This document shows positions 1-22,973 of a DNA stretch of 22,973 nt, piece by piece. Made by a program: the position numbers and the translations under genes. This DNA is from a virus, in IMG/VR virus record IMGVR_UViG_3300012013_000242, positions 1-22,973 of that record; one strand, given 5' to 3'. The notes beneath the pieces were generated by a model. The model was given only the letters and a program-made list of their open reading frames with translations. It was not told where the DNA came from and searched no databases. Numbering within the stretch: the stretch's first letter is position 1; each line of letters starts with the position of its first letter.

Positions 1-299
1 GCGGCGTCGATAAGAAGACGCTTTCTACGTTGTCTAGATGCGTGCTGTTTAGCAGAAGAAGCTAGCGGCGGCGGCTTTCTTGCGTCTCGAGCCGCGCCCC
101 ATTTCCAGACCTTAGTTTTAGACTTTGCGCCGGGAAGCGAGATCCATTCTGCGATATAAATAAGTTTTTGCTTGTTTAGCTCTTTGCAATAAGCTCGAAC
201 AGTCGCGATAGTCAGCCCCGTTTCTTCGACGATATCACGATGCGTTACAGCGCCGTCGATTAGCAATCTACACATCTGAGCGTATATAACAGCAGTCAT
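1..299 (-). CDS. Winged-helix/HTH-like small protein, C-terminus beyond window
   Basis: This is the 5' part of a leftward gene; its 3' end lies outside the window. The visible ~99 residues begin MTAVIYAQMCRLL and continue HRDIVEETGLTIATVRAY. That pattern (helix, turn, recognition helix) is typical of winged-helix or MarR/IclR-like DNA-binding domains, at about residues 18-40. A basic tail follows, with RKPPP and RQRRKR. An in-frame ATG at 308 would add three residues, and neither start has a strong Shine-Dalgarno. It overlaps the upstream gene (stop at 268) by 32 bases, in keeping with this tightly packed leftward block. The role is inferred to be DNA binding and the target is unknown. Confidence 0.6.
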   Translation of the reverse strand, partial: MTAVIYAQMCRLLIDGAVTHRDIVEETGLTIATVRAYCKELNKQKLIYIAEWISLPGAKSKTKVWKWGAARDARKPPPLASSAKQHASRQRRKRLLIDA

Positions 300-462
300 C
301 TTTATCATAGCTTTTGTCCGAAGAACTTTTTATTGTTGGGGAGAACGCTGTTTTACAAGACCAGCATTGCCATGCCTTTACTCGCTGAGATGCGCTATCG
401 AATAACGTGACTATTGTTTTATGGTCACAAGTTACTTGTTTTGTACGATTATCGATATGCAT
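268..462 (-). CDS. Small hypothetical protein with one CxxC
   Basis: A 64-residue leftward gene with no family I recognise. It has a Cys at position 12, a WQCWSC motif around residues 31-36 and two adjacent Cys near the C-terminus, so a small metal-binding fold is possible, but the usual four-ligand spacing is not clear. The start ATG has only a weak AAGG upstream. It overlaps the gene above by 31 bases and the one below by 32 bases. Overlap on both sides is the main reason to think the frame is translated; it could still be a chance frame. Confidence 0.4.
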   Translation of the reverse strand: MHIDNRTKQVTCDHKTIVTLFDSASQRVKAWQCWSCKTAFSPTIKSSSDKSYDKDDCCYIRSDV

Positions 463-692
463 TTAAGAAGCGCCTTGTTGTGCCATTTATTCGTAGAGCC
501 GCCGTTCTCGTCTTTAATCTCTGCGGAGAGTCGATGCGCGATCTCGCGTCGTTGAGCCGACATAGCCGAAGTAACAATATCGCGTAGCGTATCGGCGGAG
601 AGTGTTAGACCGTCGCGAGTGCGAAACGATCCGTCTGTATTAAGAAGCACACCTGCGTCGATCGCTATCGCGACTAGATCATGCGCTTTCAC
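432..692 (-). CDS. Small hypothetical phage protein (GTG start)
   Basis: An 86-residue leftward gene of unknown function. The start is GTG at 692, supported by a strong AGGAG about 8 bases upstream. No ATG lies nearby in frame, so the ribosome binding site decides the start. It overlaps the end of the MazG-like gene by 14 bases, which suggests translational coupling. The sequence is soluble and mixed helical, with a segment TLRDIVTSAMSAQRREIAHR at residues 35-54 that could be an amphipathic helix. No motif or membrane segment is visible. Confidence 0.6.
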   Translation of the reverse strand: MKAHDLVAIAIDAGVLLNTDGSFRTRDGLTLSADTLRDIVTSAMSAQRREIAHRLSAEIKDENGGSTNKWHNKALLKCISIIVQNK

Positions 693-1002
693 GATCCGAC
701 TCCTTGATAAATACCCCGCTTTCGTTTAGATATCCTTTCCTGTCCTTGATCTCGTTGTATGCGACCTCGAGGCATGAGCGAAGATCAAGCCCGGTCATCT
801 GCGCGACGTTTGTTAAGCACACCAAGACATCGCCTATACCGTCTCTGATCTCCGGAAGGCGCCGCTTAACAATAGCGTCAGATAGCTCGCCCATCTCAGA
901 AACCGCCTTCATAAACTGCACCTCTGGAGTCGAGTTCTGCAGGATTTGTCGATCTCGCGACCATTGAATAACAAGCTTCTCTAGCTCTTCGAACGTTTTC
1001 AT
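679..1002 (-). CDS. MazG-like nucleotide pyrophosphohydrolase
   Basis: A 107-residue all-alpha protein with the MazG/dUTPase-superfamily metal-binding pattern: EMGEL at residues 36-40 (ExxE), followed by EIRDGIGDVLVCL at 51-63 (ExxD, plus D58). Family members hydrolyse NTPs or dNTPs to the monophosphate and pyrophosphate. Phage versions are thought to adjust nucleotide pools or ppGpp, or to remove modified nucleotides. The length matches single-domain phage MazG-like proteins. The ATG is preceded by AGGAG with good spacing. It is the first gene after a promoter with the shared operator (1017-1052), so it is probably under the same control as the recombination and amidoligase operons. Substrate cannot be told from sequence. 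Confidence 0.85.
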   Translation of the reverse strand: MKTFEELEKLVIQWSRDRQILQNSTPEVQFMKAVSEMGELSDAIVKRRLPEIRDGIGDVLVCLTNVAQMTGLDLRSCLEVAYNEIKDRKGYLNESGVFIKESDRESA

Positions 1003-1016
1003 GCTATCTCCTAAAG

Positions 1017-1052
1017 GTTAGGATCTTAACATTATCACCTATAAGAAGGCAA
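1017..1052 (-). promoter_or_regulatory. Leftward promoter with overlapping operator (copy 1)
   Basis: Read leftward, a TTGCCT -35 (1047-1052) and a TAAGAT -10 (1023-1028) are separated by 18 bases. The -10 sits inside the near-palindrome GTTAAGATCCTAAC (1017-1030). The same 14-mer with the same -10 register occurs at 6040 and, with one change, at 20371. The predicted transcript starts about 14 bases before the MazG-like start codon. The promoter hexamers and repeat are seen directly; control by a repressor is inferred. Confidence 0.75.
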
Positions 1053-1075
1053 CACCTAAAGCATAGTTTTTTAAG

Positions 1076-1396
1076 CTATAGATTGCGTATGTCAGATAAA
1101 TAATCGTTATCGTCGTTGTAATAAAGCATATCTTCGACCCGTCGCCGTTGTTCGACGATCTTTTTCGTGCGCTCTTGTTTTTTTGTTTCGCGTGTAGAAT
1201 GTTTTGGCATGGGCGCATCCTTTGGTTTTGATGGCGCCTTGGTTAGCAACACAGGTTTAAGCGCCTCGGACGCCCATCGCTCTTCCGTCCAAGCCCTTGC
1301 GTTACACGAAAGGCATTTCCGCCTCCTCTGAATTCCGTCTTGAATGTGTCTTGTTTCTAAGACCTGTGTATCGGACCCGCACGATTGACATTTCAT
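1076..1396 (-). CDS. NrdR-type zinc-ribbon protein
   Basis: A 106-residue protein whose first 40 residues form a four-Cys zinc ribbon: C3-x2-C6 and C28-x2-C31, with RRRKCLSC between. It resembles the N-terminal ribbon of NrdR, but the ATP-cone domain of NrdR is absent. Instead the C-terminal half is lysine/arginine-rich (RETKKQERTKKIVEQRRR) and ends in an acidic segment with YNDDNDY. It is probably a small nucleic-acid-binding phage protein. The start is divergent from the rightward gene at 1416, with only 19 bases between the two start codons. No good Shine-Dalgarno is visible. A 73-base gap carrying a promoter separates it from the next leftward gene, so it may be a separate transcription unit. 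Confidence 0.7.
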   Translation of the reverse strand: MKCQSCGSDTQVLETRHIQDGIQRRRKCLSCNARAWTEERWASEALKPVLLTKAPSKPKDAPMPKHSTRETKKQERTKKIVEQRRRVEDMLYYNDDNDYLSDIRNL

Positions 1397-1415
1397 AGAT
1401 TACTTGGGGGTTGTT

Positions 1416-2162
1416 ATGCCGATTGACTCTATGCAAGGGATACAACTCGAAAAGGGGTTGATCTACAAAAACAAGTCTCTTTTCCGGTTTGGTACCAATG
1501 AAGCAGTCGGGTCAACCGAAGAGACGATCTGGGATCAAGGCGGGTTGTATAGCTACCTCTCTTCTGCGGCGACATTGAAAGTATCATCATCTAATGCTAA
1601 CGATTCGTCCTCTGGTACTGGTGCAAGAACTATCCTAGTCGAAGGGTTAGATAGCGGCTATCAAGAGATTTCTGAAATCGTTTCGTTAAACGGTCCGACT
1701 GGCGCCCTTACATCTAAGCAATACCTGCGCGTCTTTACGCTTACAGTCCTAACTGCAGGAAGCGGCGGAACGGCTGCCGGTAATATCTATATTGGAGAGG
1801 GGACGTTAACACTCGGTGTTCCTGCTACGGTTTACGGAAAGATATCCGTAGGCGAAAACAAGAGCCTTATGGCTATCTGGACGGTTCCTGCGGGGCATAC
1901 TCTCTATCTTCAGACTGGCACGATATCAACAGGTACGGAAAGCGGCAATCAGTACATCACGACGAGGTTGAAGATTCGTCCTTTAGGCGGTGTGTTTCAG
2001 ACCGCTTCTATCGTAACGATGACAAGTGTTTTTATTCCGTTTGATTTTGGCGTCGCTAGATCGATACCAGAGAAAACCGACATTGAAGCTCGTGCTATTT
2101 CTTCGGGTCAGGATCAGCAGGTATCGATCTCGTTCTCAGCTATCTATGAAAAAGACTCCTAA
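1416..2162 (+). CDS. Probable virion structural protein (isolated rightward gene)
   Basis: A 248-residue, Ser/Thr/Gly-rich, beta-type protein. The segments GTNEAVGSTEETIWDQGG (residues ~26-43), SSSGTGARTILVEGLD and AGSGGTAAGNIYIG resemble a family common in environmental phage genomes that is usually annotated as a structural or head-associated protein. That assignment is from memory of such sequences and its exact place in the virion is unknown. I chose the ATG at 1416 over an in-frame TTG at 1404 because GGGGG lies 5 bases upstream. It is the only rightward gene between two leftward blocks. Its TAA shares bases with the TAG of the convergent gene (2160-2161), with no terminator between them. 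Confidence 0.6.
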   Translation: MPIDSMQGIQLEKGLIYKNKSLFRFGTNEAVGSTEETIWDQGGLYSYLSSAATLKVSSSNANDSSSGTGARTILVEGLDSGYQEISEIVSLNGPTGALTSKQYLRVFTLTVLTAGSGGTAAGNIYIGEGTLTLGVPATVYGKISVGENKSLMAIWTVPAGHTLYLQTGTISTGTESGNQYITTRLKIRPLGGVFQTASIVTMTSVFIPFDFGVARSIPEKTDIEARAISSGQDQQVSISFSAIYEKDS

Positions 2163-2575
2163 GTTACCGCCTCTCCGTACTCTGCTATAAGACGGTAAAA
2201 CGCCTTAACTGTATCGGGCGAATCGTGCATCTCTGTGCGGCTCCGAATTCCGAGGATCGATCGTAGGGCGTTAGCAATATCGTCAGGGTTATCTGGGTCG
2301 ATAGCGAAATTCTTAGCGTCTCGCAACCAGCGACCGAAGGCGGCATCTCTGCAGATCATGCCAGCCTTCTGAATCGCTTCGTTAGATCCTGCGCTAGTTT
2401 TTACCTGTCGATGTAGCGCGGCTATCGCGACCCATAATTCCTCATTCGGTCGCGGTAGGCCAAACATCTCTACAACCTCGTTCGCGCTCTCGAGCGGCAC
2501 CTCGACGATAACCTGAGCAACCGATCGCGTTTTGACAATCTTGAAGTCTGCGTATGTTCCTTGTATAGCTCTCAT
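2159..2575 (-). CDS. Conserved phage protein of unknown function
   Basis: A 138-residue protein starting MRAIQGTYADFKIVKTRS. It has the look of a small phage family seen next to recombination or replication genes: an N-terminal beta region (AQVIVEVPLESANEVVEMFG), a Trp-containing helix (NEELWVAIAALHRQ) and a C-terminal helical part with RDAAFGRWLRD. I know no assigned function. The start at 2575 forms an ATGA overlap with the stop of the DUF932 gene, which argues against an upstream in-frame ATG at 2599. It is the last gene of the leftward recombination operon. Confidence 0.7.
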   Translation of the reverse strand: MRAIQGTYADFKIVKTRSVAQVIVEVPLESANEVVEMFGLPRPNEELWVAIAALHRQVKTSAGSNEAIQKAGMICRDAAFGRWLRDAKNFAIDPDNPDDIANALRSILGIRSRTEMHDSPDTVKAFYRLIAEYGEAVT

Positions 2576-3294
2576 AGGAAGCTCTCTGCAAGATCCCAAA
2601 GCTCGCGGTTAATCGTAATGCCGGAAGATGCACCGCGAATCCGGCGGCTAGTAAACGGCTTACCGTCAACCGTTACGCCTCGGACTCCTCCTTTAACGAT
2701 GTTCTCTTGTGCGCGATTAAAGACCGCCCACAGGTCATCAGAGGCGTCTTCCTGTCGCCGAGCCTCTAGGATCGCCCGCCCCATCCTGCCGTCGTAGAAC
2801 TTTTTTGATACCTGATCGACGAACTGATTTTGCTCGATCGGCGAGAGAATCCTGCTGCGGAACACCTCGATGCGCCTTGCGCTCTCCATCGCGTTAAAGA
2901 TCGCCTCTTTAGCGGCGGATAAGGCTTGGCCCTCTGCGTCTGCGGTATGACGTACAGAGATCGGTTGAAAGAACTTTCCGATAACAAGCCCGTTAGCGCA
3001 GACGTACCGAAACAGTCCTGTATAGAAACGAACGGCGGACGTTCCATCGTGACTGTTCGTAATTAGGATTTCCGGATGAGTTCCGTTTTTCTCTCGGAAG
3101 TTCTCGTGGCGCATCCTAGCGAAGTGAAACGCGGAATTCGGGTTGCGCTTCTGCGTCCGCCTCTGCCCGCTATCGGAGAGATAGAACCCGTTCTCCTCTA
3201 GCTGCGTAATGATTGCCTGTGTATGCACCATCGCATATCGCTGGCTTAGATGGTCTGCTTTAACTGGTTCTTTAATGGCTGAAACGGTTTTCAT
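2572..3294 (-). CDS. DUF932 / phage-plasmid-like protein
   Basis: A 240-residue protein matching the DUF932 (TIGR03299-like) family of phage and plasmid proteins. Recognisable parts are GFYLSDSGQRRTQ, a basic HFARMRHENF, the central VRFYTGLFRYVCANGLVIG segment (about residues 86-104) and helical repeats toward the C-terminus. Function is not established; members sit with recombination and anti-restriction genes. The ATG at 3294 is chosen because it has GAGG 7 bases upstream and forms an ATGA overlap with the preceding stop (3291-3293). The longer in-frame start at 3345 would add an unrelated stretch inside the upstream gene. Confidence 0.8.
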   Translation of the reverse strand: MKTVSAIKEPVKADHLSQRYAMVHTQAIITQLEENGFYLSDSGQRRTQKRNPNSAFHFARMRHENFREKNGTHPEILITNSHDGTSAVRFYTGLFRYVCANGLVIGKFFQPISVRHTADAEGQALSAAKEAIFNAMESARRIEVFRSRILSPIEQNQFVDQVSKKFYDGRMGRAILEARRQEDASDDLWAVFNRAQENIVKGGVRGVTVDGKPFTSRRIRGASSGITINRELWDLAESFL

Positions 3295-3581
3295 TTCTTT
3301 ACCTCGATAAGTCCTTGGTTCCATAGGGCAACATACGTCTTGCATATCGCTGTCTTTATATAAAGCTCTCTTTCTGCGCGGCTCATCCGTGTTCCTTGAT
3401 CGTAGTCGCTATGGCAGCGATAGCAGAGCCATGCCGTCATTGAGTCGTCCGCTTTGATGCTTCTACCTTTACCGTGTTCTAGAAGGTTAGAGTGCGCCGC
3501 GACGATCGTGCGATCTTGCGTTCCGCACATAACGCACGCCTGATCTTTAGCTAACCTAAGCAGAGACGGCGACCTAAACAT
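3291..3581 (-). CDS. DUF1364/HNH-like zinc protein
   Basis: A 96-residue protein with paired Cys motifs: CVMC at residues 16-19 and CYRC at 53-56. Between and around them are AAHSNLLEHGKG and a following HSDYDQG. This layout (CxxC, AHxN, HGKG, CxxCH, D/G) fits the DUF1364 family of lambdoid-type phages, a treble-clef/HNH-like fold suggested to be a nuclease. It lies between a PD-(D/E)XK nuclease gene and the DUF932 gene, overlapping the former by 8 bases and coupled to the latter by ATGA. That position supports a job in phage recombination or repair; activity is inferred, not shown. Confidence 0.75.
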   Translation of the reverse strand: MFRSPSLLRLAKDQACVMCGTQDRTIVAAHSNLLEHGKGRSIKADDSMTAWLCYRCHSDYDQGTRMSRAERELYIKTAICKTYVALWNQGLIEVKK

Positions 3582-4023
3582 AAACCCTCACAAAGCTAGT
3601 CATTGGGATTAGAGCGCACGGCTCAATGTCTTGTATGTCGTTTCGATCTACGCGACCGCCTAGAACAAGCCGCATATGAACTGACCTATCAATACGGGCG
3701 AAATAGACTTGATCGAGTAGACGAACAACTAACAAGAAAGGAACCTGAAAGACTTCCGAGATCGTTATGCCAGCTAGAAGCTTATGAGCGCCGATCATGT
3801 AGCCGCCTAGCTCCGCTATACGCTGCGCGGAGTAGTCGCGACATTTAACTTCTGCAACAGCGACGATCTCGTTATCCCTCATGATTGCGTAGTCGATCCC
3901 ATACTTAATGCCAAGCTTAGAAAACCTGCATCGCCATTTTTTCTGAAGAAAGAATGCGACAGAAGCTTCGTTAGCAAGATCTTTGTTGCTTTCATATAGC
4001 GGCCTAGAATGGGATTTGCTCAT
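3574..4023 (-). CDS. PD-(D/E)XK nuclease-like protein
   Basis: A 149-residue protein with the core of a restriction-endonuclease-like fold. There is a helix with E19 (NEASVAFFLQKKW), then GIDYAI with D44, then AVAEVKC with E58 and K60, which form the D-x(n)-E-x-K site. A helix with Q67 (SAQRIAELGGYMIGAHK) follows. Such single-domain proteins act as Holliday-junction resolvases, repair nucleases or VRR-NUC-like enzymes. Here it is between an SSB-like and a DUF1364-like gene in the recombination operon, so branch cleavage is a reasonable guess. It overlaps the upstream gene by 20 bases and the downstream gene by 8. Confidence 0.75.
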   Translation of the reverse strand: MSKSHSRPLYESNKDLANEASVAFFLQKKWRCRFSKLGIKYGIDYAIMRDNEIVAVAEVKCRDYSAQRIAELGGYMIGAHKLLAGITISEVFQVPFLLVVRLLDQVYFARIDRSVHMRLVLGGRVDRNDIQDIEPCALIPMTSFVRVYV

Positions 4024-4402
4024 CTGGCATATCGTCGTCCGTTGGGTTTCCTTCTCGCTGCTCGATCTGTGACGGAACTACAGCAACGCTTGTAAAGTCG
4101 TTCCCGTTTTTAGACATCTTCTTCCATGTAGAGATCCGCCAATCTACGTTGTTGACTTTAATAAATCCTCGCGCATCCGGGTCGCGGAATCCTTCGCCTT
4201 CTCTCTTGCGGTCGTTAGTGCGTAGCATCCCTACGCGCTGCATAACCTCGTAGACAACAGCGCCCGATTTGGTCGTGATTGCCACTACCGCAAAGTTCGA
4301 CTCCTCTCCTTCGATATTGATGCGACCGTAGCGGATAAGTTTCTGATAGCGCGGCTCGTGAAGCGCGCCGTTATTTACTACGCTGTGTTGCTTTTCTTCC
4401 AT
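4004..4402 (-). CDS. SSB-like single-stranded DNA-binding protein
   Basis: A 132-residue protein with a beta-rich N-terminal region (KLIRYGRINIEGEESNFAVVAI, TTKSGAVVYEVMQRVG) and an acidic, disordered tail that ends DDDMPDEQIPF. The acidic DxxIPF tip is the hallmark by which bacterial SSB proteins recruit partner enzymes. The body is not a textbook SSB OB-fold, so it may belong to a diverged phage family. The start at 4402 has GAGG 6-7 bases upstream. It sits downstream of the ERF annealing protein and YqaJ exonuclease, where an ssDNA-binding partner is expected. It overlaps the lipoprotein gene by 32 bases. Confidence 0.7.
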   Translation of the reverse strand: MEEKQHSVVNNGALHEPRYQKLIRYGRINIEGEESNFAVVAITTKSGAVVYEVMQRVGMLRTNDRKREGEGFRDPDARGFIKVNNVDWRISTWKKMSKNGNDFTSVAVVPSQIEQREGNPTDDDMPDEQIPF

Positions 4403-4577
4403 GACGATCCTCGATGCGTACATGCTGTACGGTTTGACAACTGTTAACGGTTTTGACGGTCCCTAGCGGACAGTAGCCGGGCGGCGGTTTTACGTCTTTA
4501 AGCAATGCCGGAAGGTCTACTACCGGGGTGGCGCAACCTGTCAGCAAGACGAGTGCTATAAGCGATAAAAGCTTCAT
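4371..4577 (-). CDS. Small lipoprotein inside the recombination operon
   Basis: A 68-residue protein with a short type II signal peptide: a lysine, a run of hydrophobic residues (LLSLIALVLL) and the lipobox LTGC with Cys15. The mature part is about 54 residues, with a PPPGYCPLG stretch, a further Cys and a basic C-terminus. Alanine after the lipid Cys predicts the outer membrane in Gram-negative hosts. It is coupled to the exonuclease gene by an ATGA overlap and overlaps the SSB-like gene by 32 bases, so it is co-expressed with recombination genes and not with the lysis genes. A role in superinfection exclusion or as an early membrane factor is possible; nothing proves it. Confidence 0.75.
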   Translation of the reverse strand: MKLLSLIALVLLTGCATPVVDLPALLKDVKPPPGYCPLGTVKTVNSCQTVQHVRIEDRHGRKATQRSK

Positions 4578-5401
4578 GACTTGATCTGAAAGTAGGTTAG
4601 TGGCTTTGCTCGATAAGAATCTACAGAGACTTGAGATAAGTATTTTTCTTGAATCTTTTTCCAGTTAATAGCTCCTTCTCGGGTAATCTTCTGAACTTCT
4701 ACACCATAACCGAAGTCTGTATCAGTGCGGCGGGCTTTGAGAAGTTTTTCTTTCGCTTCGTCTAGCTTAGCGCTCGCTTTGTCTAGTTCTTGTTTAGCCG
4801 CGATGTAAGCTTGAGCTAGCGCCTTCCAGTCGTCGTCGTCTCGAGAACGGATCGACGGCCAGAACTCGTCCCATGCGTCTTGAATAGTCTTCCACGCCTC
4901 ATGGTTTGGAAGAACTTCCAGTGTCGAATATTTCTGAGCTTGATGATTCCATAGCACATAGTGACAACGCTCGGCCTCGCATACCATTAGCTGATGCTGC
5001 ATCTGCATAAAATCGTAGATCGCAACACTATCGATAGATGCTAGGCTAAAGCGTTCGTTGTCCGTACTCCAAGGAACCTTGATTTCGATAATCGATTTAC
5101 CGTCTAACGAGATACCGTCAAGACTGGCGCCGTACTCGCCGTTTACGAAGACTGCGGGACGGAAGATCTCGCCGGTCATAGATTCGAATGCCGCTCGAGC
5201 TATTGGCTCCTGTTCCTTCCCTTTAGTCATGGCGGCGTTTTCGTACTGCCCCTTTCCGTCTACCTTCGCTGCGCGAATCGACGCTCGGTTTGCGTAAGGA
5301 GAAACACCGAGAACGGCTGGCGTCTCTGACGCCATTCGAAGACGGCGGCGCATCGCTAGCCACTCTGCCGTCCCTTGCTCTACCTGAACCTCGGTCTTCA
5401 T
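4574..5401 (-). CDS. YqaJ/lambda-exo-like recombination exonuclease
   Basis: A 275-residue member of the YqaJ/lambda exonuclease family, which digests double-stranded DNA ends from the 5' side to leave 3' single strands for annealing. Motifs in order are QGTAEWLAMRR (residues 9-19), RMASETPAVLG, a KGKEQEPIAR helix, ASLDGI with D95, and IEIKVP with E106 and K108 as the catalytic E-x-K. Q133 and Q136 in the FMQMQHQLMV helix complete the site. The C-terminal part after residue ~185 is a charged helical extension. It is coupled to the ERF gene by ATGA (5398-5401), a usual two-component recombinase arrangement. Confidence 0.92.
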   Translation of the reverse strand: MKTEVQVEQGTAEWLAMRRRLRMASETPAVLGVSPYANRASIRAAKVDGKGQYENAAMTKGKEQEPIARAAFESMTGEIFRPAVFVNGEYGASLDGISLDGKSIIEIKVPWSTDNERFSLASIDSVAIYDFMQMQHQLMVCEAERCHYVLWNHQAQKYSTLEVLPNHEAWKTIQDAWDEFWPSIRSRDDDDWKALAQAYIAAKQELDKASAKLDEAKEKLLKARRTDTDFGYGVEVQKITREGAINWKKIQEKYLSQVSVDSYRAKPLTYFQIKS

Positions 5402-6006
5402 ACTTCGCTCCGGTCGCGGCGCTGAAGCGAACTCATAACCGTTGCAAACTTAACGACAGGGATATCTCGGATTGACGCAACCTTGGCCCACTTAAGGATG
5501 TTGTCGATCTCTACGTTAACCTTGGCGGCTAGCTGTTCGATCGATGCGGCCTGTTCTTCAGAGATACGAGAATCGATTGGCTCTTGAGTGGTGTGATCTG
5601 CGTCGTTATCGCCCTCGGTCGGGATGCAGAACGACTGAAAGGCGGCGTACTTGTAGGCGGCGCTCATGGCTTTGTTGGTGCTTTTATCTCCGGAGTCCAT
5701 CGCCTCACCAAATACTGAGATCGTGTGCTTCGATCCGTCATGGCTAGAGATAAAATCGAACTCAACTTGTACCGTTGTATAGAACAGGATTGACCCTTTA
5801 ACGGTAGTGCGCTCGACAAGCTCGCGGGAGATAACGCGAGGCAGAATTACAAGACCGGCGCGGGCAAGAATCGGGGAGAGCTTGTTATATACATCGTCGA
5901 TGCTTCGAAACTTATAGCCCTGTTGACTGTTGTTGCGATCCTTGCTAATCCCTGTTTCCGCAATCTCTTGAGATACTGCTGCGATAAGCTGATAGACGTT
6001 CTTCAT
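5398..6006 (-). CDS. erf: ERF-family single-strand annealing protein
   Basis: A 202-residue protein with clear ERF-superfamily motifs: GYKFRSIDDVYNKLSPILA (residues 30-48), GLVILPR, and the strongly conserved GEAMDSGDKSTNKAMSAAYK region followed by IPTEGDNDAD. ERF proteins form rings on ssDNA and anneal complementary strands; phages use them for circularisation, repair and recombination. This is the first gene of the leftward operon, followed immediately by its exonuclease partner. It has AGGA 8 bases before the ATG and its own promoter with a consensus TTGACA at 6069-6074. The C-terminal third is a variable helical region. Confidence 0.92.
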   Translation of the reverse strand: MKNVYQLIAAVSQEIAETGISKDRNNSQQGYKFRSIDDVYNKLSPILARAGLVILPRVISRELVERTTVKGSILFYTTVQVEFDFISSHDGSKHTISVFGEAMDSGDKSTNKAMSAAYKYAAFQSFCIPTEGDNDADHTTQEPIDSRISEEQAASIEQLAAKVNVEIDNILKWAKVASIRDIPVVKFATVMSSLQRRDRSEV

Positions 6007-6039
6007 CTACGTTTCCTGTTAATGTTGATCGATGCTACG

Positions 6040-6074
6040 GTTAGGATCTTAACACCATAAAATTACCGTGTCAA
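6040..6074 (-). promoter_or_regulatory. Leftward promoter with overlapping operator (copy 2)
   Basis: Read leftward, a perfect TTGACA -35 (6069-6074), a 17-base spacer and a TAAGAT -10 (6046-6051). The -10 is embedded in GTTAAGATCCTAAC (6040-6053), identical to the copy at 1017. Predicted start near 6039 gives a ~33-base leader for the ERF gene. The -35 covers a possible GTG start of the divergent gene, which supports the later ATG (6101) for that gene. Confidence 0.85.
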
Positions 6075-6100
6075 GCTATTCGGCAAGGATAAAACGAGAA

Positions 6101-6415
6101 ATGAACAAATATAGAGCCAAGCGAACGATCGTTGACAACAAGTCTTTTCATTCAAAGAAAGAAGCGAACCGCTATGTGCAGTTGCGCACACTCGAGTCTG
6201 TCGGGGCGATCTCGCTGCTAGAGTGTCAGCCGCGCATTCCGTTGCTAGTCAACGGGAAAAAGATCGGCGTTTACGTTGGGGACTTCCGTTACGTTGAACA
6301 TAACGTTATAGTGATTGAAGACGTAAAGTCTGTGGCGACCAAGACGCCTCTATACCGCCTTAAAAAAGCAATATTAGAGACGTATACTCCACCTATCTTA
6401 ATTCGTGAAACATAG
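6101..6415 (+). CDS. DUF1064 phage nuclease-like protein
   Basis: A 104-residue protein that begins MNKYRAKRTIVDN and continues FHSKKEANRYVQLRTLESVG, a good match to DUF1064, a small phage family with a PD-(D/E)XK-like core. Likely catalytic residues are E21, D61 in VGDFRY, and E73/K76 in IEDVK. The C-terminal KTPLYRLKKAILE also fits. Members are thought to be resolvases or structure-specific nucleases. I start it at 6101 because the family begins here; an in-frame GTG at 6068 lies in the leftward promoter -35. It is divergent from erf. Confidence 0.85.
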   Translation: MNKYRAKRTIVDNKSFHSKKEANRYVQLRTLESVGAISLLECQPRIPLLVNGKKIGVYVGDFRYVEHNVIVIEDVKSVATKTPLYRLKKAILETYTPPILIRET

Positions 6416-6434
6416 CCCCATCCGGTCGCTACTG

Positions 6435-6448
6435 CCGCTATACAGCGG
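6435..6448 (+). other. Small hairpin next to a ribosome binding site
   Basis: CCGCT and AGCGG form a 5-base-pair stem with a 4-base ATAC loop, immediately followed by the GGGGAGGA ribosome binding site of the 6460 gene. CCCC at 6416-6419 could also pair with GGGG at 6447-6450 and hide part of that site. It could tune translation of the exported protein gene. There is no T-run, so it is not a typical terminator. Confidence 0.35.
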
Positions 6449-6459
6449 GGAGGATTCGG

Positions 6460-6903
6460 ATGCTTCGCTACCTTCTTCTCCTCTTCCCTGTCGTTGCCTT
6501 CGGGCAAGACACGACAATTAACTATCGCGGACAACCGCCCGCTACGGCGATATCGCCGAGCATAAGTATGATGTCGCAGGACGTATGTGCCGTCCCGGTC
6601 TCAGGCGCCGTCTCCTCGACAGTAATCGGCTTCTCCGGCGGGACGGTTGTGCATGACGAGAACTGTCAGCGCATAAAGCTTGCAAAAGTCCTGAATGACG
6701 TTGGCCTTAAGGTTAGCGCCGTTGCGGTGCTGTGCCAAGACTTGCGCGTTTGGGAGGCGATGGAGATGAGCGGAAGCCCTTGTCCGATTGGTGGAGCGAT
6801 TGGAAATGTTGCGAGAAATGCTTGGATACAGCTACATCCGGAGCGGTTTCAGAAGCTTTATGGCAAAGTTCCTTCTCTCGCTGATACTTCTTCTGGGGAC
6901 TAG
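6460..6903 (+). CDS. Exported phage protein of unknown function
   Basis: A 147-residue protein with a clear signal peptide (MLRYLLLLFPVVAFG, likely cleaved before Q16). The mature part carries several Cys in a pattern typical of exported phage or conjugative-element proteins: SQDVCAVPVSG, then HDENCQRIKLAK, AVLCQDLRVWEAM and SGSPCPIGG. The Cys are probably oxidised in the periplasm. Function is unknown to me. GGGGAGGA 7 bases before the ATG gives a strong start. The next exported gene overlaps it by 44 bases, so the two are probably made together, just ahead of the lysis genes. Confidence 0.75.
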   Translation: MLRYLLLLFPVVAFGQDTTINYRGQPPATAISPSISMMSQDVCAVPVSGAVSSTVIGFSGGTVVHDENCQRIKLAKVLNDVGLKVSAVAVLCQDLRVWEAMEMSGSPCPIGGAIGNVARNAWIQLHPERFQKLYGKVPSLADTSSGD

Positions 6904-7678
6904 CGATGCAATTTCTCAGGTCTGCGCTTGCGCTCCTATCCCGAATTCAGGAACGACGTGCCACAAAAGAATTACCCGAGTCGAGCCATGTTCAAACGGA
7001 GCGGTCGGCGGGGAATTCCAACATCGAGACTCGACCTGTACTAACGGAGTCCTCTTCGATTCAGGCTGGTACATTGGACAGAACAGTTGTCAAATTAAGC
7101 CCGCCACAACCCCAGACCATCCAATTGTTATCCCCCCAACAATCGTTAAGCCAATCGAAGCAATCTGTACAACAAAAACCGAAACGCAAACGCAAGCCTG
7201 TCAAACCGGGTTCACAGGTATTAAAAAGCTCTCGCGCTCGAGCGTCTGTAAAAGCGAGCGTGGCGAAGCCGTCTGGGGAAACTGGATAACGGAAGATCTA
7301 TGTGTGCGAATACCGGCGCATCCTTTGAGCGTAAGTTCGCTTGCGAGCTTACCGAAAACACACACCCATGCTACAGAGTCGCATCACGTTCCTGTAACTG
7401 CGCCACCACCTGCGCCGACGACGACATCGACGCCGACGCAACCAAGCCCTCTAGCGAACCGCAGAACGCAATCGGTTCCAGAGGCAATTAAGCTGTCGCC
7501 GCAAACTATTCCGCGACAGGTTGCAATAACACAGGAGTTACCAGATGCCATCCGACGAGAACAAGAGTTACTCGGTCAACTTCTCATCGCAGATGATTCT
7601 TGGCTTGATCCTAACGGGCCTTCCCGTAATCGGTGGGACGGCTTACGGCGGAATGAAGTTCTATGGTCGAATGATTGA
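6860..7678 (+). CDS. Exported Cys-rich protein with WGxW module and Pro-rich tail
   Basis: A 272-residue protein. Residues 1-20 form a signal peptide (FLLSLILLLGTSDAISQ), followed by a Cys-rich domain. A second module around residues 103-150 has TQTQACQTGFTGI, VCKSERGEAVWGNWITEDLC. This C-GxxG-WGxW-C pattern recalls short thrombospondin-like modules in surface and adhesion proteins of phages and pili. A long Pro/Thr-rich stretch (about 180-220) follows. The start is chosen for the signal peptide, but its ribosome binding site is weak. The last 134 bases overlap the next gene in another frame. Function unknown; binding at the envelope is a guess. Confidence 0.6.
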   Translation: MAKFLLSLILLLGTSDAISQVCACAPIPNSGTTCHKRITRVEPCSNGAVGGEFQHRDSTCTNGVLFDSGWYIGQNSCQIKPATTPDHPIVIPPTIVKPIEAICTTKTETQTQACQTGFTGIKKLSRSSVCKSERGEAVWGNWITEDLCVRIPAHPLSVSSLASLPKTHTHATESHHVPVTAPPPAPTTTSTPTQPSPLANRRTQSVPEAIKLSPQTIPRQVAITQELPDAIRREQELLGQLLIADDSWLDPNGPSRNRWDGLRRNEVLWSND

Positions 7679-8114
7679 AACAATCGAGGCTGTCGACCGG
7701 TTTAAGCCGTATAACGATGCTGAGATTCGCGAGCAGATGAAGACATTGCAGATCGAGATGCAAGCAATTAAAGAGCGACAAATTCAAACAGCGGAGGCGG
7801 TTGTCCGTATTGCGGAACGATCTTCGGATGCGATCGCGTTATCTCGAGAGACAAAAGCGATGGCGCTAGGTAGCGCGACAGAGTCGGCGGCGATGGGGCG
7901 TGAGACTAAATCGGTAGCGGAAAGCCAAGTTCGCGAGATAAAGTCGGCCTTAGAAAGCCAACAACGGGAGCTTAAGATTGCTTTGACAAGTCAGCAGAAA
8001 GAAATCGAAGCGAAGCTCGTTACCCTAAAGCAAGACCTAGATGCAACAGCGGCGGCGCTTCGCTCTGAGATGAACATACTTAAACGAGCAACCACTAATC
8101 CGCTGGGGCGCTAA
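7545..8114 (+). CDS. Membrane-anchored coiled-coil protein, candidate inner-membrane spanin
   Basis: A 189-residue protein with one N-terminal membrane segment (residues ~16-36, MILGLILTGLPVIGG) and a long helical remainder. Residues 126-158 are three 11-residue repeats of the type ESQxxEIKSAL, a right-handed hendecad coiled coil. One membrane anchor plus a long coiled coil, next to a lipoprotein gene, is the architecture of an inner-membrane spanin, which helps fuse inner and outer membranes at lysis. K38 and R42 right after the anchor make the topology uncertain, so a structural or secretion role remains possible. AGGAG lies 7 bases before the ATG, so the start is firm despite the overlap with the upstream gene. 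Confidence 0.7.
   Translation: MPSDENKSYSVNFSSQMILGLILTGLPVIGGTAYGGMKFYGRMIETIEAVDRFKPYNDAEIREQMKTLQIEMQAIKERQIQTAEAVVRIAERSSDAIALSRETKAMALGSATESAAMGRETKSVAESQVREIKSALESQQRELKIALTSQQKEIEAKLVTLKQDLDATAAALRSEMNILKRATTNPLGR
7920..8018 (+). repeat. Three 33-bp in-frame repeats coding a hendecad coiled coil
   Basis: Three consecutive 33-base units encode ESQVREIKSAL, ESQQRELKIAL and TSQQKEIEAKL. Protein-level similarity is clear while the bases have drifted. The period is a multiple of three, so the repeat serves the protein. Unit-number differences between relatives would change coiled-coil length. Confidence 0.75.
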
Positions 8115-8335
8115 TGAGTACAGCAGAACAAAATTTTAAGTGGTCGTTAGGCGGGTTTGTAATATGCCTTGTTCTTGCTCTTCTTGTCGGATGCGAAGAA
8201 CGGTTTCGGTATACCTGTCAAGATCCGAAGAACTGGCAGACGCCAGAATGTAAGCGACCAGATTGCGCAATAAACGGTGTATGCCCTGACCAGCTAAACC
8301 GGCCTACCGACATGAAATCGGAGCGTGAACCATGA
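8114..8335 (+). CDS. Lipoprotein, candidate outer-membrane spanin
   Basis: A 73-residue protein with an N-terminal hydrophobic stretch ending in a lipobox-like LLVGC (Cys27), followed by a mature part with CQDPKNWQTPEC, then CAINGVCPDQL. The CQDPxNW..PEC pattern recurs in phage proteins encoded near lysis genes, as far as I recall. The 26-residue leader is long, but the hydrophobic core before Cys27 fits a lipoprotein signal. Its ATG shares an A with the TAA of the coiled-coil gene (TAATG), so the two are translationally coupled, as expected for a spanin pair. If not a spanin, it is an exported Cys-containing protein. Confidence 0.65.
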   Translation: MSTAEQNFKWSLGGFVICLVLALLVGCEERFRYTCQDPKNWQTPECKRPDCAINGVCPDQLNRPTDMKSEREP

Positions 8336-8640
8336 TAAATAAGTCGCCAGAGCAGATGGACGCGACCTTACGATTTATTATTGGAATCGTATTCGCGATG
8401 ACAGTGATGGGGATGGTGTTCTTTTCGCTCTATTCTTTGGTGTTCGTTACGCAGCCTATGAGCGGAATCGCTCCAGCCGACAAGCAATTTTTCTTCTTGC
8501 TATCAGATATGAGTAAGTACATATTAGGCTCGCTAGCCACATTGTTGGCGATCAAAGGCAAGGATGTTCTAAACGCAAAAACGCCGGAACCACAAGCGGA
8601 AAAGGAGAAAGAAGATGCTACCCCTCGGGCCACTTCTTGA
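8332..8640 (+). CDS. Small two-helix membrane protein, holin-like
   Basis: A 102-residue protein with two hydrophobic segments: residues ~14-38 (FIIGIVFAMTVMGMVFFSLYSLV) and ~58-74 (SKYILGSLATLLAIKG). They are joined by a short loop and followed by a charged Lys/Glu/Pro C-terminal tail, which is typical of small phage holins. Position supports this: it sits between the candidate spanin lipoprotein (ATGA overlap) and the 3TM-type holin, and before the endolysin. Two adjacent holin-like genes suggest a holin plus antiholin, or a pinholin. Confidence 0.65.
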   Translation: MINKSPEQMDATLRFIIGIVFAMTVMGMVFFSLYSLVFVTQPMSGIAPADKQFFFLLSDMSKYILGSLATLLAIKGKDVLNAKTPEPQAEKEKEDATPRATS

Positions 8641-9028
8641 AGTTGGGTCTAAGATTTTGGATCGGGTGCTTCCCGATCCGGAAGCGGCGGCTAAGGCAAA
8701 GCAAGAACTTGCCGCGCTCGAGCAGAATGGTGAACTTGCTAAGATGGCAAACGACACCAAAATTTTCGAGCTTAACGTTAAGAATACGGACTCTGCTCGG
8801 CAGATGCAGATTTCGACGCGCAGTCGAATTCCGGCAATCCTTTCTATCGTCACGGTCGCCGGGTTTTTTGGTTTGCTTGTCGGCTCGGCATTGGGCTATA
8901 TGGCGCTTACTGGTAGCGACGTAATGATGCTATTGCTCGGCGTTCTCGCAAGGGAAACCGCCTCGGTGTACAACTTCTGGCTCGGGTCGTCGAACTCTAG
9001 TCAACAAAAAGATTTGTTAAAAAAGTAA
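8615..9028 (+). CDS. Holin of the 3TM/GTA-release type
   Basis: A 137-residue protein matching the pattern of the 3TM holin family (first named from gene-transfer-agent release). It has an N-terminal segment ending in RVLPDPEAAAKAKQELAALE, a central NTDSARQMQISTRSRIPAIL, one long hydrophobic stretch (72-98), a second (about 102-120) and the C-terminal FWLGSSNSSQQKDLL. Holins permeabilise the inner membrane to release or activate endolysin. The start has AGGAG 8 bases upstream and overlaps the previous gene by 26 bases. The endolysin follows 9 bases downstream. Confidence 0.85.
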   Translation: MLPLGPLLEVGSKILDRVLPDPEAAAKAKQELAALEQNGELAKMANDTKIFELNVKNTDSARQMQISTRSRIPAILSIVTVAGFFGLLVGSALGYMALTGSDVMMLLLGVLARETASVYNFWLGSSNSSQQKDLLKK

Positions 9029-9037
9029 GGGGCGGTC

Positions 9038-9691
9038 ATGATTACGAGCCAAAAACTGATCGTCGCTACGAACTGTAGCGAAGCAAATGCAGAGAAGTAT
9101 TTGTCAGCGATCAATCTGACCCTAGAACGCTATGGAATCGGGACGAAGAAAACAACCGCCGCGTTCCTGTCGCAAATTGCACATGAGTCGTCAAGCCTAA
9201 ACACGATTGTTGAGAACCTTAACTATCGTGTAGCGGCTCTTACCGCCTTGTTTGGCCGGCAGAGGATCTCGGATGAACAGGCAAAAATGTTTGGCCGTGA
9301 TGACACAATCAAGCAGCCAGCCAATCAAGAGGCAATCGCGAACATCATCTACGGCGGGGATTGGGGGCGCCGAAATTTAGGTAACACCGACGAGGGCGAT
9401 GGATGGAAGTTTCGCGGTCGTGGGCTGAAGCAGGTGACTGGTCGGTCAAACTACGATCGGTGTGGCAAAGCCCTAGACATTGATCTTGTAAGCAATCCTG
9501 ATGAGTTGTTAAACCCGATCTATGCTGCCCTAAGCGCGGGGTGGTTTTGGGATAGCCGCAGACGGAACGGGATTGAAGAAGCCGCCGAGAGCGATGACGT
9601 TGAAACAGTCACTAAGCTAATCAACGGCGGGCTTCTAGGGATTGAGCAGCGTAAGGATCTGTACTACAAAGCTCTCGAGGTTTTAGAGTAA
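9038..9691 (+). CDS. Endolysin, glycoside hydrolase family 19
   Basis: A 217-residue single-domain GH19 chitinase-class lysozyme, the type many Gram-negative phages use to cut peptidoglycan glycan strands. Motifs: AAFLSQIAHESSSL with likely catalytic E50, VENLNY with second acid E59, GDGWKFRGRGLKQVTGRSNY (120-139), and the terminal INGGLLGIEQR. There is no signal peptide or cell-wall-binding domain, so export depends on the holin. A strong Shine-Dalgarno (AAGGGGCGG) precedes the ATG. It closes the rightward lysis cassette and its 3' end overlaps the convergent gene by 28 bases. Confidence 0.92.
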   Translation: MITSQKLIVATNCSEANAEKYLSAINLTLERYGIGTKKTTAAFLSQIAHESSSLNTIVENLNYRVAALTALFGRQRISDEQAKMFGRDDTIKQPANQEAIANIIYGGDWGRRNLGNTDEGDGWKFRGRGLKQVTGRSNYDRCGKALDIDLVSNPDELLNPIYAALSAGWFWDSRRRNGIEEAAESDDVETVTKLINGGLLGIEQRKDLYYKALEVLE

Positions 9692-9909
9692 GCGCGGAGT
9701 TCGTTTGCCAAGTAGCACATACGGTGACACATCACCCAAACATCCTTATGACTGCTAAGACCGTTGTAGATATCGCGGCAAAGGTGTTGAATTTCGATAC
9801 AGATCTCACTGTAATCACGCGGGTGACTAGATCCGCCTGACATCATCTCCCGCAGAAGATGTTGCGCTTGATCTAGTTGCTCGATAACTTCTTCGACGTG
9901 CGTTGTCAT
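9664..9909 (-). CDS. Small hypothetical helical protein
   Basis: An 81-residue leftward protein beginning MTTHVEEVIEQLDQAQHLL and predicted mostly helical. It contains EIQHLCRDIY and WVMCHRMCYLANELRAY, with three Cys. No family recognised. The start at 9909 has GGAGAAG upstream and makes an ATGA overlap with the 54-codon gene, which is why the longer in-frame start at 10095 is rejected. It is the last gene of the leftward block and ends inside the endolysin gene on the other strand. Confidence 0.65.
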   Translation of the reverse strand: MTTHVEEVIEQLDQAQHLLREMMSGGSSHPRDYSEICIEIQHLCRDIYNGLSSHKDVWVMCHRMCYLANELRAYSKTSRAL

Positions 9910-10070
9910 TGCTTCTCCCCGGTTTGCGTATCGCCGCGAATAATTAGGGTCTGAAAAAACTGCCACTTTGCTACGATAGCAGGGTCTTCTGACGGCGGCT
10001 TCCATCCGTATTCGCGCCAAGTCTTTTGAACATCGGTGTTCTTCTTGTAAACCGGTAGCTCTGCGTTCAT
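9906..10070 (-). CDS. 54-residue phage protein, Trp-rich
   Basis: A short gene found by reading the leftward strand by hand: AGGAG 7 bases before ATG at 10070, 54 codons, and TGA at 9906-9908 in an ATGA overlap with the next start. The product contains VQKTWREYGWKPPSEDP, then AIVAKWQFFQTLIIRGD. Trp, Lys/Arg and the YGWxPPSE motif look conserved-protein-like, and I have the impression of similar small phage proteins, but I know no function. The strong ribosome site, coupling and lack of any alternative gene in this 165-base gap make it credible. Confidence 0.75.
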   Translation of the reverse strand: MNAELPVYKKNTDVQKTWREYGWKPPSEDPAIVAKWQFFQTLIIRGDTQTGEKQ

Positions 10071-10078
10071 GGTATCTC

Positions 10079-10318
10079 CTAGAGTGTTTGTTCAATATCT
10101 TGAATAACGATACTTAAAGCTTCGTCTGCAAGGTCTGTTAGGTTGATAGACGAGTTCCGTCGTGCGCTAAGTGCTCTAAACATCATACGGCGGTAGATCG
10201 ACATGGCTGCCAAAGAGTTGCTTTGCTCGAGCCTTGCGATTAAATCTTCGACTGCCATCTCGAAAGCTTCTTTTTGCGCCGTCTCTGCTTTAGATAACGG
10301 GATGCTGTCAATTCTCAT
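10079..10318 (-). CDS. Small hypothetical protein
   Basis: A 79-residue leftward protein starting MRIDSIPLSKAETAQKEAF, helical with a basic centre (SIYRRMMFRALSARR) and an acidic C-terminus (ADEALSIVIQDIEQ). No family recognised. GAGG 6 bases upstream favours the ATG at 10318 over one four codons earlier. It overlaps the upstream gene by 11 bases and the next gene follows after 8 bases. Confidence 0.65.
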   Translation of the reverse strand: MRIDSIPLSKAETAQKEAFEMAVEDLIARLEQSNSLAAMSIYRRMMFRALSARRNSSINLTDLADEALSIVIQDIEQTL

Positions 10319-10499
10319 CTTGCACCTCAACCGTTACCGTCTGAGACATGATCCTTTGTATCGAGAAGTGAGCGACTAGCGCCCTAGCGGATAACCTGCC
10401 AACCTCTTCCGGCGTTAAGTCTTTGTAGTTCGCTTTCTTAAGGTCAGAGAGAATGCTATCGATAAGGGCGATATCACGAAGGCTAATGTAGGTTTTCAT
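10308..10499 (-). CDS. Small hypothetical protein
   Basis: A 63-residue leftward protein starting MKTYISLRDIALIDSILSDL, with a central LTPEEVGRLSARALVAHFSIQR. It is helical, with no recognised family. GGAG 7 bases upstream supports the ATG at 10499. It overlaps the upstream gene by 17 bases. Coupling, not homology, is the main evidence that it is real. Confidence 0.65.
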   Translation of the reverse strand: MKTYISLRDIALIDSILSDLKKANYKDLTPEEVGRLSARALVAHFSIQRIMSQTVTVEVQDEN

Positions 10500-10959
10500 C
10501 GGTGACTCCAAACCATTGAGGAACGTTGCGGTTAGTCCAGTTGGCGAATCGACGTTTTTCTGCGCGATAGTAGGCTCGGTATGCTTCGACGGGATCGTTA
10601 CAGCGGTACTCGTCCGGCATAGCTTGAGGGAAATCGGTAAGACGAGTTACTAAGATTGGCGGCGGCTGTAGCGTTTCGATAACAAGCCTTGAAGCGTGCT
10701 GCTTTCCGTAACGGAATTTGTACTCGTCACATAAAGCGATAGCGTGATCGTAAAGCCAGAACCAGTTGCCTACGCTATCTCCCGCCCAGATAGTGCATGG
10801 ATGACGCGGGTGTGTAGGTTTGTACTTGGCAGGTTGTCCGAAGCGGTAAGCGACGGAACATAGCATCTGAGCTGACTCGAGCGGCATCTTTACGACGTGC
10901 TTATCGCATTGATACTGAGCGGCTAGCACTGGATCTTTGTCTAGTACGAAGATGTTCAT
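10483..10959 (-). CDS. Conserved phage protein, possible pyrimidine-dimer glycosylase-like
   Basis: A 158-residue protein beginning MNIFVLDKDPVLAAQYQCDK and continuing HVVKMPLESAQML. It has HPRHPCTIWAGDS, NWFWLYDHAIALCDEYKFRYGKQH and a C-terminal RRFANWTNRNVPQW. This family is common in phages. The N-terminal CDKHVVKM-x-LE resembles the catalytic start of T4 endonuclease V-type (Pyr_excise) glycosylases, which remove UV dimers, but the match is loose and many relatives are simply labelled hypothetical. The many aromatic and His residues suggest nucleotide or metal binding. It is coupled to the 65-residue gene by ATGA. Confidence 0.7.
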   Translation of the reverse strand: MNIFVLDKDPVLAAQYQCDKHVVKMPLESAQMLCSVAYRFGQPAKYKPTHPRHPCTIWAGDSVGNWFWLYDHAIALCDEYKFRYGKQHASRLVIETLQPPPILVTRLTDFPQAMPDEYRCNDPVEAYRAYYRAEKRRFANWTNRNVPQWFGVTDENLH

Positions 10960-11153
10960 TCCTGCCCCTTGGTTGCATGGCGGGCGAGAATTTCTTTAAC
11001 AATCTCGAACTGCCTATCTGTTAAGTGCCCGTAATAATTAAAGGCTGCAAGCATTTTCCCCGCGAAAATATTGTCTCTGCGTGGAAGCTTTGAGATAACC
11101 TGAATAAGGTCATCAATTGCTAGGACTTGAGCGAACTGCTGATCTATGTTCAT
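10956..11153 (-). CDS. Small hypothetical protein, first gene of the leftward block
   Basis: A 65-residue protein starting MNIDQQFAQVLAIDDLIQVI, with a central LPRRDNIFAGKMLAAFNYYG and a helical C-terminus. No family recognised. AGGAG lies 8 bases before the ATG and a good leftward promoter lies 40-70 bases upstream. Its stop is coupled to the next gene by ATGA. Confidence 0.7.
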   Translation of the reverse strand: MNIDQQFAQVLAIDDLIQVISKLPRRDNIFAGKMLAAFNYYGHLTDRQFEIVKEILARHATKGQE

Positions 11154-11176
11154 GAGACTCTCCTATACGATCTACG

Positions 11177-11205
11177 TTGACGACGAAATAATAGTAGCAC
11201 ATAAA
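11177..11205 (+). promoter_or_regulatory. Possible rightward promoter for the replication operon
   Basis: TTGACG (11177-11182), a 17-base spacer and CATAAA (11200-11205). The -10 is only moderate. It overlaps the leftward promoter below, so the two could not be occupied at once. Transcription would start about 11212 and give a ~220-base leader before the initiator gene. Confidence 0.45.
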
Positions 11206-11220
11206 AAACATTAAAAGCAA
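11191..11220 (-). promoter_or_regulatory. Leftward promoter for the 9664-11153 operon
   Basis: Read leftward, TTGCTT (11215-11220), an 18-base spacer and TACTAT (11191-11196). It lacks the GTTARGATYCTAAC operator found at the other three leftward promoters, so this operon is probably controlled differently. Expected start is near 11184. Confidence 0.6.
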
Positions 11221-11258
11221 AAATAAATATCTATAGCAGTATTGAACGCGATAAATTT

Positions 11259-11435
11259 TTGCTATCCGGGTTGCGCCGTTGCAGTCTTGTTGATAGGATC
11301 TATTCGCGCCGTGAGAAGCGCAACCGAGGGTCAGTATCAGTCTTTATCGGGCTGGCCTATCTGACCGTATCAAACCCGAAAGGGTGCGACCCTCCGGAAT
11401 TCTCACCGGATAGGTCAGCGCCGATAAGGATTGGC
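11259..11435 (+). ncRNA. Candidate structured 5' leader of the replication initiator
   Basis: This untranslated stretch carries unusually many complementary segments. GGTTGCGC (11269-11276) pairs with GCGCAACC (11318-11325). GCTGGCCTATC (11351-11361) pairs over 11 positions with GATAGGTCAGC (11409-11419), one of them G-U. ACCC-GAAA-GGGT (11374-11385) is a tetraloop hairpin. CTGACC (11361-11366) can instead pair with GGTCAG upstream (11329-11334) or downstream (11413-11418). GGGT can pair with ACCC on either side. Mutually exclusive stems ahead of a start codon suggest a regulatory RNA. It resembles no riboswitch class I know. The frame is open here, so an N-terminal extension is the alternative. 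Confidence 0.5.
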
Positions 11436-12065
11436 ATGAGTTTTCAAGTCATGGCATGGGCGGTTAAGCAGCAGACCGCAAACGCGGGGCAGAAGCTAGT
11501 TCTTCTAATGCTCGCAAATCACACGAACTCACACACGGGACAATGCAATCCATCGCATAAGCTCTTAGCGGAAGAGTGTTCGATGGGGGTTTCGACCCTA
11601 AAGGGGCATCTTTCCGCCTTAGAGCAGGCGGGGTTTATCTCTGTTGTGCATAACTCGGTAGAAGGGGTTTCGCTTCCGAATTCTTATACGCTAAATGTTG
11701 AGGGGGTAGGTCAAAATCTGACGGGGGGTGAGTCAGAATCTGACCGGGGGGTGGGTCAGAATCTGGCTACAAACCTAGAAGATAAACCTATAAATAAACC
11801 TAAAGATATATATCCTGCAGAGTTCGAGCAGTTCTGGTCGCAGTACCCAAGAAAGCAAGGGAAGTACGCCGCCTTCAAGAGGTGGTCCGTTGTAACGCGA
11901 GACTCTCCGGCGGAGCTTCTGATAGATCGGGCGAGGGCTTATCAGATTGAAACGCTAGGGCGGGATATGCAGTACATCCTACTTGCGGAAACATGGCTAA
12001 ATAAACGAAGATTTTTAGACCGTCCGACGCAGCCGCGTCGTAGCTTAAACGCATTAGCGGGGTAA
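11436..12065 (+). CDS. Lambda-O-like replication initiator (HTH protein)
   Basis: A 209-residue protein. Residues ~1-75 are a winged-helix domain (MSFQVMAWAVKQ, LMLANHTN, CNPSHKLLAEECSMGVSTLK, HLSALEQAGFI), like HTH_36/replisome-organiser proteins. A low-complexity linker (GVGQNL, then again GVGQNL, about 92-115) is encoded by tandem DNA repeats. The C-terminal domain (EFEQFWSQYPRKQGKYAAFKRW, TWLNKRRFLD) is the type found in phage initiators that load helicase. The primase-helicase gene starts one base after its stop. The ATG has AAGGA 6 bases upstream, and the open frame before it is treated as leader. By analogy with lambda O it should bind the iterons in its own gene and open the AT-rich region next to them. 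Confidence 0.8.
   Translation: MSFQVMAWAVKQQTANAGQKLVLLMLANHTNSHTGQCNPSHKLLAEECSMGVSTLKGHLSALEQAGFISVVHNSVEGVSLPNSYTLNVEGVGQNLTGGESESDRGVGQNLATNLEDKPINKPKDIYPAEFEQFWSQYPRKQGKYAAFKRWSVVTRDSPAELLIDRARAYQIETLGRDMQYILLAETWLNKRRFLDRPTQPRRSLNALAG
11702..11767 (+). repeat. Three tandem iterons inside the initiator gene
   Basis: Three ~21-base units start at 11702, 11724 and 11747. Each has a run of five or more G, then TRRGTCARAATCTG[AG]C. The core GTCAGAATCTGAC is a 6-1-6 inverted repeat, perfect in unit 2. Periods are 22 and 23 bases, about two helical turns and not a multiple of three, so the repeat is kept at DNA level and is read in different frames by the gene. This is typical of initiator-binding iterons. 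Confidence 0.8.
11771..11814. other. AT-rich segment with AAACCTA repeats, candidate origin unwinding element
   Basis: Directly after the iterons lies an AT-rich stretch with AAACCTA at 11771, 11784 and 11796 (spacing 13 and 12), ending in GATATATATCC. Iterons followed by AT-rich 12-13-base direct repeats is the layout of lambda ori and of many iteron origins. The origin call is inferred from this arrangement within an initiator gene. Confidence 0.65.
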
Positions 12066-12066
12066 C

Positions 12067-13800
12067 ATGGATCAGCTTCTACAGAGAGGGATACACCTAA
12101 ATCGATTTACACCCGGAGACTACAAAGCCAAGTGCCCGGAGTGCGCCGCAACGAGGAAGCCGAAAAACAGGGGCGATACGCCGCTATCAGTAAAGATTGA
12201 AGATAACGAAACGGCGGTATGGAAATGTCACAACTGCGGATGGACGGGCGCAGTAGGCGCGGCGACAAGGCCGAAGGCTAGGACGTACCGCCGACCGGAG
12301 ATCGTCGCTCCTGAGCCGATTTCGCAAGGCATTGAGGCATTCTTCGCGAGACGGTCGATCTCGAGAGGGACCGCCGAAAGGTTCGGGATTTACCGGGCTA
12401 CGCATTCATTCGGCGAAGCGCCGGAGAGTTGCGTCGCCTTCCCGTACTTTGTTGACGGCGAGCTAGTCAACGTCAAGTACAGGACTTCCGACAAACGGTT
12501 TAGGCAGGAGGCGGGTACGGAGCGCACTCTTTACGGGATTGATTTTCTTAAAGAGTCTTGGGGAACCGCGAAGCGCGTTGTGTTCGTCGAAGGAGAAATG
12601 GACGTAATCGCTTGCGCCGAGGCGGGGATTGTTGCGGTATCGCTTCCGGATGGGGCGCCAAAGGAGGCGAAGTTTGACGCAAACGATCGGCGCTTTGATG
12701 CGATAAGGGCGCACGAATGGATCTTTGAGGCGGAGTCTGTAGTCGTTGCGACGGACGGCGACGGGCCGGGGATGGCTCTCGCAGAAGAGTTAGTTCATCG
12801 TTTCGGGCGCGATAAATGCTCGAGGGTAAACTGGCCGGAGGGGGTTAAAGACGCAAACGATCTTCTCATGCAGTCCGGAGCTAAAGCGTTATCAGCACTT
12901 ATAAATTCCGCAGAGCCGTATCCAATCGAGGGGCTGTTTAGAGCAAACGATTATGCGGATCAGGTTCTCGCCATCTGGCAGGGCAGGATTCAGCGCCCGC
13001 TATCGACCGGGTTCTTGCTATTAGATCAGATCTACAAGATTCAGCCGGGGACGTTTCATCTCGTAACGGGGGTTCCGAATCACGGCAAGTCGAACTTTGT
13101 CGATCAGCTAATGGTAAATCTCGCGATTCAACACGGATGGCGGTTCGCGGTCTTTAGTCCCGAGCACTCGACGCCGCAACATCTCCGAAGGCTCGCAGAG
13201 AAGGTTGTGCAGAAGCCTTTCGATCCCGGCCCGACAGAGCGAATGACAGAAGAGGAGCTAAGGGCATCGATCGGGTGGCTTAACGAAATGTTCTTCTTCA
13301 TCGAGGCGCACGACAAGATCCCTACGATCGACTGGCTTCTATCAAAAGCGAAGTCGGCTGTAGGCAGACACGGCGTTCGGGGTATCGTTATCGATCCGTA
13401 TAACGAGATTGATGCAAGGCGAGACGGTAACAAGCGGGAGGACGAGCACATTCGCGATCTAATCTCGCAATGCAAGCAGTTCTGTCGCACGCATGACACC
13501 GTTATTTGGATGATTGCTCACCCGTCAAAGATGATGAGGCAACAAGACGGGTCGATCCCAGCGCCAACGCTCTACGACGTTTCAGGAGCGGCGCATTGGA
13601 ACAACATGGCGGACGTTGGAATCGTTGTTCATCGTGACTTCGACGCAGACTTAACGCGGGTAATTACGCGGAAAGTTCGAGAACAAGGCCTATACGGGAC
13701 GATCGGGGAGGCGCATTTTCGCTTCGATATCGTCCGTCGCATCTACGTCGAGCATCAGGTAGGTGCCCCGGTAGTAAGGCACTGGACGGAAGACGCATAA
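12067..13800 (+). CDS. Primase-helicase, T7 gp4-like
   Basis: A 577-residue fusion. The zinc-binding domain has CPEC (C23, C26) and CHNC (C54, C57). The TOPRIM domain has EGEMD (175-179) and ATDGDGPG (228-235). After a linker at about 275-300, the DnaB-like RecA helicase domain has the Walker A GVPNHGKS (335-342), FSPEHS, VIDPYNE as Walker B (441-447), and WMIAHPSK. The C-terminal VITRKVREQGLYG suits the nucleotide-sensing arm. The protein unwinds DNA 5'-3' and makes primers at the fork. Length and domain order match T7 gp4-type enzymes (~566 residues). It follows the initiator gene by one base. No DNA polymerase gene is in the window. Confidence 0.95.
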   Translation: MDQLLQRGIHLNRFTPGDYKAKCPECAATRKPKNRGDTPLSVKIEDNETAVWKCHNCGWTGAVGAATRPKARTYRRPEIVAPEPISQGIEAFFARRSISRGTAERFGIYRATHSFGEAPESCVAFPYFVDGELVNVKYRTSDKRFRQEAGTERTLYGIDFLKESWGTAKRVVFVEGEMDVIACAEAGIVAVSLPDGAPKEAKFDANDRRFDAIRAHEWIFEAESVVVATDGDGPGMALAEELVHRFGRDKCSRVNWPEGVKDANDLLMQSGAKALSALINSAEPYPIEGLFRANDYADQVLAIWQGRIQRPLSTGFLLLDQIYKIQPGTFHLVTGVPNHGKSNFVDQLMVNLAIQHGWRFAVFSPEHSTPQHLRRLAEKVVQKPFDPGPTERMTEEELRASIGWLNEMFFFIEAHDKIPTIDWLLSKAKSAVGRHGVRGIVIDPYNEIDARRDGNKREDEHIRDLISQCKQFCRTHDTVIWMIAHPSKMMRQQDGSIPAPTLYDVSGAAHWNNMADVGIVVHRDFDADLTRVITRKVREQGLYGTIGEAHFRFDIVRRIYVEHQVGAPVVRHWTEDA

Positions 13801-13814
13801 CTTTTTTTACGGCA

Positions 13815-13836
13815 ATAGGTTAGAATCCTAACCTAT
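13815..13836. promoter_or_regulatory. Operator palindrome covering the HTH-gene start codon (copy 4)
   Basis: A perfect inverted repeat with 9-base arms (ATAGGTTAG and CTAACCTAT) and a 4-base AATC centre. Its core GTTAGAATCCTAAC belongs to the same family as the three promoter operators. The final AT is the first two bases of the ATG at 13835. TAGAAT at 13821-13826 is a good -10, which would place the transcript start at or next to the ATG. No convincing -35 was found. Confidence 0.75.
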
Positions 13837-14041
13837 GAAGATACGCCCGGAAGAGTTTAGAGAGTGGAGGCGCCGCCTTGATATTTCGCAGTACGAGGCG
13901 GCGGAACTGCTTCATTTCCGGACTCGAACGAGTGTTAGTCACTTAGAGACTGGCCGAGTCAAGATAACGAGAAGGCTATGGGATCTATGCTTAAGGATCG
14001 AGAAGGAGCGGCGAATCTTTCACAGTTCTACGATGCCTTAG
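13835..14041 (+). CDS. Small XRE-type HTH regulator, probably self-controlled
   Basis: A 68-residue Cro/cI-like protein with a helix-turn-helix at residues ~17-38 (ISQYEAAELLHFRTRTSVSH) followed by LETGRVKITRRLWDLC. It would bind DNA as a dimer, in keeping with a palindromic operator. There is no Shine-Dalgarno: the operator palindrome runs into the ATG, and a -10 lies 9 bases upstream, so a leaderless message like that of lambda cI from PRM is plausible. Its 3' end overlaps the methyltransferase gene by 64 bases. It is the only full-length HTH regulator here apart from the initiator, which makes it the prime candidate to bind all four operator copies. Confidence 0.8.
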   Translation: MKIRPEEFREWRRRLDISQYEAAELLHFRTRTSVSHLETGRVKITRRLWDLCLRIEKERRIFHSSTMP

Positions 14042-14643
14042 CGCCGCAGTACGATGCTTTGTATGTAGACACAATCCATTATGTCGAAGACGAATTAGTA
14101 TGGCAGTTAAGCGAGTCTATCGGTCCGCTTGGTAAGGTTCTCAGCGTCGGCTGCGGGACGGGAAACGATATTTCGATCTTAAGGCTTGAGCCAGAAAAGT
14201 CTGTGTGCGTAGACTTTTCGAAAAACATGCTGCGCATCGCCCGGAAAAAGTACCCAGAGTACAGATTCGAACTGCACGATGTAACTCAGTCCCCGTTTCG
14301 GTACAACGCAGATACGGTTGTCGCGTTATACGGGGTTGTAAATTACATTGGAATGCGAGCCTTTGTAAGGCAGGTGTTTCAGTCCGGCGCGACTAAGTTT
14401 ATTGCAATTCTGTATGCGAACGGCTATACGCCGTACAACATTGACAATATCCCGCATCGATTCGGGGTGTCTGATTTAATCGAGCTACGACAGGCTTTCC
14501 CGTCGCTTCGGGTAAGCGGGCTGTCGTATTTTATGGATAGCAACGACATCCCGTTCGAGCCTCTGCTTACGGCGCAAAAGCTTATGACAATGCAGCCGTC
14601 TAGTCTTTCAGGGTGCAAGTATTGGGTTTGTTATAGCACATGA
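13978..14643 (+). CDS. Class I SAM-dependent methyltransferase
   Basis: A 221-residue Rossmann-fold methyltransferase. YDALAPQYDALY at the start is typical of small-molecule or glycan methyltransferases. VLSVGCGTGNDISIL (about residues 54-68) is SAM motif I. CVDFSKNMLRIARKKYP follows as motif II, then FELHDVTQSPF. Substrate is unknown. In this position, ahead of glycosyltransferase-like and DNA methyltransferase genes, it may modify a nucleobase or sugar. The start is ambiguous between 13978 and 13987. It overlaps the HTH gene by 64 bases. Confidence 0.8.
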   Translation: MGSMLKDREGAANLSQFYDALAPQYDALYVDTIHYVEDELVWQLSESIGPLGKVLSVGCGTGNDISILRLEPEKSVCVDFSKNMLRIARKKYPEYRFELHDVTQSPFRYNADTVVALYGVVNYIGMRAFVRQVFQSGATKFIAILYANGYTPYNIDNIPHRFGVSDLIELRQAFPSLRVSGLSYFMDSNDIPFEPLLTAQKLMTMQPSSLSGCKYWVCYST

Positions 14644-14650
14644 GGTGCAA

Positions 14651-15208
14651 ATGACTCGGATAATTATTCGAGCCGTCCCAGAGAGGGCGGAGTTTATTGA
14701 CTATCTAAAAGAAAAGCTGCCGTCTGCCGAATGGTGCTTTGATCAGAAAAGAAACGCGATGGATACGTTTCTTCGGGCGCTCGATATGGCCGGAGACGAT
14801 CCGGTTGTACACATGGAAGAGGATGTAATTCTTTGCGAGTCTTTTCTATCGGATCTCGAGTCGGCAATCGCAAAGCGACCTACAACGTTAATTCAGTTCT
14901 TTTCGATGCGGAGTCAAGACCTAACGGTTGGGAGCCGCCTTGATCGCAACTTCCTAATGGGGCAGTGCTTCTATCTCCCCGCTTCGTATTCAAAGCAGAT
15001 TAGAGCCTACTATGAGACATGGCCTAACAGACGCAGCCATCCTACGGGGTTAGACACGATGGTGGGGGACTGGCTTAAAAGCAGGAAAGAAGCGTACTGG
15101 ATCAAGGTTCCGTCTCTAGTTAATCATAGGCAATGCAAGTCTGTAATCGATCCAAGAAGGTCTAGCAAGCGGCAGTCCCTTACATTCCGAGAATCTAATG
15201 CTCTATAA
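14651..15208 (+). CDS. Glycosyltransferase-like phage protein
   Basis: A 185-residue protein starting MTRIIIRAVPERAEFIDYL. It has a GT-A-like acidic metal site, VVHMEEDVILCESFLSDLE (about residues 52-70), which resembles the ExD/DxD of GT25/GT2-type enzymes. Other parts typical of a phage family are LIQFFSMRSQDL, MGQCFYLPASYS, HPTGLDTMVGDWL and PSLVNHR. The DxD-like motif suggests transfer of a sugar from an NDP-sugar; acceptor unknown. GAGG 5 bases before ATG 14651 decides against a GTG two codons earlier. It sits between two methyltransferase genes, overlapping the second by 11 bases. Confidence 0.7.
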   Translation: MTRIIIRAVPERAEFIDYLKEKLPSAEWCFDQKRNAMDTFLRALDMAGDDPVVHMEEDVILCESFLSDLESAIAKRPTTLIQFFSMRSQDLTVGSRLDRNFLMGQCFYLPASYSKQIRAYYETWPNRRSHPTGLDTMVGDWLKSRKEAYWIKVPSLVNHRQCKSVIDPRRSSKRQSLTFRESNAL

Positions 15209-15788
15209 CTCTGCTATAAGAAATGGGACTGTTCAGGAATCGGCGTGGCCTACCGAAAGGTTTGAGCATTACGGATCAATCGGAAAACGATGGAATATCG
15301 TCACAGAACCGCCGCCGAATGAGCTTTATCAATGCGATGTTATCTATTGTGAGCCGCCATTTCCTGCTGGCTTAAAAGTATTTGATCGGCGGGCGGGCGA
15401 ATCAACTAAAGACTACACCGTATTCGCGGAAGCTTTTGCAGAGGTTTGGCGAACGATTTCAGTGCCTAAATATGCAATCGTCAATCATCGTTTGCTTACA
15501 AAGTTACCTGCGCCATCAGGGATCGTTGTTGTAAAACTAAACAACGCTAAAGAGCGCCTTGCCTATTGGAATGCGCCGAAGCCAGAAGAGGATCAGACGA
15601 ACCTATCTATTTGCAAATGGCTAGGCAAGAGCTTTACTAGGCTAGGTGATATTACCTGCGGATACGGAATGCCGGTCCTGCACTTTGTACGCTCGCGTCC
15701 GGGGAATACGTTTTTTGCAAGCGACTATGACCCGCACTGTATTACCGTCCTAAGCCGCCTAACAAAAGAGGCGATCCCGAATGGTTAA
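15198..15788 (+). CDS. Beta-class DNA methyltransferase-like protein
   Basis: A 196-residue protein with the catalytic motif IYCEPPF at residues 49-55, a D/N/S-PP-Y/F variant with Glu in the first position. The SAM-binding motif LGDITCGYGMPVLHF comes later, at 149-163, followed by FFASDYDPHCI. Catalytic motif before SAM motif is the beta-class order, as in N6-adenine or N4-cytosine methyltransferases. The small size leaves little room for a target recognition domain, so specificity may come from a partner. It overlaps the glycosyltransferase-like gene by 11 bases and the IbrA-like gene by 8. Confidence 0.7.
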   Translation: MLYNSAIRNGTVQESAWPTERFEHYGSIGKRWNIVTEPPPNELYQCDVIYCEPPFPAGLKVFDRRAGESTKDYTVFAEAFAEVWRTISVPKYAIVNHRLLTKLPAPSGIVVVKLNNAKERLAYWNAPKPEEDQTNLSICKWLGKSFTRLGDITCGYGMPVLHFVRSRPGNTFFASDYDPHCITVLSRLTKEAIPNG

Positions 15789-16953
15789 GAAGCTTGTTAA
15801 TGCAAAGACGGACATGATGCGCCTCTATACAGGCGTAAACGTATTTGATGCTGCATTAGCGAGGATAGAGAGGCTATTTAACGAGTTTCCGACTATTGTT
15901 GTTGGTGTGAGTGGCGGGAAAGATTCGACAGTAGTGTTTGAGCTTGCGCTTATCGTAGCCAGAAAGCTAAACAGGCTTCCTCTTAAAATTATGTTTATCG
16001 ATCAAGAGGCGGAATGGCAAGCGACGGTTGAACAGATGCGTTACATGATGACGCATCCTGATGTAGAGCCGTATTGGTATCAGATTCCGATGCAGATACT
16101 TAATGCCACATCTACAACAGACTCATGGATGCATTGCTGGGACCCAGCGGAAGAGCATCGCTGGATGCGCGAGAAAGAGCCGTATGCGATTAAGGAAAAC
16201 ATCTTCGGTACGCGGCGGTTTGCGGAGCTATTTACCGCGATCCTTGAGAAGCAATGGGAGGGGCCGGTTGGTTATCTCGGCGGCGTAAGGACGGAAGAAA
16301 GCCCAGCGAGAAAAATCGGATTGGTGTGGAACTTGACCTACAAAGACATAACTTGGGGCAAGATTAATAACAAGGCGAAGAAAAAATTTACCTTCTATCC
16401 AATCTATGACTGGTCGTTTTCCGACGTATGGAAGGCGATTCATGCGAACAAGTGGCCGTATAACAGCATTTACGATGTACAGCATCGTTATGGGATAGCG
16501 CCTAAAGATATGCGAGTCTCGAACGTGCATCACGAGACGGCAGTTAGTCACTTGTTCTATATGCAAGAAGCGGAGCCGGAGACGTATGTAAAGCTCACCA
16601 ACCGAATTGGTGGTGTTGATATGTCAGGGAAGCTAGGGAAAGAATACTTTATTAAAGAGCTTCCGTTTATGTTTCAGGACTGGCAGGAATACAGGGAGTT
16701 CCTGCTCGATAAGCTCATAACTAACCCCGAATGGAAGGCGAACTTTCGAAAAACCTTCGACCGGCAGGACAAGTATTACGCCGAAACCGAAGGCGAGAAG
16801 TTATGGCGGATGCATATCAATGCAATCTTAACGAATGATTTCGCCGGTACAAAGCTCGGCAACTTCGAGAGAAGCCCAACGAGGCGATTCGACTATAAAC
16901 TCAAGCGAGAGAAAGAGCGCAATGTGGCAAACGGAACTACAGAAAGCGTTTGA
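15781..16953 (+). CDS. IbrA-like PAPS-reductase-family protein (DUF3440)
   Basis: A 390-residue member of the PP-loop ATP-pyrophosphatase superfamily. VVGVSGGKDSTVVFELAL (residues 40-57) is the PP-loop, and IMFIDQEAEWQATVE and GYLGGVRTEESPARK follow. The long C-terminal part with FYPIYDWSFSDVWKAI and YNSIYDVQHRYGI fits DUF3440, the family of IbrA. Classic relatives move sulfur or activate substrates with ATP. The next gene encodes a ParB-like IbrB relative, so the ibrA-ibrB pair known from E. coli prophages is preserved. The classic reductase CxxC-type site is not evident. Its target is unknown; a nucleic-acid thiolation or adenylation step is a guess. Confidence 0.85.
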   Translation: MVKKLVNAKTDMMRLYTGVNVFDAALARIERLFNEFPTIVVGVSGGKDSTVVFELALIVARKLNRLPLKIMFIDQEAEWQATVEQMRYMMTHPDVEPYWYQIPMQILNATSTTDSWMHCWDPAEEHRWMREKEPYAIKENIFGTRRFAELFTAILEKQWEGPVGYLGGVRTEESPARKIGLVWNLTYKDITWGKINNKAKKKFTFYPIYDWSFSDVWKAIHANKWPYNSIYDVQHRYGIAPKDMRVSNVHHETAVSHLFYMQEAEPETYVKLTNRIGGVDMSGKLGKEYFIKELPFMFQDWQEYREFLLDKLITNPEWKANFRKTFDRQDKYYAETEGEKLWRMHINAILTNDFAGTKLGNFERSPTRRFDYKLKREKERNVANGTTESV

Positions 16954-17584
16954 AGACGCCGAGGACAAACGTGCGTTTATCGAAGAGGCTCGAGATATCC
17001 TTCATGCCTTAAGCGCGTGTAAGTCTCAGCCTATCGACCGGGTGCGGTGGGTGCCTGTCGATAAGGTCTTCGCAAACGATTACAACCCGAACTCTGTGGC
17101 AACGAATGAGATGAGGTTATTGCACACCTCTATCTCTCACGATGGGTATACGCAGCCCGTCGTTACGATCTATGACGCAGAGGCGGATCGGTACGTTATC
17201 GTTGACGGCTTTCATCGCTATACGATTATGCGGCGCTACAACGACATCCGTGAGACGACAGGCGGGATGCTACCTATCGTCGTTATCTCTAAGAGCATTG
17301 CGGAGCGTATGGCGTCTACTGTGCGGCATAACCGAGCTAGGGGGAAGCACTCCGTAGCGGGTATGGCGAACATCGTCTTCGGGATGCTTGATAACGGGGT
17401 ATCGGACTCTGAAATCTGCAAGGCTCTGGGGTTAGAGAGTGAAGAGCTTGTAAGGCTTAAGCACGTTACAGGGTTTAGCAAGCTATTTGAAAACGTCGAT
17501 TACAAGCTCGCTTGGGAGACTAAGCGGATGTTGCAACTAAGGAAAGAATATGAAGCTTCAAAAGCTCAAGCTAGCGCAGATTAA
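16922..17584 (+). CDS. IbrB-like ParB-domain protein
   Basis: A 220-residue ParB/sulfiredoxin-superfamily protein. The ParB fold covers about residues 40-120: VRWVPVDKVFANDYNPN, HTSISHDGYTQPVVTI, IVDGFHRYTIM (in place of the usual GxHR box), and ASTVRHNRARGKHS. An HTH-like part follows (NGVSDSEICKALGLESEELVRLKHV). Recent work shows that several ParB-fold proteins are CTPases or nucleotide-using enzymes. It overlaps the IbrA-like gene by 32 bases. I start at the ATG 16922, which has a purine-rich AGAGAAAGAG upstream, not at 16835 deep inside the upstream gene. Confidence 0.82.
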   Translation: MWQTELQKAFEDAEDKRAFIEEARDILHALSACKSQPIDRVRWVPVDKVFANDYNPNSVATNEMRLLHTSISHDGYTQPVVTIYDAEADRYVIVDGFHRYTIMRRYNDIRETTGGMLPIVVISKSIAERMASTVRHNRARGKHSVAGMANIVFGMLDNGVSDSEICKALGLESEELVRLKHVTGFSKLFENVDYKLAWETKRMLQLRKEYEASKAQASAD

Positions 17585-18125
17585 ACCGTACTGGCGCAAC
17601 CCGCGAAACAACATTACAGCGGTTGAGGCTGTAAAGCGGTCGATCGAGGAGTACGGCTACAACTCGCCGATTCTAGTTGACGAGAACTTCGTTGTAATCG
17701 CGGGGCATACAAGGCTCTTAGCACTGCGCGATCTCGGGTGGAAGGAGGCTGAAGTCGGCGTCCTGTCGCTATCGGAAGAGAAGGCTAAGGCTTACCGAAT
17801 CGCTGATAACAAGTCGGCGGAGCTTGCGACATGGGATCAGGAAAAGCTCTTGCAGGAGCTTCGAGAGATTACGAAAATCGAGACGCTTGACGTATTTTTT
17901 CCGGGCGTAGACCTATCAGAAATGATCTCTGAGGATGTAGGCGCGTCATCGTTTAGCTATCCTTCGGAAGAGAAGATTCAGGCGGCGGCGAACAATGTCG
18001 AGACGCATTTCGAGGAAGCTAACGCAGGCTATCGTGAAGGGCTATATGAAGTTATCTGCCCGCACTGTAGCGAGTCGCACTTTATCAACAAATCAGAAGT
18101 GCTTGGGATGAAGCCGGATGTTTGA
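17550..18125 (+). CDS. Second ParB-like protein with C-terminal CxxC
   Basis: A 191-residue protein whose first ~95 residues are a ParB domain of the kind often fused to phage adenine methyltransferases: YWRNPRNNITAVEAVKRSIE, PILVDENFVVIAGHTRLLAL (40-59) and YRIADNKSAELATWD. Here no methyltransferase follows. The remainder is acidic and ends in YEVICPHCSESHF, a CxxC-x3-H motif (C170, C173) that may bind zinc. The beta-class methyltransferase is a separate gene upstream, so the two may work as a split pair. AAGGA precedes the ATG. It overlaps the upstream ParB gene by 35 bases. Confidence 0.82.
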   Translation: MKLQKLKLAQIKPYWRNPRNNITAVEAVKRSIEEYGYNSPILVDENFVVIAGHTRLLALRDLGWKEAEVGVLSLSEEKAKAYRIADNKSAELATWDQEKLLQELREITKIETLDVFFPGVDLSEMISEDVGASSFSYPSEEKIQAAANNVETHFEEANAGYREGLYEVICPHCSESHFINKSEVLGMKPDV

Positions 18126-18438
18126 TTTTACGATCGAGAGTGCGAGGGAGTTTATCGAAGGGCACGAATGGACGTTTGCCAAGTCGATGCCAAAGATCCC
18201 GCATTGGTACGTCGTAAAAGAGCAGTGCAGGAGCGGGTTCGAGTTTGAGGCGTTCGTCGCCTTGATTCGAAAAGAGGGCTATGCGAAGCGCTGGTTTCGC
18301 AGAGAATTTATTTATCTTGATATTGATGGGTGGTCATATTGGACAATGGGCGCACCGATACACGAGACGACAATTATCAACAGAGCGAAGAATTCCGGCA
18401 CCGCTGTGAAGTTAGATGGGTCCTTCAAACAATTGTAG
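18118..18438 (+). CDS. Conserved phage protein of unknown function
   Basis: A 106-residue protein rich in aromatics: HEWTFAKSMPKIPHWYVVKE, a FEAFVALIRKEGY helix, then FIYLDIDGWSYWTMGAPIHE followed by TTIINRA. The YLDIDGxxYWTMG..TTIINR pattern looks like a phage-associated family I have seen without a function. It overlaps the ParB gene by 8 bases and the next gene by up to 109 bases. Confidence 0.7.
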   Translation: MFDFTIESAREFIEGHEWTFAKSMPKIPHWYVVKEQCRSGFEFEAFVALIRKEGYAKRWFRREFIYLDIDGWSYWTMGAPIHETTIINRAKNSGTAVKLDGSFKQL

Positions 18439-18620
18439 ATAAGGATCGGTCTGCGCGTGACTGGTTTAAATCGTATCTCGAACTTGTAGAAAAGGCTCGC
18501 GGAATAGCAGCAAAAGATGCGCTACACCGCGATACCGTTAAACAATGGAAGCTTGGGAACCGTGGGCAGGAGCGCGACTGGAGGCCCGAAGCAGAGCCTC
18601 CTCGAGCGGTACGCGATTAA
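18330..18620 (+). CDS. Conserved phage protein, start uncertain
   Basis: Up to 96 residues from a GTG at 18330. The conserved part is EEFRHRCEVRWVL (from about residue 20), then YLELVEKARGIAAKDALHR and QWKLGNRGQERDW. This RCEVRW...VEKxRG...GNRG..DWR pattern occurs in a small phage family of unknown function. No ATG is in frame before the conserved part and no good ribosome site is seen. A TTG at 18339 is another option. The conserved part begins inside the previous gene, so a long out-of-frame overlap is real whichever start is used. Its 3' end overlaps the convergent cyclotransferase gene by 83 bases. Confidence 0.6.
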   Translation: MVILDNGRTDTRDDNYQQSEEFRHRCEVRWVLQTIVDKDRSARDWFKSYLELVEKARGIAAKDALHRDTVKQWKLGNRGQERDWRPEAEPPRAVRD

Positions 18621-18987
18621 GCCCGAAGTCCTGATAGCCCTCGCGGATGATATCGAAGTACGGGCGGGATGGTTTTGAGTAACCGGTGCGGTTCATCTTG
18701 TAGGCCATCGCCGAGACGATCTTTCCGCTAGAGAGTGCGACAAAGAAGCTTTGTTGCTTGTATAGCGTTGGCGCACCTTCATAGGCGTCTAGAGCTTGCT
18801 CGTCGTCTTCGCTAATGTCCCAGACGGCTACCGGGACGCGGAAACCTGCGGCGGGTTCTATGTCGGCGACATTCCGGAAAACGAGACGCCAGTTAAGGAT
18901 GTGACCGGTGTCTAGAACCTTAGCGTCTGGGCAACGGCGGGACATTTGAGCCATATTCATGTTCGAACCATAAGCTGCGTACAACAT
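18538..18987 (-). CDS. Gamma-glutamylcyclotransferase-like protein (AIG2/GGCT)
   Basis: A 149-residue GGCT-fold protein starting MLYAAYGSNMNMAQMSRRC, with the diagnostic YGSNM loop, PVAVWDISEDDEQALDAYEG carrying likely catalytic E70, and the following YKQQSFFVAL. These enzymes release 5-oxoproline from gamma-glutamyl peptides or amines. It lies in an operon with an amidoligase, a pairing reported for mobile elements and phages and read as making and breaking gamma-glutamyl-type bonds. GGAG 8 bases before the ATG at 18987 sets the start, two bases below the DUF6876 stop. The last ~25 residues overlap a convergent gene and may not be conserved. Confidence 0.85.
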   Translation of the reverse strand: MLYAAYGSNMNMAQMSRRCPDAKVLDTGHILNWRLVFRNVADIEPAAGFRVPVAVWDISEDDEQALDAYEGAPTLYKQQSFFVALSSGKIVSAMAYKMNRTGYSKPSRPYFDIIREGYQDFGLNRVPLEEALLRASSRAPAHGSQASIV

Positions 18988-18989
18988 TA

Positions 18990-19349
18990 TCAATACTCCG
19001 AAGGGACGATGAGGACGTTATTCTGAAGGTAAAACTTCCAAGTACCTTCTGGGCAATCCGTAAAATCGATCCGCTTGTACATGAGGTAACTTCCGTTGCC
19101 GTCGTGCATCTTAAAGTCTGCAGCAGACCCTTTGACAACTAGCTCGACCACAACGAAAGGCTCTTCTTTGACCAGATGCCTAACGGAACCAACGATATCA
19201 AGAAACCAGAACGCCTCGGCGTGTTTTGCAAAGAAAAGCACCCCGTCCGAGAAGCGCATTCCGGTAAAATGACGGTAATACTTCTCTGTCGAGAAGAACT
19301 GCGCAAGGTTTGATTGAAGCTCTGTTGGTTGCATAACGACTGCTCTCAT
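18990..19349 (-). CDS. DUF6876 family protein
   Basis: A 119-residue protein that matches DUF6876 as I know it: LAQFFSTEKYYRH, FSDGVLFFAKHAEAFWFLD, FVVVELVV, the DGNGS turn, IDFTDCP and a terminal NNVLIVPSEY. Members occur on plasmids and phages and have no known activity. GGAG 6 bases upstream fixes the start. It lies between amidoligase and cyclotransferase genes, so it may be a substrate or partner of that system. Confidence 0.82.
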   Translation of the reverse strand: MRAVVMQPTELQSNLAQFFSTEKYYRHFTGMRFSDGVLFFAKHAEAFWFLDIVGSVRHLVKEEPFVVVELVVKGSAADFKMHDGNGSYLMYKRIDFTDCPEGTWKFYLQNNVLIVPSEY

Positions 19350-19367
19350 GATGACTCCTTGGGTTGA

Positions 19368-20339
19368 TTAGACTGAAGCGAAGCGGGCTTGACGGCTGTT
19401 AAAGTATTCGACCATAGACTGATCGAGGTTGGCGTAGATGTTGTCGGCGGTCGATCCGACTGTGTCTTTCCACCATTTGCAGAACGAATCGTTAAGCTGG
19501 CGGGTTCCGTTGACATAGAGCGAATCGAGTTGCTCCGTGCTAGCGAAGATCTGCCGACCGTCCGAGAGGCGGATTTCCCACTTCCGACCGCCTGCGTAAC
19601 GAACCGCTGCGCCGTTGCGCTCGAGTTGTTCGCGGATCTCACCGTAGGGGCGGTTGGTTCTGCGGGTATACGAGGTCGAGGCGGAGATCTCTGCGGGACC
19701 GACGGACGCCTCGATGAACTTCTCGAGGAAGAGAACCCAGTTAACGATCTTGTCGGGATCGGTCGTGCCGGAGTGCTGGCGGAACTCGATAGTGCCGTAG
19801 CGGGTAAGGCTGCAGAGGTTAAGCTTCTGATAACGGTCGTTGGCGTAGATCGCCAACTCGCGAGCTTCTTGAACGCGAGCGGCGAGCGCCCTGCTTACGA
19901 GCGCGTTGTTTACCGTCTTGCAGAACCGGTTATTGCGGCGGCTTGCCGGGAAGATCGAATCGAACCAGCCTTCGTACTTGATGAAGCGCGACACGACCGA
20001 CTTGATCTGATCGGCGGTCATGCCGTCCCAGCTAACATGAACGTGAAGCCCGCACCGACGGTCTACTTTGATTCCGGGGATGGCGTTAACAACGCTCGCG
20101 ACCTTGCGAAGCTCTTCGATACCTTGCTCACCACTAAGCGGCGGTGATACCAGCTCGCCACCAATACCGTTGTAGTCCGTTACCGACCCATCCGTAACCA
20201 GCTTCCAACGGTTCTGAAAGACCTGATGAGTGTATCCCGCGTTAAACGCTGAGACTCCCGCTGCGGTAAGAGCATCTACTACGGTGTTGATGCCTACGCC
20301 GGTGAACTCGATCTCTACCCCGAATTTGAAGCCGTTCAT
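19368..20339 (-). CDS. Amidoligase-family protein (Amidoligase_2)
   Basis: A 323-residue protein of the glutamine-synthetase-like amidoligase family, which joins a carboxylate to an amine using ATP. Motifs: FGVEIEFTG (residues 6-14), GGELVSPPL (60-68), RRCGLHVHV (94-102) and YGTIEFRQHSGT (181-192). The Glu, His and Arg residues in these correspond to metal- and nucleotide-binding positions of the GS fold. The C-terminal ~100 residues (TNRPYGEIREQLERNG, WEIRLSDGRQIFAS) are a separate region. First gene of the operon, with GGAG before the ATG and a promoter bearing the shared operator. Substrate unknown; peptide or protein modification has been proposed for relatives. Confidence 0.85.
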   Translation of the reverse strand: MNGFKFGVEIEFTGVGINTVVDALTAAGVSAFNAGYTHQVFQNRWKLVTDGSVTDYNGIGGELVSPPLSGEQGIEELRKVASVVNAIPGIKVDRRCGLHVHVSWDGMTADQIKSVVSRFIKYEGWFDSIFPASRRNNRFCKTVNNALVSRALAARVQEARELAIYANDRYQKLNLCSLTRYGTIEFRQHSGTTDPDKIVNWVLFLEKFIEASVGPAEISASTSYTRRTNRPYGEIREQLERNGAAVRYAGGRKWEIRLSDGRQIFASTEQLDSLYVNGTRQLNDSFCKWWKDTVGSTADNIYANLDQSMVEYFNSRQARFASV

Positions 20340-20370
20340 CTGAATCTCCGTTTAGTTAAAAGCTGGTATA

Positions 20371-20404
20371 GTTAGAATCTTAACAGGGAAAAATAGCCTG
20401 TCAA
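20371..20404 (-). promoter_or_regulatory. Leftward promoter with overlapping operator (copy 3)
   Basis: Read leftward, a perfect TTGACA (20399-20404), a 16-base spacer and TAAGAT (20377-20382), the latter within GTTAAGATTCTAAC (20371-20384). It differs from copies 1 and 2 at one base in the centre. The transcript would start about 31 bases before the amidoligase gene. Confidence 0.85.
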
Positions 20405-20462
20405 CACAAAAATGAAGAAAAAACACAAAATAACCGAAATATATTTATATTAAACAGCTTTA

Positions 20463-20493
20463 ACCGATAGGCATCCTTTATCGGTCGTTTTTT
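20463..20493 (+). terminator. Rho-independent terminator just before terminase genes
   Basis: ACCGATA (20463-20469) and TATCGGT (20479-20485) form a perfect 7-base stem, with possible G-U closing pairs inside, followed by CG and six T (20488-20493). It faces rightward; the other strand has no T-run in the right place. It lies 22 bases before the TerS start, downstream of a 60-base stretch that is 78% AT and holds TATATT -10-like boxes without a clear -35. Confidence 0.75.
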
Positions 20494-20514
20494 GCGAAAG
20501 GTGAGAGGTTTAAC

Positions 20515-21099
20515 ATGACAAGGCTATCGCCAGACAGATGGCTAGAGATACGGAACCTGTTCGTTCACGGGATCGTTGATGAGAGCGGGCGGCGGGAATA
20601 CCTAAGCGTTGACGCGATCGGGAAACGCGAGGGGGTTAACCCTTCGACGATTCAGAAGCGGTCAAGGGAAGAGAACTGGGTCGGCGCTAGGGCGGACTTC
20701 GAGCGGCGGTTACGGGATCAGGTCGATCGGGAGCGGCGCAAGGAGTTAGCAAAGGAAGCGTCTGAGTTCGACATTACATCGTTGCGGCTCGCTAAGGGAT
20801 TGCAGAACGAGATCGCGCAGATCATTATTGAGTCGCAGGAAAACCGGAGGCGGTACAAAGAGGCGCTATTAAACGGGCGGCGCCCAGACCCCGAGCTTCG
20901 CTTGCTTGCTCCGGCAACCTTAAACTCGCTTGCTTCGGCTTTAAGCGTTGCGCAGAAGGTGGGCCGACTGGCAATGGGAGAATCAACGGAAAACGCGAAT
21001 GTCAACGTTAACGATCAAAGAGAACTCGAAGAGGCTCGTAGAATTATTGACGAACTGGCCAGAGGGAAGCGCGAAGACGGGCCTCCTGTCGTACATTAA
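20515..21099 (+). CDS. Terminase small subunit-like protein
   Basis: A 194-residue protein immediately before the large terminase gene. Residues ~30-55 (SVDAIGKREGVNPSTIQKRS then REENW) are an HTH of the kind used by phage TerS to recognise the packaging site. A long charged helical region follows (RRLRDQVDRERRKELAKEAS), then a C-terminal part with AKGLQNEIAQIIIESQENRR. TerS oligomerises and recruits TerL to viral DNA. AGAGG 7 bases upstream supports the start. Its 3' end overlaps the TerL gene by about 101 bases. The assignment rests on position, length and HTH. Confidence 0.8.
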   Translation: MTRLSPDRWLEIRNLFVHGIVDESGRREYLSVDAIGKREGVNPSTIQKRSREENWVGARADFERRLRDQVDRERRKELAKEASEFDITSLRLAKGLQNEIAQIIIESQENRRRYKEALLNGRRPDPELRLLAPATLNSLASALSVAQKVGRLAMGESTENANVNVNDQRELEEARRIIDELARGKREDGPPVVH

Positions 21100-22297
21100 A
21101 TGGGTTCGCGACGCTAGGCCAAAGCAGTTAACACCCGAAGGCGACTGGAATATCTGGCTAATTCTCGCTGGCCGGGGCTGGGGTAAGACGCGAACCGGGG
21201 CGCAGGATATCTCGTTATATGCGCAGAACAACCCCGACGTTCGCTGCGCAGTCGTCGCCCCTACGTCCGGAGACTTGCGGCGGGTTTGCTTTGAAGGGCC
21301 GAGCGGGATTCTTAAGATCACCCCAGAGGCGGCGCTGTGGAAGGGGTTAGGCAAAGCCTATAACGGAACCACTCAGGAACTTCGGTTCGCCAATGGTTCG
21401 CTAATACAGGGCTTTGCGGCTATTGAGCCAGACCGGATGCGGGGTCCGCAGTATCACAGGGCATGGGCGGACGAGCTTGCGGCTTGGCGATACCCCGACG
21501 CTTGGGATCAACTACAGTTCGGCTTGCGCCTCGGGGATCACCCGCAAACCGTAGTAACTACCACCCCAAGGCCGACGCCGCTCATCCGTGACTTAATGAA
21601 GCGTAAGGATGTGCACGTTACTCGAGGCTCAACCTTTGAGAACTACAGCCTAGCCGCTGCCGCGCTACAAACCTACCGCGACCGTTATGAAGGCACTAAG
21701 TTAGGTAGGCAGGAGCTATACGGAGAGGTTCTCGATGATATCGAAGGCGCTCTGTGGACGCATACCGTCATTGACCGCCAGCGTATTAAGCGGGAAAATC
21801 TTCCAGAGTTACGGCGAGTCGTGGTTGCGCTAGATCCCGCAGTCACAACTAACGATGAATCAGCCGAAACTGGCATAATCATCGCCGCTAAGGGCGAGGA
21901 CGGTCGGTATTACATCCTTGGGGATCTTAGCGGGCGGCATTCGGCAGAATTATGGGCGCGGAAAGCGGTGCACGCATATTACGAATTTGAAGCCGACCGA
22001 ATCGTTGGGGAAGTAAATCAGGGCGGCGATTTAATCGAGCGGATGCTCCGCATTATCGATCCGAAGATTACATATAAAAGTGTAAGCGCAACACGCGGCA
22101 AGATCGTTCGAGCCGAGCCGATTGCGGCTTTGTATGAACAAGGGAAAGTCTCGCACGTAGGCGCTTTCCCCGCGCTAGAAGATCAGATGTGCACCTACGC
22201 CGGTACTGGTAAATCGCCGGATCGATTTGACGCTCTGGTTTGGGCGTTAACGGAACTGTCTTCGTCCAGCGGGGCGGCATCGTGGAGAATTTCATGA
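20999..22297 (+). CDS. terL: Terminase large subunit
   Basis: A 432-residue packaging motor protein. ATPase domain: ILAGRGWGKTRTG (55-67, Walker A), VVAPTSGDLRR, and HRAWADEL (153-160, Walker B with D158/E159), followed by TTTPRPTP as the coupling motif. Nuclease domain: VVVALDPAVTT with D279, and RFDALVWAL with D411. It pumps DNA into the prohead and cuts it at the start and end of packaging. Its style (GDWNIWLILAGRGWGKTRTGA) is that of the Terminase_6 group. I start at ATG 20999; an in-frame start at 20948 exists, and neither has a strong ribosome site. Its stop is ATGA-coupled to the portal gene. Confidence 0.95.
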   Translation: MSTLTIKENSKRLVELLTNWPEGSAKTGLLSYIKWVRDARPKQLTPEGDWNIWLILAGRGWGKTRTGAQDISLYAQNNPDVRCAVVAPTSGDLRRVCFEGPSGILKITPEAALWKGLGKAYNGTTQELRFANGSLIQGFAAIEPDRMRGPQYHRAWADELAAWRYPDAWDQLQFGLRLGDHPQTVVTTTPRPTPLIRDLMKRKDVHVTRGSTFENYSLAAAALQTYRDRYEGTKLGRQELYGEVLDDIEGALWTHTVIDRQRIKRENLPELRRVVVALDPAVTTNDESAETGIIIAAKGEDGRYYILGDLSGRHSAELWARKAVHAYYEFEADRIVGEVNQGGDLIERMLRIIDPKITYKSVSATRGKIVRAEPIAALYEQGKVSHVGAFPALEDQMCTYAGTGKSPDRFDALVWALTELSSSSGAASWRIS

Positions 22298-22973
22298 GCA
22301 TTATGGATCGTATTCGAGCGTTTGTCGGCCAGAATGTACAGACGAAGCAGGCCCCTATCGTTGTGATGAGCGGTATTGGCGGGAAGGCGCGGAAAGACAA
22401 ATACGAAGACTATGCCCGCGAGGGATACAAAGAGAACGCCGTTGTTTATCGCTGCGTTAACGAGATCGCAAACGGCGCCGCAGCCGTAAAATTTAACGCC
22501 TATTACGACAAAGAAAAGGTCGAGAATCACCCTATTCTCCGCCTCCTTGCTAGGCCAAACCCAAGGAAAGCTGGGGTCGAGTATTTTCAGGCTCTCTATG
22601 CGTACATCCTTCTATCCGGTAACAGCTATGGCGTAAGGGTCGGCCCAGACAATCAGCCGCCGCGAGAGCTTTATCTCCTTCGGCCTGATCGCGTAAGGAT
22701 TGTGCAGGGCAACACAGAGATCCCCAAGGCATACGAATACGTTATTAACGGGCAGGTACGTCAGACCTACCCTGTTGAGCAGGACGGAAGCAGCGAGATT
22801 AAGCACTTTCTTCTGTGGAACCCGCTTGATGACTTCTATGGCCTGTCGCCTCTTAACGCGGCGGCGCTCGATGTCGATCAGCACAATCTATCGGCGCAGC
22901 ATAACGTCGGGCTGTTAATGAACGGAGCAAGGCCGTCCGGCGCTCTAATCTTTAAGCCGAAAGACGAAACCGG
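22294..22973 (+). CDS. HK97-type portal protein, 3' end beyond window
   Basis: The first ~226 residues of a phage portal are visible. MSIMDRIRAFV, NAVVYRCVNEIANGAAAV, HPILRLLARPNP, YILLSGNSYGVRVG, LYLLRPDRV and YGLSPLNAAALDVDQHN are typical of the Phage_portal (HK97) family. The portal is the dodecameric ring through which TerL pumps DNA and to which the tail attaches. It starts 4 bases inside the terL stop (ATGA), the expected packaging order. The remainder is missing only because the window ends. Confidence 0.95.
   Translation, partial: MSIMDRIRAFVGQNVQTKQAPIVVMSGIGGKARKDKYEDYAREGYKENAVVYRCVNEIANGAAAVKFNAYYDKEKVENHPILRLLARPNPRKAGVEYFQALYAYILLSGNSYGVRVGPDNQPPRELYLLRPDRVRIVQGNTEIPKAYEYVINGQVRQTYPVEQDGSSEIKHFLLWNPLDDFYGLSPLNAAALDVDQHNLSAQHNVGLLMNGARPSGALIFKPKDET

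Follow-up and report, generated by a model that had tools for sequence, protein, structure and literature searches.

A candidate RNA switch in the leader of a phage replication initiator gene, and its likeness to the int-alpA and c4 RNAs

Antisense RNA controls replication and early genes in several ways that bear on the leader described here. The antisense RNAs of plasmid replication (CopA/repA, RNAI of ColE2-type) come from the opposite strand, and the c4 antisense arises upstream on the same strand. In c4 of P1/P7, antisense segments located in RNA loops pair around the ribosome-binding site and block translation (PMC12197685), and the CI RNA of P4 pairs with seqA and seqC, which are upstream and downstream sites in the leader of the replication genes (PMC4825925). 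For another family, the int-alpA RNAs (RF02996), we found no mechanism in the literature searched, in which a single paper names it, as a list entry.

The leader examined here precedes the replication initiator gene of a virus record of 22,973 bases; this whole stretch is referred to below as the window. It contains no tRNA, and no DNA similarity to named phages was found for it. On balance, we favour the reading that the leader is a cis-acting RNA switch gating translation of the replication initiator, which provides a concrete, testable mechanism by which a phage may restrain its own initiator.

Folds of the initiator leader

The upstream neighbour of the initiator gene is on the opposite strand and starts at 11153, so that positions 11154-11435 form a divergent intergenic region. 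The features to which we refer, all on the + strand, are as follows.

11269-11325, +: hairpin A, an 8-bp stem (GGTTGCGC/GCGCAACC) with a 41-nt interior; pair probability 0.998
11326-11394, +: nascent junction, GAGGGTC (11326-11332) with GACCCTC (11388-11394), predicted for a transcript ending at 11400
11329-11366, +: hairpin B (antisense), with a GGTCAG/CTGACC outer stem, an inner stem (11337-11343 with 11349-11355) and the loop TTATC (11344-11348)
11337-11434, +: long hairpin B:C of 29 pairs, from folding and pair probabilities
11406-11414, +: CCGGATAGG, putative first target-like site, a weaker second copy of the SD-proximal CCGATAAGG
11420-11435, +: SD hairpin, GCCGAT-AAGG-ATTGGC, 6 bp, with AAGG in the loop, abutting the ATG
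11436-12065, +: replication initiator, HTH_36 / PHROG 270, 209 aa, ATG start at 11436, from profile matches
11702-11765, +: tandem iterons within the initiator gene, period 23, about 2.8 copies, with palindromic GTCAGAATCTGAC cores
12067-13800, +: primase-helicase (Toprim plus DnaB-like helicase), the next gene of the operon after the initiator

The leader does not appear to be coding. A frame from TTG at 11259 is open into the initiator, but the longer frame is not conserved in relatives, and the initiator homologues all start at MSF..M.WA, matching the ATG at 11436. We therefore take the leader to be non-coding, and the coding alternative that the preliminary description had set against an RNA is rejected. 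No sigma-70-like promoter was found by consensus for the leader.

The complementary segments listed in that description are all present. CTGACC (11361-11366) can pair with GGTCAG upstream (11329-11334) or downstream (11413-11418); the overlapping 11-pair stem (11351-11361 with 11409-11419) includes one G-U pair; ACCC-GAAA-GGGT lies at 11374-11385 and AGGGT-GCG-ACCCT at 11381-11393; and the 8-bp stem on the 5′ side (11269-11276 with 11318-11325) is that of hairpin A. Folding was compared with shuffled controls, as had been proposed, and the leader lies far beyond chance: the energies are predictions and the shuffles carry no model of phylogeny, but as + strand RNA a 179-nt leader folds at -76.5 kcal/mol, where shuffled sequences average about -58, with z-scores of about -4.2 to -4.5 (-4.48 from 200 shuffles, with 0/200 as stable, and 0/1000 in independent runs). 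The z-score of a 216-nt version is -3.70. On this same strand the leader also contains the 180-nt segment that folds most stably anywhere in the 23-kb fragment. Since the minus strand of the leader (z of -1.9) and its single-stranded DNA (z of -1.7) give much weaker values, it is the + strand RNA that is indicated.

The dominant structure is the long hairpin, in which 11337-11363 and 11367-11368 pair with 11405-11419 and 11421-11434, interrupted by a one-base bulge at 11420 and by three bulged bases at 11364-11366. It is an extension, overlooked in the preliminary description, of the 11-pair stem, and it places the Shine-Dalgarno (SD) sequence AAGGA and the spacer inside the stem. There are no mismatches and five G-U pairs, and all five of these non-Watson-Crick pairs are G-U when read as + strand RNA; for random DNA mismatches this would have a chance of about (1/6)^5, a figure to be discounted somewhat because the folding program picked the helix. 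The anti-SD segment of hairpin B, CTTTATCGG (11342-11350), has its complementary partner on the same strand, in CCGATAAGG (11421-11429). The interior of hairpin A holds a second anti-SD-like copy, CAGTCTT (11282-11288), and a target-like copy, GATAGGATC (11292-11300), with GATAGG occurring in the leader at both 11292 and 11409.

The helices were initially described as competing, and this is correct in part. At equilibrium they are not balanced: the pair probability of the long hairpin is approximately 1 and those of the named rival helices approximately 0, with the exception of AGGGT/ACCCT (0.71). The rivals do dominate in shorter nascent transcripts or when long-range pairs are excluded. Hairpin B is seen in folds of nascent RNA ending at 11366-11390 and in folds without long-range pairs, and the junction predicted for the 11400 transcript encloses the inner part of hairpin B together with ACCC-GAAA-GGGT; in folds of the growing transcript the long hairpin wins only once 11420-11430 has been made. 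With pairs restricted to a span of 60-75 nt, the predicted fold of the leader is a row of five local hairpins with an energy of -64.2 kcal/mol; only 10 of 1000 shuffles do as well when restricted in this way. (An energy of -32.9 obtained by hard constraint without the long stem was judged an artefact, pairs outside the forbidden region having been lost, and the span limit was used in its place.) The leader is thus modelled as having two defined states, a local one with the SD in a small loop and a long-range one in which it is buried.

The small loop is that of the SD hairpin, which had also been overlooked. Among 113 initiator leaders, two (that of the window included) have an SD hairpin abutting the ATG, and 1.6% of shuffles do. 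The fragment has 340 NTG triplets that come with an SD-like core, and 13 of them are preceded by a 6-bp hairpin of the SD type; because 12 of these 13 are at sites other than the initiator, the SD hairpin is weak evidence when taken alone. No U-tract terminator was seen in the leader, the sole terminator-like site being the SD hairpin followed by ATGAGTTTTC.

Relatives of the leader and the int-alpA RNAs

No near relative of the window's leader was found through homologues of the initiator, primase or terminase, or by sequence searches. Initiator homologues share no more than about 75% identity, along a part of the protein, and primase homologues reach 62%. The nearest known phage relatives are two IMG/VR contigs (L211 and L212) whose terminases are 100% and 88% identical, and these are short and contain neither the replication region nor the leader. 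No exact 21-mer of the leader occurs in viral contigs, and comparison of the leader by BlastN with a local set of about 200 loci gave shared matches only at the start of the coding part.

Leaders of homologous initiators nonetheless carry structured RNAs. Those of L006, L009 and L016 match RF02996 above the gathering score; L028 (34.7 bits) and L025 (27.4 bits) fall short of it; and L002, L173 and the variant L024 have the int-alpA plan by inspection. Five others (L189, L030, L186, L196 and L003) have long hairpins at the SD or close to it, with z-scores of -3.7 or below; these hairpins are unrelated to one another, which suggests that masking of the initiator start site has arisen repeatedly. 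We also note that in six loci (L113, L166, L168, L187, L191 and L114) int-alpA RNAs lie approximately 1.5-2.5 kb upstream of the initiator, outside its leader.

We collected 30 bacterial int-alpA loci by searches with RF02996, and 7 viral loci in addition. The three-way junction of the family covaries strongly, with changes on both sides at 15 of 16 pairs (0/500 shuffles). The loop of the third hairpin, which takes many forms (CCCUU and CCUUC among them), has complements at two places downstream, a proximal site just past the closing stem and the SD itself; as a rule the SD is presented in the loop of a small hairpin that precedes the ATG (at least 4 bp in 26 of 28 bacterial loci and at least 5 bp in 21 of 28). 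Partner changes in loop and sites track each other across bacterial and viral loci. When loops were swapped among the 30 bacterial loci, the native combinations gave -9.4 kcal/mol versus -7.7 for the swapped ones (P = 5e-5), with P = 5e-5 for the proximal site alone and P = 5e-5 for the SD alone; the 7 viral loci gave P = 0.005 for the proximal site, 0.0015 for the SD and 0.0005 overall, and a six-locus version was also run. Loops and downstream stretches in these tests were partly set by hand. As the loops exchanged were related ones, the test errs on the conservative side rather than the lenient one.

The genes following int-alpA RNAs vary, and include the initiator, a KilA-N protein (L312) and a NUMOD4/HNH endonuclease (L292). 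The phage whose initiator is closest to that of the window (L004) has an int-alpA-like RNA at 3936-4021, before a NUMOD4/HNH endonuclease gene; its loop, TTGAACC, matches two downstream sites, one of which, GGTTCAAC, adjoins the endonuclease ATG. From these comparisons of sequence we propose that the likely job of int-alpA is pairing of the third-hairpin loop with the proximal site and the SD, following the logic of c4 and P4 CI, which would give this catalogued family a function.

The window itself matches no Rfam family by covariance. The Rfam search that had been proposed gave no match for the window at gathering score and, at E up to 10 for 11150-11500, none to int-alpA; a mir-1420 match at E 1.1 was rejected as a chance match to a long hairpin. 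A new int-alpA model (R1), from which the mixed bacterial and viral alignment was left out as viral sequences were misaligned, gives the window a best score of 5.5 bits, and no covariance-model match to c4 (RF01695) was found in it. A P1-like stem (11326-11332 with 11388-11394) does form in the 11400 transcript, but the conserved int-alpA junction letters, CUA(G) / GAAAA / CUG, are absent at equivalent places. The preliminary statement that the leader matches no nameable class therefore holds for the window, but the leaders of its homologues do match int-alpA.

The likenesses to int-alpA lie in position and layout. In related phages int-alpA occupies the leader of the same initiator gene; its hairpin loop is complementary to the SD, as CTTTATCGG is to CCGATAAGG in the window; it has a proximal second site, for which the window has the weaker copy CCGGATAGG; and in bacterial loci an SD hairpin abuts the ATG, as does the 6-bp hairpin at 11420-11435. 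The two differ in that the anti-SD of int-alpA is in the third hairpin and forms 6-9 pairs, whereas that of the window is in the first inner hairpin and the complementarity extends to about 29. Like c4, the leader has an antisense segment in a loop that can pair at a ribosome-binding site, but the target of c4 is the mRNA of an antirepressor, and c4 itself is a processed RNA approximately 77 nt long. With P4 CI it shares a same-strand antisense in the leader of replication genes, and CTGACC might, as CI does, pair with a partner on either side, although the equilibrium fold uses the downstream partner only; CI, however, works by premature transcription termination, while the complementarity in the window covers the SD. 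The plasmid antisense RNAs are similar in that they exert RNA-RNA control of initiator translation through loop contacts, but they originate on the opposite strand and the antisense of the window is on the same strand. Because there is no covariance match and the junction letters are missing, we file the window with int-alpA-like RNAs as a non-member, and it is most likely that its leader works like int-alpA and c4 without belonging to either.

The proposed switch and its alternatives

Under the favoured reading of a switch gating translation, hairpin B would form first as transcription proceeds. As the SD region emerges, the hairpin B loop would nucleate pairing with it and zip into the long hairpin, turning translation off. 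Expression could be achieved if ribosomes captured the SD hairpin before the long hairpin formed, if hairpin B were cut away or titrated, or if a protein or partner RNA held the local fold. By analogy with c4 of P1/P7 and CI of P4, a B segment from a resident copy could also silence an incoming copy in trans. The preliminary description had suggested a switch in more general terms, and that part is supported by the fold z-scores, the occlusion of the SD, the two folds and the similar RNAs in other phages, but the ligand and antisense forms that it offered are not. An antisense RNA from the divergent promoter is not supported: the SD-complementary sequence is located upstream on the same strand, and the opposite strand folds weakly.

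Several other explanations account for part of these observations. The leader may be a plain SD-sequestering hairpin, with no antisense or switch, that holds down translation of the initiator or makes it depend on temperature, on the passage of ribosomes or on the speed of transcription. The dominance of the long hairpin in the ensemble is what would be expected of such an element, as are the unrelated strong SD-proximal hairpins (z of -3.7 or below) in the five homologous leaders noted above, but the alternative local fold itself beats chance (10/1000), and the SD hairpin and proximal site mirror the layout of int-alpA loci; we regard this simpler explanation as unlikely, though deserving serious weight. 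A similarly doubtful alternative is that the leader is a diverged but true member of the int-alpA/c4 group, whose processing yields a stable antisense RNA conferring immunity to superinfecting relatives. Its position and logic are those of the int-alpA leaders of the same gene, in the predicted 11400 transcript a GAGGGTC/GACCCTC stem closes off two hairpins, 40 nt short of the ATG, and one segment has possible partners on both sides of it, as P4 CI has in seqA and seqC (PMC4825925); the lack of a covariance-model match and the junction letters not found at the equivalent places argue against membership.

Less probable still is a DNA-level element, either an initiator operator composed of half-sites (autoregulation) or a cruciform-type origin element. 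GGTCAG/CTGACC does occur at 10 sites in the 23 kb, with three in the leader and two in the iterons, but it is as + strand RNA, far more than as DNA or on the minus strand, that the leader folds better than chance, the imperfect pairs of the long stem are all G-U, and the likely origin sits inside the initiator gene. A ligand-binding riboswitch or an autogenous protein-binding leader would share the two alternative folds, one of which occludes the SD, but there is no conserved aptamer-like core across relatives and no riboswitch of Rfam was matched even with E relaxed to 10; the small-molecule riboswitch of the preliminary description is thus without support, and we consider an explanation of this type highly improbable.

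A broader conclusion, which we put forward tentatively, is that early genes of phages and prophages, initiators included, are commonly under same-strand, two-site anti-SD switches, of which int-alpA is one form and the window a second, structurally independent one with a full-length antisense arm. If this is true, the lytic decision is placed under the control of RNA alone far more widely than in P1/P7 and P4, from which such control is known, and RNA-only control has evolved more than once before the same gene.

Iterons and possible DNA-level sites

The iterons at 11702-11765 are three imperfect 23-bp repeats with cores GTCA(A/G)AATCTGAC, and they encode GVGQNL repeats that are conserved in relatives. 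They are the probable replication origin, and their place inside the initiator gene makes an origin in the leader less likely. GGTCAG/CTGACC is an iteron half-site, present in the leader at 11329, 11361 and 11413, and judging from these motifs it is possible that the initiator binds to half-sites in its own leader. The strongest fold z-score of the fragment, -5.5, is that of the minus strand of 11611-11790.

Follow-up and report, generated by a model that had tools for sequence, protein, structure and literature searches.

A small XRE-family gene in this phage has a palindrome over its start codon. This palindrome contains one of four copies of an operator core, and the four sites probably form a phage-wide regulatory set, bound by a dimer of the small XRE protein, which would shut leftward operons and limit its own synthesis. 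In our best reading XRE is a Cro-like repressor with a lineage-specific operator set, in which the start of its own gene is also bound. The window, by which we mean the whole stretch of DNA analysed, is an IMG/VR record in full, 22,973 bases long. The 14-bp core GTTARRATYYTAAC occurs in it four times without mismatch, at 1017, 6040, 13819 and 20371, where a first-order Markov estimate predicts 0.0015 copies per window; this expectation is somewhat flattering, as the pattern was defined after the copies were known. The looser pattern GTTA-N6-TAAC also gives four matches in the window, compared to a mean of 0.25 over 300 simulations, none of which exceeded 2. Three of the cores lie on leftward promoters, listed here with the genes behind them; ranks are those among 45,866 positions scored with an approximate sigma70 matrix.

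679 to 1002, minus strand: MazG-like gene, first behind the 1017 promoter, Shine-Dalgarno sequence AGGAGA
1017 to 1030, minus strand: core copy covering the TG-extended -10 TAAGAT (1028-1023); the leftward promoter has TTGCCT as its -35, a spacer of 18 and rank 6
5398 to 6006, minus strand: gene for the ERF single-strand annealing protein, first behind the 6040 promoter
6040 to 6053, minus strand: core copy covering the TG-extended -10 TAAGAT (6051-6046); the leftward promoter has TTGACA as its -35, a spacer of 17 and rank 1
19368 to 20339, minus strand: amidoligase gene, first behind the 20371 promoter
20371 to 20384, minus strand: core copy covering the TG-extended -10 TAAGAT (20382-20377); the leftward promoter has TTGACA as its -35, a spacer of 16 and rank 2

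In all three leftward copies TAAGAT begins at base 3 of the core, the base preceding the core supplies the TG extension, and the leaders between the promoters and the ERF, amidoligase and MazG genes are short. Taken alone, and so unaffected by the core, the -35 elements of the promoters at 6040, 20371 and 1017 have scores that 0.03%, 0.1% and 1.8% of positions, respectively, match or exceed. Several copies of one palindrome at the promoters of one phage characterize a multi-operator repressor system, and here there are four exact cores, three of them on promoters. A preliminary description of this DNA had considered only the XRE site and proposed a one-gene "compact switch"; the site belongs instead to a four-member set spread over the genome.

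The fourth copy lies between a primase-helicase gene and the XRE gene, both of which are on the rightward strand.

12067 to 13800, plus strand: primase-helicase, upstream of XRE, its stop 34 nt ahead of the XRE ATG
13815 to 13836, no strand assigned: palindrome, proposed autoregulatory operator, with the core GTTAGAATCCTAAC at 13819-13832
13821 to 13826, plus strand: TAGAAT, a -10-like hexamer within the operator core, without -35 and without TG extension; score 7.4, rank 79 of 45,866
13835 to 14041, plus strand: small XRE/HTH_31 gene of 68 aa, proposed regulator; profile match and AlphaFold model
13978 to 14643, plus strand: class I methyltransferase (Methyltransf_25 type), overlapping the 3' end of XRE; profile match

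The perfect 9-4-9 palindrome that the preliminary description saw ending within the ATG is indeed found at 13815-13836, where it reads ATAGGTTAG-AATC-CTAACCTAT and extends into the XRE start codon by its last two bases, AT. The 22,973-base window holds two perfect inverted repeats with 9-base arms and a loop of 0-8, this palindrome being one of them, so one such palindrome on its own is nothing unusual for 23 kb. What matters about it is its location at the start codon and the recurrence of its core. The ordinary frequency of such palindromes is the one point in favor of ascribing both palindrome and recurrence to chance, but the 14-bp core is present four times in exact form (0.0015 expected) and three times on the best promoters of the window, which already contradicts that explanation; we consider its probability negligible. 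At the XRE copy the mirror symmetry extends 4 bp beyond the core on both sides, an extension that the other three copies lack and that has a chance probability of about 1 in 256. The XRE gene adjoins this most symmetric of the four operators. The proposal that an operator lies over the start codon of the HTH gene is supported, and is strengthened by the three further cores on promoters. Judged from sequence and placement, the identity of these sites as operators is well supported.

The product of the small gene matches PF13560 (HTH_31) with an E-value of 1.9e-6 and 28.5 bits, above the curated cut-off of 27, which confirms the XRE-like gene of the preliminary description as a real ORF. Its AlphaFold model (mean pLDDT 84.5) has four helices, including a helix-turn-helix, and no product of the record other than XRE matches HTH_31. 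An MqsA-type identity was dropped, as TIGR03830 scored 23 bits, below its cut-off of 61.8. Elsewhere in the window, the minus strand at 1076-1396 encodes an NrdR-like zinc ribbon protein, with the rest of NrdR unmatched. Further DNA-binding candidates are an HTH_24-like product (3-308) and ParB-like products (16835 and 17550), and the four sites might in principle be bound by one of these or by a host protein, with XRE merely another target. We regard this as unlikely, since the best copy abuts XRE and the XRE genes of relatives sit behind the operators of the family. Position and relatives both point to the XRE protein as the likely operator binder.

In the proposed mechanism, the small XRE protein would bind the four operators, probably as a dimer. 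The copies at 1017, 6040 and 20371 overlie the TG-extended -10 elements of the strong leftward sigma70-type promoters, and binding should therefore block RNA polymerase. Accumulation of XRE would then switch off the operons of MazG, ERF recombination and the amidoligase; the operator at 13815-13836, covering the XRE start, would limit XRE synthesis. Such self-repression is plausible from the location of the site, and the behavior would be like that of Cro or a phage early-gene autorepressor. We infer both repression upon binding and the mode of XRE's own transcription; the effect of XRE at its operators may also be activation rather than repression. None of 16 records, which may be fragments, matches the tyrosine integrase profile PF00589, the tyrosine type alone having been sought. 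Lysogeny is therefore not implied, and Cro-like early-gene shut-off fits better than a lysogeny switch.

How XRE is transcribed can be read in two main ways. In the first, put forward in the preliminary description, the operator site doubles as a promoter for a leaderless XRE message that has A13835 as its first base and is repressed by XRE itself. TAGAAT matches TATAAT at five of six positions, and the 8 nt between the hexamer and the ATG at 13835 make a transcript start at the A of the ATG plausible. Shine-Dalgarno pairing at XRE is weak (-3.1 kcal/mol, 27th of 34 starts), so the claim of a missing Shine-Dalgarno holds in that no usable one is found, but it does not set the gene apart, as 7 of the 33 other starts pair more weakly. 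Leaderless messages also have precedents in acuR (PMC3017554) and in cI and cro of PY54 (PMC4488713). Neither a -35 nor an extended -10 accompanies the hexamer, however, unlike at the three sister sites: the best -35 at 15-19 nt from TAGAAT is ATAACT, at 1.1 bits, a score equaled by 25% of all positions, and the earlier remark that no strong -35 is visible was correct. In addition, TAGAAT has the same offset within the core as the -10 hexamers of the three sister copies. The hexamer is therefore given by the operator sequence and, as separate evidence, says little for a leaderless promoter. The spacing that first suggested a leaderless -10 stands, but the hexamer itself is best regarded, on these sequence features, as a component of the operator. 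The XRE start may still have a leaderless promoter of low strength, and the autorepressed leaderless message is a tentative reading.

In the second reading, for which we see somewhat less than an even chance, XRE is transcribed solely by read-through from the primase operon, and the operator acts as a polymerase roadblock or as a start-codon RNA hairpin. The primase stop and the XRE start are 34 nt apart on the same strand, XRE is without an evident promoter of its own, and an RNA of the palindrome sequence has a folding energy of -9.7 kcal/mol (z -4.4). Against this, the accessibility of the XRE start codon within a read-through transcript is ordinary, the 15th lowest of 34 starts, and a weak Shine-Dalgarno combined with a hairpin would be expected to give poor translation. 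On the plus strand the other three copies fold at only -1.3 to -1.4 kcal/mol, and the XRE copy alone among the four could be contained in the mRNA of its own gene. A dual role, in which the palindrome is both a DNA operator and a 9-bp RNA hairpin that locks the AUG on the read-through message, perhaps bound by XRE, leaving a leaderless transcript with its 5' end at the AUG as the sole source of the protein, appears quite improbable. An RNA lock as the main reading was dropped, given the average accessibility of the AUG.

Aca2 is an anti-CRISPR-associated repressor that binds both DNA and an mRNA hairpin; our literature search on Aca2 as an RNA binder returned no paper on that point. Aca2 and Aca10 have a similar small HTH fold, a weak likeness (Foldseek E 0.1-0.75) that concerns the fold only. 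No acr gene is recognized beside XRE, whose neighbors are the primase-helicase and the methyltransferase.

Relatives of the phage were collected through the primase: 124 of 126 stretches from viral_contigs encoded a relative of it, with a top identity of 62%, and the best 80 of these were kept. None of the GTTA-N6-TAAC matches in the 80 loci fits the window core. Where the region behind the primase is readable in these loci, no XRE homologue is evident in that slot, the phmmer hits lying elsewhere, and there is therefore no counterpart for comparing the site at the XRE start. Strong G/C hairpins (GGGGGGTTTGGTCGCCCCCC and variants) stand right after the primase, where the window has XRE, in L006, L008, L010-L016, L019 and L025.

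The gene order around the ParB-like, PAPS-reductase, amidoligase and terminase genes is common to many relatives, and parallel operator sets occur there. By eye, a palindrome like TGTTKAC-N4-GTMAACA lies over the -35 in 12 of the 15 distinct amidoligase-upstream regions listed, those without it being L028, L033 and L034. Exact copies number four in L010 (control mean 0.2) and five in the 44.9-kb record G015; their arms are constant, their spacers vary, and all are on leftward promoters. The window has no copy of this palindrome at up to two mismatches. A 7-4-7 form fits both operators, as AGGTTAG-N4-CTAACCT in the window and TGTTTAC-N4-GTCAACA in the relatives. XRE homologues are found in 10 of 30 records, with 22-34% identity over the alignment. 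In seven of these (G013, G015, G017, G018, G020, G026 and G032) an operator of the common type (up to two mismatches) lies on the same strand about 0.3-1.1 kb upstream of XRE, the intervening genes having been examined in part; in the other three (G023, G028 and G030) no such operator is found upstream. The XRE proteins of L010 and G015 share the recognition-helix stretch NTRSMICHLESG as well as the operator arms, whereas the window XRE differs in both and, unlike those of the relatives, which lie in leftward operons, is placed on the rightward strand. This difference of position and the three records without the upstream operator count against our best reading. From these comparisons, the phage group appears to control its leftward operons through a small XRE regulator with one operator per promoter. 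The sequence and place of the operator appear to be lineage-specific, over the -35 in most relatives and over the -10 in the window. Homologous small XRE proteins are thus paired with different operators, which makes the phage group a natural series on the joint change of a repressor and its scattered operators. In the window itself, what began as a single palindrome now represents a small regulon that is open to experiment, in a phage not in culture.

Other palindromes were observed among the relatives. Leftward promoters in L026, L030, L041 and L228 carry CCCCATATTGGG(G) around the -10 besides the -35 palindrome, a possible second operator. Palindromes like TGTTCTTGACAGAACA lie on TTGACA in L048 (8753 and 9334), L054 (5986) and L057 (1545), and exact TGTTC-N6-GAACA copies number two, one and one in these records, with two-mismatch counts not clearly above mono-shuffles; this gives a hint of a third operator type in the phage group. 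In L060 a palindrome like TTTGTANNTACAAA occurs at four places (1656, 7703, 8436 and 14235). A de novo search for repeated palindromes in the relatives recovered the L010 set, and in AT-rich loci it did no better than shuffles. One setting of this search missed the window's own set because the pairing of the window core lies outside its model.

Leaderless autorepressors and scattered phage operators are both already known (PMC3017554, PMC4488713, PMC4824078, PMC4557955), and the systems closest to that of the window compare as follows. Lambda Cro (66 aa; PMC7286687) and Cro-like autorepressors share with XRE a small HTH protein and several palindromic operators over promoters, that of the own gene included. 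In contrast to lambda Cro, the window has one operator per promoter at four places over 19 kb rather than in a cI/cro intergenic region, no CI-type partner is identified, and an integrase match is absent from the 16 records. Mycobacteriophage BPs gp33 likewise has repeated operators in several intergenic regions, one of which overlaps the start site of the BPs repressor promoter, but these consist of two 12-bp palindromic half sites, and the phage is temperate and the protein a different one (PMC4557955). AcuR of Rhodobacter sphaeroides is an autorepressor with an 8-bp inverted-repeat operator, whose message begins exactly at the AUG and has no Shine-Dalgarno; it differs in belonging to the TetR family, in having both -35 and -10, in its mapped start and in its response to acrylate (PMC3017554). 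The PY54 cI and cro genes encode phage HTH repressors translated from leaderless messages, but with mapped starts, strong promoters and an operator about 40 bp from the cro promoter (PMC4488713). Restriction-modification C proteins such as C.Csp231I are small XRE proteins with a palindromic C-box in their own promoter and leaderless transcripts. They differ in having paired C-boxes and a neighboring restriction enzyme (PMC4824078), whereas the window has a single palindrome and, in place of an adjacent restriction or DNA methyltransferase gene, a Methyltransf_25-type neighbor. A literature search for the phage group itself matched no paper.

XRE homologues were obtained through the primase relatives alone: tblastn against 50,697 phage records found none, nor did a peptide pattern in viral_contigs, where the exact palindrome followed by G was also absent. 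The pattern TTGACA-N14-19-TTARRATYYTAAC occurs in 29 stretches of viral_contigs, of which one contains a homologue of a window protein (TerL, 41%). These loci carry at most one exact core per record (14 records counted), and are therefore not the same operator set as in the window. The window core was absent from 80 ERF-relative loci. The ERF promoter of L147 bears a different palindrome with one exact copy in its record. L147 and window 6460-9028 show 63-90% protein identity, but 65% for ERF and 49% for the exonuclease, which points to mosaic exchange. Two contigs that encode relatives of the primase, one of Magnetospirillum fulvum (44%) and one of Acidisphaera (38%), hint weakly at a host among the Alphaproteobacteria; no XRE homologue was found at these two loci.

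In another phage group (L086, L092, L096 and L106, near-identical and therefore not independent), the start of the MTKIIGICGFIGSGKDTAAD gene has the arrangement TTGACA-17-TAAAAT-6-ATG inside the long palindrome TTAGTCATGTTAAAATTCTAACATGACTAA, with the ATG included. By its sequence this is a better candidate for a leaderless operator-promoter than the window site. In L084, L094, L095, L100, L104 and L105, TTGACA promoters carry the palindrome CGTGTTAGAATCTTAACACG over the -10, with one exact core in each of the four records counted, G001-G004.

Follow-up and report, generated by a model that had tools for sequence, protein, structure and literature searches.

A phage IbrA/IbrB module with an exchangeable slot of modifying enzymes as a candidate system for DNA hypermodification

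Results

The locus lies in a 22,973-nt stretch of viral DNA (the window), for which a first-pass annotation had described six overlapping rightward genes. All six ORFs were recovered where it had placed them (Table 1), but MT1 and GT1 do not overlap, being separated by a 1-bp gap. A seventh gene of the module, encoding X106, overlaps ParB2 and was absent from that earlier list. For IbrB we consider 16922 rather than 16835 the more likely start, since a purine-rich, ribosome-binding-like stretch precedes this ATG and conservation sets in even further downstream. We compared 265 distinct viral IbrA loci, and for 137 (the full-flank loci) the flanks were complete. The terminase gene is 2.5 kb from the module in the window. 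Relatives mostly have the module immediately upstream of the terminase genes, and a terminase is near 84 of the 137 full-flank loci.

Table 1. Genes of the module and the neighbouring terminase gene in the window
Gene product	Position	Strand	Basis
MT1, class I SAM-dependent methyltransferase, slot gene	13978..14643	+	Pfam Methyltransf_25/11
GT1, GT-A-fold glycosyltransferase, slot gene	14645..15208	+	phrog_854; AlphaFold2 and Foldseek
MT2, distant MTc7 homologue, slot gene	15198..15788	+	profile comparison
IbrA, PP-loop ATP-pyrophosphatase, core	15781..16953	+	PAPS_reduct and DUF3440
IbrB, ParB/Srx-type, core	16922..17584	+	ParB PHROG; longest ORF from 16835
ParB2, ParB domain and conserved CPxC, core	17550..18125	+	phrog_620, phrog_498; PADLOC
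X106, small orphan-fold protein, core or adaptor	18118..18438	+	conservation; 88/137 full-flank IbrA loci
Terminase large subunit	20948..22297	+	Pfam Terminase_6N/6C

The naming of an IbrA-like PP-loop protein was upheld, as IbrA scored above the Pfam cut-offs for PAPS_reduct (52.8 bits) and DUF3440 (33.6 bits) and carries an SGGKDST loop at residues 44-50. Across 39 divergent IbrA sequences the PP-loop and other catalytic-type residues were invariant, and no invariant or near-invariant cysteine was present. By profile, IbrA came closest to adenylyl-transferring FAD synthase, CysD and PAPS reductase, and its nearest profiles in the defence library were BrxP and DndC. The two ParB assignments also held: IbrB matched the ParB PHROG phrog_2159 (4.4e-71), has a ParB/Srx domain and an invariant DGFHR motif, and weakly resembles SbnI (O-phosphoserine synthase), while ParB2 matched ParB PHROGs (1e-46; phrog_620 and phrog_498) and the N-terminus of PADLOC MTase_II (2.7e-23). 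ParB2 thus has the type of ParB domain that is found joined to type II DNA methyltransferases, and a CPxC motif is conserved as well; the Pfam ParB_N match of both proteins fell below cut-off. X106 shows the conserved motifs FAK.M..PH ... YWxM ... INRA; its fold had no significant match in the PDB and a single viral relative, A0A516LRX9. Elsewhere X106 forms fusions with methyltransferase, SET or SpeD-like domains, and in some relatives (L005, L067) with MT1 itself. No membrane-type segments were found in the module proteins.

Of the slot enzymes in the window, MT1 was above the Pfam cut-offs for SAM methyltransferases (Methyltransf_25/11), as first annotated; it weakly matched a tRNA methyltransferase PHROG, CmoA was absent among its NCBIfam matches, and it occurs near 40 of the 265 IbrA loci. 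GT1, found near 105 of the 265, had no Pfam match and among PHROGs only phrog_854 'glucosyltransferase' (4e-10). Its AlphaFold2 model (pLDDT 94.7) has a GT-A glycosyltransferase fold, which agrees with the earlier glycosyltransferase-like call. Foldseek returned 56 PDB matches at E<=0.001, and the matches listed were mostly GT-A glycosyltransferases and nucleotidyltransferases, COLGALT1 (GT25), mimivirus R655 and KfiA among them. D60, in an E/D-D motif, was invariant in 80 sequences and provides the conserved acidic residue of a nucleotide-sugar/metal site; D137, P156, H161 and S166 are likewise invariant. MT2 matched no family in Pfam, PHROGs, PADLOC or NCBIfam, and profile comparison (98.6%) makes it a remote homologue of MTc7, an N6/N4-methylase-like family that resembles N6_N4_Mtase. 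The earlier call of MT2 as a beta-class DNA methyltransferase is not supported with confidence, because its motif IV is degenerate: the [DNS]PP[YFW] of beta-class amino-DNA methyltransferases, present in MTc7 as DPPW, is replaced by EPPF in the window and by EVPW, EIPW, DLPW, ETCW and others in relatives. A D-x-x-CGYG motif is present in MT2, which lies near 32 of the 265 IbrA loci; scanning the collection from MT2 alone gave no confirmed locus. The GT2 enzyme found in other slots matches polysaccharide-type GT2 enzymes.

Across viruses these genes form one functional module. IbrB adjoins IbrA in 136 of the 137 full-flank loci, ParB2 is present in 103 and X106 in 88, and a slot payload in 123, in 46 combinations; of the 88 loci having X106, 87 carry a payload. 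The slot is usually just before IbrA and holds one to several modifying enzymes from about ten families, comprising glycosyltransferases, DNA-methylase-like enzymes, SAM methyltransferases, a GNAT acetyltransferase, a putative HxD...H oxygenase and an AdoMet decarboxylase. In scans with IbrA only, full-flank loci contained IbrB in 63/63 and a payload in 54/63. Reciprocal scans that were not conditioned on IbrA led back to IbrA/IbrB at full-flank loci for GT1 (24/25), MTc7 (23/23), X106 (26/27) and the HxD oxygenase (21/21); these locus counts are not fully independent, as the payload profiles came from IbrA neighbourhoods and some contigs are shared among scans. The slot families were found almost only alongside IbrA/IbrB, and in GTDB genomes core and payload, sometimes truncated, were found together in 6/6 loci with room upstream. 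The linkage is much stronger than the first-pass annotation, which had proposed joint action and a search for co-occurrence, could know. The module stays whole despite rearrangements of gene order, including the order seen in the window, and, judging from conservation over hundreds of contigs, chance assembly of the gene set is excluded. The slot follows rules that are biochemically sensible: the HxD oxygenase co-occurs with GT1 (OR 14.5, p=5e-11) and GNAT never appears together with MT1, MT2 or the oxygenase. The IbrA-IbrB pair must also have an activity of its own, as it occurs without detectable payload in Streptococcus, Flavobacterium and mycobacteriophage B3.

Slot contents are exchanged as cassettes. 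Core proteins that are 94-100% identical accompany unrelated slot contents in different phages, with breakpoints beside IbrA. Loci L192 and L239 share IbrA (99%), IbrB (100%) and TerL (100%), yet one slot holds GT1 with the HxD oxygenase and the other MTc7 with MT2, and no more than 6 bp from the IbrA start the DNA is again 97-98% identical. The same exchange is seen in five further phage pairs. Independent variation among relatives, named at first as something that would speak against a joint pathway, was thus seen for the decorating genes, but only as slot swaps beside a constant core.

Discussion

We think that the module probably carries out post-replicative hypermodification of phage DNA, with a constant core and an exchangeable decoration. 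DNA or nucleotide modification, as first proposed, remains the best reading, and we infer DNA as substrate from the likeness of ParB2 to the ParB part of DNA methyltransferases, the N6_N4_Mtase-like MTc7, the nearness of BrxP and DndC to IbrA, and the adjoining terminase. IbrA would activate a target group by adenylylation at the expense of ATP, with IbrB, a putative ParB/Srx-type NTPase or phosphotransferase, as its obligate partner; ParB2 may bring the machinery to DNA and X106 may link the core to the decorating enzymes. Jointly these four would equip a base of polymeric DNA with a chemical handle, which the slot enzymes would complete with a sugar (GT1, GT2) or an acyl group (GNAT), or alkylate (MT1, MT2, MTc7, SpeD or SET); where the HxD oxygenase accompanies GT1, hydroxylation would precede sugar transfer. 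The product in the window would be methylated and glycosylated, and slot exchange may alter the modification and so permit escape from host restriction.

The DNA reading has evidence against it, as the IbrA-IbrB pair is also seen without detectable payload, the closest folds of GT1 among the matches listed (collagen galactosyltransferase, KfiA) act on proteins or glycans, and the catalytic motif of MT2 is degenerate. It is conceivable, though rather unlikely, that the same core-plus-decoration logic serves another substrate, which could be a protein of phage or host, a tRNA or a glycan of the cell surface; the polysaccharide-type relatives of GT2, the frequent action of SET and GNAT domains on proteins and the weak tRNA methyltransferase match of MT1 would fit this, and glycosyl- and acetyltransferases also serve prophage serotype conversion. 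However, the module has two ParB-type proteins and DNA-methylase-like enzymes, sits beside the terminase, and is devoid of the membrane-type segments of gtr/oac systems. Rapid slot exchange between near-identical phages recalls anti-defence islands, but an upstream-of-terminase hot spot of independent anti-restriction or anti-defence genes lacking a joint pathway appears improbable in view of the near-exclusive association of slot families with IbrA/IbrB, the intactness of the module under rearrangement, the X106-payload fusions and the pairing and exclusion rules. It is slightly less probable still that IbrA/IbrB produce or use up a small molecule, adenylylated or a nucleotide, which serves anti-defence or signalling and which slot enzymes tailor; the FAD synthase, CysD and PAPS reductase likeness of IbrA and the weak SbnI likeness of IbrB agree with this, but the ParB2 domain and MTc7 indicate polymeric DNA. 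That IbrA/IbrB are transcriptional coactivators, as they are annotated, with incidental neighbours is hardly credible given the invariant catalytic-type residues and the obligatory enzyme company.

The hypermodification reading has parallels in known systems. In T4-type hydroxymethylcytosine glucosylation and in thymidine hypermodification (5hmU, putrescinyl-thymine) a handle likewise receives a glycosyl or amino decoration, but the module contigs lacked the ThyA-family thymidylate synthase/hydroxymethylase of T4, SP10 and phiW-14 type routes (0/41). MazG, suggested earlier as a pathway partner, was ruled out, being present in 2/40 contigs. DNA phosphorothioation (DndABCDE, Ssp, type-4 BREX BrxP) similarly employs a PAPS-reductase-like PP-loop enzyme and a ParB-superfamily partner (DndB) on DNA; however, IbrA scored 30.8 bits against DndC (TIGR03183), far below the cut-off of 290.4, and decorating transferases belong to the IbrA/IbrB module and not to Dnd. 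The sulfur chemistry first envisaged is unsupported and was rejected, since no cysteine is conserved in IbrA and the cysteine desulfurase family (Aminotran_5) had no match in 41 contigs, although these may be fragments and a desulfurase of the host might stand in. Dpd 7-deazaguanine modification also couples a base-modifying enzyme to a ParB-like partner, the required ATPase DpdB (PMC12839542), but TGT-family DpdA was found in 0/41 contigs. In phage S-B43, CmoA/CmoX/CmoY build 5-carboxymethylcytosine, a base handle extended by other phage enzymes, from a C5-methylase homologue, a Cx-SAM synthase and an amide ligase; ParB-domain genes of unknown role lie nearby and IbrA is not mentioned (PMC12783734). 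CmoX-type C5-methylase (PF00145) occurred in 0/40 module contigs, and enzymes of alternative pathways were thus absent from the contigs searched. Whether the module represents an undescribed class is in our view an even call: an ATP-dependent IbrA/IbrB pair would place a handle directly on polymeric DNA and would need neither nucleotide-pool enzymes nor sulfur donors nor base exchange, and its slot would swap sugar, acyl, methyl or aminopropyl groups as a rapidly switched anti-restriction coat.

Proteins annotated as IbrA/IbrB 'coactivators of prophage gene expression', present in E. coli K-12 as YbdN/YbdM, are likewise a PAPS reductase/DUF3440 protein and a ParB-like neighbour. The literature that we found terms IbrA/IbrB only prophage coactivators or regulators, does not state a biochemical function, and does not describe payload or X106 with them, though an earlier mention is possible. 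Through the link to a modular modification cassette this widespread pair would gain a testable job, and a large stock of modifying enzymes comes to light in phages. Swapping cassettes may let phages change the decoration of their DNA in a manner reminiscent of surface-antigen switching in bacteria. Among phages in culture most slot families hardly show up: tblastn with MT2 and with single X106, MTc7 and HxD oxygenase sequences gave no match in 50,697 phage records. Profile search detected X106-like domains in the culturable Microbacterium phages Hendrix and Rasputia, which carry the core with different payloads, and the culturable mycobacteriophage Bernardo has the core with no recognised payload; the modification reading is thus directly testable. 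The module was found in hundreds of related viruses.

Genes of the cassette

All six cassette open reading frames described in the first-pass annotation were present when we checked the window (one IMG/VR virus contig, 22,973 bases), but IbrB probably starts at 16922 and not at 16835, and a seventh gene of the same set, X106, had been omitted. Among the window proteins, MT1, IbrA, IbrB and ParB2 were recognized by profiles. The only profile match of GT was the phage family phrog_854, and its GT-A glycosyltransferase fold was confirmed by an AlphaFold2 model (pLDDT 94.7). MT2 is remotely homologous to DNA-methylase-like proteins (hhalign 98.6%), and its catalytic motif is degenerate. A small HTH regulator overlapping the MT1 start possibly controls the cassette, and a gamma-glutamyl cyclotransferase-like (GGACT) gene directly follows the cassette on the opposite strand.

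A recurring module in viral genomes

We consider it nearly certain that the cassette is one functional module. A single-sequence IbrA search retrieved 64 viral contigs, and an IbrA profile search yielded 80 loci, mostly new, out of 321 that were confirmed. Neighbourhood maps revealed one recurring arrangement of ParB2, X106, a variable slot of decorating enzymes (the payload), IbrA and IbrB, followed by terminase genes; the order is rearranged in some lineages, including the window (MT1-GT-MT2-IbrA-IbrB-ParB2-X106), while the gene set remains together. Six-frame profile searches over all loci gave 265 distinct IbrA loci, 137 with full flanks. Of these 137, IbrB was present in 136 and at least one slot enzyme in 123; ParB2 was found in 103 and X106 in 88. 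Loci from IbrA scans alone carried IbrB in 63/63 and payload in 54/63. Furthermore, 2.9 million viral contigs were scanned reciprocally, not conditioned on IbrA, and IbrA or IbrB lay within ~6 kb in full-flank loci of GT1, the window's GT (24/25), MTc7 (23/23), X106 (26/27) and the HxD family (21/21), some contigs being common to the IbrA scans and the query profiles being derived from IbrA neighbourhoods. Mobile accessory genes would not be expected to give so near-complete a return. In GTDB genomes, an independent collection, IbrA occurred on seven contigs, and core plus payload in all six with room upstream.

In the cultured Microbacterium phage Hendrix, the module is read across the ends of the circularly permuted genome and includes GT1, another GT, GNAT and a methyltransferase that contains X106, in addition to IbrA, IbrB, terminase and two copies of ParB2. 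Rasputia shares this core but differs in payload, Arthrobacter phage Waltz has the core and a methyltransferase, and mycobacteriophage Bernardo (B3) has ParB, IbrA, IbrB and terminase with no recognised payload. Cluster B3 genomes begin with ParB, two small genes, IbrA, IbrB and terminase. These carriers permit direct comparison of a decorated with a possibly bare handle, the chemical group proposed to be made by the core and finished by slot enzymes.

Exchange of slot enzymes and X106

Two IbrA loci on other contigs, L192 and L239, share 99% (IbrA), 100% (IbrB) and 100% (terminase) protein identity, whereas one slot holds GT1 and the HxD family and the other MTc7 and MT2; DNA identity of 97-98% returns at most 6 bases from the IbrA start. 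The same pattern was seen in L009/L063, L008/L167, L046/L052, L027/L032 and L175/L230. Chimeric assembly is possible for any one contig, but is unlikely overall since six separate pairs break near the same gene.

X106 frequently changes along with the slot contents and may be a payload-matched adaptor, since, when loci sharing at least 85% IbrA identity were compared, X106 was at most 60% identical in 15 of 46 different-payload and in none of 38 same-payload pairs (Fisher p=7e-5, pairs being non-independent). Its model is confident (pLDDT 87), and no PDB counterpart of it was found. This small orphan-fold domain is elsewhere fused to SET, MT1-like methyltransferase or SpeD-like domains; a SET protein-type methyltransferase is unusual in a phage modification cassette.

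The slot families comprise GT1, GT2 (GT-A, family-2-like), GT3, MTc7 (N6_N4_Mtase-like, with DPPW), MT2, MT1, a TylF-like methyltransferase, GNAT acetyltransferase, AdoMet decarboxylase (SpeD, PF02675) and the HxD...H family, besides X106 fusions with a SET or MT1 domain, in 46 non-empty combinations. The HxD family, with HxD...H invariant, is a possible Fe(II)/2OG oxygenase, an identity unproven because the sole PDB hint is a proline hydroxylase at E=0.77. It pairs with GT1 (odds ratio 14.5, Fisher p=5e-11, loci treated as independent though the phages are related), and MTc7 pairs non-randomly with SpeD. GNAT was never seen alongside MT1, MT2 or the HxD family; such exclusion between acyl- and methyltransferases would be consistent with the two competing for a single acceptor, which may be an amine, and that the handle bears one is a guess. 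SpeD, present in 27 of the 265 loci, mostly beside MTc7, suggests polyamine or aminopropyl chemistry.

Core chemistry and substrate

Across 39 divergent sequences the PP-loop (SGGKDS) of IbrA was kept and some twenty residues were invariant, but no cysteine was conserved. Its profile lies closest to FAD synthase, CysD and PAPS reductase in the PDB, and among defence proteins to BrxP and DndC. On these grounds, adenylyl activation driven by ATP, with no transfer of sulfur, is our preferred reading; the sulfur chemistry suggested earlier is not supported, there being no conserved cysteine. Such activation by IbrA would then produce the handle, a step which we put forward as tentative and rather doubtful. 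Both IbrB and ParB2 carry ParB/Srx-type motifs, and ParB2 is similar to the ParB domain that type II DNA methyltransferases carry as a fusion, which is the best single pointer to DNA. We lean modestly towards DNA as what the module modifies.

Hallmark enzymes of known routes were searched in 40-41 contigs of up to 89 kb, many of them fragments: ThyA-type hydroxymethylase (0/41), C5-methylase (CmoX; 0/40), TGT (DpdA; 0/41) and Aminotran_5 (cysteine desulfurase, DndA; 0/41) were absent. MazG, which the first-pass annotation had tentatively connected to the cassette, is not linked to it because only 2 of 40 related contigs carry it. No description of this module was found in the literature searched (bioRxiv and one 2013 survey lying outside it), where IbrA/IbrB figure only as prophage coactivators or regulators; Escherichia coli K-12 YbdN/YbdM is listed there as a PAPS-reductase/DUF3440 and ParB-like pair. 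Among known systems, the CmoA/CmoX/CmoY handle system comes closest in concept.

A helicase takes the place of payload beside IbrA/IbrB in some metagenomic phages and in Flavobacterium and Streptococcus (L068, L069, L070, L114, L120, L124); it is SNF2-like in L068 and L070. A conserved family of ~290 residues and unknown function (EIIMYRTFYPLLE...) adjoins IbrA in L117, L120 and L124.

Coordinates of features in the window and in IbrA loci on other contigs
Feature	Sequence	Position	Strand
MazG-like pyrophosphohydrolase	window	679-1002	-
Leftward recombination block (DUF932, PDDEXK_14 nuclease, YqaJ exonuclease, ERF annealing protein)	window	2572-6006	-
Small HTH regulator	window	13835-14041	
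X106 (seventh cassette gene)	window	18118-18438	
GGACT gene	window	18538-18993	-
X106-containing fusion	L042	1363-2088	
X106-containing fusion	L038	4991-6004	
X106-containing fusion	L005	4408-5241	
SpeD	L046	4766-5134	
SpeD	L052	4708-5076	
Bernardo module genes	L074	73-4474

Follow-up and report, generated by a model that had tools for sequence, protein, structure and literature searches.

Organization of the locus

The window, that is, the whole stretch of DNA analysed here, spans 22,973 bases and constitutes one virus record of IMG/VR, in the linear class. Three packed genes on its minus strand lie behind one promoter, in the order Amidoligase_2, DUF6876 and gamma-glutamyl cyclotransferase. 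The first (19368-20339) encodes a 323-residue, long-form Amidoligase_2 protein, a putative GS-fold carboxylate-amine ligase (PF12224, E 6.9e-36, 124.8 bits against a cut-off of 22), and is the only Amidoligase_2 gene in the window. The second (18990-19349) encodes a DUF6876 protein of 119 aa, a probable passenger (PF21781, E 1.3e-27, 96.6 bits against 27). The third was listed as an ORF for a gamma-glutamyl cyclotransferase (GGCT/AIG2-like) with a TTG start (18538-18993; PF06094, E 3.1e-10, 41.1 bits against 22.8). Each match exceeds its family cut-off, and the three assignments made in an earlier note on this DNA are thereby borne out. The ligase and DUF6876 genes are separated by 18 nt. An ATG at 18987, which gives a cyclotransferase of 149 aa (18538-18987; PF06094; phrog_2520, E 3.8e-32), sits 2 nt past the DUF6876 stop, and the TTG at 18993 is therefore probably unused. 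The residue called E70 in the earlier note is counted from this ATG and is E72 in the TTG numbering used below. No terminator was found 3' of the cyclotransferase gene. The ORFs, their spacing, the promoter and a palindrome confirm the proposed three-gene arrangement: the operon is real and its operator is shared, and the two enzymes represent a minimal version of a gene set already known from phages.

Promoter and shared operator

The operon promoter (TTGACA-16-TAAGAT, 20377-20404, minus strand, reading from 20404 to 20377) is the sole sigma-70-like match within positions 18000-21000; taken alone the match is weak, because shuffles average 2.0 matches. Its -10 box lies under a palindromic operator, GTTAGAATCTTAAC (20371-20384, no strand). 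The overlying palindrome, GTTARRATYYTAAC, has exact copies in the window only at 1017, 6040, 13819 and 20371; against these four, each of 300 dinucleotide shuffles of the window had none. These sites precede the trio operon, the Erf/RecE recombination operon, a MazG-like gene and a gene for a 68-residue HTH protein. At the recombination operon the copy at 6040-6053 covers the -10 box of a TTGACA-17-TAAGAT promoter, as in the trio, and the exact copies at 20371 and 6040 substantiate the claim that the two operons have an operator in common. The recombination proteins match Erf (phrog_155, E 7e-36) and a RecE-like family (phrog_7655, E 1e-26). Regarding the other two copies, one (1017-1030) stands before the MazG-like gene (679-1002; PF03819, E 4.6e-6), and the other (13819-13832) ends 2 nt 5' of the ATG of the HTH gene (13835-14041, plus strand; PF13560, E 1.9e-6); no consensus promoter was found at either. 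The small HTH protein is probably a repressor that binds the four operators. From the co-regulation with the recombination operon it is reasonable to infer early action of the trio operon, as the earlier note had proposed.

Among 2.56 Mb of other fetched loci, GTTARRATYYTAAC has one copy, immediately 5' of the L008 ligase gene. L008 is the nearest relative with this region; its terminase is 88% identical to that of the window and its sequence stops inside the ligase gene. Five viral-contig stretches resembling the promoter-operator were treated as chance; none has the full operator, tblastn of 26 window proteins against them gave no match, and they contain one weak small-family profile match, in L423. 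Of 34 relatives, 17 have another palindrome, GTTKAC-N4-GTMAAC (two mismatches at most), across the -35 box of their ligase promoter, among them L090, L095, L096, L102, L111 and L126. A further copy is found roughly 100 nt 5' of the replication genes in five of nine mapped loci (L095, L096, L102, L093 and L097, the first two being near-duplicates). In thirteen loci 27 sites were counted where shuffles average 1.2; because a ligase-promoter copy was the criterion for picking these loci, 13 of the sites are present by choice and 14 are independent of selection. Possibly the circuit in these relatives is the same, with a changed repressor specificity.

The two enzymes

The predicted structure of the ligase (pLDDT 88) has YbdK as its best Foldseek match (E 2.5e-4), followed by glutamine synthetases and plant glutamate-cysteine ligase. 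Superposition gave VIA Z 13.0 with glutamine synthetase (rmsd 3.3, 199 residues aligned) and VIA Z 11.9 with YbdK (rmsd 3.9, 210 aligned). YbdK, the glutamine synthetases and glutamate-cysteine ligase all act on glutamate by activating its gamma-carboxylate, and the structural matches also include GS-fold enzymes that gamma-glutamylate amines (GmaS, 7cqn; 1-naphthylamine GS, 8wwu). Thirteen residues are invariant in 29 of 29 ligases: G7, E9, E11, W45, D50, E62, H99, H101, S133, R134, E185, R187 and H189. Model and alignment together give a GS-like fold with conserved candidate metal/nucleotide residues, of which E9/E11 and E185/R187 presumably correspond to the metal ligands and active-site arginine of GS.

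The cyclotransferase profile (A3) matches human GGCT (2pn7) at E 1.9e-14, with the YGSN loop and the catalytic Glu aligned, the latter to the human position occupied by Q in entry 3cry; by this alignment, human GGCT (2pn7, 2i5t) would belong to the same family as the phage protein. AIG2-like/GGACT chains are matched at E only about 0.05, and because human GGCT matches far better, the phage protein looks nearer to the gamma-glutamyl-amino-acid type. All 28 cyclotransferases compared share Y8, G9, N11, D69, E72 and G73. Neither alignment contains inactivating substitutions, so the intact active sites assumed in the earlier note hold, and since the active-site residues are invariant, the ligase model matches the GS fold and the cyclotransferase has its catalytic Glu aligned, both enzymes look active. 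The cyclotransferase reaction releases 5-oxoproline and requires a glutamyl group with a free alpha-amine; the natural substrate would therefore be a gamma-glutamyl cap and not the internal glutamate of a stem peptide. Among 50,697 records of annotated phages, 261 have a match to the ligase and 50 to the cyclotransferase.

Conservation of the ligase-cyclotransferase pair

Relatedness of the terminase or of the DnaB/primase (helicase) was used to gather 160 loci. The ligase is present in 38 of these, the cyclotransferase in 36, and the two together in 34. In the six unpaired loci (four with the ligase only, two with the cyclotransferase only) the contig ends 0-321 nt away on the side of the missing partner. 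Both genes were counted in loci with profiles built from this group (A2 and A3), which may miss distant partners. When viral contigs were scanned with the enzymes themselves, a ligase accompanied the cyclotransferase in 61 of the best 80 loci and a cyclotransferase accompanied the ligase in 59 of the best 80, always on the same strand. Every viral scan is limited to its best 80 loci, so the samples lean toward close relatives; the scans overlap, with some contigs in several sets, and clustered numbers are therefore also given: after clustering at 80% identity the partner is present in 40 of 44 (cyclotransferase-drawn) and 44 of 60 (ligase-drawn). The pair belongs to a conserved block with the order replication genes, cyclotransferase/ligase (reverse strand), ParB, PAPS reductase, ParB and terminase, an arrangement kept by most of nine mapped loci.

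A GGCT of this type is absent in 21 of the best 80 ligase-centred loci, 17 of which have at least 1500 nt of room downstream. Another PF06094 protein is present in five of these 17 records. A GATase as replacement for the putative eraser was rejected, GATase_6 being found in none of the 17. From these counts it follows that the eraser is not obligatory. In three of the five, L381, L400 and L402, that protein is a cyclotransferase of the VFVYGSLK type, encoded just downstream of the ligase and belonging to a different PF06094 subfamily (the Pfam scan covered L381 and L402), which suggests that the eraser has been replaced by that subfamily. The conserved unit is the ligase-cyclotransferase pair, DUF6876 excluded.

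A small protein family behind short-form ligases

The ligases of relatives occur in a long form of 331-362 residues, with the cyclotransferase directly behind, and in a short form of 274-302 residues followed by an ORF of 77-99 residues. The latter ORFs belong to a family of about 75 residues, with 77 ORFs across 75 loci; for 73 of these ORFs a ligase gene lies no more than 600 nt away on the same strand. Examples are L046:991-1224, L051:3058-3288 and L409:5717-5950, with 70 or more further loci, and the family is also present in a Porphyromonas phage (L006) and a fecal phage (L005). It occurs in 29 of 38 clusters of short-form ligases versus 10 of 57 long-form clusters (Fisher p 1e-8). This complementary occurrence had raised the idea that the small protein is a domain fused into the long ligases, which was rejected on profile comparison, where no homology with the C-terminus of the long form was found (probabilities of 0.2 and 0.6 percent). 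Pfam gave nothing above family cut-off for seven members, and PHROG nothing below E 0.05 for eight. The family is previously undescribed and accompanies the short-form ligases in relatives. The window has no member; its ligase is of the long form, and DUF6876 occupies that position. Overall, the place between the two pair genes holds nothing, the protein of about 75 residues or DUF6876.

DUF6876

The DUF6876 family has 12 invariant columns across 66 sequences and was sampled in 91 loci, namely the best 80 of 147 viral matches and 11 genome contigs. Among the sampled loci, only the window has DUF6876 between ligase and cyclotransferase. The co-occurrence census suggested in the earlier note went against the three families forming a set: DUF6876 is present in none of the 160 loci drawn by the two enzymes (best 80 each), and this cyclotransferase in none of the 91 DUF6876 loci. 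On this two-way census DUF6876 is unlikely to be a dedicated partner of the pair, and that reading was rejected. A larger, divergent Amidoligase_2 lies on the same stretch, a few kb away and not adjacent, in 13 of the 91 loci (L169, L175, L182, L190, L197-L199, L201, L205, L211, L215, L226 and L227). No constant neighbour of DUF6876 was found among 65 loci, the commonest being a pyrimidine-dimer-glycosylase-like protein (14 of 65). A protein of this kind (phrog_624), relatives of which adjoin DUF6876 elsewhere, is encoded in the window at 10483-10959.

In the fold comparison the sole standout was 2r41 (Z 7.9, rmsd 3.1, 87 residues aligned; next Z 3.5), and because this is itself a protein of unknown function, the fold gives no function for DUF6876. 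Its sequence profile had no match to PDB chains at E up to 1, and in the literature collection searched DUF6876 is not mentioned by name. As far as can be judged from gene neighbourhoods, DUF6876 is probably a common, independent phage accessory gene that slipped between the two genes as a passenger.

Relation to known systems

Pairs of ligase and cyclotransferase recur in many aquatic and gut phages. Passages of PMC5498523, PMC11945000 and PMC11318856 assign the pair genes putative roles in wall modification, host metabolism or defence, in agreement with the earlier note, which held that the pairing is known and its phage role not established; the passages on the pair that the literature search returned contain no functional test of it. 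A search of the defence database gave no match for the ligase, DUF6876 or the cyclotransferase. Like the cassette for which peptidoglycan modification has been proposed in phages, the window has a GS-type amidoligase and a cyclotransferase in a replication-side gene block; unlike it, the window shows just these two enzymes, with their own promoter and operator and with DUF6876 in between. Of the extras of the cassette, GATase_6 and a second Amidoligase_2 were not found in the 22,973-base fragment, nor was an ATP-grasp enzyme among the 29 proteins scanned, GATase families beyond GATase_6 being covered solely by Pfam scans of these proteins. The gut-phage pairs of Ca. Heliusvirales and of Terrisporobacter phage TPDSL_ph1 are similar in having the ligase and then GGCT on one strand, just upstream of the terminase in gut-phage loci L416 and L417. 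In contrast to the window, their ligase is divergent, and TPDSL_ph1 has two annotated amidoligases.

In butirosin biosynthesis, the ligase BtrJ adds a gamma-glutamyl group that the AIG2-like cyclotransferase BtrG removes. The likeness to the phage pair would be an analogy of logic only, BtrJ being an ATP-grasp enzyme and the phage ligase predicted to have the GS fold.

Proposed function

A GS/YbdK-like ligase adjoins an enzyme that cleaves gamma-glutamyl caps, and the simplest reading is therefore that the ligase caps an amine and the cyclotransferase uncaps it. The GS-fold ligase would spend ATP on joining gamma-glutamate through an amide bond to an amine, of a small molecule or a protein, and the neighbouring cyclotransferase would strip the group as 5-oxoproline. 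Together they would form a writer/eraser or protect/deprotect pair, expressed early beside the recombination genes and probably under repressor control, with DUF6876 as a separate accessory gene. We judge this reading to stand at about an even chance. If both enzymes were made simultaneously, their action would be futile unless substrates or timing differ. The 17 ligase-centred loci that have space downstream yet no GGCT of this type also count against this reading.

The published proposal of wall modification fares less well, and we regard it as unlikely. In this view the stem peptides of peptidoglycan would receive an amine or amino acid from the ligase and would be trimmed by the cyclotransferase, so that superinfection is blocked. 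In stem peptides the amine of D-Glu is acylated by L-Ala, at odds with the free alpha-amine that the cyclotransferase needs, and the ATP-grasp and GATase_6 partners were not found in the 22,973-base fragment. What speaks for it is the published peptidoglycan modification cassette of RIO1-like, phiEco32 and LUZ24-like phages, a larger set with both enzymes, for which passages of PMC5498523, PMC11945000 and PMC10580990 advance this function as a hypothesis.

We consider auxiliary metabolism similarly improbable, in which the pair would feed the supply of nucleotides and amino acids by recycling nitrogen or gamma-glutamyl compounds, or would make an amine or polyamine conjugate. The amine gamma-glutamylating enzymes among the structural matches of the ligase (7cqn, 8wwu) are consistent with it, but the operator common with the recombination genes points to takeover and not to bulk supply, and no transporter or pathway gene was recognised next to the operon. 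A nitrogen-metabolism role has been put forward for Phage-ZRK32, which has a ligase, a cyclotransferase, a glutamine amidotransferase and a glutathione synthase (PMC10945688).

A broader version of the writer/eraser reading, which we hold to be quite doubtful, is that many phages carry a reversible gamma-glutamylation switch, an early, repressor-controlled writer and eraser that would tag a host amine or protein, with the exchangeable middle position setting target or timing. Least probable is a three-part system with DUF6876 as substrate or adaptor, as the earlier note had suggested: DUF6876 is tightly spaced between both genes and 13 of its loci have another, larger Amidoligase_2 on the same stretch, but those ligases are divergent and not adjacent, DUF6876 has no constant neighbour, and both directions of the census are empty.

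The value of the locus is that it presents the pair reduced to two enzymes under one identifiable operator, with DUF6876 dropped from the likely partners. It suggests looking for gamma-glutamyl groups whose alpha-amine is free, and the wall hypothesis thereby becomes testable against its rivals.

Other features of the window

On the terminase side, positions 15781-18125 encode a PAPS-reductase/DUF3440 protein and then two ParB-like proteins, conserved in relatives. These genes have weak DndC/BrxP similarity, and we take the combination of PAPS-reductase and ParB-like genes to resemble IbrA/IbrB pairs. Methyltransferase and glucosyltransferase-like genes (13978-15208) lie directly behind the HTH gene. 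Inside a replication gene, three 21-nt direct repeats (11700-11765) form a possible origin.
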